Positions 1 through 64,000 of a stretch of DNA of 64,000 nucleotides are shown here, in pieces. This DNA is from Bryum argenteum (taxonomy: Eukaryota; Streptophyta; Bryopsida; Bryales; Bryaceae): positions 3,359,601 through 3,423,600 of the forward strand of contig CM073322.1 of assembly GCA_037043015.1 (NCBI GenBank), read 5' to 3'. Position 1 is the first letter of the stretch, and every line of letters starts with the position of its first letter. The notes under the pieces are model-generated. The model was not told the DNA's origin, searched no databases, and saw only the letters and a list, made by a program, of their open reading frames with translations. The position numbers and the translations under genes were made by a program.

Positions 1-540
1 CTGAATTGCATGAAGGTGTAAATTGCGATGGGCGTACTCAACTTAGATATTTACATGGAAAAAAATATGAGAGTAATATTGTGGGTAATAATCATTGGAG
101 TCCCCCTTTGCACATAGCAAACTATGTCTTTCAAAGAACACAAAAACAACATGTATATTTTCCAAAGAACACAAAAACAGAGTTTAAACGTTACATCAAA
201 TTTAAATGTTACATCAATTTTTAACGTTACAATCTCACAAAATGGACGTTTCAAAGTACAAGAAAACATTAAGAAGCAATAAGCATTAAACAATCAACAA
301 TAAACAATACACAATCAGCAATAGGCAATAAACAAACTTCATTATCTCATGTTTGGCCAACAGTCTCTATCAAATTTTAGGGCCGGTTGGTTGCAGTTGT
401 TGTTTTAGGAATGCGAAAATTCAACACTAAAGTATCCCCGGGTCAAAGTAAGTAACAAGTGGGAGGGAGAGGAGGCGGGGGCGAAAGCGACTCCTTGATG
501 TGCACACACAAATGATGGAGGCCTCAAATTGATCGACATA

Positions 541-545
<5 letters not shown>

Positions 546-579
<34 letters not shown>
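546..579 (+). repeat. Poly(A) tract
   Basis: An uninterrupted run of A inside repeat block A. Copy 2 of the block has only short A runs at the matching place, so this is a local expansion. Confidence 0.95.
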
Positions 580-580
<1 letters not shown>

Positions 581-617
581 ACGAAATAAGTGATGTGAGT
601 TGTTGTTTGCTGGTTAA

Positions 618-842
618 CCCTTAGAAGTCCCATGGGGATAGTATGTACGCTGTCGTATAATTAGGATTGGCTACCAACAAGAAACTCTAAACTGGAATCG
701 TAATAGCTCACTAGAACCGCATTAATTCAAATGTCAACTTCTTCTTTGAACTCAAACCCATTAAAGGTGTGCATTCACTCCAAATACAACCAAAATACAC
801 CGTATTCTACTGGTCGCCACGGCACGCTCAGACCTTTAAGGG
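618..842. mobile_element. TTAA-flanked MITE, 225 bp
   Basis: TTAA stands at 614-617 and 843-846. The ends are imperfect inverted repeats: CCCTTAGAAGTCC on the left, and CCCTTAAAGGTC when the right end is read on the other strand. Two sister copies of the block show the empty site with a single TTAA (29812-29815 and 57133-57136), which defines both boundaries exactly. TTAA duplication with CCC-starting ends is typical of piggyBac; Kolobok elements also use TTAA. There is no coding capacity. Confidence 0.85.
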
Positions 843-1427
843 TTAAATCAAGTTGATATGTTGAAATAGTCGTCCCATGTGATGTATATGACATGAGTCC
901 TAGCTGCCTTGAACCATGGCATTGTCCCTAGGGTTTAGGGTCCCCACATATTGGTACATAAGGTAGCTTTGGAATTCAAGGCAAAAGGCCCTTTACTTTG
1001 AAACTTAAGTAGTGATTTGGTTATGAACAATTTCCCTAAAAAACTCAAAAAATAAACTCCCCAATTTGGCTTGCAACCCAAGAATTGTCGTAGAAAACTT
1101 AAATATTGGAATTTGACTTTGCAAATTTTACCACATGTAGCTTATATATATTGCTACGTGCACACAAATTGTATCCCAAAATACTAAATTTAGACCCTTC
1201 ATTACTAAAATTAGATCCTTCATTTTAGGCTTCCCAAAAATAGCTAAAGCCCAATTTAGTCCTCTTCAATCTTTAGGGGTTAGATTCATTTTAGACATTC
1301 TCCTTTCAATGCACAACTTGCTTACATGTACTTCAATTTTTTCATTCTACTTTAAACAAAGTGAACCAAATTCATGTAATACTCAATACCATGAGGTTAG
1401 ATTATTTCTTTACTAAATAATTCTTAA

Positions 1428-1669
1428 CCCTTAATTGACATCACTATTTTGAGAAAAAAGTGACCTCATTGTCCTTTGACCATATTTTAGCATAGATAAT
1501 TAAATAAACTCAAAAATCCGAAATGGTGAGTGTCGAGCTAACTTGATTCTCTAAATATTTTTTAAAAAAAGACCACTTCGGGTAAAATCTCGAAATTTGC
1601 CACCGTTGAGAGTATGGAAGTTCTTGTTCAGATTCGAGGACCAATTTGGTCCCTTGTGTCAATAAAGGG
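1428..1669. mobile_element. TTAA-flanked MITE, 242 bp
   Basis: TTAA stands at 1424-1427 and 1670-1673. The inverted ends are CCCTTAATTGACA and, from the right, CCCTTTATTGACA. The empty site with a single TTAA is seen in block A copy 2 at 30358-30361 and in copy 3 near 57393. It is non-coding and has the same end type as the 618-842 element, but the interiors show no obvious similarity by eye. Confidence 0.85.
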
Positions 1670-3215
1670 TTAACGGATTGTGAGCATAGGGCATTTTATA
1701 GTGTTGACCAAGCTTAAGATGCCCAAACATTCTTAGCAATCTAAGACTCATACATAGCACTTAGGCTTTGACACTAGGGAACAAAAGCAAAAGGTCAAGA
1801 AGGATCTACAATGGCAACAAAGGCATTAAGGATCAAGATTTGGTCCTCAATAAATATTTGGGTCAAGCCATAATTGATCCCCAAACTCTTACGTAGAGTC
1901 CAATATATTTATATATATTTTCTTTTCTTTATATATATATTTGAGGCTAAAGACCCATGCATAAAAGCAACGGATTGAAGATTGAAACATCATGCTATGC
2001 ATCATGAAAGAACGTGTAAAACCTGCAAGTAGGAAGACCTCTCAAAGCCCCTGCATTATTCCACCAAGGCAAGTGACAAAATATGGGTCAATAAAACCAC
2101 ATTCATGAATATTTGAAGGCCAAGGGGAGTTGTGTAGAGCTATTTACAAATTTTTTGTGGCCATTGCCTACGTGGTCAAATCAAGAAGCCAATCTTGAGA
2201 CAAAAAACCTAGAAATTAAGCATTTTCAATGGAATATATTAATCCATTTCTTAAAAATATAGATAGGACAGGAAAAGAAAAAAGGACTTGAAAGAGGAGC
2301 CAAAAAAGCTCATTGGAGAAACCAAAATGATTTTTGATGATTACAATCATATGATCTTTGAAGGGAGGGGAGTGTGCATCTATACTTAATAGCAAAAGAA
2401 TGTCTAGTGTTCATGTTTTGCGACAAAAATGATCTTTAGGTCCCAACCCATGAATCTTGCTTTGGGATTTGTTGACGGTAGTTTGTGCAACTTTATTTTC
2501 TTCATGGCGTCTTATTGGGCGTAAAAAGCATGGATGGTAACAACTTTCTTCCTAATAAGTGTGCCTCCCACACGAGCACCTTCTGCATTCGCCTCCATCC
2601 CTTCTTCCTATTGGCCAACGACTCCGGACTGTGACAAAGGTGTACACCCCCTAGCCTTGCACATACCATGATGAAAGTGCACAAATGTCTCATGATGAGA
2701 CGTGGCTTTAATTATGCCACCTATGGATTTGAGGACCTCATCTTGGTATGTGATCATGTGAATGCTCTTTTCGGGACCTCATCGTAGTCTCTCTCCATGC
2801 AATAGTTTACAGACTCATAGTTAACTTAATACTCGTATTTTCTTCATTCAAACTTTTGGATCCAAGTCATATAGGCAGCTTTCAAAGAAAAGATGACTAT
2901 ACGAACATTTTTTTTTTTCAAGTTGAAAATCTTGTTTGATTGTGAGATTGTTATGGTCAATGGTGGATAAGATTTTAATTTGGAGTAGAACCCCAAAAAG
3001 CCATTTTGGCAAATTATAGAGGCTTGTCAAATTGATTGATAGATGGAACAATAGTATGCGGGCTTACAAGTGATTCTAAACTTTGAAGTTCAAATCTCCA
3101 ATCAAATCAAACTCAAATCATAAATCATTGAAGTTGAAATTCAAGAGATTATAAGGGTCGAAAAGTCAAAGGTGAAAAAGCTTATTTTTGAAACATTCGA
3201 TAGGCAAAAGAAGAC

Positions 3216-6200
3216 TTAATTTTAAAACAAGGTGTGTTGTTGTGTCACAAATAAAAACAAAGCGGTGAGTCCTCTCTCTCTTGGAAATGGCCAAGGAGTA
3301 AGTTAATATGCCGTCAAAAGCTCGAGCATGACAAGGTCAGAAGCTTGCAAAGATGAGGTCGAGGTCGATTGAAGAGAACTCGCCATCTTATACCTTCCGC
3401 CTATCTCATGCAAACAATGAAGGTGCACAACTTTTTTGCTGGACTTTGAAAATCAAACGTTCATTCAAGCCATTTTCAAGCAGTTATGGGTCCATTTGCG
3501 TGAACAACAACAATGTATTGCAATCCACCACAACAAGAAGCATAATAATGAAGCATGGCCTTTACCGTCTGACTCACTCCTTTTTTGGATAGATATGAGA
3601 GATGTTATTTACTTTTTATTATCAATTCTTTTCGAACTTGGTACGTAGTAGGCATGCAAGATGTTATTTGTTTAGAAAGAATTGTGGAATTGTGTATCTC
3701 TACATGTTGTTTACCAACTTTATGAGAATTTTTAGAATTGAATGGTATTCATGTTCTCGATTGAGTATTTTTCCCATTTAATATAACATTTAACGTATTA
3801 TCACTAGTCCTTAAGTTACTTTCATTTTCCTGAGAAAAAGAGAAATCTAAGGGAGCCATTGGCAGCACATGATGCCATTAGTATTCATGTCTTTTATGTT
3901 GACTTGATGTATAATCAATTAGTTGAGGACCTTCTATCGCTATTGGGACGTTATCGGAAAACTAGGCACCGTAGTTAATGTACTAGAATGCACTCATGAG
4001 ACTTGGACATGTCCAATCAATGGATTGTCATACCTCTGACATCCCTCCGATCTCTAAAAAACAACCCCTAACATTTGTATTTTATCACCGCCCATCCACG
4101 AGGCGGCCGCCAACTATGATGTAATCACGTCCCGACCACCCTGCGGGCCACCGTGGTGGCTGCGTGATCCGAGGGTCAACGGCAATGTCGATCACGACCA
4201 ACTACTTCAAGCAGCACGACAAGGTGATGTTGTCGGGATCGAACAAGAACGACTACATACACAGGAACATGTACTTGACGTATCCTATCATGTTACCCAC
4301 CACGACCACCGTGGCCACCATCGGTTTCTACGTCATCGCATCTCATGACCGTGACCGCCACTTTTCACTGGCCCGGGAACCATGGCCACCATGCTTCTCT
4401 GTCATGTAAGTGCACGTTCATATCACGGCCTTGACCATCGTTATCACCGTTCCATCATATGTGGCAATATGCCACGTTGGTCGGGGTAGTGTACCCATCC
4501 GACTGCCTCCAACAATCCCCGATAGTAATGATCCCCCCAAGTTTTCACCATTGTTGCGCAATGTACTACGTTCAAGATATCCTCGACTTACAAATATTTA
4601 ATATCTACATTTGATATCTTGTTCAATGTCTTCCTACACTTGATTCAACCTCCAACCAATCCAATCCTAAGATCCTCAGGACAATCAAAAAAGAGTTTCG
4701 GATTTCTTTGCACATACTTCAGATTTTTAGTTTTTCATTTTTTACTTTTTTACAAAACATTGAGACTGGAATGGTTTATGAATATGAATTTAGCAAATCA
4801 GTTGTGGGGATGGCATCGTAGGTTGCCTTGCATGTCATTCTTTCATGGTGAGCAAACAAGTGAAGCATGGATACAAAGGAAGGCCTGTCTTGAGATCAGG
4901 ATTCAATAGGACATTCATCACTTTGGGAAGTGTGGATTCAGAGGGGTGGCATTGTATGTCAGTAGCATCTTCAACAGCAATAAAGAAATAAAATTATCTG
5001 GGACCTCTGCACCTGGATAAAAGGAGTACTTTAGAATGCATGACTCAATATCTCAGCAGAAGGACTTGGAATTCTGCATAGGAAGTCCATGATTGGCATT
5101 TGGTAAAACCTGATTTAGTGCTAAAATAAGTGCCACATTATCCATTGCACAATTTGATTTGATTTCAAATTGACGATACAATCATCTCTTAGTAGTAAGA
5201 TTCTATGTTTTTGTCCTGAGTGATGTAGTGATGGTATGCATTTGGACCAATGTAGGTTGGGTTTATGAGAAGCAAACGGGATTTCTTTTTTTGATAATTC
5301 TAGCATGATTGTACATTTTGTATTTACTCTATGGCAGGTACCATGGAGTCTGGAAAGTTGTTGTGTCTGAAACAATCGTACTGACATGATTGGACCAAGT
5401 CACATGTAGTTCAAGCTTTGGCCCTTTGGCTCTCTATCTTTCTCTCCTGACTTGATTGGTGACTTGATTTTAGTGACAGTGCATGAAGAGTTGCTAATGC
5501 GCGCGTCAATAGATGGCGCAATCTCTTTATACCTTCTCAATGTAAATAGTCATTATGCTAACTAAGTGTTCAGACTAAAGATTTGGATTCTTAAGAGTTA
5601 GATCTATCTTTGGTGTAGTTAACAAACTCAAAGATATATTTATGAGGCATTCTACTAGCAACGCAAGGCGTCTTGTTTGTTAGTGGGACATTTGAAGCAT
5701 CGAACATGATGCTTACAAGTTACAAAATTGAAATCAGCCACATGCGGGTGTGAGTTTGGCTCTTTTGTACTTATGAGAATCTAGATCTGAATATTGTCTA
5801 CATGGAAGTAAAACAATAAATTATGTTCCTTCACGTGAGTAAGGATTGGCTAACATCAAGATAGAGGCTTGTCCTATGAAAATTCTTTCCTACACTATCA
5901 CTTATAGTTAGTCACATGATTATCAATACCTTCTACAAAAATACCTTCTTCATTACCTTCAATTATCAATTTCTTCTTCTTCAAAAGGAATGGAGGAATC
6001 TTGAACTTCTATAGAGTTGCATGTCGTTCACGAGCTTTAAAAAGAAAAAAGAAAACTTAAATGGGTTTCATGTAGTTTGTTGATTGTTTTTTCATTTAAT
6101 ATAACATGTAACGTACTAATGAGTGGTCTGTAAATTGATTTCATTTTCCAGTATGAAAGAAAAATCTGATGGAGCCATTGGTAGATCAAGATGCCATTAG

Positions 6201-6290
6201 TTTTCATAAGTTCTAGGTTGACTCAATGTATGGTCCGTTATGTACTGGATCTTCTATGCCTATGAGGACTTTATCAGAAAAGTAGGCACA
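3216..6290. repeat. Repeat block R, longest contiguous copy
   Basis: This non-coding repeat follows block A directly. Landmarks shared with about nine other copies, in order: a stretch around CTCGAGCATGACAAG, a GACCACCGTGG minisatellite (4083-4510), GATATCTTGTTCAATG, GGAAGGCCTGTCTTGAGATC, GGAAGGGTGGATTCAGAGG, GGAAGTCCATGATTGGCATT and GGTACCATGGAGTCTGG, ending after GCGCGCGTCAATAGATGG. Copies are truncated differently and joined to different neighbours. No conserved reading frame was found and the family is not recognised. Confidence 0.75.
4083..4510. repeat. Degenerate minisatellite of repeat R (copy 1)
   Basis: Degenerate units of roughly 50 bp built on GACCACCGTGGCCACC followed by an AT-richer spacer such as TTTCTATCATGTCATCGC. 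The array ends with the core in the opposite orientation (CACGTTGGTCGGGG here, CCACGGTGGTCGGGG in most copies). Comparable arrays lie near 25145, 27060, 33485, 38985, 44635, 46185, 51555, 58710 and 60120. Short open frames rich in H, T and P over these arrays come from the repeat. Confidence 0.7.
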
Positions 6291-8140
6291 TGTTGATGCA
6301 TATGATCCTCCAGTAGACCCCACACCACTGCAGCACCGATTTCCTAAACTAGTCCACTGCCTTGGCACAGTTGGAATAATCTTCCAAGCTCTATGCTCTT
6401 ACGCCGATCAAGCGCCCTATCATGACCTGCACAACCTCGCTTGCATGTGTGAATTGATTTCACATCGTCTCTCTGCAACTCTCACAACTTGTTTGTCACT
6501 ACATCAAATTTAAGAGACGTTGCATTGCAGTGACGAAAAGCCATTTTGGTGGCGATTGATTTCAACTATGTTTGTTACAAAGTTTTGAAATTGAAGCCTT
6601 TGCCTCCAAACTGCTCATAAAAAGGTCACATGGAATGTGCATTGAGGGTAGTTAGGTGGCTCAACGCCTTGTCGGTAAAAGCTTTGGAATCATTGCTCAG
6701 TCAGTGCTCCGTTCGCGAACCCCATGCACCATGTCAAGTTTTGTTGCTAACCTTTCCGTATGCCCCATTCTCCAACCCGGCGCTCATTGGTGCAAAGCCC
6801 AACCGTAGCTGCCCTCGCAGACCCTCAAATCTAAAATTTTCAAAATAAAATTCTATAGGGAGAAATTGAACTTGCAATTTTTAGAGCAGCAACCTTGTAT
6901 GGTAAGGAACTCTTCCTCAAAAAATCTCTCAAAAATGTCAATTTTTACTAAGAAAATAAGGCTGACCAAAACAAGAAAATACTGTTTCGTTTTTTAAGGT
7001 TAGTTAGGGGTTAACCCTTAAGTGCCCAAGGCAACCAAAATGGCTTCTTGCAGTTTTGGGCAGCTTAAATGAACGGTCTAATTTTGGATTTTGGGCTTTA
7101 ATGTTCTATGGGTCTAAAAATACATTCATACTAAATTTGGTAAAATTTTGCAAAGCCAAATTCCAATTTTAGAAATTCATTATGCAATACTTAGTTTTTT
7201 AGCCCAAAACGGGCAGCAAAAAATAATTCTAAAAAAGGTTTTTCAATTTTTTAAAAGATACATATCATGATACTACTACTACTATTCAAATTTTAAAAAT
7301 CCCGGGTTTAATCTTCACCCAATTTTACAAGAGCAGCCTACAAAATTTACAACATTGAACTTCAAGATTTGCAAAGAAGTTATGCATCAACTTTGATTGT
7401 TCAAATCTTTCAGATAATGCTTGCTCCAATGGTTGAATCTTTTTATGGTAATATTGATAGTAGTTAGCTTTAACATCCTATGTTTGAAAGTAGAGAAAAA
7501 TAACAATAATATTTTTTCACCATATGTCAATTTGAGCAAGGTAGTAAAAACCAGCGGTTTTTGACCCAAAACATGCCCATGGCACTTAGGCTACAAAATT
7601 AATATAAAATTAATTCAAGGCTGTTCAGAAGTAACTTTCTTCTTTTCAAGTCCAACGCTTGAATAAATACACTAATTTATCCATCTTCCAAAATTTGGGA
7701 TTTTTGCGTAGGCGTGTACAAGTGGGGGTTCTGAAATTATAGCCGAACCCGATTTAGCAAAAGGGCAAGACAAGAGAATGTCATTTTACTCTCGTCAAGA
7801 ATGTTTTGAAGAAAGGAATGAGGATTCTATTACACTATCTTAAATAGAGACTTGCGAGGAAGGGGCCGCCCTCACCAGCACCGGCGCACAATGAAACTTG
7901 ACTTCCAACGTCCCGCAATCCAGCTTTGATTTCCCCTCTTGCCAAAACAGACAGGTAAACGACACCCACCACCGCCACTGGCCCCCACTGCCTGGAATGC
8001 TGGATGCCAGCCTCTCTCGCACCCCACCTTCCTCGTTATTTCCGGGCGGCCCCTCCCATTCCCTTCATAAGCTCCTCGGCCTCCCCTGTTTCCCCTCAAC
8101 CGCCAACTGGATCCTTATCCCGGAAGCCATTCTTCTAAAC
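6291..8140. other. Intergenic stretch before the HMA gene cluster
   Basis: No gene recognised. A TTAA followed by CCCTTAAGTGCCC at 7011-7027 looks like the left end of another TTAA-flanked element. A candidate decayed right end (GGCACTTAGG) lies near 7580, but its TTAA is not preserved. The sequence becomes GC-richer after about 7860, consistent with the leader or promoter region of gene 1. I see no clear TATA box for gene 1. Confidence 0.4.
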
Positions 8141-8183
8141 AATTGTGACAATCGTCAAGCACATTCACTGTGTTTTGGCAGCA

Positions 8184-8468
8184 ATGACCATGTCGATGCA
8201 GGAATTGTTCTATGGCCACAATGAGCCCGTTTACTTCGTCCAACCTTCGTATGCCCCCGTGCCTGAGCGTCACATGGATCGCTTCGACAACGCTTCGTAT
8301 GCGCCTGTGCCCGAGCGCCGCATGAATCGCTTCGACTTGATGGTGCCGATGTGTTGCGCTCGCTGCGAGCACGAGATTCGCAATGCGCTCTTCGCCTTGC
8401 GAGGCGTGCGGGACGTTGTTTGCGACGCTTCTAACCAACGCGTCACTGTCACGGGGTTGCACTGCTAG
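8184..8468 (+). pseudogene. HMA domain protein, gene 1, 5' part (split by transposon)
   Basis: This is the first 92 codons of a small heavy-metal-associated (HMA) protein. The start was chosen because MTMSMQE aligns with MAMSMQE of gene 2; an upstream in-frame GTG at 8145 was not used. Residues 22-37 and 38-53 are a direct duplication (SYAPVPER, then MDRFD or MNRFD). The HMA fold starts near residue 50, with the MCCARC metal site (MxCxxC pattern) at 56-61 and VTVTG at 88-91. HMA proteins of this kind bind soft metal ions or act as plant metallochaperone-like factors; the substrate is unknown. The host frame ends at 8459 (TTG). The transposon then supplies two codons and a TAG at 8466-8468, giving a predicted 94-residue protein that keeps the metal site but loses the tail. 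The rest of the gene lies at 14522-14731. Confidence 0.8.
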
Positions 8469-8737
8469 CAGAAGCGTCGTTCTTGATTCCCGTTTTTAGC
8501 ATAAAGTGATCAAAAGGCGCCATATTTGTGAGCCATTCTGTTCCGCGATGGGCGGTGTCTCTCGTTCGAATCCGTCACAACAGACACAAGCCGTGTTGGA
8601 CCGCGTGAAGCGGCGGGGCGGCGTACTCTACCATCATCGATTCAAGTCCCAAATAAGCGCTTGATTGTTTCATTCTTGACGCTAGAATATTCGCAAATTG
8701 GATTCTCCGTAAATTACATTCTCCATAAATTGGATGG

Positions 8738-8895
8738 ATGGATGAAGTTTTAAGCGGATGAGTCACGATGATATGTGAATGGATGAAAATGTACAAGAAC
8801 GAGTGTCCACCTATTGAATGAATGAAATATGAAAACTGGATGTAAAATCGGATGAATGGTAACAATCCTCTGTTGGATGAGAATAAAATGGATGA
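8738..8895 (+). repeat. Subterminal GGATGA motif cluster of the CACTA-like element
   Basis: GGATGA or GGATGG recurs about nine times within 160 bp near the left end. Clusters of short subterminal motifs are the known transposase-binding architecture of CACTA elements. Whether these motifs act that way here is inference, since no matching cluster is obvious near the right end. Confidence 0.4.
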
Positions 8896-8897
8896 AA

Positions 8898-9378
8898 TCA
8901 TGTTATATTATATATTAATATATAAATCATATTACTTCCCGGTTTGCTACTAGGAGCAAGAGCTCCGAAACAAATTGCAACACTATGTGCCAACCTAGTC
9001 CGATTTTCTTGATAGACTACCCTAAAAGAAGCCGATGAGAAACTTCCAATGTAGCTTTTGTTGCAGGCCGTTGTGAGGAATTCTACATCAGAAATGATGA
9101 GAGTATGACATTTTGCCAATGGGGCCACATCTAGTGGTATCACATGGTTCGTCGTCACCGAAGAAGCAGCAACGTAGCCCACGCTCTGTCTAGCTCCAAA
9201 AATGAGCCAATTCGATGCCCCGATTCCCATCCCAGAGCTCGATGGGGAAACTCTCAGACTGCCATTTACATTCACCTCTTCGCCAAACCGCAGTTTCTGC
9301 ACATGAATGAAGCAGTCTCGAATATCCTGTGCACTGCAACGCCATGGAGGGCTACTTCAGAACAAAGCCTGCTGAAAC
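8898..9378 (-). pseudogene. Captured INTS9 fragment, third exon piece
   Basis: A minus-strand frame reads QDIRDCFIHVQKLRFGEEV, then SSGMGIGASNWLIFGARQ, NHVIPLDVAPLAKCHTL and IISDVEFL. This matches the part of Integrator complex subunit 9 (metallo-beta-lactamase/beta-CASP family) that follows the N-terminal beta-lactamase segment. INTS9 pairs with INTS11 in the snRNA 3'-processing complex in the nucleus. The match fades after about 9000. The gene's 3' half is absent, so this cannot make a working subunit. The piece lies inside the CACTA-like element, antisense to HMA gene 1. The identification comes from recalled family motifs, not a search. Confidence 0.7.
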
Positions 9379-9414
9379 GGAAAAAGCAGTGACGCGAAAT
9401 TCTAACCTGTAAAG

Positions 9415-9621
9415 TGGCTGCCAATTTGCCCGATTCGAGAAACACCGACCGAGTGAAGAGCTCCTCACATGCTCTGGCAATGTGCACAGCAACGAAGGGT
9501 CTAACGACGGTGGTTTCTGCTCGCTATGTTCTAGCCTTCCATGACTAAATTCCGAGTGGAGAATCACTAACTCCTCCATCATCATTCTACTGATCTTGGC
9601 TGTTGCTTTAGTGGCATACAC
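9415..9621 (-). pseudogene. Captured INTS9 fragment, second exon piece
   Basis: On the minus strand, VYATKATAKISRMMMEEL corresponds to the INTS9 segment that follows the DFxGK motif (human: VYATEPTVQIGRLLMEEL). It begins directly after an intron acceptor (TTTCATGTGCAG). The frame continues through HSEFSHGRLEH and, after a frame change, FLESGKLAATLQ. Between this piece and the next there is only about 35 bp with GT and AG edges, too short for a normal plant intron, so it has probably been shortened by deletion since capture. Confidence 0.65.
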
Positions 9622-9713
9622 CTGCACATGAAACGCTATCATATAAGAGACTATGATTTCTGATGAGGTTAAATGATTTAGTGAAAGAATCATGCGAGTC
9701 CTGGAGAGCTTGC

Positions 9714-10019
9714 CTTGCCACGGAAATCGGGATGCTTCGTCAAGAAGGGAAGGCCAAGCATAGCCGAGGGATTTGAAACGATGACAGCATCCAGTAATCC
9801 GACATCCACAAGCTCCAGATTCGCAACTTTGTACCATGGCTCTCCCTTCGCAAGAACCTGTCCGTTAACTTCTTTGAAAATTGAATTGGTCACATCTCTA
9901 TGCTCCCTTGCTCTTTTCCTCTTGCGGACTGTGATTAAGCTTCGGACATTGTTGTCAGACTGTGAAGGCCCGGGGTGAAAGAGCGATAGCGGTGATAGGT
10001 CGATCGGACACTCCAGTAG
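9714..10019 (-). pseudogene. Captured INTS9 fragment, first exon piece
   Basis: The minus-strand frame reads LLECPIDLSPLSLFHPGPS, a basic linker RKRKRAREHRD, then EPWYKVANLELVDVGLLDAV and IVSNPSAMLGLPFLTKHPDF. This is the N-terminal beta-lactamase-like region of plant INTS9; the CPLDLS, EPWYK and LGLPFLT motifs are characteristic. The usual start of the protein (the stretch before the CP-DLS motif) is missing, so capture began inside the gene. It ends in GGCAAG, followed by a GC-type splice donor at 9713-9712. The 92-bp intron (9622-9713) is still present, so genomic DNA, not a spliced transcript, was captured. Confidence 0.72.
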
Positions 10020-10352
10020 GTGGATCGGACACAAGATTGTTCGAAGTCCAGTAGGTGGCATGCAAGCCCGGACTCCTCCTCCCGGCTGGAGTGCTTGCCA
10101 CACCCTAGCGATGTCTGCATACAATTGATTAGGCCATAAACCCTAAACCCTGAGGTTGCAAAAAAATTCAAGGGTGAGGGGTTCCTTACCAGCGTCATCG
10201 CTTGCATACTTTTAACATACTCCGTTGCAATTATCGCCGATCACTATGCGCTGAAAATTGCATGCCACCCGGGAAATGCGGAAGGAGGGGTCCATGTTTG
10301 CTAGTTTCAGCAGCCTTCTCATAGTTTCAGCCTTTTTTATTGGGCCTGTCCT

Positions 10353-10600
10353 TCACTTTGCCTGCTGCTTGCCCTCGTCTTGTCTGCTGCACCATAACCT
10401 GTCTCCTTCGTCGCCTACGCTACGTCTCCTAGCGATGTTGTAGGTTGTCTCCTTCATTTCCTGAGCTGCATCCGAAGCCTTCGACGCTGCATCGGCTCCG
10501 GTATTCTTCAAGTATTCTGCACCTTCCTTCGTCTTCCCAGTTGCACCTGTATTGCACATCACATGCATAAGCCAGTTCATTGTAGGTTTCTTGAAGAAAG
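10353..10600 (-). pseudogene. Captured LEA-like gene fragment
   Basis: The minus-strand frame reads ATGKTKEGAEYLKNTGADAA, then SKASDAAQEMKETTYNIA, the alanine/lysine-rich 11-residue rhythm of group 3 late embryogenesis abundant (LEA_4) proteins. Those proteins protect cells during drying. The LEA-like rhythm decays after ARRRSVGDEGDR, which suggests a frame change near 10430. It lies in the same element and on the same strand as the INTS9 pieces, but is unrelated to them. It may therefore be a second capture event. No start codon belonging to a full LEA gene is visible. Confidence 0.5.
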
Positions 10601-10639
10601 GATATGGAAGCGGCCCTGGTACTCCAAACACCGTACTTG

Positions 10640-11227
10640 TCGGACTAGGAGCAGGTATGATTCGTTACTTTTCTTTCATCGATTTGAGAACTGATGTGGG
10701 GGGAATTGCAACTTGTCATTTGAAATTTCTAATCAGGGACCCTAGAGCAATGCAGAAGGCACCTTCACCCAGGGAGATACGGCTACAGCGTCCGGAGAGG
10801 AAATCGCCACACCTTGATGTTTGGAAAGAGATGCCTAGAGGACTCGGTTTACAATGTCTTCAGATTTTCCTAATGCTAGATGTTAGATAGAAGCCAATGT
10901 CTTTAGGTACATAGTCAAACGGACTTATAGATTACTGTACTAAACTTGAAAGACATGTAAATGCTTGTATACAAAAGGAAAGAGATTTGAGGCAGGTACA
11001 TGACTATTTAGATTTTGAACTCCAATTTTTCATGGGAAGACCTATTTTCCGACATAACATGTCTTTGCTGAAAAGACTCGATCAAGTTTTGAATGCGAAT
11101 CATATTTATGATTATTGTGTGTCAACTTGCAATGAGTCTTATAATATATTTTCTGAGAAGTCTTGTATTTTCCAATTCGAAAAAATGTATATTCCAATTC
11201 AAAGTCCTCTACGTCCCAGGTTTCATC
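10640..11227. other. CACTA-like element interior, no recognised gene
   Basis: Short open frames only. The plus frame GYGSGPGTPNTVLVGLGAG (around 10600-10660) lies opposite the upstream edge of the LEA-like piece and is not recognised. Confidence 0.4.
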
Positions 11228-11231
11228 TTAA

Positions 11232-12086
11232 CCCCTAAAGGAGAAAGGAACTATTTGCATGCTTTACCCTCAAAACTGCCCTCTTTCAATGCAAGGTGAG
11301 ATTTTTATTTTATGACATATTTTGAAGTATATAACCGTAAGATCTAGTAGATAACTTGTACAAGATCATGTACGCAAAATTTTGAACTAAAATTCCTCAC
11401 CGTTTGTGAGATCTTAACGTTCAAAGCTGGATTTTTTTTTTTTTTTTTTTTCCCTTGTTGAGAAAAGAGAAAGCAATGTTTTGAGGGCCAAAATAACCAC
11501 TTTTGGGAGTAAATTTGATTTGAGGCTCTTCAAATTCTTGATGTTAGGTGAGTTAGGAATATGTCAATGCAATTTTTATCCTCAGAGGACCTATGAAAAC
11601 TATAGAAATGCTTCATTTTTCACATGGAGGTATGCTAAATTTCAAATACAAAGGCCGGTCTTTGACAATAGAAAAGGCATGTGAAATATTATTAGATTGG
11701 AAATCCGAACGGTGAGATCATGCCTCGAAACCTTATTTGCACAAAGAAAAATAAAAAATAAAAAACTTGAAAAAAAGTAAAATCTCAAATTTTGGTGAAT
11801 TTTTGAAGTTTCTGCGATCTAATAGATTTTGGGCAGATTTTGAGAATAAATGAGCATATACCACAGTTTGGGCAGTTTTGGGTAGTTTTCAAATAGTGTT
11901 TTCAAACTTTGAGTGTGAATATCTTCTAAAGTATGAGGAATTTCAAAGCATGAAATAACTTTTCGGAAAGGTATGGGAAAAATATATGATTTGCCAAAGG
12001 TGCAACTTCATGCGGTCTAAATTTAGTAATTCCGATGCTGCCCAGATCCAAATCGACCACAGAATGGTCGATTTCTCCTTTACTGG
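11232..12086. mobile_element. TTAA-flanked element nested in the CACTA-like element, 855 bp
   Basis: TTAA stands at 11228-11231 and 12087-12090. The inverted ends are CCCCTAAAGGAGAAAGG and, from the right, CCAGTAAAGGAGAAATC. A long T run lies at 11431-11452. No open frame of transposase size is present. No empty-site copy exists in this window, so the call rests on the ends and the duplicated TTAA. Confidence 0.65.
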
Positions 12087-12726
12087 TTAAAAACTTTACT
12101 TTAATCTCATTATTGCATTTCCACGTTCCTTCTTACCCTGGAACACACCTGGACCAACCCCGAATACACTCCTCATATCAGTTACGGGGAAGTATCCAAA
12201 GCTAAAACGATGTAGATGTGGCAGGGTAAAGTTTACTAAAGAATCATCCACTACATAGGCCCCCCTCTTCCCTGAGGTAACTCGAGCTTGATGCTTATAG
12301 TTGATTTTACCAAATCATGCAATAGTTTTCCGATAATATCAAATTAGTCAAAATAAGTGTTGAAAACATGTCCCACTATTAGTATTATAACCTCCAGGCA
12401 TAAACATTCAAGGATAAATCAAACTAACATCCTACCCAAGCTCGCCTCAAAATAGCTTTGGGATGTTGTAAAAGAAATAACCTTTTAGGTGAGCACAATG
12501 TATAGAGACACTTAAAAATTTATTTGTAATTGAAAACCCTCATTGAGTTTGAAATAGGTCCTAATGATGGGATTGAGTGGGTCTAGCCCTTTAACGCGCC
12601 TACATCCAAAATGTGGACGCCGGAAGCTAGAAGCAATTTTCATCCATTCATAATTCTCTTGGTTCTTGAGCTAGTTGACTATCATTTGTATGGTACAAAT
12701 CTTCGAAAATCCATAGAATTAGTTAA

Positions 12727-13707
12727 CCCCTAAACGTCCTTGGGGTATTTTTAGCAAAAAACCATTTTTTCAAAAAAGTGTAATACATGAAAATGAAAGC
12801 AAGAAATTTAGATCTCAACCGTACAAACTTGTAATAGACTTGTTGTATGTCATGTGGACAAAAACTTGACTCATGACACCTCATAGATTGCGAGATCGTA
12901 ACGTATTAGTGCGCAAAACAGGGTACAAAATTCCATCATTTTCACTTTGAAGTGAAAATACTACCAACATGAAATTTGCAACCAAAAAATCACAAACTAT
13001 AAAGTTGTTCATCTTCATGTCAAGAACACTTTTGTAGCAAAAAATTTCATCAAAAAATTATTTTGGCTCAAATAGTAGCCTTCCAGCGGTGAAAACTACC
13101 CCAAAATTTACAAAGAAAAAATAGTCCAAAACTAGACCCTCTGCACTAAAATCCATGCCCTATGTTCAATACATCTTCAATTAGGTCAAGGATTCTACCA
13201 CTATAACTAGACTCTTATTGGACTCCATCCCAAAAAATAAAACCAAAATCCAACGGTGGATGAGGGAGATCTAGCTCCTCAAAAATCGTCCATTTTTTCA
13301 CTTTTTTTATTGTAGAAACATCATGGCAAATCCAATACCATAGTTATTTGGATTAAAAAACTTGAAACTAGAAAGATGTTAAGATGCATCTAAAGATCAT
13401 ATTTATGTAAGAAAAATTCATAGAAAACTATTTTTGATTCTACATAATTAGCTTGCAATGGTAAAACATGCTCCAAGTTTGGAATCTCAAAATCAAAAGC
13501 TGCCTTCACTAAAATGCTTGCCATTAATTCATACTTCATTGTATCGGTCTGCAATTTTTAATACACATACTAGACTTGATGTGGGACCCAACCCAAGTTA
13601 TTTCGTTCAAAACGAAGTCGGGATGAAGAAGTTATGGCTCTTAAAAGTTTAAAAGTTTCTGCCCTTCATCCAAAATGTCGTTTTTCGACATCAAGGACGT
13701 TTAGGGG
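12727..13707. mobile_element. TTAA-flanked element nested in the CACTA-like element, 981 bp
   Basis: TTAA stands at 12723-12726 and 13708-13711, with near-perfect inverted ends CCCCTAAACGTCCTTG. The right-hand interior, read on the minus strand, matches the left part of block B (43433-43720 and 55125-55400): both have a GACATTTT stretch, then GAGCCAT, then an ACCATTGCAAGC segment. A family member is therefore also embedded in block B. It is non-coding and non-autonomous. Confidence 0.75.
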
Positions 13708-14521
13708 TTAATGTCAAGTTTATTTCTTAGTTCAGAAAGTGAGATCTTAAATATGATTATCCAAAATAAGTAGGATCAAATAAAGGAAATTTAGCACATA
13801 TTGCATGTTATTCTGAATTTGTACCAAATTTTTTCAAGTAAAAATTGTTAACTTGGGAGTTTTAATTGAATTTCAAAAGAAAACCATGCAAAATTAATTT
13901 TAAAATATTAATATAATCTTTTGTTAAATCCAATTGTATAGATGTGATTTCCACATTGAGATTTACGACTATTGTTTGTATATCCACTCCAATTTTGTAA
14001 ATCATCAAACACTTTATAGCACATTTTTGAAATTGGTGATTTGGGACGTTAAAGGGGTAGACTCCAACCTTACTTGCATTTGGGGGGCTTTGAATTAGTT
14101 AATTAATTAAAGTAATTAAAACCCCATGTCCAAGGCAGCCCGCAGCTATCGGCTGCCCCTCCGCATCCCTCATCCAAGGCATTCGCCTCCTCATCGAAGG
14201 CGTTCCCCCATGTTCCCGTGTTCTCATGTTCTCATGTTCTCTCCCATTCGAAATGCTTGATCCGACGGCTCGAGATGTAGCACATGATTGGACGGCCAGG
14301 ATGATCCAGGCCGGACTACCAAGCTAAGTGACGAGATAGGCCCCACCATAGTCCTTTAAAGAGGCAATATGCCGCGAAGCTATGCCACTGGAAGAACAAC
14401 GAGGCCCCACCCCACCCTCGTATGGGGGGAGCTGAATTACTATTTCCAGAGCCTTTCAATCAAAAGCGTCACTTCACCGGGTTAACAGGAACCAAGAACG
14501 ACGCTTCTGCTAGCAGTGTTG

Positions 14522-14731
14522 TTGGAGCCCGCGGTTGCTCTCAAGCAAGTGAGGCGAGTGAAGAACGGCGCCACATTGTGGTCTACGGAACAAAGGTCGC
14601 GGTACAGCCGATCAAGCAGCGATGGCTACTCGCGGAGGAGGTTCTGTCCCGCGTACCGAGACTCGACGGAGACGCATTATGTGAGCTTCAATCCGACGAT
14701 TGCAGTTCGCGTGGAGAATGAATATTGTTGA
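14522..14731 (+). pseudogene. HMA domain protein, gene 1, 3' part
   Basis: This is the C-terminal 69 codons of gene 1, cut off by the transposon. It reads LEPAVALKQVRRVKNGAT, then FCPAYRDSTETHYVSFNP and TIAVRVENEYC. It aligns with gene 2 from its EPARALNQVRR onward. With the element and one TTG removed, codon 92 (TTG, 8457-8459) is followed by TTG GAG CCC in the same frame, giving an uninterrupted 161-residue protein. No premature stop has accumulated in either half, so the insertion looks recent or the gene is still somehow used. Compared with gene 2 it lacks the duplicated SSPYMQ segment. Confidence 0.8.
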
Positions 14732-15105
14732 AATTAGTTGAACATAATGTACAGTGTAGCGGAGTAGCTGCGTTTTGGAGTCCACATTAGAGCGATCGCA
14801 ATTAGGTTCATAGCATAGCAAATTTTGACTGGAACTCCGAGGAGGTATTGAGAACGATGCCTGTGGAGAGAGATTGTATCACAAACTCCACGCATATTAG
14901 AGTGGATTTCTGCGATGATGAAGCCATAGTTACACCTGCTGGCCATTTGGCACTTCATTTGTAAGTGCGCCAGCAATTTTATGCATAGAAAGCAGGTGCT
15001 AGTTTGAGCTGCAAGGCCGTCGATTATCAAAGTTGTATTGCGGATGAGCACTTCTTGTGCATTCGATCACCCCCTTCGCCTCAATCATTTCTTTAAAACC
15101 AGGAT
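14732..15105 (+). repeat. 3' flank duplicated downstream of genes 1 and 2 (copy 1)
   Basis: Downstream of gene 1 the sequence matches 20257-20670 downstream of gene 2, with many small gaps. Shared pieces include GGAGCGATCG-type and ATAGCATAGCA stretches, AACTCCACGCAT, CTGGCCATTT, TTGATTATGAAAGTTGTA-like and GCGGATGA. This shows that the genes arose by duplication of a segment extending past the coding region. The preserved part presumably includes the 3' untranslated region and transcript end. Confidence 0.75.
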
Positions 15106-17240
15106 TGCATTAGAGCCAGTGTTTGTCCGCTCCAACAAAGTCGCCTTAAACGTTTTACCAACGTCGCAATGAGCACAGGAACATAGTCGTGGGTACTTTT
15201 TCTTGAAATTCAAATCAAAGTTCTTTAATGTTTTACTTCCCTCACTGGAATAATCCCTGGAATAAGGTTTGTCCTTTAGCAGTGCTGGGTGTAAAATATA
15301 ATTGTAGGCAAAAAGGTGGAAGTGAGTACATACGATGTCTTAACATTCAAAGTTTTGTATTGAGGAAGAGGTTGTTATACTCTTCCATGATTATATTTTG
15401 ATATAACCTCTTCAACTCAAGTGAGTATATAACCTCATTGTATTTTCATATATTTATGAGCGTGAAGGTGACTATGAAGATTATTATAAAATACATGAAG
15501 ATTATTATATAAAAAAAAATGAGCAAAAACTTGTCATTTACTAACTAACTACACTTCATAACGTAACTACCTCATATTTTTATAGCTTAGTGGAGTTTAT
15601 TTAAGTTAAATTGAATGTAGACAAAGAGAGAAAGTCCTTATACAAAGAAAAGTTCAAAATATACAAGTAAGTTCATTGTTTTGTAATTTTTGTGAATTTG
15701 GTAAAATTGACCTTCAACCTATCGTATGTGCACGTTAGATTTGGGTTTTAGTAAGGTGGTCAATAACGGCGCAATTTTGGGCACAAGAAATCCACAGGGA
15801 TGTTAATAGTGGAAGTAATTTTCATGCATGGGGAAAATTAAAAGAAAGTCAAAGCAACTCGAATCATCATTTTTGACTCTTCTATAATGAGATATGATTT
15901 CTGAAGTTGGAAATATAGGTGTGTCTAAATGGTGCCCTATAGTGACTCACAAATGTTTACATTGAGTACATGGTAGTGTTGCATGGGGAAGCTGTCATGT
16001 ACCTCTGATTCTAGATTACTAAACCTCCGTTATGGGCAGTGCGTCATTATTGCTTGTTCTACTCTAGTGGTGAAATCTAATGTTTAGGTTAAATTTTGAG
16101 AGGTCCTTGTTTCCATTATTCATTTGAAATGATCAATTATGTATAGAGTTGAGGAGAACATCACGTAGTGTAGAGATAAGGTTTAAGATTGAGGTATCTA
16201 GTCAATTGCTAGTCTCTTTCTTTAGCAAGGTAAGGTACTAAAAAAACGCCCAAAATAAAATTATGAAGTTTCCTTGTCAAGTTGACAAGGAAATGAAGGA
16301 ATGAGAAAACGTCTAAGATAAAGTTGTAAAGTTTCATTGTGAAGTTGACAAGGGAATAAAATTTTGAAGAGGTCTAAAACTTGTGGAGGACTGGTTCAAC
16401 CAAAGTAATGAGTTATGGAGTATTCTAGAATCAGTTACGAATGATCAAATTTAGATTAGTAGGAGTTTTGAAAATTGTCTACTTCCACTCTCACGATTGT
16501 ACCACTCTCACGATTGTACCACTCTCACGATTGTTACAATGGCAATACTCCAAGTGCCAGTTTTAGCATACTAAAATTGTCAATTTAACACTAAAATTGC
16601 AATTAAAATATTGTCAATATTGGTGGACAGGTATATTTGGCCATGATTCTAGAATGGCACCTTGGATGCCATTTTGGAGCACATGTTACTACTTTATAAT
16701 GTCACCATCCTTGTTGTATCTCTCTTTTTATTGAATTTTAATCCATGTCACGGAAGTATCCAGGTTATATCCCACTTCCTTGTGAATAGGATGACTAATC
16801 ACCAAATTCACCAAATTCTTATGCCTATATAGGTAACACTGTAATGTTTGTTAAATAACAACATCTTGGCAATTGCTTTGTAATATCACGGTCTCTATTT
16901 CCTAAACTAAGCTTGTGACACTGACAATTTTGCTAACTGTCCCCATTTCAACCCCTTGGTAATCACTGAAACCCCTCTAGGATTGACTTGACTTTGACAA
17001 AACTCCCAACTACAAAATTTGGGTCACATGATTTGGAAACTTAATGCAGATCTTAATGTATTCCATATGTTCTCAACAAGACCATTCATTTTCCATATTC
17101 CTCATACTTTAGAAGAGATTCATTCGTTAAAGTTCAGAAATGGATTATACCGGAAACGCCCATTGCCCATCTTGGTAGACACAGTAGAGACGAGAAGAGA
17201 GCTCCAGCAGTACAGTAGGCCACTAGTGTATAGTTGTTAG
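15106..17240. other. AT-rich intergenic stretch
   Basis: No gene recognised. It contains an imperfect duplication of about 65 bp (16250-16375, around AGTTTCCTTGTCAAGTTGAC) and a three-unit 17-bp tandem repeat at 16485-16535. Confidence 0.6.
16485..16535 (+). repeat. 17-bp tandem repeat, three units
   Basis: CCACTCTCACGATTGTA is repeated three times head to tail, essentially without mismatch. Confidence 0.9.
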
Positions 17241-17247
17241 GCCCAGC

Positions 17248-17255
17248 TTATAAAA
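17248..17255 (+). promoter_or_regulatory. TATA box of gene 3
   Basis: TTATAAAA lies 143 bp before the ATG of gene 3, giving an expected transcript start near 17280 and a leader of about 120 nt. Gene 2 has its TATA box at almost the same distance. Confidence 0.6.
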
Positions 17256-17397
17256 CCCGACTTCAATCAGGCACTCTCTCACTCACTGAGGTGTCGATCG
17301 TTCGCCCAACATCCTCATTCTTCCCACGTACTGTACTACATGCTCCACCTTGACATCGAGCTATCATCCAGATCGCTAGCTTCACAGATCGACAGCC

Positions 17398-17763
17398 ATG
17401 GCAGCCAGAATGCCATCCATGCAGGAACTGTTCTATGGGGACAGTACCACGCAGGAGTACCGTCGAACTTTCATTCCTTGCTCTCAACAATATGTTGCAG
17501 TGCCTGGTGATCAGCCTGTCGTCGTCACGCGCTACGAGCCTGCCCGGCTGCTTCGAAGCTACAACATAAACAGATATCAGCAACCACGAAACTACATCGG
17601 TGAACAAGGCAGACTCAATATCAGCATCGGTGATCAAGGCAGGCACAATAGCAGCAGTGTTACGTCGACGACGTACTCCTGCACCCATTGCCCCACGTAC
17701 CGACCTTGTCCCAGCACCAGCCACTTCTATCATGCCAAGGCTGAGCAATCTAAATCGGAGTAA
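17398..17763 (+). CDS. HMA-family relative without an HMA domain, gene 3
   Basis: This 121-residue protein lies between genes 1 and 2 on the same strand. It begins MAARMPSMQELFYGD, sharing SMQELFYG with gene 1 and SMQEMYFG with gene 2. Its C-terminus HCPTYRPCPSTSHFY resembles the tail CPAYRDTAETHY of gene 2. The middle has no MxCxxC metal site and no HMA fold; instead it carries YQQPRNYIGEQGRLN, then ISIGDQGRHNSSS, a weak internal duplication. It has a TATA box, a plausible leader and an AATAAA signal 212 bp after the stop. The likely reading is a paralogue that lost the metal-binding centre and kept the two termini. Its function is unknown. A longer antisense frame over it is treated as a shadow. 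Confidence 0.6.
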   Translation: MAARMPSMQELFYGDSTTQEYRRTFIPCSQQYVAVPGDQPVVVTRYEPARLLRSYNINRYQQPRNYIGEQGRLNISIGDQGRHNSSSVTSTTYSCTHCPTYRPCPSTSHFYHAKAEQSKSE

Positions 17764-17974
17764 CGAACTCCATCGATGGTGTTTGAGGCTTCAGTTTTGA
17801 CCAACGAGGAAAAGAAGAATGTAGCTGGCTAGATAGGACTTGAGTTTGGATTGTAAACATTGGATTAACTAGTGTGCACATGCCAATTACAGTCTCTAGC
17901 TTCCCGTTAGAACATACGTAGAGAGTGCTGCTTGAATAACAAAGCAACGACCTTTGAAAGCTGTATATTTCTGA

Positions 17975-17980
17975 AATAAA
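17975..17980 (+). terminator. Possible polyadenylation signal of gene 3
   Basis: AATAAA lies 212 bp after the stop codon of gene 3, within the usual range for a plant near-upstream element. Confidence 0.4.
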
Positions 17981-17999
17981 TTTCAATGGATGCATCATT

Positions 18000-19350
18000 T
18001 CGATGTTTGTGCAAGGTTTTTGTGTTGATGAGCTTCACGAGAATGTTCAGTAGACAAAGCAGACTAAGAAGGTGATGTTGTTTATGTACCTTCAACTGCG
18101 AGCTCCATGCTTACAAGAATGTCGAAACAAAACGGGATCAAGTTCAATCGTTACGGGGGATCCGTCAGGTATGATGTACCGAAAGCAAGACGACGAGTTC
18201 TTACCTCAGACTTTGTAGTTTGATTCCTATTTTGCAGAGGAGTTTCGTAGTGCTGAAGAGTCTCGGTAAGCAAGGGTCAGGACAACATGCTGGTGCTATT
18301 AAATTTCGAATGCGGTCTTCTTGGTCTTCTCTGATGTGGGATCTTGCCACTGTAGCAGCTTCCGAGAATGGTAGCATCCACGCCAGCGCAATCTTCTCGA
18401 CCACCTCGTCGCTGACTGAGTGAGCCCCTGAATGGTTTCTTGATTCACGTGAGCCCCTGAATTCATTCTTGATTCATCTCTCGAGCGACCAAAGCTCGAC
18501 TCCCTCGGCCCGAGAAGCTGCAACTTGTGATCCAGACTTCTATAGATGCGAAGTGGAGAGGATACAATCTCGATGTTGGTGCCAAGCAGCAGGTTGAGTC
18601 AGTCGTGGACCTCGCGTGCCTAATAATTACATCAATCCGCATGTACCAGGTCCAATGGTGGATTAATCTCTGGCCGGGCCCCCGGAACCAGGTGAAACCT
18701 GTGCATACCTCTTCGCCATGCATCCAGCAACTTGCATTCACGATACAAGTACACTCCTGTCTCGCACTGAAGCAGTATTCCATCGGTGGACGGAACCTTC
18801 AACCCTTCCACTGATTGGGATTGCTACTTGTGTGACTTTTCTCGTCCTAAAAACATGTTGTTTGTCCCTTGCGCCTTCGTACACTCCCCTTTACTATTTG
18901 CGACACCTTTCTTGGTCAGCACAGATTTCTTCGGAATCCAGCACCAGATATTACTTTGGATGGCAAATATTCGGACTATATATCTCTCGGGTTTCATTCA
19001 TCTATTTCTGAAATTTCAAAAACAAGTGGCGAGGAACAAGGATCACGAACTCCGATAGTCCGTTGCTGAAGACCGTGCCGAAGATGAATAGGTCCCGCTC
19101 GTCTTCCGAAATCCGTAGTAAAATCTGATCCGAAATCTACGACTTCAACTTTGCTGATTAGCTTAGAAACCTAAGGCGCTTGAAATCAGGAAATCGTTAG
19201 CTTGAAAACATAGCTGGAAACATCGTGTGTTTTCGCAATCAATCTTCACAGCTGTAATATTTTACGACCTTGTGTTTCGGTAAACATTGGAGCGATTAAC
19301 TGCATTAGTCTTTACGTTAATGAAATTGACATCTCGATGTGAGGTTGATT
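18000..19350. other. Intergenic stretch with unassigned open frames
   Basis: Codon-like, GC-moderate sequence with several short frames, for example one at 18718-19011 and one reading DITLDGKYSDYISLGFHSSI near 18935-18995. None is recognised, none shares a start with the neighbouring genes, and the frames switch. They could be remains of a decayed gene or another captured fragment. Confidence 0.3.
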
Positions 19351-19559
19351 TTTTTTGTGTAAGAAAAAGCGATGCGATGCCACTCTGCAGTTGAGAGTGC
19401 GCGAATTTCAGGAAGGCATACCTTGGGGATACGTAAAGGACGCAGCCGTCACGGTCCTGAGACCATGTGCTGGCCGCACTTTCAATCTCCTCCCTCCATG
19501 TCCTCGTCCGGCTCTGACGCCACTGTCGTTTCCTGTGGACCGTGCAGACACACTTCTGC

Positions 19560-19566
19560 TATAAAA
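19560..19566 (+). promoter_or_regulatory. TATA box of gene 2
   Basis: TATAAAA lies 151 bp before the ATG at 19711. An open frame in phase with the gene runs upstream from 19372, but this TATA box lies inside it, which supports the downstream ATG as the real start. Confidence 0.6.
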
Positions 19567-19710
19567 TCATTTCTTGTACCTCATCTCAGCCTGCAATCAA
19601 GAGTTTACCTGCCCTTCGCAACAGCTAGTACGCTTTCAATTACGAGTTTTGTATCCAAGCTGTGCTTCGCAACAGTTCAAGCCAAGGCCGGATACTTTCT
19701 AGCAGAAACG

Positions 19711-20256
19711 ATGGCCATGTCCATGCAGGAGATGTATTTCGGTGCGAGGGAGCCTGCCTACTTCGTCCATTACGCACAGCAAACGTCACGCCCCCGCTCT
19801 CACGCTTACCGGATTCCAGTGAGCACGTTCGACTTGATGGTGCCTATGTGCTGCGCGCGCTGTGTAGACGAGGTGCGCGATGCGCTTCGTGCCATGGGAG
19901 GCGTCCTTGACGTTCTTTGCGACGCTCGTAACCAGCGCGTCACTGTCACGGGATGCGTGGAACCTGCGCGTGCTCTTAATCAAGTGAGGCGAGTGCAGAA
20001 CGGCGCCACAAGCTCGCCATACATGCAACAAAGCAACAACATCAGCAGGTCGTATGTTCAAAGATCGCAGTTCAACGGAACGAGCTCGCCTTACATGCAA
20101 GAAAGCAACAGCAGCGGGTCGTATGTTCAAACCTCTCAGTGCAACAACGGCGATGCTTACTCGTGGAGCTTGTGTCCCGCGTACAGAGACACCGCGGAGA
20201 CGCATTACATGAGTTTCAATCCGACAGTTGCTATTCGCGTGGAGAACGATTATTGA
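19711..20256 (+). CDS. HMA domain protein, gene 2
   Basis: This is an intact single-exon gene for a 181-residue heavy-metal-associated protein. The N-terminus MAMSMQEMYFG is conserved with genes 1 and 3. The HMA domain spans about residues 40-95, with the MCCARC metal site at 46-51 (Cys48 and Cys51 in the MxCxxC pattern). DVLCDARNQRVTVTG follows, matching the strand that closes the fold. Residues 97-120 and 122-143 are a direct duplication (NGATSSPYMQQSN and NGTSSPYMQESN), a low-complexity S/N/Q/Y linker. The tail CPAYRDTAETHYMSFN, then PTVAIRVENDY, is shared with gene 1. There is no CaaX box, signal peptide or membrane segment, so it is probably a soluble cytosolic or nuclear protein. Metal binding follows from the family; the partner is unknown. 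Confidence 0.88.
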   Translation: MAMSMQEMYFGAREPAYFVHYAQQTSRPRSHAYRIPVSTFDLMVPMCCARCVDEVRDALRAMGGVLDVLCDARNQRVTVTGCVEPARALNQVRRVQNGATSSPYMQQSNNISRSYVQRSQFNGTSSPYMQESNSSGSYVQTSQCNNGDAYSWSLCPAYRDTAETHYMSFNPTVAIRVENDY

Positions 20257-20670
20257 GCTTGTGTTTCGATCCTGTACAGTTTTCCTTAACTAATTAGCTG
20301 CGACATCAGCTCCACATTGGAGCGATCGGAATGCTCGAGGTTGCCGATTGATAGCATAGCAGATTTTGACCGGATCTCTGAGAAGCTTATTGAAACCCTG
20401 AGATAGAGATAAAATCTGAGGACGACTCTGTGTTGATCTATTGCGAAAGGTAAATTGTCGAACTCCACGCATCTTACTTAGCGAGAGTGGATTTGTTCGA
20501 TGAAGAAACCATACACCTCCTGGCCATTTCGCACTTCATCTGTGAGTGCGGTGGCAAGTTTATCAATTAAAATCAGGTGCTATTCTGAGCCGCGAGGCCA
20601 TTGATTATGAAAGTTGTAATGCGGATGAACACTTCTCTTGCACAATCGATCAACACCTCCGCCTCAATGT
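20257..20670 (+). repeat. 3' flank duplicated downstream of genes 1 and 2 (copy 2)
   Basis: This is the counterpart of 14732-15105. Both run from just after the stop codon to about 400 bp beyond, and both end near a GATCA-CACC-CCGCCTCAAT stretch. The divergence is clearly higher than between copies of the surrounding mobile repeats, so the gene duplication is older than those. Confidence 0.75.
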
Positions 20671-21340
20671 TTCTATATCGTAATGTTGTAAGAGCCAGTG
20701 TCCGCCGCTCCAGCACAGTTGCATTAGATATCATTGTAACCGTGCAATGAAGATTACACATGAAAGTGTTTTTCATACGTTTGCTTCAAATTTCGATTTC
20801 GGTTGATCTAAAGTGAGCGTATATTGATAAATGCAAAACGTAAAGAAAATTTCACATTTTCGAGGATCCATTTTTCCATTGGGGATCAAGGTTCTATATT
20901 TCTCATTGATTTTATTATGATATGATATCCTCCTAGCTTAATTAAGTATACAATCTCAATCATGTATCTCACTACACTATAATAGAATACGCTTTTGAGA
21001 ATATCCACTCTCCACAATCAATTTAGAAAAGCCGTAGTTGCCCAAAAATTGAAAATTTTCAAAGAAGTACAAAGAAAAGTCTGTGTAAAAGGTAAGGAGC
21101 TGACACGCTTCTCCTGCTAGCGTCCTTGGCAACCGCTCACTCCTGCTTGACGCAGATATGCAACATTTATTTTTTCCCTCCAACGATCTTACTCTTCGTT
21201 CTTAATTTCGCCATTCTAATTTTAACAACCAGCGTGCTTTTTTTGCTCTTTTAGTTGACCCTTAATCGCCTAACCCCTCTGAAAATATACTAAAAAGCAT
21301 GCCTGAGGGACATCCTTGGGCATTTAAGGAATAATCTGTG
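20671..21340. other. AT-rich intergenic stretch
   Basis: No gene recognised. At 21255-21331 a small segment with ends TGACCCTTAATCGCC and, from the right, TTCCTTAAATGCCC resembles a decayed TTAA-flanked mini-element of about 75 bp. Confidence 0.35.
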
Positions 21341-21346
21341 TGCACT

Positions 21347-22300
21347 TTGAACAAAAAAGATCGTCCTTGCAAATGAAGCCTTTTCTTTTAGAGCGTTGGA
21401 GAACGAAGACTTGCTTGAGGAGTATGTGCACTTCATTTCTCTGTTTTGAGTTCAATTACGCAGATTTATGGACCGTTTGAGGGAAAATTCAGTATAGAGT
21501 TGGAGGAGCTTCATTTATCATAGCTACCCGTGCTCTGGTGCATAGGGGCTCGTTGCGTTTAACAAAACTTTTGGCAAGTGGATTCTAGAAGGAGCACACG
21601 ATGAATTTAGGGTTTTGCGCCAAGGTTGTAATTGCTCATGATCAATCTCTCGGCACTTCAAACAAAGACGGTCGTCCTTGCAAATGGAGCTTTTTCTTTC
21701 AGAGCGTTGGAGGACGAAGGCTTACTTGCAAATGGAGCTTTTTCTTTCAGAGCTTTGGAGGACGAAGGCTTACTTGAGGAATATGTGTATTTTATTACTC
21801 TGTTTTGAGGTCAATTGCGCAAATTTATCGACCAATTCAGGGTAAATTCAATATAGAGTTGGAGGAGCTTTATTCACCATCGCTGCACGTGCTATGGAGT
21901 ATAGAGGCTCGTGCTGGTTAACAAAAAATTGGCAAGGGGATTTTAGAGGGAACACACAATGATTTAAGGTAGAGTGTCCTAAAAGCGCCACCTTAAGGGA
22001 TCTGACCTATTTAGCACTAGTAAATTCAAAATAAAATTATGACCACATTCGAAATAGGTTTTTGGGAGGATTGCAAAAATTTGCAACATGTAATTCGCAT
22101 TTGTGAATTTTATACAAAATTCCAAAGTGCTAAGTAAGATTTGACCCAAATGCGTTTTATACAAATGAGGTACATTTGTATCTTCACAATCTACAAATGA
22201 GGCCAGATCGCTTTTGGGTCCTGTGGCGCTTTTAGGACACTCTACCTTAGGGTTTTTTGCTTGAGTTGTAACTGCTCATGATCAATTGTTCAGTCTCTAC
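21347..22300 (+). repeat. Tandem duplication of a ~310-bp unit
   Basis: The unit at 21347-21655 (TCGTCCTTGCAAATG, TTTTGAGTTCAATTACGC, GAGTTGGAGGAGCTT, TTAGGGTTTTGCGCC) repeats from 21660 onward. A shorter stretch (AAATGGAGCTTTTTCTTTC) is repeated once more within the second copy. The second copy is interrupted by the MITE at 21967-22247. Confidence 0.75.
21967..22247. mobile_element. TA-flanked MITE, 281 bp
   Basis: TA stands at 21965-21966 and 22248-22249. The first 25 bp of the two ends, starting AGGTAGAGTGTCCTAAAAG, are perfect inverted repeats. The first copy of the tandem unit shows the uninterrupted site (AATTTAGGG, TA at 21608-21609). The TA duplication fits the Tc1/mariner (Stowaway-like) group. 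It is non-coding. Confidence 0.82.
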
Positions 22301-24680
22301 ATTTCTTCATTTATGAGCTCTAACTGAATCCAAAATGTTGCTTGGGAAGTGATCCTTTTACTCTGCATAATGATGTAAACTGGTGCTTCCTCATTTGGAT
22401 TTGAGACAACCAAAGGTTCAAAGGATCCAATTCATCCGAGTGGTATAAGACCAAGGCTGAGTTAGTAGAGGTTTTGGAGTTGATTGGATAATTATTCAAG
22501 TATTTTTAGTTGAAGATAATCATATTTAACGCATCATCAGTATGGTTAATTATATCTCAAGGGCCCTTTCTTTGATCTCATTGAATTGATTTTGCTCCAA
22601 TCAATTCATGTTTTTGAATCAAATCTCCTCTTTTTCAGAAGCAAAACTCCAAGAAACTTGATCTGGATATTGGCAAGCTCCAAATCAACACCAATTTCTA
22701 ATGTACCGACAAATCAATTGCTATCTCGATTTGAATTTAGGAGTTGGAGCTCATAAGTCACGAGCTTTTGATCTCTCTCTTTATTACAATCCACAGCTAC
22801 TTCCTATTGTATTAAATTGGCGCCTTTTAGGCTTATTTTGTTTCTAACCTGGGCCTTCTAGGTTTATTTGCCCTATTTACTAACTAACAAGGTCAGTAAA
22901 CTTAAGTTATGCATCCGCATGAATTTGAGTCAATTAAAATTTGAATGACCTATGCAATATCTATATCAATTTATGTCTTGCTTTTGAGGTGTAAGTTTAC
23001 ATTATCAATGAGTGGAGCTTTCACAATGATAGATGATACATTGTTGTGCAATTCTGTTTAGATTATCCAAAGGTGACTCATTGGCACTTATATGCTTGCA
23101 ATCAATTTACTTCGGCACATATATGCTTAGCAAGCTTAGTCATCAATTTGGTTTATTGTCACTTGTCAATATGATGCAATAATATAAGTTGAAGTGGTCC
23201 TTAATCAATGTAAGATGTATATTCCCGAAAAGTGATAGTAGCCCATTTAACAAATTGTTTGAAGACAGTGTTTTCCATATATTCTGCCTCTTATTTGTGA
23301 ATGTGTAATGAGTACATGGGTAACCCAACTCCTAAAGTTATATCGGTACGTGAGATTATGGAGCTTTCACTTCGATCAACTTTGAAGATTATACATGTAT
23401 TTAAAATGGAACAAATGGAATAAAATTACATATGAGTCCAAAATAAGTGCATTTCAAATGAACAAAGTATATCTTATATCGGAGTTTATAAGGCCTAAAT
23501 ATTGCACGGATTCAAATTTCTTAGAAACCTACGTTTATTGATTGAAACCAAAAAATCATGAATGTATGGAAGTCACAGAGACATACTCATTGCTTTTAGA
23601 ATCTGGGCACTGCAAAGAATTAGCATTATGCAAAATGAGGAGGCTTTGCATTACAAATTCACATATTTTTTAACTGTGATACTATACATTTGGATTTTTT
23701 GATTCTATACATAATTTTATTTTGAGATTCATCTTTTTTTGTGAGTGTCTAGAGGACACGGGTCCTACAAAGTATTTTCTAAGAATAAAGGTGAATAAAG
23801 AAAAATAAGGATATACAGGCTCCATTTTCCAAATTTATCAAACTTATTCATGATGATACTACTTTCAAAACAACATTAGTTAGATTAGTTAGTAACTTAG
23901 TATTAGTTACACAAAGTTCCTAAGCACTCCCAGCATATCCAAGTAAGCCTTGTAGAGAACCACAATCTAGTGAAAATGTGAAGTGGTCATGAAGGAAAAA
24001 CGTCACAACATATAAGTTCACTAATATATTGTTTTGAGCTAATACTACAAATCTTGATGGTAATTCTTTCATATTAGCAAGCTAATTAGCATCAGTGGAT
24101 TAAGCTAAGTAATAGATAACATTCCTATTGTACCTTAATGTATTTAAGAGGTAAATTGACTATGAGAATAATATCAAGAATTTATTATAACAATATATCT
24201 GTATCTGTACAATGAATCCTACAATATAGAGTTCCTTAGCTATACACTCCACGTGGCTGGCTTATTTTGATGTAGTCCAAAAAGTTATCACTTGTAGTTA
24301 GTTACATGAGAAGCTATATAAGGATTCATGATGTGAAAGGTTGTTGTGAAGCTTAGAGTGTCGAATACTCTAACGGATGTTTATCTTATTTTCTCTTCAT
24401 ATAATGAATCATGGAGACTGTTTTTTTGCTTTACTTGCCAAGTGAGTCGCATGCTTGGAAGTTGTTGCATGTTGGTGTATTTCTCAGTAGCTTTTATTAG
24501 GTTATGGGCCCTTTTACATGCGTACCTTTGTCCGTTGCATAATAGTCAGATTTTTATTTCTCATTTTATTTCTTTCCTTTAATGTGACCACGCAAGTCCG
24601 TGTATTGTAGCTTATTCAACGAGGATATCATAAGAAATACCTCCGCTATTAAACTTTTAATGGTCAAAATTTCCATCTAT
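22300..24680. other. AT-rich stretch without recognised genes
   Basis: Only short frames without family motifs. I see no inverted-end element and no tandem array here. Confidence 0.5.
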
Positions 24681-24689
24681 GGAGCTTCG

Positions 24690-27600
24690 AGATTTATTTG
24701 GCTGACTCCTCTTTTGGATAGATATGAGAGATGTTATTTACTCTTTATTATGAGATCTCTCCTAACTTGGTACGTAGTAGGCATGCAAGATGTTATTTGT
24801 TTGAAAGGAATTGTGGAATTGTGTATTTCTACATGTTGTTAAGGAGCTTTAAAAAAATAAAAATTTGAATGGTTTTTATGTCGTCCGTTAAGTATAATTT
24901 TCCATTTGATATAACATGTAACGCATTATCACTAGTCTGTAAGTTAATTCCATTTTCCAACAAGAGATAGAAATCAAAGGGAGCCATTGGCAGCACATGA
25001 TACCATTTGTTTTCATGTGTTCAATGTTGACTCGATGTATAATCAATTAGTTTAAGATCTTGTATCGCTATCTAGACGTTATCGCGACGCTATCGGGACG
25101 TTATCAGAAAACTAGACACCGGTCATTCATGTACAATGTGAGTGAGGCTCGGACATGTGCAATCAACGTGTACGATGTCCCGACCACCACATGTCGTATC
25201 CAATGGTGTTATCCAACGCAGCCGCGGTCAACTATGATGTCCCAACCACCATCATAGTTCACCGTATCACGGCCTTGACCATCGTGATCACCGTTCCGTC
25301 AGATGTGGCAATATGCGACGGTGGTCGGGGAGGTGTACCCATCCGTTAGTCACGGGATCTTGTATGGCTAGCGGAACCTTATCGGAATAGCAAGCATTGG
25401 TGTTCATGTACTAGATTGCGCTCGTGTCCTCCGGACATGTCCAATGTATCGCCATCCGCCCGACATCCCTCCGATCCCTAGAAATGACCTCAGAACGTCG
25501 TAATTTATCACCGGCCAAACCACCATGGCCCCACTCATATTCTATGATAATAACGTATCTTAAGGCCCCGTCCACCGTGGCCGCCGTCGCATTGTATGAC
25601 ATATCGGCATATTACAGTCTCGACCGCCATCGCCACCATCATTTTCTATCAATATCACATATCATGACTTCGACCGTGACCGTGACCGTGAGCACCACTT
25701 TTTACCGCACAACCACCGTGGCCTCAATCGGTTTCTGTCATGTTATTGTATGACAGTATTACGGCCTCGACCACCGTGATCACCGAACCATCATAGGTGG
25801 TAATATGCCACGGTGTAGGTGTGGTGTACTCATCCGGCTGCATCGAACAATCCCCGTTGAAATTATCATGAATTTGAAAGAAGTTTTCATCAGTGTTGGG
25901 CAAGGATGTCATGTCCCTAGCAATGTACTAGGTTCAAGATATCCTAGCTTCCTCTCCTTACAAATTTTTGATATCTTGTTCAATATCATCCAACACTTGT
26001 TTCGACCTCCAACCAATCTAATACTAAGATCTCAACCTCAGAACAATCAAAACAGGAGTTTTGGATTTCATTGTACATACTTCGGATTTTTTATTTTTTT
26101 AGTGTTAATTTTTTTTCTTCTTAAGTAAACAATGAGATCAGAAATGGTTCAAGGATATGAATTTAGAGAATCAGTTGTGGTGATGGCATTGTAGGTTGCC
26201 ATTGCATGTTAAGTTTTTAATGGTGACCAAACAAGTCAAGCATGGACACCAAGGAAGGCCTGCCTTGAGATCAGGATTAAATAGGACATTGATCCCTTTA
26301 GGAAGGGTGGATTCAGAGGGTGGCTTTGTATGTCAGTAGCATCTTCAACAGCCAATAACATAAATATATATCTGGGACCTCTGCACCTGGATAAAAGAGC
26401 ACTTTAGAATACATGACTCAATTTTGCAGCCAAAGCACTTGGCAGTCTGCACAGGAAGTCCATGATTGGCATTTGGTAAAAGTTACGTAGCCTAAAGTAT
26501 GGTCCACATTATCCATTGCCCAATCTAATTTGATTCAAAATTGATGATACAATCATCTCTTAGTAGTAAGATTATATGTTTTTGTCTTGAATGATGGCAT
26601 GCAAGATGTTATGTGTTCAAAAGAAATTGTGGAATTGTGGACCTCTTCAGATTTGCATTAGATTTGCATTAGATTTGTATGTAGTTCAGCAGCTTAAGGA
26701 AAGAAATTGAATGGTTTCCATGTAGTCTGTTGATTTTTGTTTCATTTGATGTAACATGTAATGTATTAATCAAGGGACTGTAAGTTGATTTCATTTTCAT
26801 GCTTCAAAGATAAATCTGAGGAAGCCACTGGCACCGCACGATGCCATCGGTTTTTATGTGCTCTATATGGACTTAATGTGTGATCGGTTATTTACCGAAT
26901 CTTGTACGGCTATCAGGACTTTATCGAAAAAGAAAGCATTGAATGTTCATGTACAAGAATGCACTCGTGTCCACGTACATGTCGGATCAATGAATCGTCA
27001 TCCCTCCGTCATCCTCCGAAATTCCTCCAATCTCTAGAAAACAACCTCAAAACGTCGCATTTTATCATTGCCCCGATCACGGCGGCCGCGACCGTATCAT
27101 ATGATGGTACCATATATTACCTCCCCGACCGCAATGGCTGTCGTCAACTATGATGTAGTCACGTATCATCTCCCGACCACCATGGCCGCCAATATCCCAT
27201 GATGTTTTCGCATATTTAGTCCCCATCACCGTGGCCACCGTAGCATCCTATGATATTATGCATATTTCTGCAACTACCATCGTGACCACCATTGTTTTCT
27301 ATCATGTTATGATTGTCATCACACATCATGATCCCCACCGTGACCACCACATTTCACCGCCCCGATCGTGACCACCACCTCTTACCGCCCCGACCACCCG
27401 AGGTCACCATCGTTTTCTATAATGTCATCACATCTCATCAACGCCACCACCACCACCTTTTGTCGGGCCGAGAGCACAGTGGCCACCATCGTTGTCAGAT
27501 GATTGTATACGATATCAAGGCCTAGACCGGGCCGAGAGCACCGTGGCCACCATCGTTGTCAGCTGATTGTATACGGTATCACGGCCTCGACCACCGTGAA

Positions 27601-28410
27601 TGATCACCGTACCATCATATGTGGCAATATGCCACGGTGGTCGCGGTGGTGCACCCATCCGGCTGCATCGAACAATCCCGGTAGTTATAACCATCAGTTT
27701 GAAAGAACTTTTCACCGGTGTTGGGTAAGGATGTCAATATGTCATGTCAATGTACATGGTTCAAGATATCCTAGCTTCCTCAACTTACAAAGATTTGATA
27801 TCTACATTTGATATCTTGTTCGAAATCATCCAACACTTGTTTCTATCAACAACCAATCTAACACTGAGATCCAAACCTCAGGACAATCACAATAGGAGTT
27901 TTGGATTGGATTTCATTCACTTCAGATTTTTTTATTTTTTTATTTTCTTTGAACCAATACAATGAGATCAGGATAGTTCAGGAACATGAATTTAGCGAAT
28001 CAGTTGTGGTGATGGCACTGGAGGTTGGCTTGCATGTTATTTTTCATGGTGACCAAACAAGTGAAGCATGAATACCAAGGAAGGCCTGTCTTGAGATCAG
28101 GATCTAATAGAACATTGATCACTTTAGGAAGGGTGGATTCAGAGGGTGGCTCTGTATGACAGTACCATCTCCAACAGCCAAAAATAAAAAAAAAAAAAAT
28201 CCCGGACCTCTGCACGTGGATAAAAGGAGCACTTTAAAATACATGACTCAATTTCACAGCAGAAGGACTTGGAAGTCTGCACAGGAAGTCCATGGTTGGC
28301 ATTTGGTAAAACCTGATATAGTGCTAAAATAAGTGCCACATTATCGATTGCACAATTTGATTTGATTCCAATTTGATGATACAATCATCTCTTAGTAGTA
28401 AGATTCTATG
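24690..28410. repeat. Repeat block R, copies 2 and 3 in tandem
   Basis: Two or more truncated R copies are joined head to tail. The first spans 24690-25350, a second joins at 25350-26600 and a third runs 26600-28410. Each has its GACCACCGTGG minisatellite (25145-25350, 25560-25870 and 27060-27680) followed by the GGAAGGCCTGCCTTGAGATC and GGAAGTCCATGATTGGC landmarks. They supply empty sites for several insertions elsewhere, such as TA at 27753 for the Tc1 element and TTAA at 26277 for the 34418 element. Confidence 0.7.
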
Positions 28411-29185
28411 TTTTTGTATAAGGCATAGGTTGAGTCACCGTGGACACGGCTACTTATTTGATAAGCAATGGAGGATATTTTTGGAAGTGTAAGTGACGAA
28501 AGCTTGATAGTAATGGTATCTCTTTTTGCGCCATGGCGTAATGAGGTGGGTAAATGTCCTTGTAGATGTAGGGCAGATGGGGAGGGGTGGGGAAGGGTCG
28601 TGGGACGGAGGGGGGCGGAGGGGGGCGGCGCTCGCAAACCCCAAGCTTGCATCAATGGTCTCTTTCAAGTAAATGGAAGCAAAGCAACACGCTCATAGTC
28701 TCGGCTATGCTCATCATTCATGAAAGTAATGTCATACAAGACCTACACCTTCCTAGACGTATGTACATATGCATGCATCGTGACTTGCCCCTTGCACAAA
28801 AGTGGTTAGCCCCTTCCAATATTGTCCTCGTGTTGAAGAACATAAGTTACATCCAAAAAGATTAGTTATGTACACACCCAAGTACAATGTTAATAAAAAT
28901 AAAAGAGAATACACTTTTTGAGATGTGGTTTTTTTTTTTTCCTTTCTACCTCAGACCCCCATTTTCTCTTGTAGGTGGAAAAATGTCTCCCAACCGCAGA
29001 TGGTCATAGGTCCTGAAAGAAAATGACACATCATACAAAGGCCCATGAGGGCCCCTTTGTAGTTTGAAGTTCTCGGAAGGAGAACGAGAACGTAAAGCAA
29101 ATGTTGTTGAATTGCCTATTCATGAAGAATGTTCAAAAAGATTTGAAATATATTTTTATCAAAAAAACCTTGTGTAGAAAGAGAA
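28400..29185. repeat. Repeat block B, 3' portion
   Basis: This matches the end of block B at 44035-44480, 50370-50840 and 55700-56457, for example AGTGTAAGTGACGAAAGC and TATGCATGCATCGTGACTTG. It leads directly into block A copy 2, so B then A is an original order. A short G-rich stretch (28570-28640) makes spurious open frames. Confidence 0.65.
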
Positions 29186-29440
29186 ATGTTTTTTAATGAA
29201 TTGCATGAAGGTGTAAATTGCGATAGGCGTACTCAACTTAGATATTTACATGGAAAAAAATATGAGAGAGATATTTGGGGTAGTAGTCATCACAATCCCC
29301 CTTTGCACATAGCAAACTATGTCTTTCAAAGAACACAAAAAAAGCAAATATGTTTTCCAAGGAACACAAAAAAGTTACATCATTTTTTAACGCTAAAATC
29401 TACAAATGGACGTTTCAAAGTACAAGAAGACATTAAGAAG

Positions 29441-29530
29441 CAATAAGCAATAAACAATCAACAATAAACAATAAACAATAAACAATCAACAATCAACAAT
29501 CAACAATCAACAATCAACAATAAGCAATGA
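29441..29530 (+). repeat. 7-bp simple repeat (ACAATCA/ACAATAA)
   Basis: Units ACAATAA and then ACAATCA are repeated head to tail about a dozen times. The array is much shorter in block A copies 1 and 3, so it has grown in this copy. Confidence 0.9.
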
Positions 29531-30646
29531 ACAAACTTCATTATCTCATGTTTGCCAAACGGTCTCTATTGGATTTTAGGGCCGGTTGCAGTTGTCGTTT
29601 CAAGAATGAGAAAATTCAACACTAAAGTATCCCTAGGTAAAAGTAAGTAACAACTAGGAGGGAGAGGAGGCGGGGGCAAAAGCGACTCCTTGATGTGCAC
29701 ACACAAAATAATGATGGAGGCCTTAAATTGATCATCGACATAAAATCAAAATAAAAACACTAAATAAGTCATATGACAAGGCTGTTGTTGTTGTTTGCTG
29801 GTTAAATCAAGTTTTGTTGAAATAGCCGTCCCATGTGATGTAAATGACATGATTCTTGTCTGCCTTGAACCATGGCATTGTCCCTAGGGTCTAGGGTCCC
29901 CAAACATTGGTACATAAGGTAGCTTTGAAATTCAAGGCAAAAGACCCTTTACTTTGAAACTTAAGTAGTGATTCGGTTATGAACAATTTCCCTAAAAAAC
30001 TTCAAAAATAAACTTAGAATTGTCGTAGATAACTTAAAAATTGGAATTTGACTTAGCAAATCTTACCACATGTAGCTTATATATATTGCTACACGCACAT
30101 CAAATTGTATCCCAAAATTCTAAATTAAGACCCTTAATTACTAAAATTAGACCCTTCATTTAGGCTTCCCAAATTAGCAAAAGCCTAATTTAGTCCTCTT
30201 CAATCTTTAGGGGTTAGATTCATATTAGACATTCTCCTTCCAATGCACAACTTGCATACATGTACTTCAATTTTTTCATTCAACTTTAAACAAAGTGAAT
30301 AAGATTCATGGAATAATCAATACCATGAGGTTAGGTTAATTTTTTACTAACTAATTCTTAACGGATTGTGAGCATAGGGCATTTTATAGTGTAGACCAAG
30401 CTTAAGATGCCCAAACATTCTTAGCAAACTAAGATTCACACATAGAACTTAGGCTTTCACACTAGGGAACAAGAGCAAAAGGTCAAAAAGGACCCACAAT
30501 GGCAATTGAGGCAATTAGGATCAAGAATTTGGTCCTCAATAAATATTTGGGTCAAGCCATAATTGATCCGCAAACTCTTATGTAGAGTCCAATATATGTA
30601 TTTATTTTTTCTTTTCTATATATCTATATATATATATATATATATA

Positions 30647-32200
30647 CAAGTCCTAACCCGTGTCCTCCGGACACGGACATCAAAAAGGTAAGATCGAAGT
30701 TTATGAAAACATGTAAAAAATTCAGACCTAGGTATAAAAAATAATTATACCCTATTGAGAATCCTCCAACTACGTATTTCTTTTTATACCTGAATTTAAA
30801 TTTTTAGTTTTTTACGTGTTTTAAAAAAAAAACTGATCGGCCCTTTTTGATGTCCTAGTCCGAAGGATATAGGTTAGGACTTCTATATACCGATGTCCTT
30901 TGGACCAAAAAAATAAATAGTATTCAATTAATTAGTGAGTGAGTTCCCCTCGTCCCATGGGTAAGCACTTTATTTGGTGCTCTTCAAAAACTACACCCTA
31001 TCCTCGGTTCCCTCGTAAATGGTCTTCCTACTTTTTAAGATTTATAGCATGTCCTGCGTTCCCTTTTTCTAAGTTACCCATGATTTGGCCCCTTCCCCGT
31101 TCTCATCATTTCTTTTGTGTTTCAACAACTTTCCTTTTTGGTTTCCGTCATTTGTTCCTAGTTTCCATCATTTGTATGTAGTTCCCATCATTCGTTCTTG
31201 GTTCTCATTATTTGTTAGTAGTTCTCATCCTCCTTTCGTAATTCTTATCCTTTAATCTCGATTCCTGGTTCCCCTCCGATGTTCCCTTGATCTCCCCTCA
31301 AGTGACTCTTTCTTTGCTCCCATTTTTATGTTCCATATTCCTTGTCTCTTTAACTCCTTGTATTTTTATTATTGGGATCTAATAAACCCTTAATAACAAC
31401 CACATACCATTTAGAGAACTCTTCAAAATCTTTAGAACAATTACTCTTTATGTCGTGTATACATGACCAACTCATAATGGCCATGACCACATGACATGAT
31501 TAATTTCTCCCCCTCATCCCGATGGATGAGCTTTTTATTTGGTGCTCCTCAAGAACTGACCCCCATCCTTGATTCTCTCGTTGATTGCATCTCCTTGCTT
31601 TATAAGAATTTTAGGATATCCTTCATTCCATGGATCCCTACTTCCGAGCTGTCCTCTGTTCTATTCTGGTTCCCCATTCTCTTTTTCTTTACTAATCACT
31701 CCCAACCTCTAATTTCCCATTCGCGCTTTCCATCCTTTGTTCCCAATTCCGGCTCCCCCATCCGGCCATCCCCCAATTTCCCTTCTTGGTTTCATCATTT
31801 GTTCCCGATTTCCATAATTTGTTCCCAGTTCCTATCATACATTGACATGTGGTTCTCATTATTTGTTTTTGTTCCCATTCTCCGTGCCCAATTCCTAGTT
31901 CTTGTTCCATGTTCCGTTGATCTTCTCTTTACTCCTTACTTTGCTCCATTTTACATGTTCCACATTCCTTGTCCCTTCGACTCTTGTTATGTTAATGAGA
32001 TTTAATAAATTATTAATAACAATTAAGTATCACCTACGGAAATCCTTCAAAATCTTTAAAACTCTTCATACCGTGTATACTCTCATGGGCAAACCACCCT
32101 ACTACCGGAAAGGATCACCAAGGGCAAACAGAGAAAACCGGCTGCATCAGGTTGGGCAACCTGCAAAGGATCGCTAGCATGTAATCGTGTTCTTTTATAT
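30647..32200. mobile_element. Unclassified composite insertion, longer copy (1.55 kb)
   Basis: The first 237 bp (30647-30883) fold back on themselves. The ends AAGTCCTAACC are inverted over about 40 bp and flanked by TA, and the left arm contains the hairpin CCGTGTCCTCCGGACACGG. Two diverged tandem units of about 0.5 kb follow (30945-31437 and 31496-32050; each begins near TTTATTTGGTGCTC and ends near CTTCAAAATCTTTA). A closing segment contains GGTTGGGCAACCTGC and ends in a TA repeat. The same arrangement recurs at 48959-50132 with part of the second unit missing. No protein is encoded. It could be a foldback MITE that carried adjacent sequence, or a retroposon with a TA-rich tail. Confidence 0.6.
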
Positions 32201-33881
32201 ATATAGATATATATATATATGAGGCTAAAGACCCATGCATAATAGCAACGGATTGAAGATTGAAACATCATGCTATGCAACATGAAAGATCATGTAAATC
32301 CTATAAGTAGTAAGACCTATCAAAGCCCCTACATTACTCCACCAAGGCAAGTGACAAAATATGGGTCAATAAAACCACATTCATGAATATTTGAAGGCCA
32401 TGGGGAGGTGTGCAGAGATATTTATAAATTCTGGTCGCCATTGCCTACGTGGCCAAATCAAGAACCCAAGCTTGAGATAGAAGGAATTGGTAATTAGGCA
32501 TTTTCAATGGAATAAATGAATATATTTAAGGAAAAGGATAGGACAAGAAAAGAAGAAAGAGACTCGAGAGAGAAGCCAAAAAAGCTCATTGGAGAGACCA
32601 AAATGATTATCGATGATTACAATCATATAATCTTTGAAGGGAGGGGAGTGTGCATCTATACAATAACAAAAGAATGTCTCGTGTTCATGTTTTACGACAA
32701 CAATGATCTTTAGGTCCCAACCCATGAATCTTGATCTGGGATTTGTTGAAGGGTAGTTTGTGCAGCTTTATTTTCTTCATGGCCATGTGTTGGGCCTAGA
32801 AAGCATGGATGGTGGCAACATTCTTCTTAATAAGTATGCCTCCCATGATCACCCCCTTCTTCGTATTGACCAACGACTCCGACTCCTACAAGGATGTACA
32901 CCCCTCACCCTGCACATACAATGATGAAAGTGCATGAATGTCTTATGATGACAAGTGGCTTTAATTATTCTACGTATGGATTTGAGGACCTCATCTTGGT
33001 CTAAGAATGCTCTTTTCGAGACCTCATCACGATCGTGGTCTCTCTCCATGGGATAGTTTACAGGCTCATAGGTAACGTAATTTTTGTATTTTCTTCATTC
33101 AAAGTTTTGGATAATTGGATCCAAGCCATATAGGCACCTTATGTCAAAGTGACGACGACTATATGAACATTTTTTGGTTCAAGTTGAAATTTTGTTTGAT
33201 TGTGAGATTGTAATGGTCAATGGTTGTTAAGATTTTGATTTGGAGTAAAACCCCCCAAAAAGGCCATTTTGGCCAATTATAGAGGCTCGTCAACTTGATT
33301 GATAGATGGAACAATAGTATGAGTGCTTACAAGTGATTCTAAACTTTGAAATTCAAATCTCCAATCAAATCAAATTCAATTCATAAAGCATTGAAGTTGA
33401 CATTTAAGAGATTATAAGGGTTGAAGAGTTAAAGAAGAAAAAGCTCATTTTTGAAACATTTGACAGGCAAAAGAGGAAGACTCAAACAGCCTTGACCACC
33501 GTGGCCACCATCATTTTCTATATTGTTATCTCGTGACATGGCCGACCGTCACCGCCACCTTTTCCCGCCCCAACGAGCGTGTCCACCATCGTTTCGTATG
33601 ACGTCATCGCATCTCATGACCCCGACTGTGACTGCCGCTTTTCACTAGCCCGAGCACCGTGCCCACCATCATTTTTTGTCATGTTATTGCATGTCCTTAT
33701 CACCGCCTTGACCATCGTGATCACCTTTCTATCATATTTGGCAATATGCCACGGTGGACGGGGTGGTGTACCCATCCGGCCGCCTCCAACAATCCTCAAT
33801 AGTAATAATCTTTCACAGTGTTGCGCAATGTACTAGGTTCAAGATATCCTCAACTTACAAATATTTGATATCCACAATTAA

Positions 33882-34122
33882 CCCCTAAAGGTTCTTGATG
33901 CAAAATTGTAAAAATGGACATTCCCTTACCTCAGGCCTAAAAACTCTCAATCTAAGAATTATTTGGAAGATCCAACCGTAGGATCTTGAAGTTAACTTAA
34001 CCTTCCACTCACTTGCCAAAATTGAACCATTGTTTCTTCTTCATTTGTGAGATTGTAATGGTCAAAGTTGGCTGAATTTTGGACTCCGAAAAGCAGTTTT
34101 CGCTTTCCTGGACCTTTAGGGG
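33882..34122. mobile_element. TTAA-flanked MITE, 241 bp
   Basis: TTAA stands at 33878-33881 and 34123-34126, with inverted ends CCCCTAAAGGTTC and, from the right, CCCCTAAAGGTCC. In other R copies the sequence runs from GATATCTACAT straight into TGATATCTTGTTC, so the insertion is specific to this copy. It is non-coding. Confidence 0.8.
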
Positions 34123-34417
34123 TTAAAATCTTGTTCAGTATCTTCCAACACTTGTTTCCACCTCCAGCTGATCCAATACTAAGATATTGAGGACAATAAA
34201 AAATTGAGTTTTGGATTTCTTTGCACATAATTCAGATTTCCAGTTTTTTATTTTTATTTTTTCATGAAACAATGAGATTGGAATGGTTTATGAACATGAA
34301 TTTAGCAAATCAGTTGTGGTGATGGCACTGGAGGTTGGCTTGCATGTTATTTTTCATGGTGACCAAACAAGTGAAGCATGGATTCCAAAGAAGGCCTGTC
34401 TTGAGATCAGGATTTAA

Positions 34418-35155
34418 CCCTGGAACGTCGGAGCGGCCATTTTATGTCCGATGAACAGAACATTTTCACTGTAACCTATTATTGCGGGATGAATTTCATT
34501 CATGATTTTTGTAATTGGATTTATGAATGATAATAGCATATCATGGAATTCATTTGAGGTCATTTAAGGTATTTCCTAAGATCACATGTGGTATGAAAGT
34601 TGAAAGAATGGTTAAAAACAAATCACCACAAAGTGCATTTCTGCAACTTTTTCCTACTTTTATTAAGTCTCAAATTTAGGCAACTGAATGATCTCTTTTG
34701 AGTTCAAGCTCAATTCATAAAATGAATCTTACCAAGTCTTGTTTCTACTCCAAGTTAGAATCTCAAGAAATTCCTAATATCTAGTGATTTACTGACACCT
34801 TAAGTTTACATGCCTATAGGGTCTCTTTCTCAATTTTCAAATATAGCATGACACAAAACCATGAATTACACCATGCTATTCTTCACTACAATGTCCCCTT
34901 ATTCTAAAAAAATTAGATTTTTTGAAAGTGATTTGTATTTGATATGAATTATTTTTGGTTTTTCTTTGAAAATTCACTTGAATTTCAAATCTTCCCAAAA
35001 AAATCTGAAATTTTTACAGCATATGAAAAGCATGTGATCACATTAGCGAAAAATAAAATAAAATATTTTACTTTCAGGTAAAGTCGCAAAATGGAGGATT
35101 GAGAGTAAGACATATCAAAGTTCAGGCCACGGTTAAGGGCTCCGACGTTCTAGGG
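34418..35155. mobile_element. TTAA-flanked element, 738 bp
   Basis: TTAA stands at 34414-34417 and 35156-35159. The inverted ends are CCCTGGAACGTCGGAGC and, from the right, CCCTAGAACGTCGGAGC. Empty sites with a single TTAA are at 26277-26280 and 39701-39704 in sister R copies. It is AT-rich and has no transposase. Confidence 0.87.
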
Positions 35156-36063
35156 TTAATAGGACATTGATCACTTTAGGAAGGGTGGATTCAGAGGGTG
35201 GCTTTGTATGTCAGTAGCATCTTCAACACCCAAAAGAATAAAAATATCTCGGACCTCACTGCACTTGGATAAAAGGAGCACTTTAGAGCATCCCCAATCG
35301 TTCCGCGCTATTGGATAATGGCGAGGGACGTACCTGAGCGTGCCACGAAATGGAGGGTGCTGGCTCCAATGGAGGCTCGCTACAGAGCCCCCCAAGCAGT
35401 CTTAGTTGGTTGGGGAGGATGTGGCTCGGGAGGGTGGGCCTCGGGATTTCCACACTTTATTCCATGTCGGCAGTGAAAAGCGGGCGATTGTGTTCAGATG
35501 TGCCTTCTTGACATTATTATTTCCCGTTGACTACGCAATAGAGTGTGGAAAATGTCTCCCTGCAACCAGAGAAAACTTGGCGTGATCGGGGTTGCAATAG
35601 AGTGCCACGGAAAAGTGGAGGGAGGGATGGCGCGACCATTGGGGTACTATTTCAGTGCGGGCCCGCCAATTACCGTTGGCGAGGGCAGTTCGCGTGTGAA
35701 CCCGCGAAACGGTTCACTCTAGCGGGAATACATTCCCCGCAAGGTTTAGCGCGTAGTTGTCAGGTTTTCATGGTTTAATTAGACTTTTTAGCTCATTTCG
35801 TGGATTCATGGAATACCCGTGGTCTCAAATGAGGTTTTGGCACAAGCGGCCCGTTCTTGCTCTAATTTATACCAAATTGGTATTTTTGATGAACGCCAAT
35901 ATATTAAATGGCGAGTTTTTATTGTAGTTTAGCGATTACGTATTCCTAAGTAGGGGTTGGGTTGCCCCATTTTTGCCCTTACCTTCTACAAAACCCCTAG
36001 TATGAAGTTGGGTGCCCTTGTCTTGCCTAATTGTTTAGGAAAAAACTAGGGATAGAAGTCCGT

Positions 36064-36126
36064 CCAACTGGACGGATGAAATCTGCCCAACTGGACGGAT
36101 GAAATCTGCCCAACTGGACGGATGAA
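36064..36126 (+). repeat. 23-bp tandem repeat
   Basis: CCAACTGGACGGATGAAATC plus three bases, repeated almost three times without spacers. Confidence 0.9.
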
Positions 36127-36189
36127 GCTTCTTGCTTCAACCTCCCTGGATCAGCCAGGGAGGGGAGAGTGAGGAGAGAAGCCGTTAGG

Positions 36190-37480
36190 CTAGTTTTTTG
36201 AGCGTGCGGTGTTGGGAGAGAGGAGTGTGCATGGTGTGGAAAAAGAAAAGTGTGTGTGATTGTGGGGGATTTTTAGGTGTGTGACTTGTTGCGGAGGTTG
36301 GATTGTGAGCGAGGGAAGGGCGACGCCAGCGTCGGAGCTGCGGCGGATCAGAACGGGAGAGCAGCGCCGGAGCGGCACTGTCACCACCGCCAGCAACGGC
36401 GATCGGTGCCTCAGGAGGCCAGATGCGGGACTGGGCAGGGAAGACGACGGTCGGTGCCCCAGCGAAGGAAGCCGGCGGAACCAACCGCAACACAGTCGGA
36501 GTAACGGAGCCGGCGAGTGAGTGCCGGACGACATCGAATCGCGGAGACGATTACGCGGAAGCCAGCACCTAGGCAGGCTGTTGAATTCCTTCCCCGATCA
36601 CGTGCTGTTGGCGGAGTCGGGAACGAGTGCGGTTCCGGCAAGCCGAGCTCAGTGAAGATCCGGCGATTGGAGCGACGTTGCAGGACAGCCAACCGGGCGA
36701 GCCAGAGTCGGTTGCCAGCTGTGGTATCATCACCACCAAGGCAACGGTAGGGAAAGCCAGCACCGAAGCGGGGTAGAGAGATCGCAGCAGCGCCGGAGCG
36801 GCGCTGTCATCACCGCCAGCAGATTAATCGACACCGGCGAGCTGCGACAGACCCGGAGGTTCGAGCAGATCGGAGGGCGGGGTTTACACGGCAGCAAGCA
36901 CGTGACTGCCGTGCCAAGGAACACTGAACCGGCGAAGCCAACTCGGCAGGCGGACGTCCAATTCCAACGACACTGGCAGGGCCGGGGGTTGACACGGACA
37001 GCGTTCCGCAGCGACAGCAGCGGCGGAGGAACCGAGGCGAGCGACCAGGAGCCGAGGAGCGCCGGCATCGGCAGTTGGAGTGACGACAGCACCGAAGGCA
37101 CCAGCTAGCGATCGTATCTTCGGCAGCAGCAGCGGAACGGTGGTCGGCGGCTCACCAGCTCCGGTTCGGCAGCCAGTGACGACATCAGCGAGCAGGGACG
37201 ACGGAGGCTACCACGAGTACGCGACTCGGCCGTGGATCGTGTCTGGCAGCCCGACGCCGGAAGGAGGATCCGCCCCCACCGACAGCATCAGAAGCGTCGT
37301 TGAGCCAGGGGAGGAATGTCAGCGACGGCGGTGGGAAAGCCAGCAGTTGCTTCGACGGAGCACACGGCTAGCAGAGCGACAGCCACGGCGTAATCATCAA
37401 AAAGGGAGCCACCTTCTTTGTGTTTGGCATAAATTGGTTGTGATTGGTGTTACTAGGATCTTGATGTCACAGTAGGTAGG
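36190..37480. other. GC-rich block of unknown origin inside the Harbinger-like element
   Basis: Base composition changes sharply from the AT-rich surroundings. All frames hold only short open stretches rich in R, P, S and G. A segment around GCCGGAGCGGC and GTCACCACCGCCAGC occurs near 36366 and again near 36793, so part of the block is an internal duplication. It could be captured host DNA (for example a 5' untranslated or CpG-rich region) or element-specific sequence. No protein family is recognised. Confidence 0.45.
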
Positions 37481-38129
37481 AGTTGAATATTGGATCTAGG
37501 AGAAAGGCAAGATTAAATTGCCACCCAAAAAGAATAGCTATGAATGATTTGTTTGAATTTGGAATGGTATGATTGCGGGTTGTGTGGGTTGTGCATGTTT
37601 CGCTTGTTGACTGCTGAATTGTATTCTTGGGGGCACGGGGTGTGAATTGAGCGCGGAAGCGCTGTCCAATTCGCCCCGGACCTTAGGGTGAATTATTTGC
37701 ATGACTTTGATTAGTATTCTAGGGTTTCTGTCGGGACGCGGAAGCGCTCCCCAAATTGGTCTTGGGTGTTGTAGTTAGGTTGAATGGTGTTATGGTAAGA
37801 GAGGTTAGGGTGTTCATTGCTTGGAAGGCCAATTTGTCTTGCATTCCACCCCTACGGCCCAACCTTGTGGCTTAAAAACCGGTTCACCGGGATTTGGGCT
37901 CACATCGCGCGGCTAATGGGGATGCTCTTAGAATGCATGACTCAATTTTGCAGCAGAGGGACTTGGAAGTCTGCACAGGAAGTCCATGATTGGCATTTGG
38001 TAAAACGTTACATAGTGCTTAAATAAGTGCCACATTATCGATTACACGATTTGATTTGAGTCAAAAGTGATGATACAATCATCTCTAAGTAGTAAGATTC
38101 TATGTTTTTGTCTTGAGTGATGGTACGCA

Positions 38130-40791
38130 AAAAAAAACTCAATTTTAAAACAAGGTGTGTTGTTGTGTCCACAAATCAAAAGAAAGGGGTGAGTCCTCTC
38201 TCTCTTGGAAATGGCCAAGGGGTAAGTTAGAATGTCATCAAAAGCTCGAGCATGACAAGTTCAAAAGCTTGCAAAGATGAAGTCAAGGTCCATTGAAGTT
38301 GATTAAAGAGATCTCGCCATCTTGTACCTTCCACCCATCCCATGGAGACCTTTCTTGAATGTGCACACCTTTCTTGCTGAAGTTTGAAAATCAAACGTTC
38401 ATTCAAGTCATTGTCACAGCATGAGACCGATGGGTGATGGGTCCCCTTGCCCGAACAACAGCGTATTCCAATCCACTACAACAAGAAGCATAATGATGAA
38501 GCATGGCTTACATTGTCTGACTCCTTGTTTGGATATACACAAGAGATGGTTTTCACGTCTTATTATCAGTTCTCTTCCCAACTTGGTACGTAGTAGGCAT
38601 GCAAGATGTTATGTGTTTAGAAGGAGTTTTGGACCTCTACAGAGTTTCATGTGGCTCACCAACTTCAAAAAAAAAGTTGAATGGTTTCCATGTCGAAAGC
38701 TAAGTATTTATTTCATTTGATATAACAAGTAACGTATTCATGAGTGGACTGTAAGGTGATATCATTTTCGGGCCAGGAATAAAAATCCGAGGGATGCTAT
38801 CAATTTTCATGGGTGGTATGGTGACACGACGGATGTACGATCCGTTTGTCACGAGATCTTGTAGGGCTAGCGGAACCTTATCGGAATAGCATGCACTGGT
38901 GTTCATGTACTAGGTTGCGCTCGTGTCCCCTGGACATGTCCAATGTATCGCCATCCGCCCGACATCCCTCCGATTCGTAGAAAATGACCGCCCCAACCAC
39001 CGTGGCAGCCGTCGCATCCTATGACGTAACGGCATATTACGGTCCCGACCACCACTGGCCACCATCAATTTCTATCGTGTTATCAGATATCATGACATCG
39101 ACTGTGACCACCACTTCTTGCGGTAAAACCGCACGACCACCGTGGCCACCATCGGTTTCTGTCATGTTATTGTATGACCGTATAACGGCCTCGAGCGCTG
39201 TGATCACCGTACCATCATAGGTGGTAATATGCCACGGTATCGGTGTGGTGTATCCATCCGGGTGCATCGAACAATCCCCATTTGAAATGATCATGAATCT
39301 GAAAGAAGTTTTCATCGGTGTTGGGCGAGGATGTCATGTCCCTAGCAATGTACTAGGTTCAAGATATCCTAGCTTCCTCTACTTACAAATTTTTGATATC
39401 TTGTTCAATATCATCCAACACTTGTTTCGACCTCCAACCAATCTAATACTAAGATCTCAACCTCAGAACAATCAAAACAGGAGATTTGGATTTCATTGTA
39501 CATACTTAGGATTTTTTATTTTCTTTAGTGTCAATTTTTTTTTTCTTAAGTAAACAATGAGATCAGAATGGTTCAAGGATATGAATTTAGAGAATCAGTT
39601 GTGGTGATGGCATTGTAGGTTGCCATTGCATGTTAATTTTTTAATGGTGACCAAACAAGTCAAGCATGGACACCAAGGAAGGCCTGCCTTGAGATCAGGA
39701 TTAAATAGGACATTGATCACTTTAGGAAGGGTGGATTCAGAGGGTGGCTTTGTATGTCAGTAGCATCTTCAACAGCCAATAACATAAATATATATCTGGG
39801 ACCTCTGCACCGGGATACAAGGAGCACTTTAGCACTTGGAAGTCTGCACAGGAAGTCCATGATTGGCATTTGGTGAGACCTTACAGAGTGCTAAGATAAG
39901 TGCCACATTATAGATTGCTCAATTTGATTTGATTCAATATCTATCGCTCCAATCATCTCTTAGTAGTAAGATTGTATGTTTTTGTCTTATGTGATGGTAT
40001 GCGTTGGCTACATGGCATTCGGACCAATGTAGGTTGGGTTGACTAGGAGCATAAGAGATTTTTATTTTTTTATTTTTTAAAAATAATTCTAGCATGATTG
40101 TACATTTTGTATACACTCAATGGTACCATGGAGTCTGGAAAGTTGTTGTGTCTGAAACAATGGCACTGACATTGGACCAAGTCTCATGTAGTTCAAGCTT
40201 TGGCCCTTTGGCTTTCTATCTTTCTCTGGTGACTTGATTGTGACTTGATTTTAGTGAGATTGCATGAAGAGTTGCTAATGCGCGCGTCAATAGATGGCAC
40301 AACCTCTTCGTACATAATCATTATGCTAACTAAGTGCTGAGACTAAAGATTTGGATTCTCAAGAGATACATCTATCTTTGGGGTGGTTAATAAACTCAAA
40401 GATATATTTATGAGGCATGCCACTAGCAACGCAAGACCTCTTCTTGGTTAGGAACATTTAAAGCACCGAACATGATGCTTTCAAATTATAAAATTGAAAT
40501 GAGCCACTTGGGGGCGTGAGTTTGGTTATTTTGTACTTATGCAAACCTAGATCTAAACATGAAAGTAAAACAATAAATCATGTCCCTTTACTTGAGTAAA
40601 GATAAGTTAACATCAAAGTAGAGGCTTGTCCTATGAAAATTCTTTCTCACACTATCACTTGTACTCAGTCACGTGATTATCAATACCTTCTACAAAAATA
40701 CCTTCTTCATTACCTTCGATTATCAATTTGTTCTTCTTCAAAAGGAATTGAGGAATCCTAAACCTCTATAGAGTTGCATGTTGTTCACGAG

Positions 40792-40855
<64 letters not shown>

Positions 40856-41200
40856 TAAATGGGTTTCATGTAGTCTGTTGATTATTTTTTCATTTGATAT
40901 AAGTATAAATGAGTGGTCTGCAAATTGATTTCATTTTCCAGCGTGAAAGAAAAATCTCAGGGAGCCATTGGCAGATCAAGATGCCATCAATTTTCATAAG
41001 TTCTAGGTTGACTCAATGTACGGTCTGTTATGTGCTGGATCTTCTATGCATATCAAGGACTTTATCATAAAAGTAGGCACGGGTTGGCGGTTGTTCACGT
41101 ACTAGAATGCACTAGTGTCTCCAAACATGTCCGATCAATATATCGTCATCCCTATGTCATCCCTCCGATATCTAGAAAACGACCTCTTCGACACAACTTG
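38130..41200. repeat. Repeat block R, copy 5 (near complete)
   Basis: It begins like 3216 (CTCAATTTTAAAACAAGG, CTCGAGCATGACAAG), has its minisatellite at 38985-39280 and runs through the GGAAGTCCATGATTGGC and GCGCGCGTCAATAGATGG landmarks. It continues straight into block B at about 41200. This gives R then B as an original order. A long A run lies at 40796-40853. Confidence 0.75.
40796..40853 (+). repeat. Poly(A) tract, ~58 bp
   Basis: A pure A run in repeat R copy 5. At the matching point R copy 1 (near 6040) has only a short mixed A/G run. Confidence 0.95.
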
Positions 41201-41470
41201 TACTCTGTATTTGACCGTACCAAAATTTGATTTAGTTCAAAATATGGATGCCACATAGCAATGAGCATAGAACATCGCAATTTCTTGAAAATATGAAATG
41301 AATTGATTCATTGCATCCAATATAATTCTAAGAATATTTCATAGGAGTAACTTAATATAGCGTTGAATCTTCCTTACCTTTGAGGTAAACTTTCACTTCA
41401 TGCTTTTGTGACTCCCTATTCTTTTTGAGCAAAATTGTAAACATGTCATAAATATCGTTTTAACCCTTAA

Positions 41471-41680
41471 CCCTCAAACGCTATGTGGTTTGAAACAGGC
41501 GGCCCAAAATCGGATCCTAGCACGTTTTGGACTCATACAAATATTGATTATTATTGTAAAACTTCACTTTTTAAATGCATCATAAGAGGGTGACCAGTTT
41601 GACATAAAAATATAAGTTAGAAGTTGAGTAAATTGAGAGCTACATAAAAAGCCCCTCATGCTTGCTTGGACATTTAAGGG
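41471..41680. mobile_element. TTAA-flanked MITE, 210 bp (shared by both B copies)
   Basis: TTAA stands at 41467-41470 and 41681-41684. The inverted ends are CCCTCAAACGCTATG and, from the right, CCCTTAAATGTCCAAG. The same element lies at 54177-54386 in the sister B copy, so it entered before block B was duplicated. Confidence 0.75.
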
Positions 41681-41684
41681 TTAA

Positions 41685-42625
41685 CCCTTTCATGACCAAT
41701 CAACCAAATATGGTCGATGAAGTGTGCTTATTCCATGATTGAGTAGAATCTGTGTAGAAACAGCAAAATGTTAGAGAACAACGCCGGAAGAGGAGTGTGT
41801 GCTGGATCTACTACACAAAACAACGATGCACTTGGACTCGTACTCCGCCTAGTAGAGCTGTCTATACATGGTGATGAGTATGAGATACGGTAGCTGGTCT
41901 AAAAAGAAGTGAGAAAGATTCAAGAAATACAACTGTCGAGGACACATGACACCAATTCTAAGGGTCCCTTGGGAACATGGGAACATGGGGGTACTACCCA
42001 ACTGGCTCCGTCGACAAAAGAAGAGTTGATTTCTTTTGGCAACCCAACACCGTCTATCAAAGCGTATACGTTTGTACAACCTGAAATCCTCCCCAAAAGG
42101 AATCAACCACATGTTGTTTGCACACTAATTCTACGTGAAGGCTCGGCGTCTGATGAATGTGACCATGTCTGATTTTTCAATCTGACCATATTTGCTACGA
42201 TATCCCATGTATTTCTCGTACGCTGCCGTATACAAGGAACTGGGTTCTTGGTCTCTTTTCACAATTTCAGTTTCATAAATGCTCGAAATGCAACGCTCAT
42301 GGTGTTGTTGGATAGATCTTCAAACTCTCTATAATATTGACCACATGTGTTTTGCCCAAATCTGGATATTCTCGTCTCTAATTCTAGTAAAAAGCTTCAA
42401 GGTCATGTATACGCTATGTACTACACTTGACTTGGAACATCATGATACTCTAGTTCATACGGTAGATCTGACCCATGTTTGGCCACTAGCATGCATATAA
42501 AGTTTACTACACATTTATACGGTCAGATCTTAATTTTGACCCTTCATTTGTTCGATGCACTCCAAAATACATCCAGACACCTCAAAAAAACCTCGACTTC
42601 CAAAACAGGAGTGGTCATGAAAGGG
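41685..42625. mobile_element. TTAA-flanked element, 941 bp
   Basis: It directly follows the previous element and uses that element's right TTAA (41681-41684) as its target; a second TTAA follows at 42626-42629. The perfect inverted ends are CCCTTTCATGACCA. The sister B copy has a single TTAA here (54387-54390), so the insertion postdates the duplication of B. It encodes no recognised transposase. Confidence 0.88.
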
Positions 42626-42944
42626 TTAAAGGTGATCGAGTGATCTTTTAACATTCAAAACGCATGCTCTCCATTCTCATTCACAAAGGATTGTGAAGCT
42701 AGAATTAATATATATAGTTCATGCAAAAGAACATGGAGGTTTTCGTGATAGAAAGTAATCCTTTTCAAAATCCAATAGTGTGTCTAAGATACAAGATATA
42801 ATCATATTTGTGGTTAGAAACTGCTTCTCAAAGAATCTAACCAAAAAAATGCCTCTGAAAAGTGCGAGGAGGATTATAACCATTGCAACTAGTAGTTATT
42901 TTGTCTAACATTACACACCTAGGTCACTTTTCATGCACTTTAAA

Positions 42945-43000
42945 AGAAAAAAAAAATAAAAAAAATAAAAAAAAAATAAAAAAAAATAAAAAAATAAAAT
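42945..43000 (+). repeat. A-rich simple repeat
   Basis: Runs of A separated by single T (AAAAATAAA-type units). Absent from the sister B copy near 54710. Confidence 0.9.
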
Positions 43001-43251
43001 AGTAGATTCCTATGTTAGTTAGAGATGGATATAACGTAAGATGATATTTGAGATTTGCACTCAATGATTATCTCTGTTTCCTATAAAGAGACATATTGTT
43101 GATTCATTTTTTCAAAAAGTGTGTATCATGTTGTTGTCGAGCTCTCTAGTGCCATACAAACCAAATTCTACACAATAAATCAAAGTGTCTTACACAAAGA
43201 CGATGAGATTGATATCTCATATCAAGTGTAGAACCAAAAACAAAGTAAGGT

Positions 43252-43303
43252 AGGTTATTGCATATAATCAAGGTTATTGCATATAATCAAGGTTATTGCA
43301 TAT
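43252..43303 (+). repeat. 19-bp tandem repeat, three units
   Basis: GGTTATTGCATATAATCAA is present three times here (the last unit diverging at its end) but only twice in the sister block at 54969-55005, showing recent unit gain or loss. Confidence 0.85.
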
Positions 43304-45351
43304 GAGAAGTGGGTGTAGTTTTTATTAATTCATTTCCAATGACAAATGAATTTCACGGCAAGGAATTTTATTGTAAATCTGTTATTTTTCCTGATTATTG
43401 GATTAACTCTTATAATTATTTTACCCTTAAACACGTCGGATGTAGAAAATCGACATTTTAATTGAAACGCGACAACTTGGAAGAGCCATGATGTTTTCTT
43501 TTGGAGTTCACATTCAAATGAAAACACTTGATTTCCGCTCCAAATCCACTCTAGTTTGTGTTGTAAAAATTGCAAAACCATTCAAGAAAGTATGAATTAA
43601 TGGCATTCACTGAAGTGAAGCCGTGAGGTACCTCTTGTTTTTGGCTTTTGAATCATGGGGCATGTTTCACCATTGCAAGCCAATCATGTAGAATCTAATT
43701 TAGTTTTTTGATGAAAAGAAAATTAATAATCATGATTTTAAGATAAAATCTAACAACTTTGTAGTTGGTTGATTTTTCACTCAAATTATTTTGGTATTAG
43801 ACTTGCAATGATGTTTAAAAAAAAAGAATGAAAAGTTTGATAGTTTTCTAGACATCGACAAAAACCTTAAATTGTAGATTCCACCAACTTCCAATTATAT
43901 TGTTGAGTTAGTAGGTACAAACCATCGGATCAAGTAATGCCAAAACGTTCTCGATTTGTAGCAAAAAGTGAGTAATATTAAACCATGTCTACAATTTTCC
44001 ACATAGCAAATTCTTCAAGTTGAGGTCTTTTTTCATCCAAGGCATAAGCTGAGTCATTGTGGACACAAATACTTATTCCGATATACTATGGAAGATATTT
44101 TTGGGAGTGTAAGTGACGAAAGCTTGATAGCAATGGGTATCTCTTTTTGCACCATGGCGTAATAGGGTGAGTAAAGTGTAATTGTAGATTTAGGTCACAT
44201 GGAGAGGGGAGGAGTCTTGCACAGGGCGGGCGCTTGCAAACTCCAAGCTTGCATCAATGGTCTCTTTCAAGTATAAGGAAGTAAAGCAACATGCTCATAG
44301 TCTCGACTATGCCCATCATTCATGAAAGTAATGTCGTACAAGACCTACACCTTCGTGGATGTATGTACATATGCATGCATCATGACTTGCCCCTTGCACA
44401 AAAGTGGTTAGGCCCTTCCAATATTGTCCTTGTGTTGAAGAACATAAGTTACATTATCCAAAATGATTAGTTTTGTACACATAGAAGCAAAATATTTATT
44501 GGAAAACTAGGCACCGGTCATTTATGTACCAGAATGCACTGATGAGGCTCGGATATGTCCTATAAATGTATCATCATACCTCCTAAATCCCTCCAATCTT
44601 TGCAAAACAACCTCTAGAAATCAAAATTTATCACCGCCTCGACCACTACGATGGCCATCAACTATGATGTAATCACGTGTCTAGTCCTGACCACGGTGGC
44701 CGATCACACTGTCGTATCCTATGATGTCACTCCATATTTCCGCCTGAACCACCATGGCCACCATCGTTGTGTATCACGTCATCGGATCTCATGACCTTGA
44801 CCATCATCGCCACTCTAAGTCTGCCCGAGCACCCGAGGCCACCATGATTTTCTCTCATGTTATTGCATGACCGTATCACGGCCTTGACCATCGTGATCAC
44901 GGTTCCATCATATGTGGCAATATGCCACGGTGGTCGGGGTGGTGTACCCACCCGGCTGCCTTGAACAATCCCGGTAGTGATAATCCCCGTAAGTTTTCAC
45001 CCCTGTTGAGCAATGTACTAGGTTCAAGACATCCTCAACTTACATATATCTGATGTCTACATTTTATATCTTTTTCAATGTCTTCCCACACTTGTTTCCA
45101 CCTCCAACCAATCCAATACTAAGATCCTCAGGACAATCAAAAGAGGAGTTTTCGATTTCTTTGCACATACTTCAGATCTTCAGTTTTTTAATTAATGAAT
45201 CAATGAGATTGGAGCGGTTTATGAACATGTTTTTAGCGAATCAGTTGTGGTGATGGCACTGGAGGTTGCCTTGCATGTTATGTTTTCATGGTGACCAAAC
45301 AAGTCAAGCATGGACACCAAGGAAGGCCTGTCTTGAGATCAGGATTCAACA

Positions 45352-45813
45352 AGGTAGGAGTGGTGAAAACCGTCCAAATTTCAGCTTTGCATACTTGGAA
45401 TAGTGGTGTAAAATTTTGATTATTTTTTGATGGTCTGCAAAGCTAGTGCAAATCCATCTCCAAAAAAAAAACATTTTTTGAGTAATCCTATAATTTCCTA
45501 TGAATTATTGAATCTGGAGTTGTAGGAGTCCCACTACCCGAACATAGAGTGTTGGCTTTTTTGCAAGGTTGTATTCCAGAAACAGTGGATTGAATGTCCC
45601 AAAAAAAATTAAAAAAGGTTCACGAACTGACATAGGAGTTGTCTAAAACCGTTCAGTATGCATGGTGGGAGCTAAAAACAGTGGATGGTTCCCAAAACCG
45701 GTCAGTTTGAGCTTAAAAACAGTGGATGGTTCCCAAAGTGGACGTTCTACAGACCCTACCCCTGAACCTATTGTGCGGTTTCTGGGGCTGGACGGTTTTC
45801 ACAGCTCCTACCT
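45352..45813. mobile_element. TA-flanked MITE, 462 bp
   Basis: The inverted ends begin AGGTAGGAG, and GTGAAAACCGTCC follows in both arms. TA is at 45814-45815 on the right and CA (probably a mutated TA) at 45350-45351 on the left. Sister R copies read GATTCAATAGGACATTG at this point (60890, for example). The AGGTAG start is shared with the 21967-22247 MITE, suggesting the same Tc1/mariner-type group. The interior has an imperfect repeat around AACAGTGGATGGTTCCC. Confidence 0.78.
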
Positions 45814-46629
45814 TAGGACATTGATCACTTTAGGAAGGGTGGATTCAGAGGGTGACTGCATGACTCAATTTCGCAGCCAAAGCACTTGGAATTCTGCACA
45901 GGAAGTCCATGATTGGCATTCGGTAAAATGTTACATAGCGTTAGGTAAGTTCTACATTATGGATTGAGCAATTTGATATGATTCAAAATTGATGATACAT
46001 GTGCTCGAATCATTTCTTGTAGTAAGATTATATGTCTTTGATCGGTTTAGGCTATGGGGACTTTATTGGAAAAGAAAGCACCGGTTGTTCATGTACAAGA
46101 ATGCACTTGTGTCCACGGACATGTCGGATCAATGTATCGCCATCCCTCCAATCTCTAGAATACACCTCAAAACGTCGCATCTCATCACGGCCGTGACCAC
46201 TGAGGCCGCGACCGTATTCTACAATGGTACCATATATTACCGCCTCTAGCCACCAGTCACCTCTTACTCCCCGACCACCTGTGGCCACCATCGTTTTCTG
46301 TCACATCTCATGCGTGCGACAGTAACCACCACCTTTTGCCGAGCCATGACCGCGACTATAACCACCACCTTTTGCCGAGCCATGGCGGCGACTATAACCA
46401 CCACCTTTTGCCAAGCCAAGGGCACCGTGGCCGCCACCGTTTTGGTCGGGTTATTGCATACAGTATCACGGCCTCAACCATCGTGATCACCGTACCATCA
46501 TATGTGGCAATATACCACGGTGGTCGGGGTGGTGTACCCATCCGACTCCATCGAACAATCCAAGTAGTTATAATCAACAGTTTGAAAAAACTCTTCACCG
46601 GTGTTGGGCAAGGATGTCATGTCAATGTA

Positions 46630-48416
46630 CAATAGGGTCCAACATGGAATGGCGTTTTTGGTTTTGCAGTGGGAAAAAAATCAAGTCAGCCTACTTTGGA
46701 AGCCTCTAGAGAGCTCAAAAACTGGTATTTTACCTTGAAAATTTTACCATAGGCTTGAAATCAAGTTGTTAGTATGCCTACCAAGTTTCAAAGCCAAACA
46801 ATTCATCAAAAAAAAGTTATTCAAAATCTACCAAGATAGGTAGCTGTAAATTATTTTTCACTCCTGCCAACTTTGACAGCCTCCCAAGAATTAAGATTAT
46901 TTTTCCTTGCTTTGATTTTTTTTGTGGTAGAACACAATTTAAGTTATTGATATATGGTAAAAATCTGAAGTCCAAAATATTAGTGAAAAAAAAGATATTC
47001 CCAATCTACCAACATGTGTTATTTTGCGGTATGCTTGTAGAAATCAACTCCACTCCAACCAACTTTGACACCCTCCCAATGGCTAAAAAAATGGCCCATT
47101 TGCCATGAAATTTTTGTCACAAGATAAGCTACATGTTAATGACTAGTGTGCCAAAATTCAAGCTCTAAAAGCTTACACAAAGAAAGTAGCACCTAATCTA
47201 CCAACCTTTTTTGACACCTCATCACATATCTCAACAATTAGCTTTTGCTAAAAAGTATCGTGGATGGAGTGCAGAAGAAAGGGAGCAAGTTGTTTGGACG
47301 GATGAGTCCACGTTTGAAGTTGGTAAAAACTGCAGACAAATTCATGTTTGGAGAACTGTGCATGAGCGCTTTGCTTCAAGTTGTATAGTTCCATCTTTCA
47401 AGAGTAGCGGGACTTCATTGATGATTTGGGGTGCATTTTTTGGAGGGCAGAAGTCACGACTTGTTTTTATGCCTAAGAATCGGCGCTCTGCAAAGGATTT
47501 TGTTGAAGTGGTTTACAATGGGGAGTTACTTCATTTTATGAAGAAAAAACCACAAGAATTACTCATGGAAGATGGTGCTCCTGTCCATAGAAGCAAACTA
47601 AGTAGAGAATGGAGGCATGCAAACTGTTTAGAGAAGCTTGATTGGCCCGCAAACTCTCCTGATCTCAATCCAATTCATAATCTCCCAAAGATTTTGAAAG
47701 ATGCAGTCCAACATGGTTCAATACGCCCTAAAAACACAAGTGACTTAAGAGTAGTTATTGCAAGAGAGTGGGAGAAAATTAGTCGTCAAAAACTCCTTCA
47801 ACTATGTCATTCCATGCATCAGTCATAGAGGCAAATGGAGGACATACACTTTGGTAGATTAGGTGCTACTTTCTTTGTGTAAGAGCTTGAATTTTGGCAC
47901 ACTAGTCATTAACATGTAGCTTATCTTGTGACAAAAATTTCATGGCAAATGGGCCATTTTTTAGCCATTGGGAGGGTGTCAAAGTTGGTTGGAGTGGAGT
48001 TGATTTCTACAAGCATACCGCAAAATAACACATGTTGGTAGATTGGGAATATCTTTTTTTTCACTAATATTTTGGACTTTAGATTTTTACCATATATCAA
48101 TAACACAAATTGTGTTCTACCACAAAAAAATCAAAGCAAGGTAAAATAATCTCAATTCTTGGGAGGCTCTCAAAGTTGGCAGGAGTGAAAAATAATTTAC
48201 AGCTACCTATCTTGGTAGATTTTGAATAACTTTTTTTTGGTGAATTGTTTGGCTTTGAAACTTGGTAGGCATACTAACAACTTGATTTCAAGCCTATGGT
48301 AAAATTTTCAAGGTAAAATACCAGTTTTTGAGCTCTCTAGAGGCTTCCAAAGTAGGCTAACTTGATTTTTTTCCCACTGCAAAACCAAAAACGCCATTCC
48401 ATGTTGGACCCTACTG
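46630..48416 (+). mobile_element. Tc1-like transposon with ~570-bp inverted repeats, 1.79 kb
   Basis: The left end reads CAATAGGGTCC and the right end, on the other strand, CAGTAGGGTCC; CAGT is the classical Tc1 terminus. TA stands on both sides (46628-46629 and 48417-48418). Sister R copies have the empty site TGTACATGG with one TA (27753-27754 and 60541-60542). The inverted repeats are exceptionally long, 46630-47204 and 47851-48416, and remain nearly identical. Only about 650 bp of unique sequence lies between them, filled by the transposase remnant. Confidence 0.92.
47190..47828 (+). pseudogene. Tc1-family DDE transposase, N-terminally truncated
   Basis: This is the catalytic domain of a Tc1-like transposase. 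First aspartate: VVWTDESTFEVG; second: LLMEDGAPVHRS; third position: NSPDLNPIHNLP. There are 34 residues between the second Asp and the third site, so the spacing is DD34x, the Tc1 (not plant mariner DD39D) signature. The third catalytic residue, normally Glu in PIENLW, is His, and the usual Trp is Pro, so catalysis is not expected. There is no ATG near the start; the open frame begins inside the left inverted repeat and lacks the two N-terminal helix-turn-helix DNA-binding domains (the family usually has about 340 residues; about 205 remain). It ends in a normal TAG. Confidence 0.88.
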
Positions 48417-48958
48417 TACATGATTCAAGACATGCTAGCTTCCTCAACTTACAATGATTTGATATCTACATTTGATATCTTGTTCGAAATCATCCAACAC
48501 TTGTTTTCATCAACAACCAATCTAACACTGAGATCCAAACCTCAGGACAATCAAAATAGGAGTTTTGGATTGGATTGCACACACTTCAGATTTTTTTATT
48601 TTTTTATGTCCTTAAAACCAATACAATGAGATCAGAATGGTTTATGAATATGAATTCAGCTTATCAGTTGTGGGGATGGCACTTGAGGTTGCCTTGCATG
48701 TTATTTTTCGTGGTGACCAAACAAGGAAAGCATGGATACCAAGGAAGGCCTGTCTTAAGGACAGCATTTAATAGAACATTCATTTAAATGAAGGTAGCTC
48801 TTGTTTTTGGCTTTTGAAACATGGGGCATGTTTCACCATTTCAAGCCAATCATGTATCTAATTTAGTTTTTCATGAGAAGAAAATTCATAATCATGATTT
48901 TAAGATAAAATCTAACAACTTTGTAGTTGAAAGAATTTTCACTCAAATTATTTCGGTA

Positions 48959-50132
48959 CAAGTCCTAACCCGTGTCCTCCGGACACGGACATCAAAAAGG
49001 TAAGATCAAAATTTATGAAAACATGTAAAAAATTCAGACCTAGGTATAAAATATAATTATACCCTATTGAGAATCCTCCAACTACGTATTTCTTTTTATA
49101 CCTGAGTTTAAATTTTTAGTTTTTTACGTGTTTTAAAAAAAAAATTGATCGGCCCTTTTTGATGTCCTAGTCCGAAGGATATAGGTTAGGACTTCTATAT
49201 ACCGATGTTCTTTGGACAAAAAAAAATAAAAAAATAGTATTCAATTAATTAGTGAGTGAGTTCCCCTCGTCCCATGGGTAAGCACTTTATTTGGTGCTCT
49301 TCAAAAACTACACCCTATCCTCGGTTCCCTCGTAAATGGTCTTCCTACTTTTTAAGATTTATAGCATGTCCTACGTTCCCTTTTTCTGGGTTACCCATGC
49401 TTTGGCCCGTTCCCCGTTCTCATCATTATCTGGTCGACATTCTCATTGATGAGGCCATCAGACATGTGATTAACATTATTTGTCTTTCAACAACTTTCCT
49501 TTTTGGTTTCCGTCATTTGTTCCTAGTTTCCATCATTTGTATGTAGTTCCCATCATTCGTTCTTGGTTCTCATTATTTGTTAGTAGTTCTCATCCTCCTT
49601 TCGTAATTCTTATCCTTTAATCTCGATTCCTGGTTCCCCTCCAATGTTCCCTTGATCTCCCCTCAAGTGACTCTTTCTTTGCTCCCATTTTTATGTTCCA
49701 TATTCCTTGTCTCTTTAACTCCTTGTATTTTTATTATTGGGATCTAATAAACTCTTAATAACAACCACATACCATTTAGAGAACTCTTCAAAATCTTTAG
49801 AACTCCTCCGTGCCCAATTCCTAGTTCTTGTTCCATGTTCCGTTGATCTCCTCTTTACTCCTTACTTTGCTCCATTTTACATGTTCCACATTCCTTGTCC
49901 CTTCGACTCTTGTTATGTTAATGAGATTTAATAAATTATTAATAACAATCAAGTATCACCTACGGAAATCCTTCAAAATCTTTAAAACTCTTCATACCGT
50001 GTATACTCTCATGGGCAAACCACCCTACTACCGGAAAGGATCACCAAGGGCAAACAGAGAAAACCGGCTGCATTAGGTTGGGCAACCTGCAAAGGATCGC
50101 TAGCAGGTAATCGTGTTCTTTTATATATATAG
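48959..50132. mobile_element. Unclassified composite insertion, shorter copy (1.17 kb)
   Basis: The same element as 30647-32200, including the foldback head and the TA-rich end. It inserted into block B sequence, whose uninterrupted form (ATTATTTTGGTATTAGAC) is seen at 43790 and 55450. Compared with the longer copy it lacks about 445 bp of the second tandem unit and has about 55 extra bp near 49430. Both copies sit next to TA, which suggests a TA preference. Confidence 0.6.
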
Positions 50133-51151
50133 ATCAGATTTGCAATGATGTTTTTATTAAAAAAAGAAAAACATGAAAAGTTTGATAGTTTTCGAAACAT
50201 CGATAAAACCTTAAATTGTAGATTCCACCAACTTCCAACTATATTGTTGAGTTAGTAACTACAAACCATTTCATCAAATAATGCCAACAATTCCTCGATT
50301 TATAGCAAAATGTGAGTTGTATTGAACCATGTTTACAATCTTCCACATAGCAAACTTGGCGCGTTGAGGTTTTTTCCACCCAATGCATAACTTTAGTCAC
50401 TATGGACACGGATACTTATTCCGATAAGCAATGGAAAGATATTTTCGGGAGTGTAAGTGACGAAAGCTTAAGTGTAAGGAAGCAAAGCAAGAGACTCATA
50501 GTCTCGGCTATGCCCATAATATATGAAAGTAATGTTGTACAAGACCTACACCTACGTGGATGTATGTACATATGCATGCATCGTGACTTGCCCCTTGCAC
50601 AAAAGTGGTTAGCCCCTTCCAATATTGTCCTTGTGTTGAAGAACATAAGTTACATTATCCAAATGATTAGTTGTGTACACACCCAAGTACAAAAGAAATT
50701 GAAGAGAATGCACTTTTTGAAATGTGGTTTTTTTCCTTTCTACCTCAACCCCATTTTGTATGCCAGGCGGATAAAGGTCTCCTAACCGCAGGTGGTCGTA
50801 GGTCCTCAAAAAATGTCACATCATATAAAGGCCCATGAGGGAGTCTTCTTAGTTTGAAATTCTTCTCGGAAGGAGAACAAAAATTTGTAGCAAATGTTGT
50901 TGATTTTCCCATTACAACGATTTTCAAGCGGTTATCGGTCCCGTTGTGTGAACAACCACAATGTATTGCAATCCAGCACGGTAAGAATCATAATAATGAG
51001 GCATGGTTTTCTTGCCTCCTCTTTTGGATAGATATGAAAAATGTTATTCAATTCTTATTATGAGTTTTCTCCCAACTTGGTACGTAATACGCATGCAAGA
51101 TGTTATTTGTTTAAAAGAAATTGTGGAATTGTGAATCTCTACATGCCAAGC

Positions 51152-51279
<128 letters not shown>

Positions 51280-51870
51280 ATAGAGTATTTTTCCCATTTA
51301 ATATACCATGTAACGTATTATCACTAGTCTATAAGTTAATTTCATTTTCCGGCAAGATATAGAAATCCAAGGGAGCCATTGGCAGTGCATGATGCCATCA
51401 CTTTTCATGTGTTCTATGTTGAATTGTTGACGCGATGTATTATTGATTAGTGCAATCCTTCATGTACTAGAATGCACTCATAAGACAAGGACATGTCCAA
51501 TCAATAGTCGTCATACATCCCATCTTTAGAAAGAAATCTCCAAAATTCGTATTTTATCACCGCCCCGACCACCGTGGCGGCCGTCAACTATGATGTAATC
51601 ACGTATCACGTCCCGACCACCATGGGGGCTATCGCATCCTATGATGTTACCCATATTTCCGCCCCGACCACCGTCACCACCATCGTTTTCTATCACGTCA
51701 TCGCAACACATGACTCCAACTATGACCGCCACTTTTCACTGGCCCGAGCACTGTGACCACCATCATTATCTGTTGTGTTATTGCATGTCCGTATCACGGC
51801 CTTGACCATCTAGATCACCATTTCATCATATGTGGCAATATGCCACTCTGGTCGGAGTGGTGTACCCATC

Positions 51871-52131
51871 TGTTGAAACACTTGACTGATTTGTATTGAG
51901 AGTGGAAGAACATATATACATAGTGTTGAGGGAGGTGGAGCGGTGCAACCATGATTGAAATGAGTGTGTGCCGCTCCACGCCAAGGTGGCTCATAATGAG
52001 CAGTTATGAAAGGTAAGTACTAAGTACTATCTAATTAATGAATGGCTATTATGTGGTCTTGAGCGTCTTTCTTCAACACCCTCCCTCGCTCGAGACTACG
52101 TACAACTTTGAGAGCGTCTTTCTTCAACACC
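51871..52131. mobile_element. Solo LTR of a small LTR retrotransposon, 261 bp
   Basis: It begins TGTTGAA and ends TTCAACA, the TG...CA ends of an LTR. It is flanked by a 5-bp duplication CCATC (51866-51870 and 52132-52136). Other R copies run through this site without it (GTACCCATCCGCTGCC near 58740). It has no internal region or genes, so it is a solo LTR left by recombination between two LTRs. The ends suggest a Ty1/copia-type element. It is younger than the R repeat it sits in. Confidence 0.8.
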
Positions 52132-52601
52132 ATCCGCCTGCCTCAAACAATCCCCGGTAGTAGTAATCCCCTGAAGTTTTCACTGGTGTTGGGCAATGTA
52201 CTAGGAATCAATGTCCTATTGAATCCTGATCAATGTCCTATTGAATCCTGATCTCAAGATTCCTCAACTTACACAAAATATTTGATATCTTGTTCAATAT
52301 CTTCCAACACTTCTTTCGACCTCCAACCAATCCAATACTAAGATCCTCACCACAATCAAAGAAGGAGTTTTGGATTTCTTTCCACATACTTCAGATTTTT
52401 AGTCTTTTATTTTTATTTTTTTATGAATCAATGAGATTGGAATGGTTCATGAATATGAATTCAGCTAATCAGTTGTGGGGATGGCATTGTAGGTAGCCTT
52501 TGCATGTTCTTATTCATGGTGATCAAACAAGTGAAGCATGGATTCCAAGGAAGGCCTGTCTTGAGATGAGGATTCAATAGGACATTGATCACTTTAGGAA
52601 G

Positions 52602-52754
52602 GCCGGACACTAAATCCAATCCATGTTCCCCTTGGAATTTCCAAATATGGAGGGAGGCTAATAAAAGGCTACCCGGTATTTTTTTGTGTTTAAGGCTTTT
52701 AAATTCAAAGAAGAGGCCCCCAAGGGTAAAATGGGGGTGCAAATCCCAAATTTC

Positions 52755-52786
<32 letters not shown>

Positions 52787-52864
52787 GAGGGGGTCAAAAA
52801 TGGAAAAACAAAAAACTGGGGCCCCACCTAAGTGGTGAACCCAGATTGAATTTAGTGGGCGGCC
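52602..52864. mobile_element. hAT-like MITE, ~263 bp
   Basis: The inverted ends are GCCGGACACTAAATCCAATC and, from the right, GCCGCCCACTAAATTCAATC. They are flanked by an approximately 8-bp duplication TTAGGAAG (52594-52601 and 52865-52872). Other R copies read CTTTAGGAAGGGTGG uninterrupted. An 8-bp duplication suggests hAT; a 7- or 9-bp reading cannot be excluded. It contains an A run (52756-52782). Sequence around 63520-63640 looks like a relative. Confidence 0.7.
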
Positions 52865-52991
52865 TTAGGAAGGGTGGATTCAGAGGGTGGCTTTGTATGT
52901 CAGTAGCATCTACAACAGCAGTAAAAGGAAAATAAAAATATCTCGGACTTCTGCACCGGGATAAAAGGAGCACTTTTGAATGCATGACTCA

Positions 52992-53293
52992 CAGCATCTC
53001 CACCTATACTCACTAAAGGAGACTTGCTAAAATTGTTCATCTCTATTTGAAGAGGCCTTGAAATCACACTCCCCCACTCTTGGAGGCCCCTCAGGCACCA
53101 AAAGTGCATGTGAAATAGTTAATGCACCATTTGCAAGTAGAATGTCAGATTTAGTCAACTAAAGTTAGATTTGGAGGGCCATTTCTTAACGCGCCAAAGC
53201 AGAGAGTCAAGAGACATTTTTGGAGGGCCCTTAGCATTTCTCATCCACTTATTGCGAGTGTTAAAGACTTGGCGAGTATTGGTGCGGATGCTC
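52992..53293. mobile_element. PIF/Harbinger-like MITE, 302 bp
   Basis: The inverted ends are CAGCATCTCCACCTATACTC and, from the right, GAGCATCCGCACCAATACTC, flanked by TCA (52989-52991 and 53294-53296). The empty form is GACTCAATTTTGCAGCC in sister R copies (near 26415). The GAGCATC ends are shared with the 2.64 kb element at 35286-37927, so this could be a deletion derivative of the same family. Confidence 0.72.
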
Positions 53294-53929
53294 TCAATTA
53301 CCCAACCAAAGCACTTGGAAGTCTGCACAGGAAGTCCATAATTGGCATTTGGTAAAACGTGACATAGATTAAAACAAGTACCACATTATCGATTGGGCAA
53401 TTTGATTTGATTCAAAATTGATGATACAATCATCTCTTAGTGGTAAAAAAATATGTTTTTGTCGTGACTGACAATATGCATTGGGTACATGGCCATCGCA
53501 CCAATGTTGGTTGGGTTAACAAAGAGCAAACGAGATTTATTTTTTTGATAACTCTAGCATGATTGTACATTTTGTATTCACTCAATGGCACGTACCATGG
53601 AGTCTGGAAAGTTGTTGTGTCTGAAACAATGGCACTGACATTGGACCAAGTCTCATGTAGTTCAAGCTTTGGCCCATTGGCTCTCTATCTTGCTCAATTG
53701 AATTGATTACATTTTTTGACTTAATGTATGGTCTGTTATGTACCGGATCTTCTATGCCTAGCAAGACTTTATCGGAAAAGTAGGCACGGGTTGGCGGTTG
53801 TTCACATACTAGAATGCACTAGTGTCCCCCAAACACGTCCGATCAATGTCTCGTCATCCCTTCGTCATCCCTCTGATATCTAGAAAACGACCTCTTATTA
53901 GACACAATTTGTACTTTGTGTTTGTTTGT

Positions 53930-56457
53930 ACCAAAATTTGATTCAGATCAAAATATAGATGCGACATAGCAATTTGTAAAGAACATCGCAATTCCTTGAA
54001 AATATGAAAGGAATTAATTCATTGCATTCAATATAATTCTAAGAATATTTTATAACAAAATATAACAATGAATCTTCCTTACCTTTGAGGTAAACTTTCA
54101 CTTCATGCTTTTGTGACTCCCTATTCTTTTTGAGCAAAATCGTAAACATGTCATAAGTATTGTTTGTAACCCTTAACCCTCAAACGCTATGTGGTTTGAA
54201 ACAGGCGGCCCAAAATCGGATCCTAGCACGTTTTGGACTCATACAAATATTGATTATTATTGTAAAACTTCACTTTTTAAATGCATCATAAGAGGGTGAC
54301 CAGTTTGACATAAAAATATAAGTTAGAAGTTGAGTACATTGAGAGCTACATAAAAAGCCCCTCATGCTTGCTTGGACATTTAAGGGTTAAAGGTGATCGA
54401 GTGATCTTTTAACATTCAAAACGCATGCTCTCCATTCTCATTCACAAAGGATTGTGAAGCTAGAATTAATATATATAGTTCATGCAAAAGAACATGGAGG
54501 TTTTCGTGATAGAAAGTAATCCTTTTCAAAATCCAATAGTGTGTCTAAGATACAAGATATAATCATATTCGTGGTTAGAAACTGCTTCTCAAAGAATCTA
54601 ACCAAAATATGCCTCTCATAAAAGTGTAAGGAGGATAAAAATCATTGCAACTAGGAGTTATTTTGTCTAACATTACACATCTAGGTCACTTTTCATACAC
54701 TTGTTATCTTCAAAAGTAGATTCCTATGTTAGTTAAAGATGGATATAACGTAAGATAATATTTGAGATTTGCACTCAATGATTATCTCTGTTTCCTATAA
54801 AGAGACATTTTGCCGATTCATTTCTTTCAAAAAGTGTGTGTCATGTTGTTGTCGGAACTTCTCTTGTGCCATACAAACCAAATTCTACACAAATAATCAA
54901 AGTGTCTTACACAAAGACAATGAGATTGATATCTCATATCAAGTGTAGAACCAAAAACAAAGTAAGGTAGGTTATTGCATATAATCAAGGTTATTGCATA
55001 TGAGAAGTGGATGTAGCTTTTAGTAATTTATTTTTGATAAAAAATGAATTTCACCACAAAGAATTTTATTGTAGCTATGGTTACTTTTCCTCATTATTAG
55101 ATTAACTCTGATATTTATTTTACCCTTAAACGCATCGTATGTAGATAAACGACATTTTAATTGACATGCGACAACTTTGAAGAGCCATGATTTTTTTTGT
55201 TTGGAGTCCGTTCCAAATCCACTCAAGTTTGTGTCGTAAAAATTGCAAAACCATTCAAGAAATTATGAATTAATGGCATTTATTTAAGTGAAGGTAGCTC
55301 CTGTTTTTGGCTTTTGAAACATGGGGCATGTTTCACCATTGCAAGCCAATCATGTAAAATCTAGTTTAGTTTTCAATGAGAAGAAGATTCATATTCATGA
55401 TTTTAAAATAAAAACTAACAACTTTGTAGTTGGAAGATTTTACACTCAAATTATTTTGGTATTAGACTTGCAATGATGCTTTTATTAAAAAAAAAATGAA
55501 AAGTTTGATAGTTTTCTAGACATCGACAAAAACCTTAATTTGTAGATTCCACCAACTTCCAATTATATTGTTGACAGAGTTAGTAGCTACAAACCATTTG
55601 ATGATGTAATGCCAATCATTCCTCAATTTATAGCAAAAAGTGAGAAGTATTAAACCATGACTTCAATTATCCACATAGCAGACTCGTGGAGTTGAGGCTT
55701 TATTCACCCAACGCATAAGTTGAGTCACCTTGTGTACACGGATGTTTATTCTGATAAGCATTGAAAGATATTTTTGGGAGTGTAAGTGACAAAAGCTTGA
55801 TAGCAATGGGTATCTCTTTTTGCGCCATGGCGTAATGGGGTGGGTAAAGTGTAATTGTAGATCTAGGTCAGATGGGGGAGGGTCTCGGAACGGAGCGGGG
55901 CAAAGCAAGGCGGCGCTCGCAAACTCCAAGCTTGCATCAATGGTCTCTTTCAAGTAAAAGGAAGCAAAGCAACACACTCATAGTCCTGCCATCATGCATG
56001 AAAGTAATGTCGTACAAGATCTACACCTTCTTGGATGTATGTACATATGCATGCATCATGACTTGCCCCTTGCACAAAAGTGGTTAGCTCCTTCCAATTG
56101 TGTCCTTGTGCTAAAGAACATAAGTTACCTTATCCAAAATGATTAGTTCTGTACACACCCAAGTACAATGTTCAAAGAAATTAAAGAGGATCCAATTTTT
56201 GAGATGTGGTTTTTTCCCTTTCTACCCCAGACCCCCATTTTGTCTTGTAGGTGGAAAAAGGTCTTGTAACCGGAGGTGGTCGTAGGTCCTAAAAGAATAA
56301 CTTATCATTTAAAGGCCCATGAGGGAGCCTTCTTAGTTGGAAATTCTTCTCTGAAGGAGACCAAGAATGTGTAGCAAATGTTGTTGATTTGCCCATGAAG
56401 AATGTTCAAAAAGAAACAAAATATATTTTTATAAAAGAAAACCTCGTGTAGAAAAAG
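53930..56457. repeat. Repeat block B, copy 2
   Basis: Sister of 41200-44490, without the 941-bp TTAA-flanked element and with one fewer 19-bp tandem unit. It leads straight into block A copy 3 at 56458. With R-B at 53700-53930 this gives the order R-B-A. Confidence 0.75.
54177..54386. mobile_element. TTAA-flanked MITE, 210 bp (second copy within block B)
   Basis: The same element as 41471-41680, with TTAA at 54173-54176 and 54387-54390. It was copied as part of block B, not by a separate insertion. Confidence 0.75.
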
Positions 56458-57620
56458 AAATGTTTTCAATGAATTGCATGAAGATGTAAATTGCGATGTG
56501 CGTACTCAAGTGAGATATTTACATGGAAAAAATATGAGAGTAATATTTGGGGTAACAATCATCGGAGTCCCCCTTTGCACAAAGCAAACTATGTCTTACA
56601 AAGAACACAAAAAAAGAGTTTAAACGTTACAATCTCACAAATGGACATTTCAAAGTACAAGAAAGCATTAAGAAGTTTGACCGCTCCTTAATACGAACCT
56701 TGTGATAGAAAACCACAATTAGGAGGTCAAAAAGCACGTATACTTCTAGGGGTTAACGCAACTACCCGTGTAAAATTGACCATCTACTACGAGCTTGAAG
56801 TTGAAATGCAGGACCTTTTCTTGGAACAAATACATTTGCTCAAATGCTGGAGTCAGCAATAAGCAATAACAAACTTCATTATCCCATGTTTGCCCAACGG
56901 TCTCTATCAGATTTTAGGGCCGGTTGCACTTGTCTTTTTAGGAATGAGAAAATTCAACACAAAGTTTCCCCGAGTAAAAGTAAGTAACAAGTGGGAAGGA
57001 GAAGGGGCGGGGCAAAAGGGACTGTCTGATGTCACACACAAATGATGGAGGCCTCAAATCGATCATCAACATAAAATTAAAATAAAAACACGAAATAAGT
57101 CATATGACAAGGCAACTGCTATTGTTTGCTCGTTAAATCAAGTTTTGTTGAAATAGTCGTCTCATGTGGTCTGTATGATATGATTCCTGTGTGCCTTGAA
57201 CCATGGCATTGTCCCTGGGGTTTAGGGTCCCAAATATTGATACATAAGCTAGCTTTGGAATTCAAGGCAAAAGATTCTTTACTTTGAAACTTAAGTAGTG
57301 ATTCGGTCATGAAAAATTTTCCTAATTTTAGCTTGCAACCCAAGATTCATGTAATATTCAATACCATGAGGTTAGAATAATTCTTTACTGACTTATTCTT
57401 AACCAATTGTGAGCGTAGGGCATTTTAAACTATAGACCAAGCTTAAGATACCCAAACATTCTTAGCAATCTAAGACTCACACATAGCACTTAGGCTTTTA
57501 CACTATGGAACAAGGGCAAAAGGTCAAGAACTACCTACAATGGCAATTGAGGCATTTCGGATGAAAATTTTTGTTCTCAATAAATATTTGGGGGCAAGCC
57601 ATAATTGAACCCCAAACTCT
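56458..57620. repeat. Repeat block A, copy 3 (truncated)
   Basis: This matches the first part of block A with an internal deletion of the middle. A 175-bp insertion at about 56671-56847 is absent from copy 2; its edges (TTTGACCGCTCC and GGAGTCAG) are only weakly inverted, so it is not classified. It ends after AAACTCTTACATGGAGTCC. Confidence 0.7.
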
Positions 57621-58660
57621 TACATGGAGTCCTCTATATGTCATTCATATGAGAAGCAAAGTGTATGGTGATATCACCATGATCCTTTTTTATACCATTG
57701 TTATTTAAGAAAAATACGCAAGAATGACGCAATTGGCTCACTCTGGTGAACCTCAAAGGGTGATAGTTTGGTTGGGGTACCCAAAAAGGTTGTCCAATGA
57801 ACAATTGCACTCTATGCTGGTGTGTCAAACATATCCATTTTTAAACTGTAATACAATAAGACTTCATCAGATGTGGTTTTAGTTGTCCATACTTATAATG
57901 TATCAAGAAAAAAAAAAAAAAAATAGAAATTTAAAAATAAAATAAAATGAAGTAATTTTATTTGATTTTTTAGTTGAAAAAGTAACTTATGTCCCACTAA
58001 CCTAAAATCCATAGAATCAAGCAAATGAAAAATCAACCATTTTTATTTTAGTATAATTTTTGAATATGACCTACATCTTCTTGTATAGAATACAAAATAA
58101 TTTATTTAATTATAAAAAATTAATTCATTGTGCACTATAATGCCCGCAAATCCCAAAATTCAAGCATTTTTTTTCTCATCTATGAATGGATTAAAAAAAA
58201 ACAAAAAAAATCTAAGAGAAACTCCATAGGCATATATACTTTGATTTCATTGAGGTGCATGATATTTTATTCTCCATTTCAGGGTCTTTTTACTAGGTTA
58301 AAATAGACAAATCAGACAAACTTTGGAGGCTTTCAATAAAAATAACCTAATTAGTGAGTCCAAAAAGTGATACCCCAAGCTTACCTTTGCCCCACGGGAA
58401 GTATGTAATCCATACATACCGTCGATTTTTGATGTACCCACCACTACATTGTCCCATTTTAAAGAAATTCTACATGTCCATATTCACAACTTTGTATTAA
58501 AATCCTAGGAGGGTCTAAAAGTTATGATTCCAACATGTTCAAAGACAGTTATTAACAATGCCCATGTACACAAATTGCTTGTGTAAGTAGCTTTGCCCAT
58601 GTACACAAGCTTCATTACAAATTCTCCATGCTAATTCTCTCTCGTCGAAATGGGGGAGGG
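57621..58660. repeat. Diverged repeat, copy 1
   Basis: Segments of 57715-57790 and 58377-58660 match 61440-61755 (GAATGACGCAAT, TGATTCCAACATG, ACACAAATTGCTTGTG, CATTACAGATTTTCCATGC-like). There is no conserved frame. Between them is AT-rich sequence with A runs. Confidence 0.5.
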
Positions 58661-58679
58661 GTAAGTTAATATGTCATCA

Positions 58680-61430
58680 AAAGCTCGAGCATGACAAGTT
58701 CAACATATAGGGCACTATGCCACGGTGGTCGGGGTGGTGTACCCATCCGCTGCCTCGAACATCGTGATCCCTGTTCCATCATATGTGGCACTATGCCACG
58801 GTGGTCGGGGTGGTGTACCCATCCGCTGCCTCGAACAATTCCTAGTACTAATAATCATGAGTTTGAAAGAAGTTTTCAATACAAGTGGGCAAGGATGTCA
58901 TGTGCCTAGCAATTTACTAGTTTCAAGCTATCCTAGATTCCTCTACTTCCAAATATTTGATATCTTGTTCAATATCTTCCAACACTTCTTTCAGCCTCCA
59001 ATCCACCTGATACAAAGATACTGATGTTAATCTGAGCCTCAGAACTATCAAAATGAGAGTTCTGGATTTCATGGCACATACTTCAGATCTTTTTTCTTCT
59101 TTCTTTAAAATAAAAAAATAAAAAAAATAAAAAAAAATAATTTAAAAAAAAAAACAACTGAGGTTGGAATGGTTTTTGAACATGACTTAAGCGAATCAGT
59201 TGTGGTTGCCTTTCATGTCCTTTTTAACCCTTAAACGTCAGAGCATGCCCCTTGGGCTTGGTTTACAGTGTATTTTCAGAGGGGCTTGACGTTTACGGGT
59301 TAATGGTGACCAAAGAAGTCAAGCATGTATACCAAGGAAGGCCTGTCTTAAGAACAGAATTAATTAGGACATTGATCACTTTAGGAAGGGTGGATTCAGA
59401 GGGTGGCTCTGTATGTCAGTAGCCTCTTCAACAGCCAAAAAAGTAAAAAAATCTGGGACCTCTGCACCTGGATAAAAGGAGCACTTTAGAATGCATGACT
59501 CAATTTCACAGCGGAAGCACTTGAAAGTCTGCACATGAAGTCCATGATTGGCATCTGGTAAAACGTGACATAGTACTAAAATAAGTAACATATTATCGAT
59601 TACGCAATTTGATTTGATTCAAAATTGATGATATATGTGCTTGAATCATCTCTTTGTAGTAAGATTATATGTCTTTGTCTTGAGTGATGGAGTGATGGCA
59701 TGCAAGATGTTATGTGTTCAAAAGGAATTGTGGAATCGTGGACCTCTACAGATTTGCATTAGATTTGTATGTCGTTCACCAGCTTAAGAAAAGAAATTGA
59801 ATGATTTTCGTGTAGCCTGTTGGTGATTTTTTCATCTGATGTAACATGTAATGTGTTAATCAATGGATTGTATCAAGTTGATTTCATTTTTCGGCCTGAA
59901 AGAAAAATCCGAGGTAGCCATTGGCAGCGCACGATGCCATCAGTTTTCATGTGCTCTACATTGACTTGATGTGTGATGGGTTATTTACCGGATCTTGTAT
60001 TGGCTATCGGGACATTATCAAAAAAGAAAGCAGTGGTTGTTCATGTACAAGAATGCACTCATGTCCACGGACATGTCGGATCAATGTATCGCCATCCCTC
60101 CAATATCTAGAAAACGACCTCAAAACGTCGCATTTTATCACGGCCCCGTCTGCGGCCGCGACCATATTCTATAATGGTACCATATATTACCGCCCATGGC
60201 CACCACCTCTTACTCCCCAACCACCTGTGGCCACTATCGTTTTCTATCCTATGTCATGGCCCTGACTGTAACCACCACCTTTTGCCGGACCGAGAGCACC
60301 GTGGCCACCACCGTTTTTTGTTGGGTTATCGTATACGCTATCACCACCTCGATTTTTGTCAGGTTATTGTATACGGTATCACGGCCTCGACCACCGTGAT
60401 CACAGTACCATCGTATGTGGCAATATGCCACGGTGGTCGGGGTGGTGTACCCATCCGGCTGCATCAAACAATCCCGGTAGTTATAATCATGAGTTTGAAA
60501 GAACTTTTCACCGGTGTCGGACAAGGATGTCATGTCAATGTACATGGTTCAAGATATCCTAGCTTCCTCAACTTACAATGATTTGATATCTACATTTGAT
60601 ATCTTGTTCGGAACCTTCCAACACTTGTTTCTATCTCCAACCAATCTAACACTAAGATCCAAACCTCAGGACAATCAAAATAGGAGTTTTGGATTGGATT
60701 GCACACACTTCAGATTCCTATTTTATTTATTTTATTTTCTTAAAACCAATACAATGACATTGGAATGGTTCATGAATCTGAATTCAGCAAATCAGTTGTG
60801 GTGATGGCACTGGAGGTTGCCTTTGCATGTTAATTTTCAGGGTGACCAAAGAAGTGAAGCATGGATACAAAGGAAGGCCTGTCTTGAGATCAGGATTCAA
60901 TAGGACATTGATCACTTTAGGAAGGGTGGATTCAGAGGGTGGCTTTGTATGTCAGTAGCATCCTTAACAGCCAAAAGAATAAAAATATCTAGGACCTCTG
61001 CACCCGGATATAAGGAGCACTTCGGAATACATGACCCAATTTAGCAGCAGAAGGACTTAGTCTGCACAAGAAGTCCATGATTGGCATTTGATAAAAAGTG
61101 ACATAGTGCTAAAATAAGTGTCTCATTATCGATTGTACAATTTGATTTGATTCCAAAATGATGATACAATCATCTCTTAGTAGTAAGATTCTATGTTTTT
61201 ATCTTGAGTGATGGTATGCATTGGCTACATGGCAATGGGACCAATGTAGGTTGGGTTAATGAGGATCAAATGAGATTTTCTTTTCTTAGTAATTCTAGCA
61301 TGATTGTACATTTTGTGTTCACTCAATGACAGGTACCATGGAGTGTGGAAAGTTGTTGTGTCTGATACAATGGCACTAACATTGGACCAAGTCTCATGTA
61401 GTTCAAGCTTTGGTCCTTTGGCTCTCTATC
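58680..61430. repeat. Repeat block R, copies 9 and 10
   Basis: Copy 9 is 58680-59690. It has a doubled 70-bp segment around GTGGCACTATGCCACGGTGG at 58700-58830. Copy 10 is 59690-61430, with its minisatellite at 60120-60480 and the longest uninterrupted R tail after copies 1 and 5. Copy 10 gives the empty site for the Tc1 element. Confidence 0.7.
59228..59299. mobile_element. Miniature TTAA-flanked element, 72 bp
   Basis: TTAA stands at 59224-59227 and 59300-59303. The inverted ends are CCCTTAAACGTCA and, from the right, CCCGTAAACGTCA. A sister R copy reads TTTTTAATGGTGACC with one TTAA (26217-26220). The inverted ends make up about a third of the element, with little interior. Confidence 0.75.
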
Positions 61431-61439
61431 TCTCTATCT

Positions 61440-61760
61440 TAGTACATAAGAATGACGCAATATCAAAATGGCTCGCTCTAGTGAGCCTCACAGGAAGTAC
61501 CTAATCCATACATATGATGGATTTTTTGATGTACTCACTTGGTACTCTAAGTTGTTCCATTTTAAGAAACATGTACAAGTCCAAATTGACAACTTCATAA
61601 AAGAATCCAACGAGGGTCCAAAATTTATGATTCCAACATGCTCAAAAACAAGTTTTTACAATGCCCATATACACAAATTGCTTGTGCGGCTACCTTCATT
61701 ACAGATTTTCCATGCTAATATTTGTGTGCCATTAATAAGTACCTTAGCGTAGAAAAGGTA
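61440..61760 (+). repeat. Diverged repeat, copy 2, with an open frame
   Basis: An ATG at 61468 opens a 94-residue frame (MARSSEPHRKYLIHTYDG onward). It has no recognised family, and the related sequence at 57715-58660 does not keep the frame, so I do not call it a gene. Confidence 0.4.
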
Positions 61761-64000
61761 AAAGTTGTAAAATATGACAATTGATGTGGTGAGTTTTGAT
61801 TGTTACCATCTTCATTATGGAGTCAAGTCAACAATGCAAATCCAATCCATGATATTCACGAATCATCCTAGTTGAACTTTTCTCCCGACTAAACATGAAG
61901 AGTTCACTTCATCTTTATTATCAAAAAAACTAACAACAACCAATTTCAAGTACTCAAGTGACAAAAAAAACCCTTATGTGAACTATGAACGCTCCCATAT
62001 GAGTTTGAACAATCACTATCACAAATAAAATCCAATCGATACATTTACATCCTTTCAATTCCAACAATCACCTGTACTAAATGCCAAATGCCAAAAGGAA
62101 TCATGATTGCACTTTGAGTACAAACCAAATGCCGCAAAAGTACTCAAAAGAACAAGTGTCACCTCCATCGTATTTTTTTGCAAACCATAATTTGTGCAAA
62201 AATAAAGTTCCACTCTGTTTGTATACATACAATTCTAGTCATTCAAAAATATGTGATGATGAACCACGTAACAAAAAATAAGAAAAAAATGCATTTAAAT
62301 CCATGTAAAAGACAACAGAAATGAATGATTGTAAACAATCAAATAGAGTTACCTCATCATCACCCAAAAACAATTTATTATTATTATTTTTCAATTTTAT
62401 TTTTTATTTTATATATATATATATATATATTTTTTGTATATTTGATTCATTGGTATTTTCTTGCTAATTATATTTGTAACACGTGCACATGCCTCAACCT
62501 ATACTTCTGAAAGATGTAGATCTTGTTAGGGTCCTCCACTTGGTGAATATGTAAGCCAACGTATAGATCTTCCACTGAGTGAGTGATCTTGAACAACTTC
62601 TCTACTCTATGTGTCGAAGTAGAGACTTCATCTTCGAAAGCGAGGAGCAACACACAAGGCCGTCATCAACCAAAAAAAAAGAAGAAGATGAGTAGCCGTT
62701 TAGGAGAAACACATGGATCTCCCACACTTGAAACAAGCTCAAACTCAATCAAAAAGACGTCCAACTTGCGGTTCTAGATATGCCCTGATTGCTTAAAACC
62801 ATAAAGGCTTTTAAAAATGAGGCAAGCAAGTGTGCAATTATTTGCACCTAGTACCTCGTACCCGGAGCTGTCACATACACAAAGTAGTGTCAATCTCTCT
62901 TAAAACTCCGCACGCACAAGAAAATGTAATACATTTCCGTAATCTACAAGGAAAATAATATCTAGCATCTTCAACATCCAATGTCCCAATCAAGTACAAG
63001 TAAAGCAACGACTCATTGTTAAGAATATGATGTTCACTAACTCATTTGCAGGAATGTAACATTCTCACAAATAATGAGAAATTGTATGACTTCTAGACTC
63101 ATGCACATTGCATGGCTTAGCTCTGAAGTCCTTTTCTTGGGTTTGCATGCTCAGCAGGATTTGAGGTCATTATTTTGTATACCTTAAACTTTTTAGGTAA
63201 GCTGACTTTCCATCAAACCTTTTCAAGTTCCGCAAAAGTATTATTCATGTTTGATGTGATGATTGTGATAGGCGTTTGGGCTGCTACATTGTGAAAAGTG
63301 TGAGTAGGACAAAGTTTCCATCATCAGTGGGCAATTCAAGTTGTACAACCTGGTCAGGCAAGTGGGTACTTCCAACGAGGCCTGAATACTCCAAAACTCA
63401 TCACACACATGTCTCTATTTGATAAATATATTTCCATGAAATTTACGTAATCAAACATCCAGTGATGTGAGGGTAAGCGTTCAGCTACCAAGGAGGATGG
63501 AGGAGGGGTAATGAGCCCCCTAATTTTTTGATGTATAGACATTAAATGGCAAGGAGTAGGCTTCCAAGGGTAACTTGGGGTCGAAGACCTCAAATGTGAA
63601 TTCAAAATTTTCAAAAACGGCCTTGGGAGGTCCCCACGGATTCTAGGGTGCCTCCTTGGTAGGTGCCACGAACAATTGCCCGTGATGTGATTGGTTTGAG
63701 TTGCATTCTTGATTATGTGGAGCCTTTAGTGTGCGGATGAGTAGTGTAGAACCTGTGACTTGATCAATGAGAGTTTTGACATACAAACTTTCCAATCCAA
63801 GTCCGCGATGCAAGTTTGCGTACATGGATGATGCACCCAAAGAATTCAAGAATCTTTCACTTTACAAGGCCGGTACGTATGGATTGATGGTACTATGACA
63901 CCAAAAAGAAAAGAACACCACAACATCTCACAAGGTGAATTTGATTAATATGCTTTCTCTACCTTAGCCCTTAGAACTACTTTCACCCCTAAATTTCCTT
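61761..64000. other. AT-rich stretch to the window end
   Basis: No gene recognised. Contains a (TA)n run at 62409-62430. The segment 63520-63640 has pieces (CCAAGGGTAA, AATTCAAAATTTTCAAAAAC) that resemble the hAT-like MITE at 52602-52864. Confidence 0.5.

Follow-up and report, generated by a model that had tools for sequence, protein, structure and literature searches.

A probable internally deleted CACTA transposon within the coding sequence of an HMA-domain gene of Bryum argenteum

Described CACTA systems and the Bryum element

Transposons of the CACTA (En/Spm) superfamily generate a 3-bp target-site duplication and have inverted ends that begin with CACTA, a sequence that has been called highly conserved (PMC4158355). 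The maize dSpm elements are internal-deletion derivatives that keep their ends and depend on transposase from elsewhere (PMC2613891). In soybean, Tgmt* (20.5 kb) comes from a large family of CACTA elements that produces a 3-bp duplication and includes both a Tnp2-coding member and deletion derivatives (PMC2613891), Tgm-Express1 carries host gene fragments (PMC1947982), and TgmR*, a 13 kb CACTA element, occupies the second intron of the MYB gene R, the function of which is restored by excision or splicing (PMC4219821). The Jozin elements of Chenopodium encode Transposase_21 with DUF4218, and CACTA elements of that genus contain captured gene fragments (PMC8978399).

The window analyzed here is a stretch of 64,000 nucleotides of Bryum argenteum (GCA_037043015.1, contig CM073322.1, positions 3,359,601 to 3,423,600 of the forward strand), in which a gene for an HMA-domain protein is interrupted by an element designated E1. 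This element is very probably an internally deleted, non-autonomous CACTA transposon, placed by cut-and-paste into the HMA coding sequence with duplication of its TTG target; the assignment is made from the observed ends, duplication, sibling copies, deletion junction, Tnp2 coding capacity of the long copies and empty site of a paralogue. E1 resembles maize dSpm and the I elements (defective En/Spm) in its internal deletion, retained ends and 3-bp duplication, but its ends begin with CACTG, its dependence on Tnp2 is putative, it carries a captured INTS9-like fragment, and its long relatives measure 37-39 kb versus 8.3 kb for Spm/En (PMC2613891). The features listed above for Tgmt* are also found here, and host gene fragments are carried as in Tgm-Express1; however, Tgmt* lies in an intron whereas E1 lies in coding sequence, and the two are likened by description rather than by sequence comparison. 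Like TgmR*, E1 is within a host gene, but TgmR* is in an existing intron, and its rescue by splicing does not carry over to E1 because in the paralogues this position is not occupied by an intron. The long relative of E1 matches Jozin in combining Transposase_21 with DUF4218, and E1 itself shares gene-fragment capture with the Chenopodium elements; this comparison with another host is likewise descriptive. Among the matches listed for literature on CACTA elements in bryophytes, E1 was not found.

Structure of the element and its sibling copies

The inverted ends of E1 (Table 1) are 94% complementary and 5,989 nt apart. Their length had been given as 31 bp, which is accurate if one mismatch is allowed, but the full arms are longer and contain two mismatches, at arm positions 27 and 32. 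Each arm starts with CACTG, which has four of the five bases of the CACTA core, and both ends match a 22-base end sequence exactly. CACTG end variants are known within the CACTA superfamily; the word was not found in the accessible excerpts of PMC4158355, PMC8978399 and PMC1636069. Subterminal repeats, another feature of the superfamily, are not clear in E1. GGATGA, a motif selected post hoc, occurs six times within element positions 201-500, whereas 2,000 single-base shuffles gave 0.10 copies on average and never more than 2. A search for three TIR motifs in the terminal 500 bp of E1 found one extra AAGCGTC on the right and none on the left.

Table 1. Features of the interrupted HMA gene and of E1 (positions are those of the window)
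Feature	Position	Strand	Content	Basis or remark
5' part of HMA-domain gene	8184..8459	+	92 codons, ATG to first TTG	Pfam HMA PF00403
Target-site duplication TTG, left copy	8457..8459	+		
Non-autonomous CACTA element E1 (probable)	8460..14518	+	6,059 bp	CACTG ends, 3-bp duplication, sibling copies
Left terminal inverted repeat	8460..8494	+	35 nt	
In-frame TAG within left terminal repeat	8466..8468	+		Truncated protein ends at 94 aa
Possible subterminal repeats	8740..8895	+	Six GGATGA	Motif chosen post hoc
Captured genomic fragment, Integrator subunit 9-like gene	9008..10210	-		Two blocks matching C3 locus L067
Internal-deletion junction	10576..10578	+	TTC microhomology	Comparison with long copies
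Right terminal inverted repeat	14484..14518	+	35 nt	
Target-site duplication TTG, right copy	14519..14521	+		
3' part of HMA gene	14522..14731	+	70 codons including stop	In frame with 8184-8459

Three other copies with the ends of E1 are present in the genome, flanked by the 3-bp duplications GCC, CTC and CTC, and with the TTG of E1 a target-site duplication is found at all four copies examined. An assembly error at the inverted ends, named in the original prediction as something that would refute it, is very unlikely, to the point of being negligible: nothing was found in its favor, these ends also delimit three further loci that each have their own 3-bp duplication, and an empty site is present in a paralogue. 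One sibling, on C8 (E2), is likewise 6 kb and matches E1 over its full length at 98.2%. The two long copies, of 37.4 kb and 38.6 kb, encode Tnp2, with matches to Transposase_21 at 3.0e-56 in the former and, on C9, at E=1.4e-58 (PF02992) in the latter, which also matches DUF4218 at E=5.2e-29; the Tnp2 ORF has no match in the PDB at 0.01. A Harbinger-type assignment, likewise associated with a 3-bp duplication, was set aside on account of the Transposase_21 in the long copies.

In both 6 kb copies, TTC marks the point at which 30.4-32.5 kb of the long copies is missing, and the transposase-bearing stretch of the long copies is absent from E1. The ends of E1 are colinear with a longer transposase-coding member from which the interior is deleted, as in dSpm, and E1 and its 6 kb sibling have a common internal deletion with TTC microhomology at the junction. 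The converse possibility, that the 30-32 kb difference is a nested insertion into a 6 kb element, was rejected, since the junction shares only TTC and the extra stretch carries the transposase. Shared substitution columns (four for E1 with E2, three with E3 and one with E4) weakly suggest a pairing of E1 with E2; it is the deletion junction they share that makes the case for a common origin. The captured fragment matches its C3 locus at 84-87%, and an ORF within it (9690-10124) matches Integrator subunit 9 in the PDB at 5.4e-6. This Integrator subunit 9-like piece is present in 4/4 element copies.

The interrupted HMA gene and its paralogues

The window gene belongs to a small family of clustered genes that encode heavy-metal-binding proteins. 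As claimed in the original prediction of an HMA gene split by a transposon of about 6 kb, the host halves are in frame with each other: ATG 8184 to TTG 8459 joined to TTG 14522 to TGA 14731 gives 162 codons including the stop, with no internal stops. The predicted colinearity with paralogues also holds, the joined flanks aligning over the junction as one piece in all nine sibling regions compared (1,057 bp at 89.8% for C2:3504000-3508500), and the paralogue L036, at C2:3505947, is a closer comparator than the "gene 2" chosen at first. The site in L036 reads GGGTTGTTGGAG, identical to the window gene minus the element and one TTG, and on this alignment it is evidently the empty-site equivalent; the other full-length close paralogues (5/5) have TTC TTG, one base off. 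Over 480 positions of coding sequence, L039, L038 and L036 differ from the window gene at 23, 24 and 25 positions, respectively. The 3' part matches the codon order of six paralogues throughout except for one private in-frame extra codon, which together with three synonymous and three non-synonymous changes makes up the private changes of the window gene relative to six intact paralogues. This count covers the window gene and 6 of 13 cluster siblings, leaving out L042 (shortened), two frameshifted members and four diverged members of 181 aa.

The coding sequence of the window gene is predicted to be a single exon because the paralogue ORFs are unbroken from ATG to stop. Its 5' half matches Pfam HMA (PF00403) over the cut-off (E=2.4e-7, profile positions 3-42 of 62), as do two paralogues. 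The match ends at position 42 because the insertion interrupts the domain; in L036 it extends to position 53. The CxxC metal-binding pair, an expected feature of HMA domains, reads CARC in the translation. In the 3' half (14522-14731), no in-frame ATG was found and a Pfam search gave no match. The assertion that no stop had been collected is correct for the host letters but not for the gene as it stands, in which the TAG at 8466-8468 lies inside the element. The product of the filled allele is predicted to be at most 94 aa, without the C-terminal tail or the last part of the HMA domain, and for this reason the gene as assembled is most likely a null allele.

In some maize dSpm alleles the element is spliced from the transcript and the gene works. 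The original prediction had allowed for such removal, but that E1 acts as an intron and leaves the gene working is highly improbable. In a scan of donors at 8381-8600 and acceptors at 14400-14580, with approximate plant donor weights, TTAACAG at the right end is a plausible acceptor and preserves the reading frame downstream when paired with five of the donors, and the TIR ends in CTGCTAGCAG, which is also acceptor-like but occurs in no frame-keeping pair. All six donors that preserve the frame score low (10th-64th percentile of window GTs), and 17/17 frame-keeping GT/AG pairs cost the protein host codons or give it extra residues within or beside the HMA domain; no path restoring the full protein was found among them, and none rebuilds the paralogue sequence. 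Since the paralogue ORFs run through the site, there is no host intron to carry the element out.

Age of the insertion and state of the allele

E1 has 36 private changes in 6,016 columns, and its right-hand 389 bp are identical in two of the three other copies; from these two observations, a young transposon insertion in the HMA gene is well supported as a reading of the alignments. The private changes number 28 in 2,080 columns to the left of the deletion junction versus 8 in 3,936 to the right, and in 6/6 pairwise comparisons divergence in the left arm exceeds that in the right by a factor of 2.6-4.8, which makes the age estimate uneven. The original prediction had concluded from the open frames that the insertion is very young, polymorphic, or removed somatically or from the transcript, which is partly supported; youth stands, by way of element divergence, but the intact host frames are a weak clock, because about 1 substitution in 30 is computed to create a stop in this coding sequence, and the computed probability of the frame staying open without selection at 0.2-0.6% divergence lies between 0.29 and 0.89 according to the indel rate. 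An old insertion, the halves of which were kept open by selection, for instance as two short proteins, would account for both open halves and for private changes no worse than in the six intact paralogues, but it is scarcely credible given the low divergence of E1, a 3' half with neither start codon nor domain match, and a 5' half without the end of the HMA domain.

On the favored reading of a recent CACTA insertion, Tnp2 made elsewhere in the genome would have mobilized E1, and the non-autonomous element would have inserted by cut-and-paste, duplicating the 3-bp TTG, probably too recently for the host frame to have decayed. Population polymorphism is common among young insertions in general. 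Whether this one is somatic or segregating, with an intact gene in other cells or individuals, is an evenly poised question, and an affirmative answer would be compatible with the CACTA identification rather than in competition with it. The exact match of both ends to the 22-base sequence, the youth of E1 and the Tnp2-coding relatives in the genome speak for it; nothing in the sequence requires it, however, and the 21 matches listed for this single assembly include no second allele of the locus. It is quite improbable that E1 can still move and leaves its site in some cells, with the HMA frame preserved often enough for the gene to work as a mosaic, switched by a source of Tnp2 like the C9 sibling of 38.6 kb.

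The insertion looks like an ordinary gene-breaking event and opens no long-standing question. For annotation, the window HMA gene should be entered neither as an intact gene nor as two separate ones. E1 would represent a clean, recent CACTA deletion derivative disabling a single gene of a clustered family, in an assembly that also holds its transposase-coding relatives and an empty-site paralogue, and its insertion may be used as a presence/absence marker.

The interrupted HMA gene and its siblings

When the two coding halves of the HMA-domain gene are joined, they form an unbroken frame of 162 codons including the stop, and the CACTA (En/Spm) element E1 that separates them measures 6,059 bp between the outer ends of its inverted repeats, with the three bases TTG on its left and TTG on its right. 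The coordinates and reading frame of the original prediction, an HMA gene split by a transposon with both halves in frame, are correct, and the 35-nt terminal inverted repeats, the paired TTG and the frame-joined halves confirm the insertion. The Pfam HMA domain (PF00403) matches the 5' half at 2.4e-7 and covers only profile positions 3-42 of 62; the match in the close paralogue L036 (C2:3505947) extends to position 53.

The genome searched comprised 258.8 Mb in 25 contigs, and the window spans C2:3359601-3423600. As a protein query, the 5' half gave 29 matches, 16 of which lie in C2:3308030-3511714. Two siblings each matched twice across a frameshift, which leaves 14 loci: the interrupted gene plus 13 siblings. 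A full-length open frame is present in ten of the 13 siblings, six of them close (160-162 aa) and four diverged (181 aa); of the remaining three, one has a shortened frame of 124 aa and two carry frameshifts. The site sequence in L036 is GGGTTGTTGGAG, identical to the interrupted gene minus the element and one TTG, and the other five close full-length siblings have TTCTTG where these two genes have TTGTTG. The coding sequence differs from those of the six close siblings at 23-30 of 480 positions (25 for L036), and the joined flanks aligned across the site as a single piece to all nine sibling regions compared, a set drawn from siblings other than the four diverged ones.

A short ORF downstream of the gene has an HMA-family-like start, MQELFYG, judged by eye; it is absent from the 29 matches to the HMA 5' half and is perhaps a family member that lacks the HMA domain. 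A moderately diverged repeat upstream of the gene recurs within the window, with 81-93% identity among the matches listed.

Coordinates of the element copies and associated features (bare positions count from the window start)
Feature	Location	Length	Remark
HMA coding halves	8184-8459, 14522-14731		
E1	8460-14518	6,059 bp	TSD TTG
Inverted repeats of E1	8460-8494, 14484-14518	35 nt	94% complementary
E2	C8:9265300-9271375	6,076 bp	TSD GCC
E3	C9:4596089-4634678	38,590 bp	TSD CTC
E4	C8:5871110-5908535	37,426 bp	TSD CTC
Related ends	C7:18583488, C7:18607812, C7:13090240, C11:6384515, C2:34574188		1-3 mismatches
Captured fragment	9008-10210		matches C3:8315060-8316207 and short adjacent block
Integrator-like ORF	9690-10124		minus strand
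Possible second fragment	10347-10556		matches C8:549544-549751
Short ORF	17398-17763		
Upstream repeat	5001-6055		
Its further copies, among the matches listed	60992-61435, 53309-53708, 39831-40812, 28204-28417, others		

Copies and age of the element

A 501-bp query spanning the left junction identified three other genomic places with the left end of E1, and the right-end query recovered the same three (E2, E3 and E4). The 22-base end pattern, with up to three mismatches, occurs genome-wide at 13 places, of which eight are the ends of E1-E4; it is exact at both ends of E1 and E2 and has one left-end mismatch in E3 and in E4. The five other places carry related ends (CACTGCTAGCA...) and are perhaps sister subfamilies. 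The ends start with CACTG, not CACTA; CACTG-starting variants of CACTA ends are known, and support for them was not found in the passages of the CACTA literature examined.

On columns with a base in all four copies, the changes private to E1 number 28 of 2,080 to the left of its internal-deletion junction (TTC at 10576-10578) and 8 of 3,936 to the right, with 12 and 5 private indels, respectively; these changes set an upper bound on the insertion age because some may predate the arrival of E1 at this site. The right-hand 389 bp of E1 are exactly those of E3 and E4, and 98% identical in E2. Plant substitution rates are about 7e-9 per site per year; at this value, which may not be that of the host, a divergence of 0.2-0.6% would make the insertion less than about one million years old, and the clustered left-arm changes alone (1.35%) would give an older figure. 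The low private divergence and the identical right end bear out the proposed youth of the insertion. Pairwise divergence among the copies is 1.5-3.2% in the left arm (8460-10575) versus 0.4-0.8% in the right arm, and the private left-arm changes of E1 cluster near alignment columns 127-223.

Internal deletion, transposase and captured host DNA

E1 and E2 have one junction in common, at which E3 and E4 hold an extra 32.5 kb and 30.4 kb, respectively; TTC is common to both sides of the deletion and occurs there once in E1. Most simply, E1 and E2 would go back to a single ancestor with this internal deletion, which has moved at least once since then. Four two-against-two columns pair E1 with E2, three E1 with E3 and one E1 with E4, and left of the junction the E2-E3 distance (1.53%) is smaller than the E2-E1 distance (1.95%); substitutions give the E1-E2 pairing weak support. 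The arrangement is like that of dSpm, described in passages of PMC2613891 as non-autonomous internal-deletion derivatives mobilised in trans, and E1 would have been mobilised in the same manner.

E3 codes for Transposase_21 (1.4e-58) and DUF4218 (5.2e-29); its match to DUF4216 (0.013) is weak and falls under the cut-off for that family. Transposase_21 also matches E4 (3.0e-56), in which two shorter ORFs (132 and 149 aa) correspond to the 347-aa DUF4218 ORF of E3. Since Transposase_21 is common genome-wide, with 150 places scored out of 596 candidates, further transposase sources may exist. The interior of E3 also contains a protein-kinase-like ORF (PF00069, 1.3e-7; piece L017:7496-8392) and an apparent tandem array of ~100-bp units (piece L018, about 1600-3800), evident as E4 matches at ~100-bp steps and apparently shorter in E4.

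Within E1, a captured fragment matches a locus on contig C3 at 83.6-86.6% identity (84% in the first comparison), where the same stretches lie in open frames. Its minus-strand ORF matches Integrator complex subunit 9 in PDB (5.4e-6); both PDB matches of this ORF at 0.01 are to that subunit. All four copies contain the fragment, unbroken in E1, E2 and E3 and in two pieces in E4. CACTA elements with captured gene fragments are already known from passages of PMC8978399. Near the deletion junction, a 76% match to contig C8 is possibly a second captured host fragment; a Pfam search of the minus-strand ORF 10353-10631 found no domain.

The present allele

Stop-creating changes make up 3.3% of substitutions in the HMA coding sequence (transition weight 4), and with indel-to-substitution ratios from 0.47 to 0.1 and 0.85 of indels assumed to be frame-shifting, the probability that the frame stays open without selection is 0.66-0.89 at 0.2% divergence and 0.29-0.71 at 0.6%. 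The open halves are therefore unsurprising and require no removal of E1 from DNA or RNA. Translation from the ATG at 8184 reads into the left terminal repeat and ends at TAG 8466-8468 after 94 aa. Of the other options in the original prediction, the insertion may be polymorphic in the population or lost somatically; removal from the transcript appears doubtful. Pairing donors in 8381-8600 with acceptors in 14400-14580 gave 17 GT/AG combinations, drawn from six donors, that restore the downstream frame. Each of these donors is weak, ranking at the 10th-64th percentile of GTs in the window by approximate plant weights, and no combination yields the sequence of the paralogues. The soybean CACTA element that is spliced out lies within an existing intron, according to passages of PMC4219821, whereas in Bryum argenteum the paralogue ORFs continue through the insertion site. 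Given the early TAG, the weak donors, the failure of every combination to rebuild the paralogue sequence and the paralogue ORFs through the site, the allele is most likely null, as judged from sequence. E1 is an ordinary CACTA insertion of an already known type, and redundancy with ten open siblings may explain why a null allele is tolerated.
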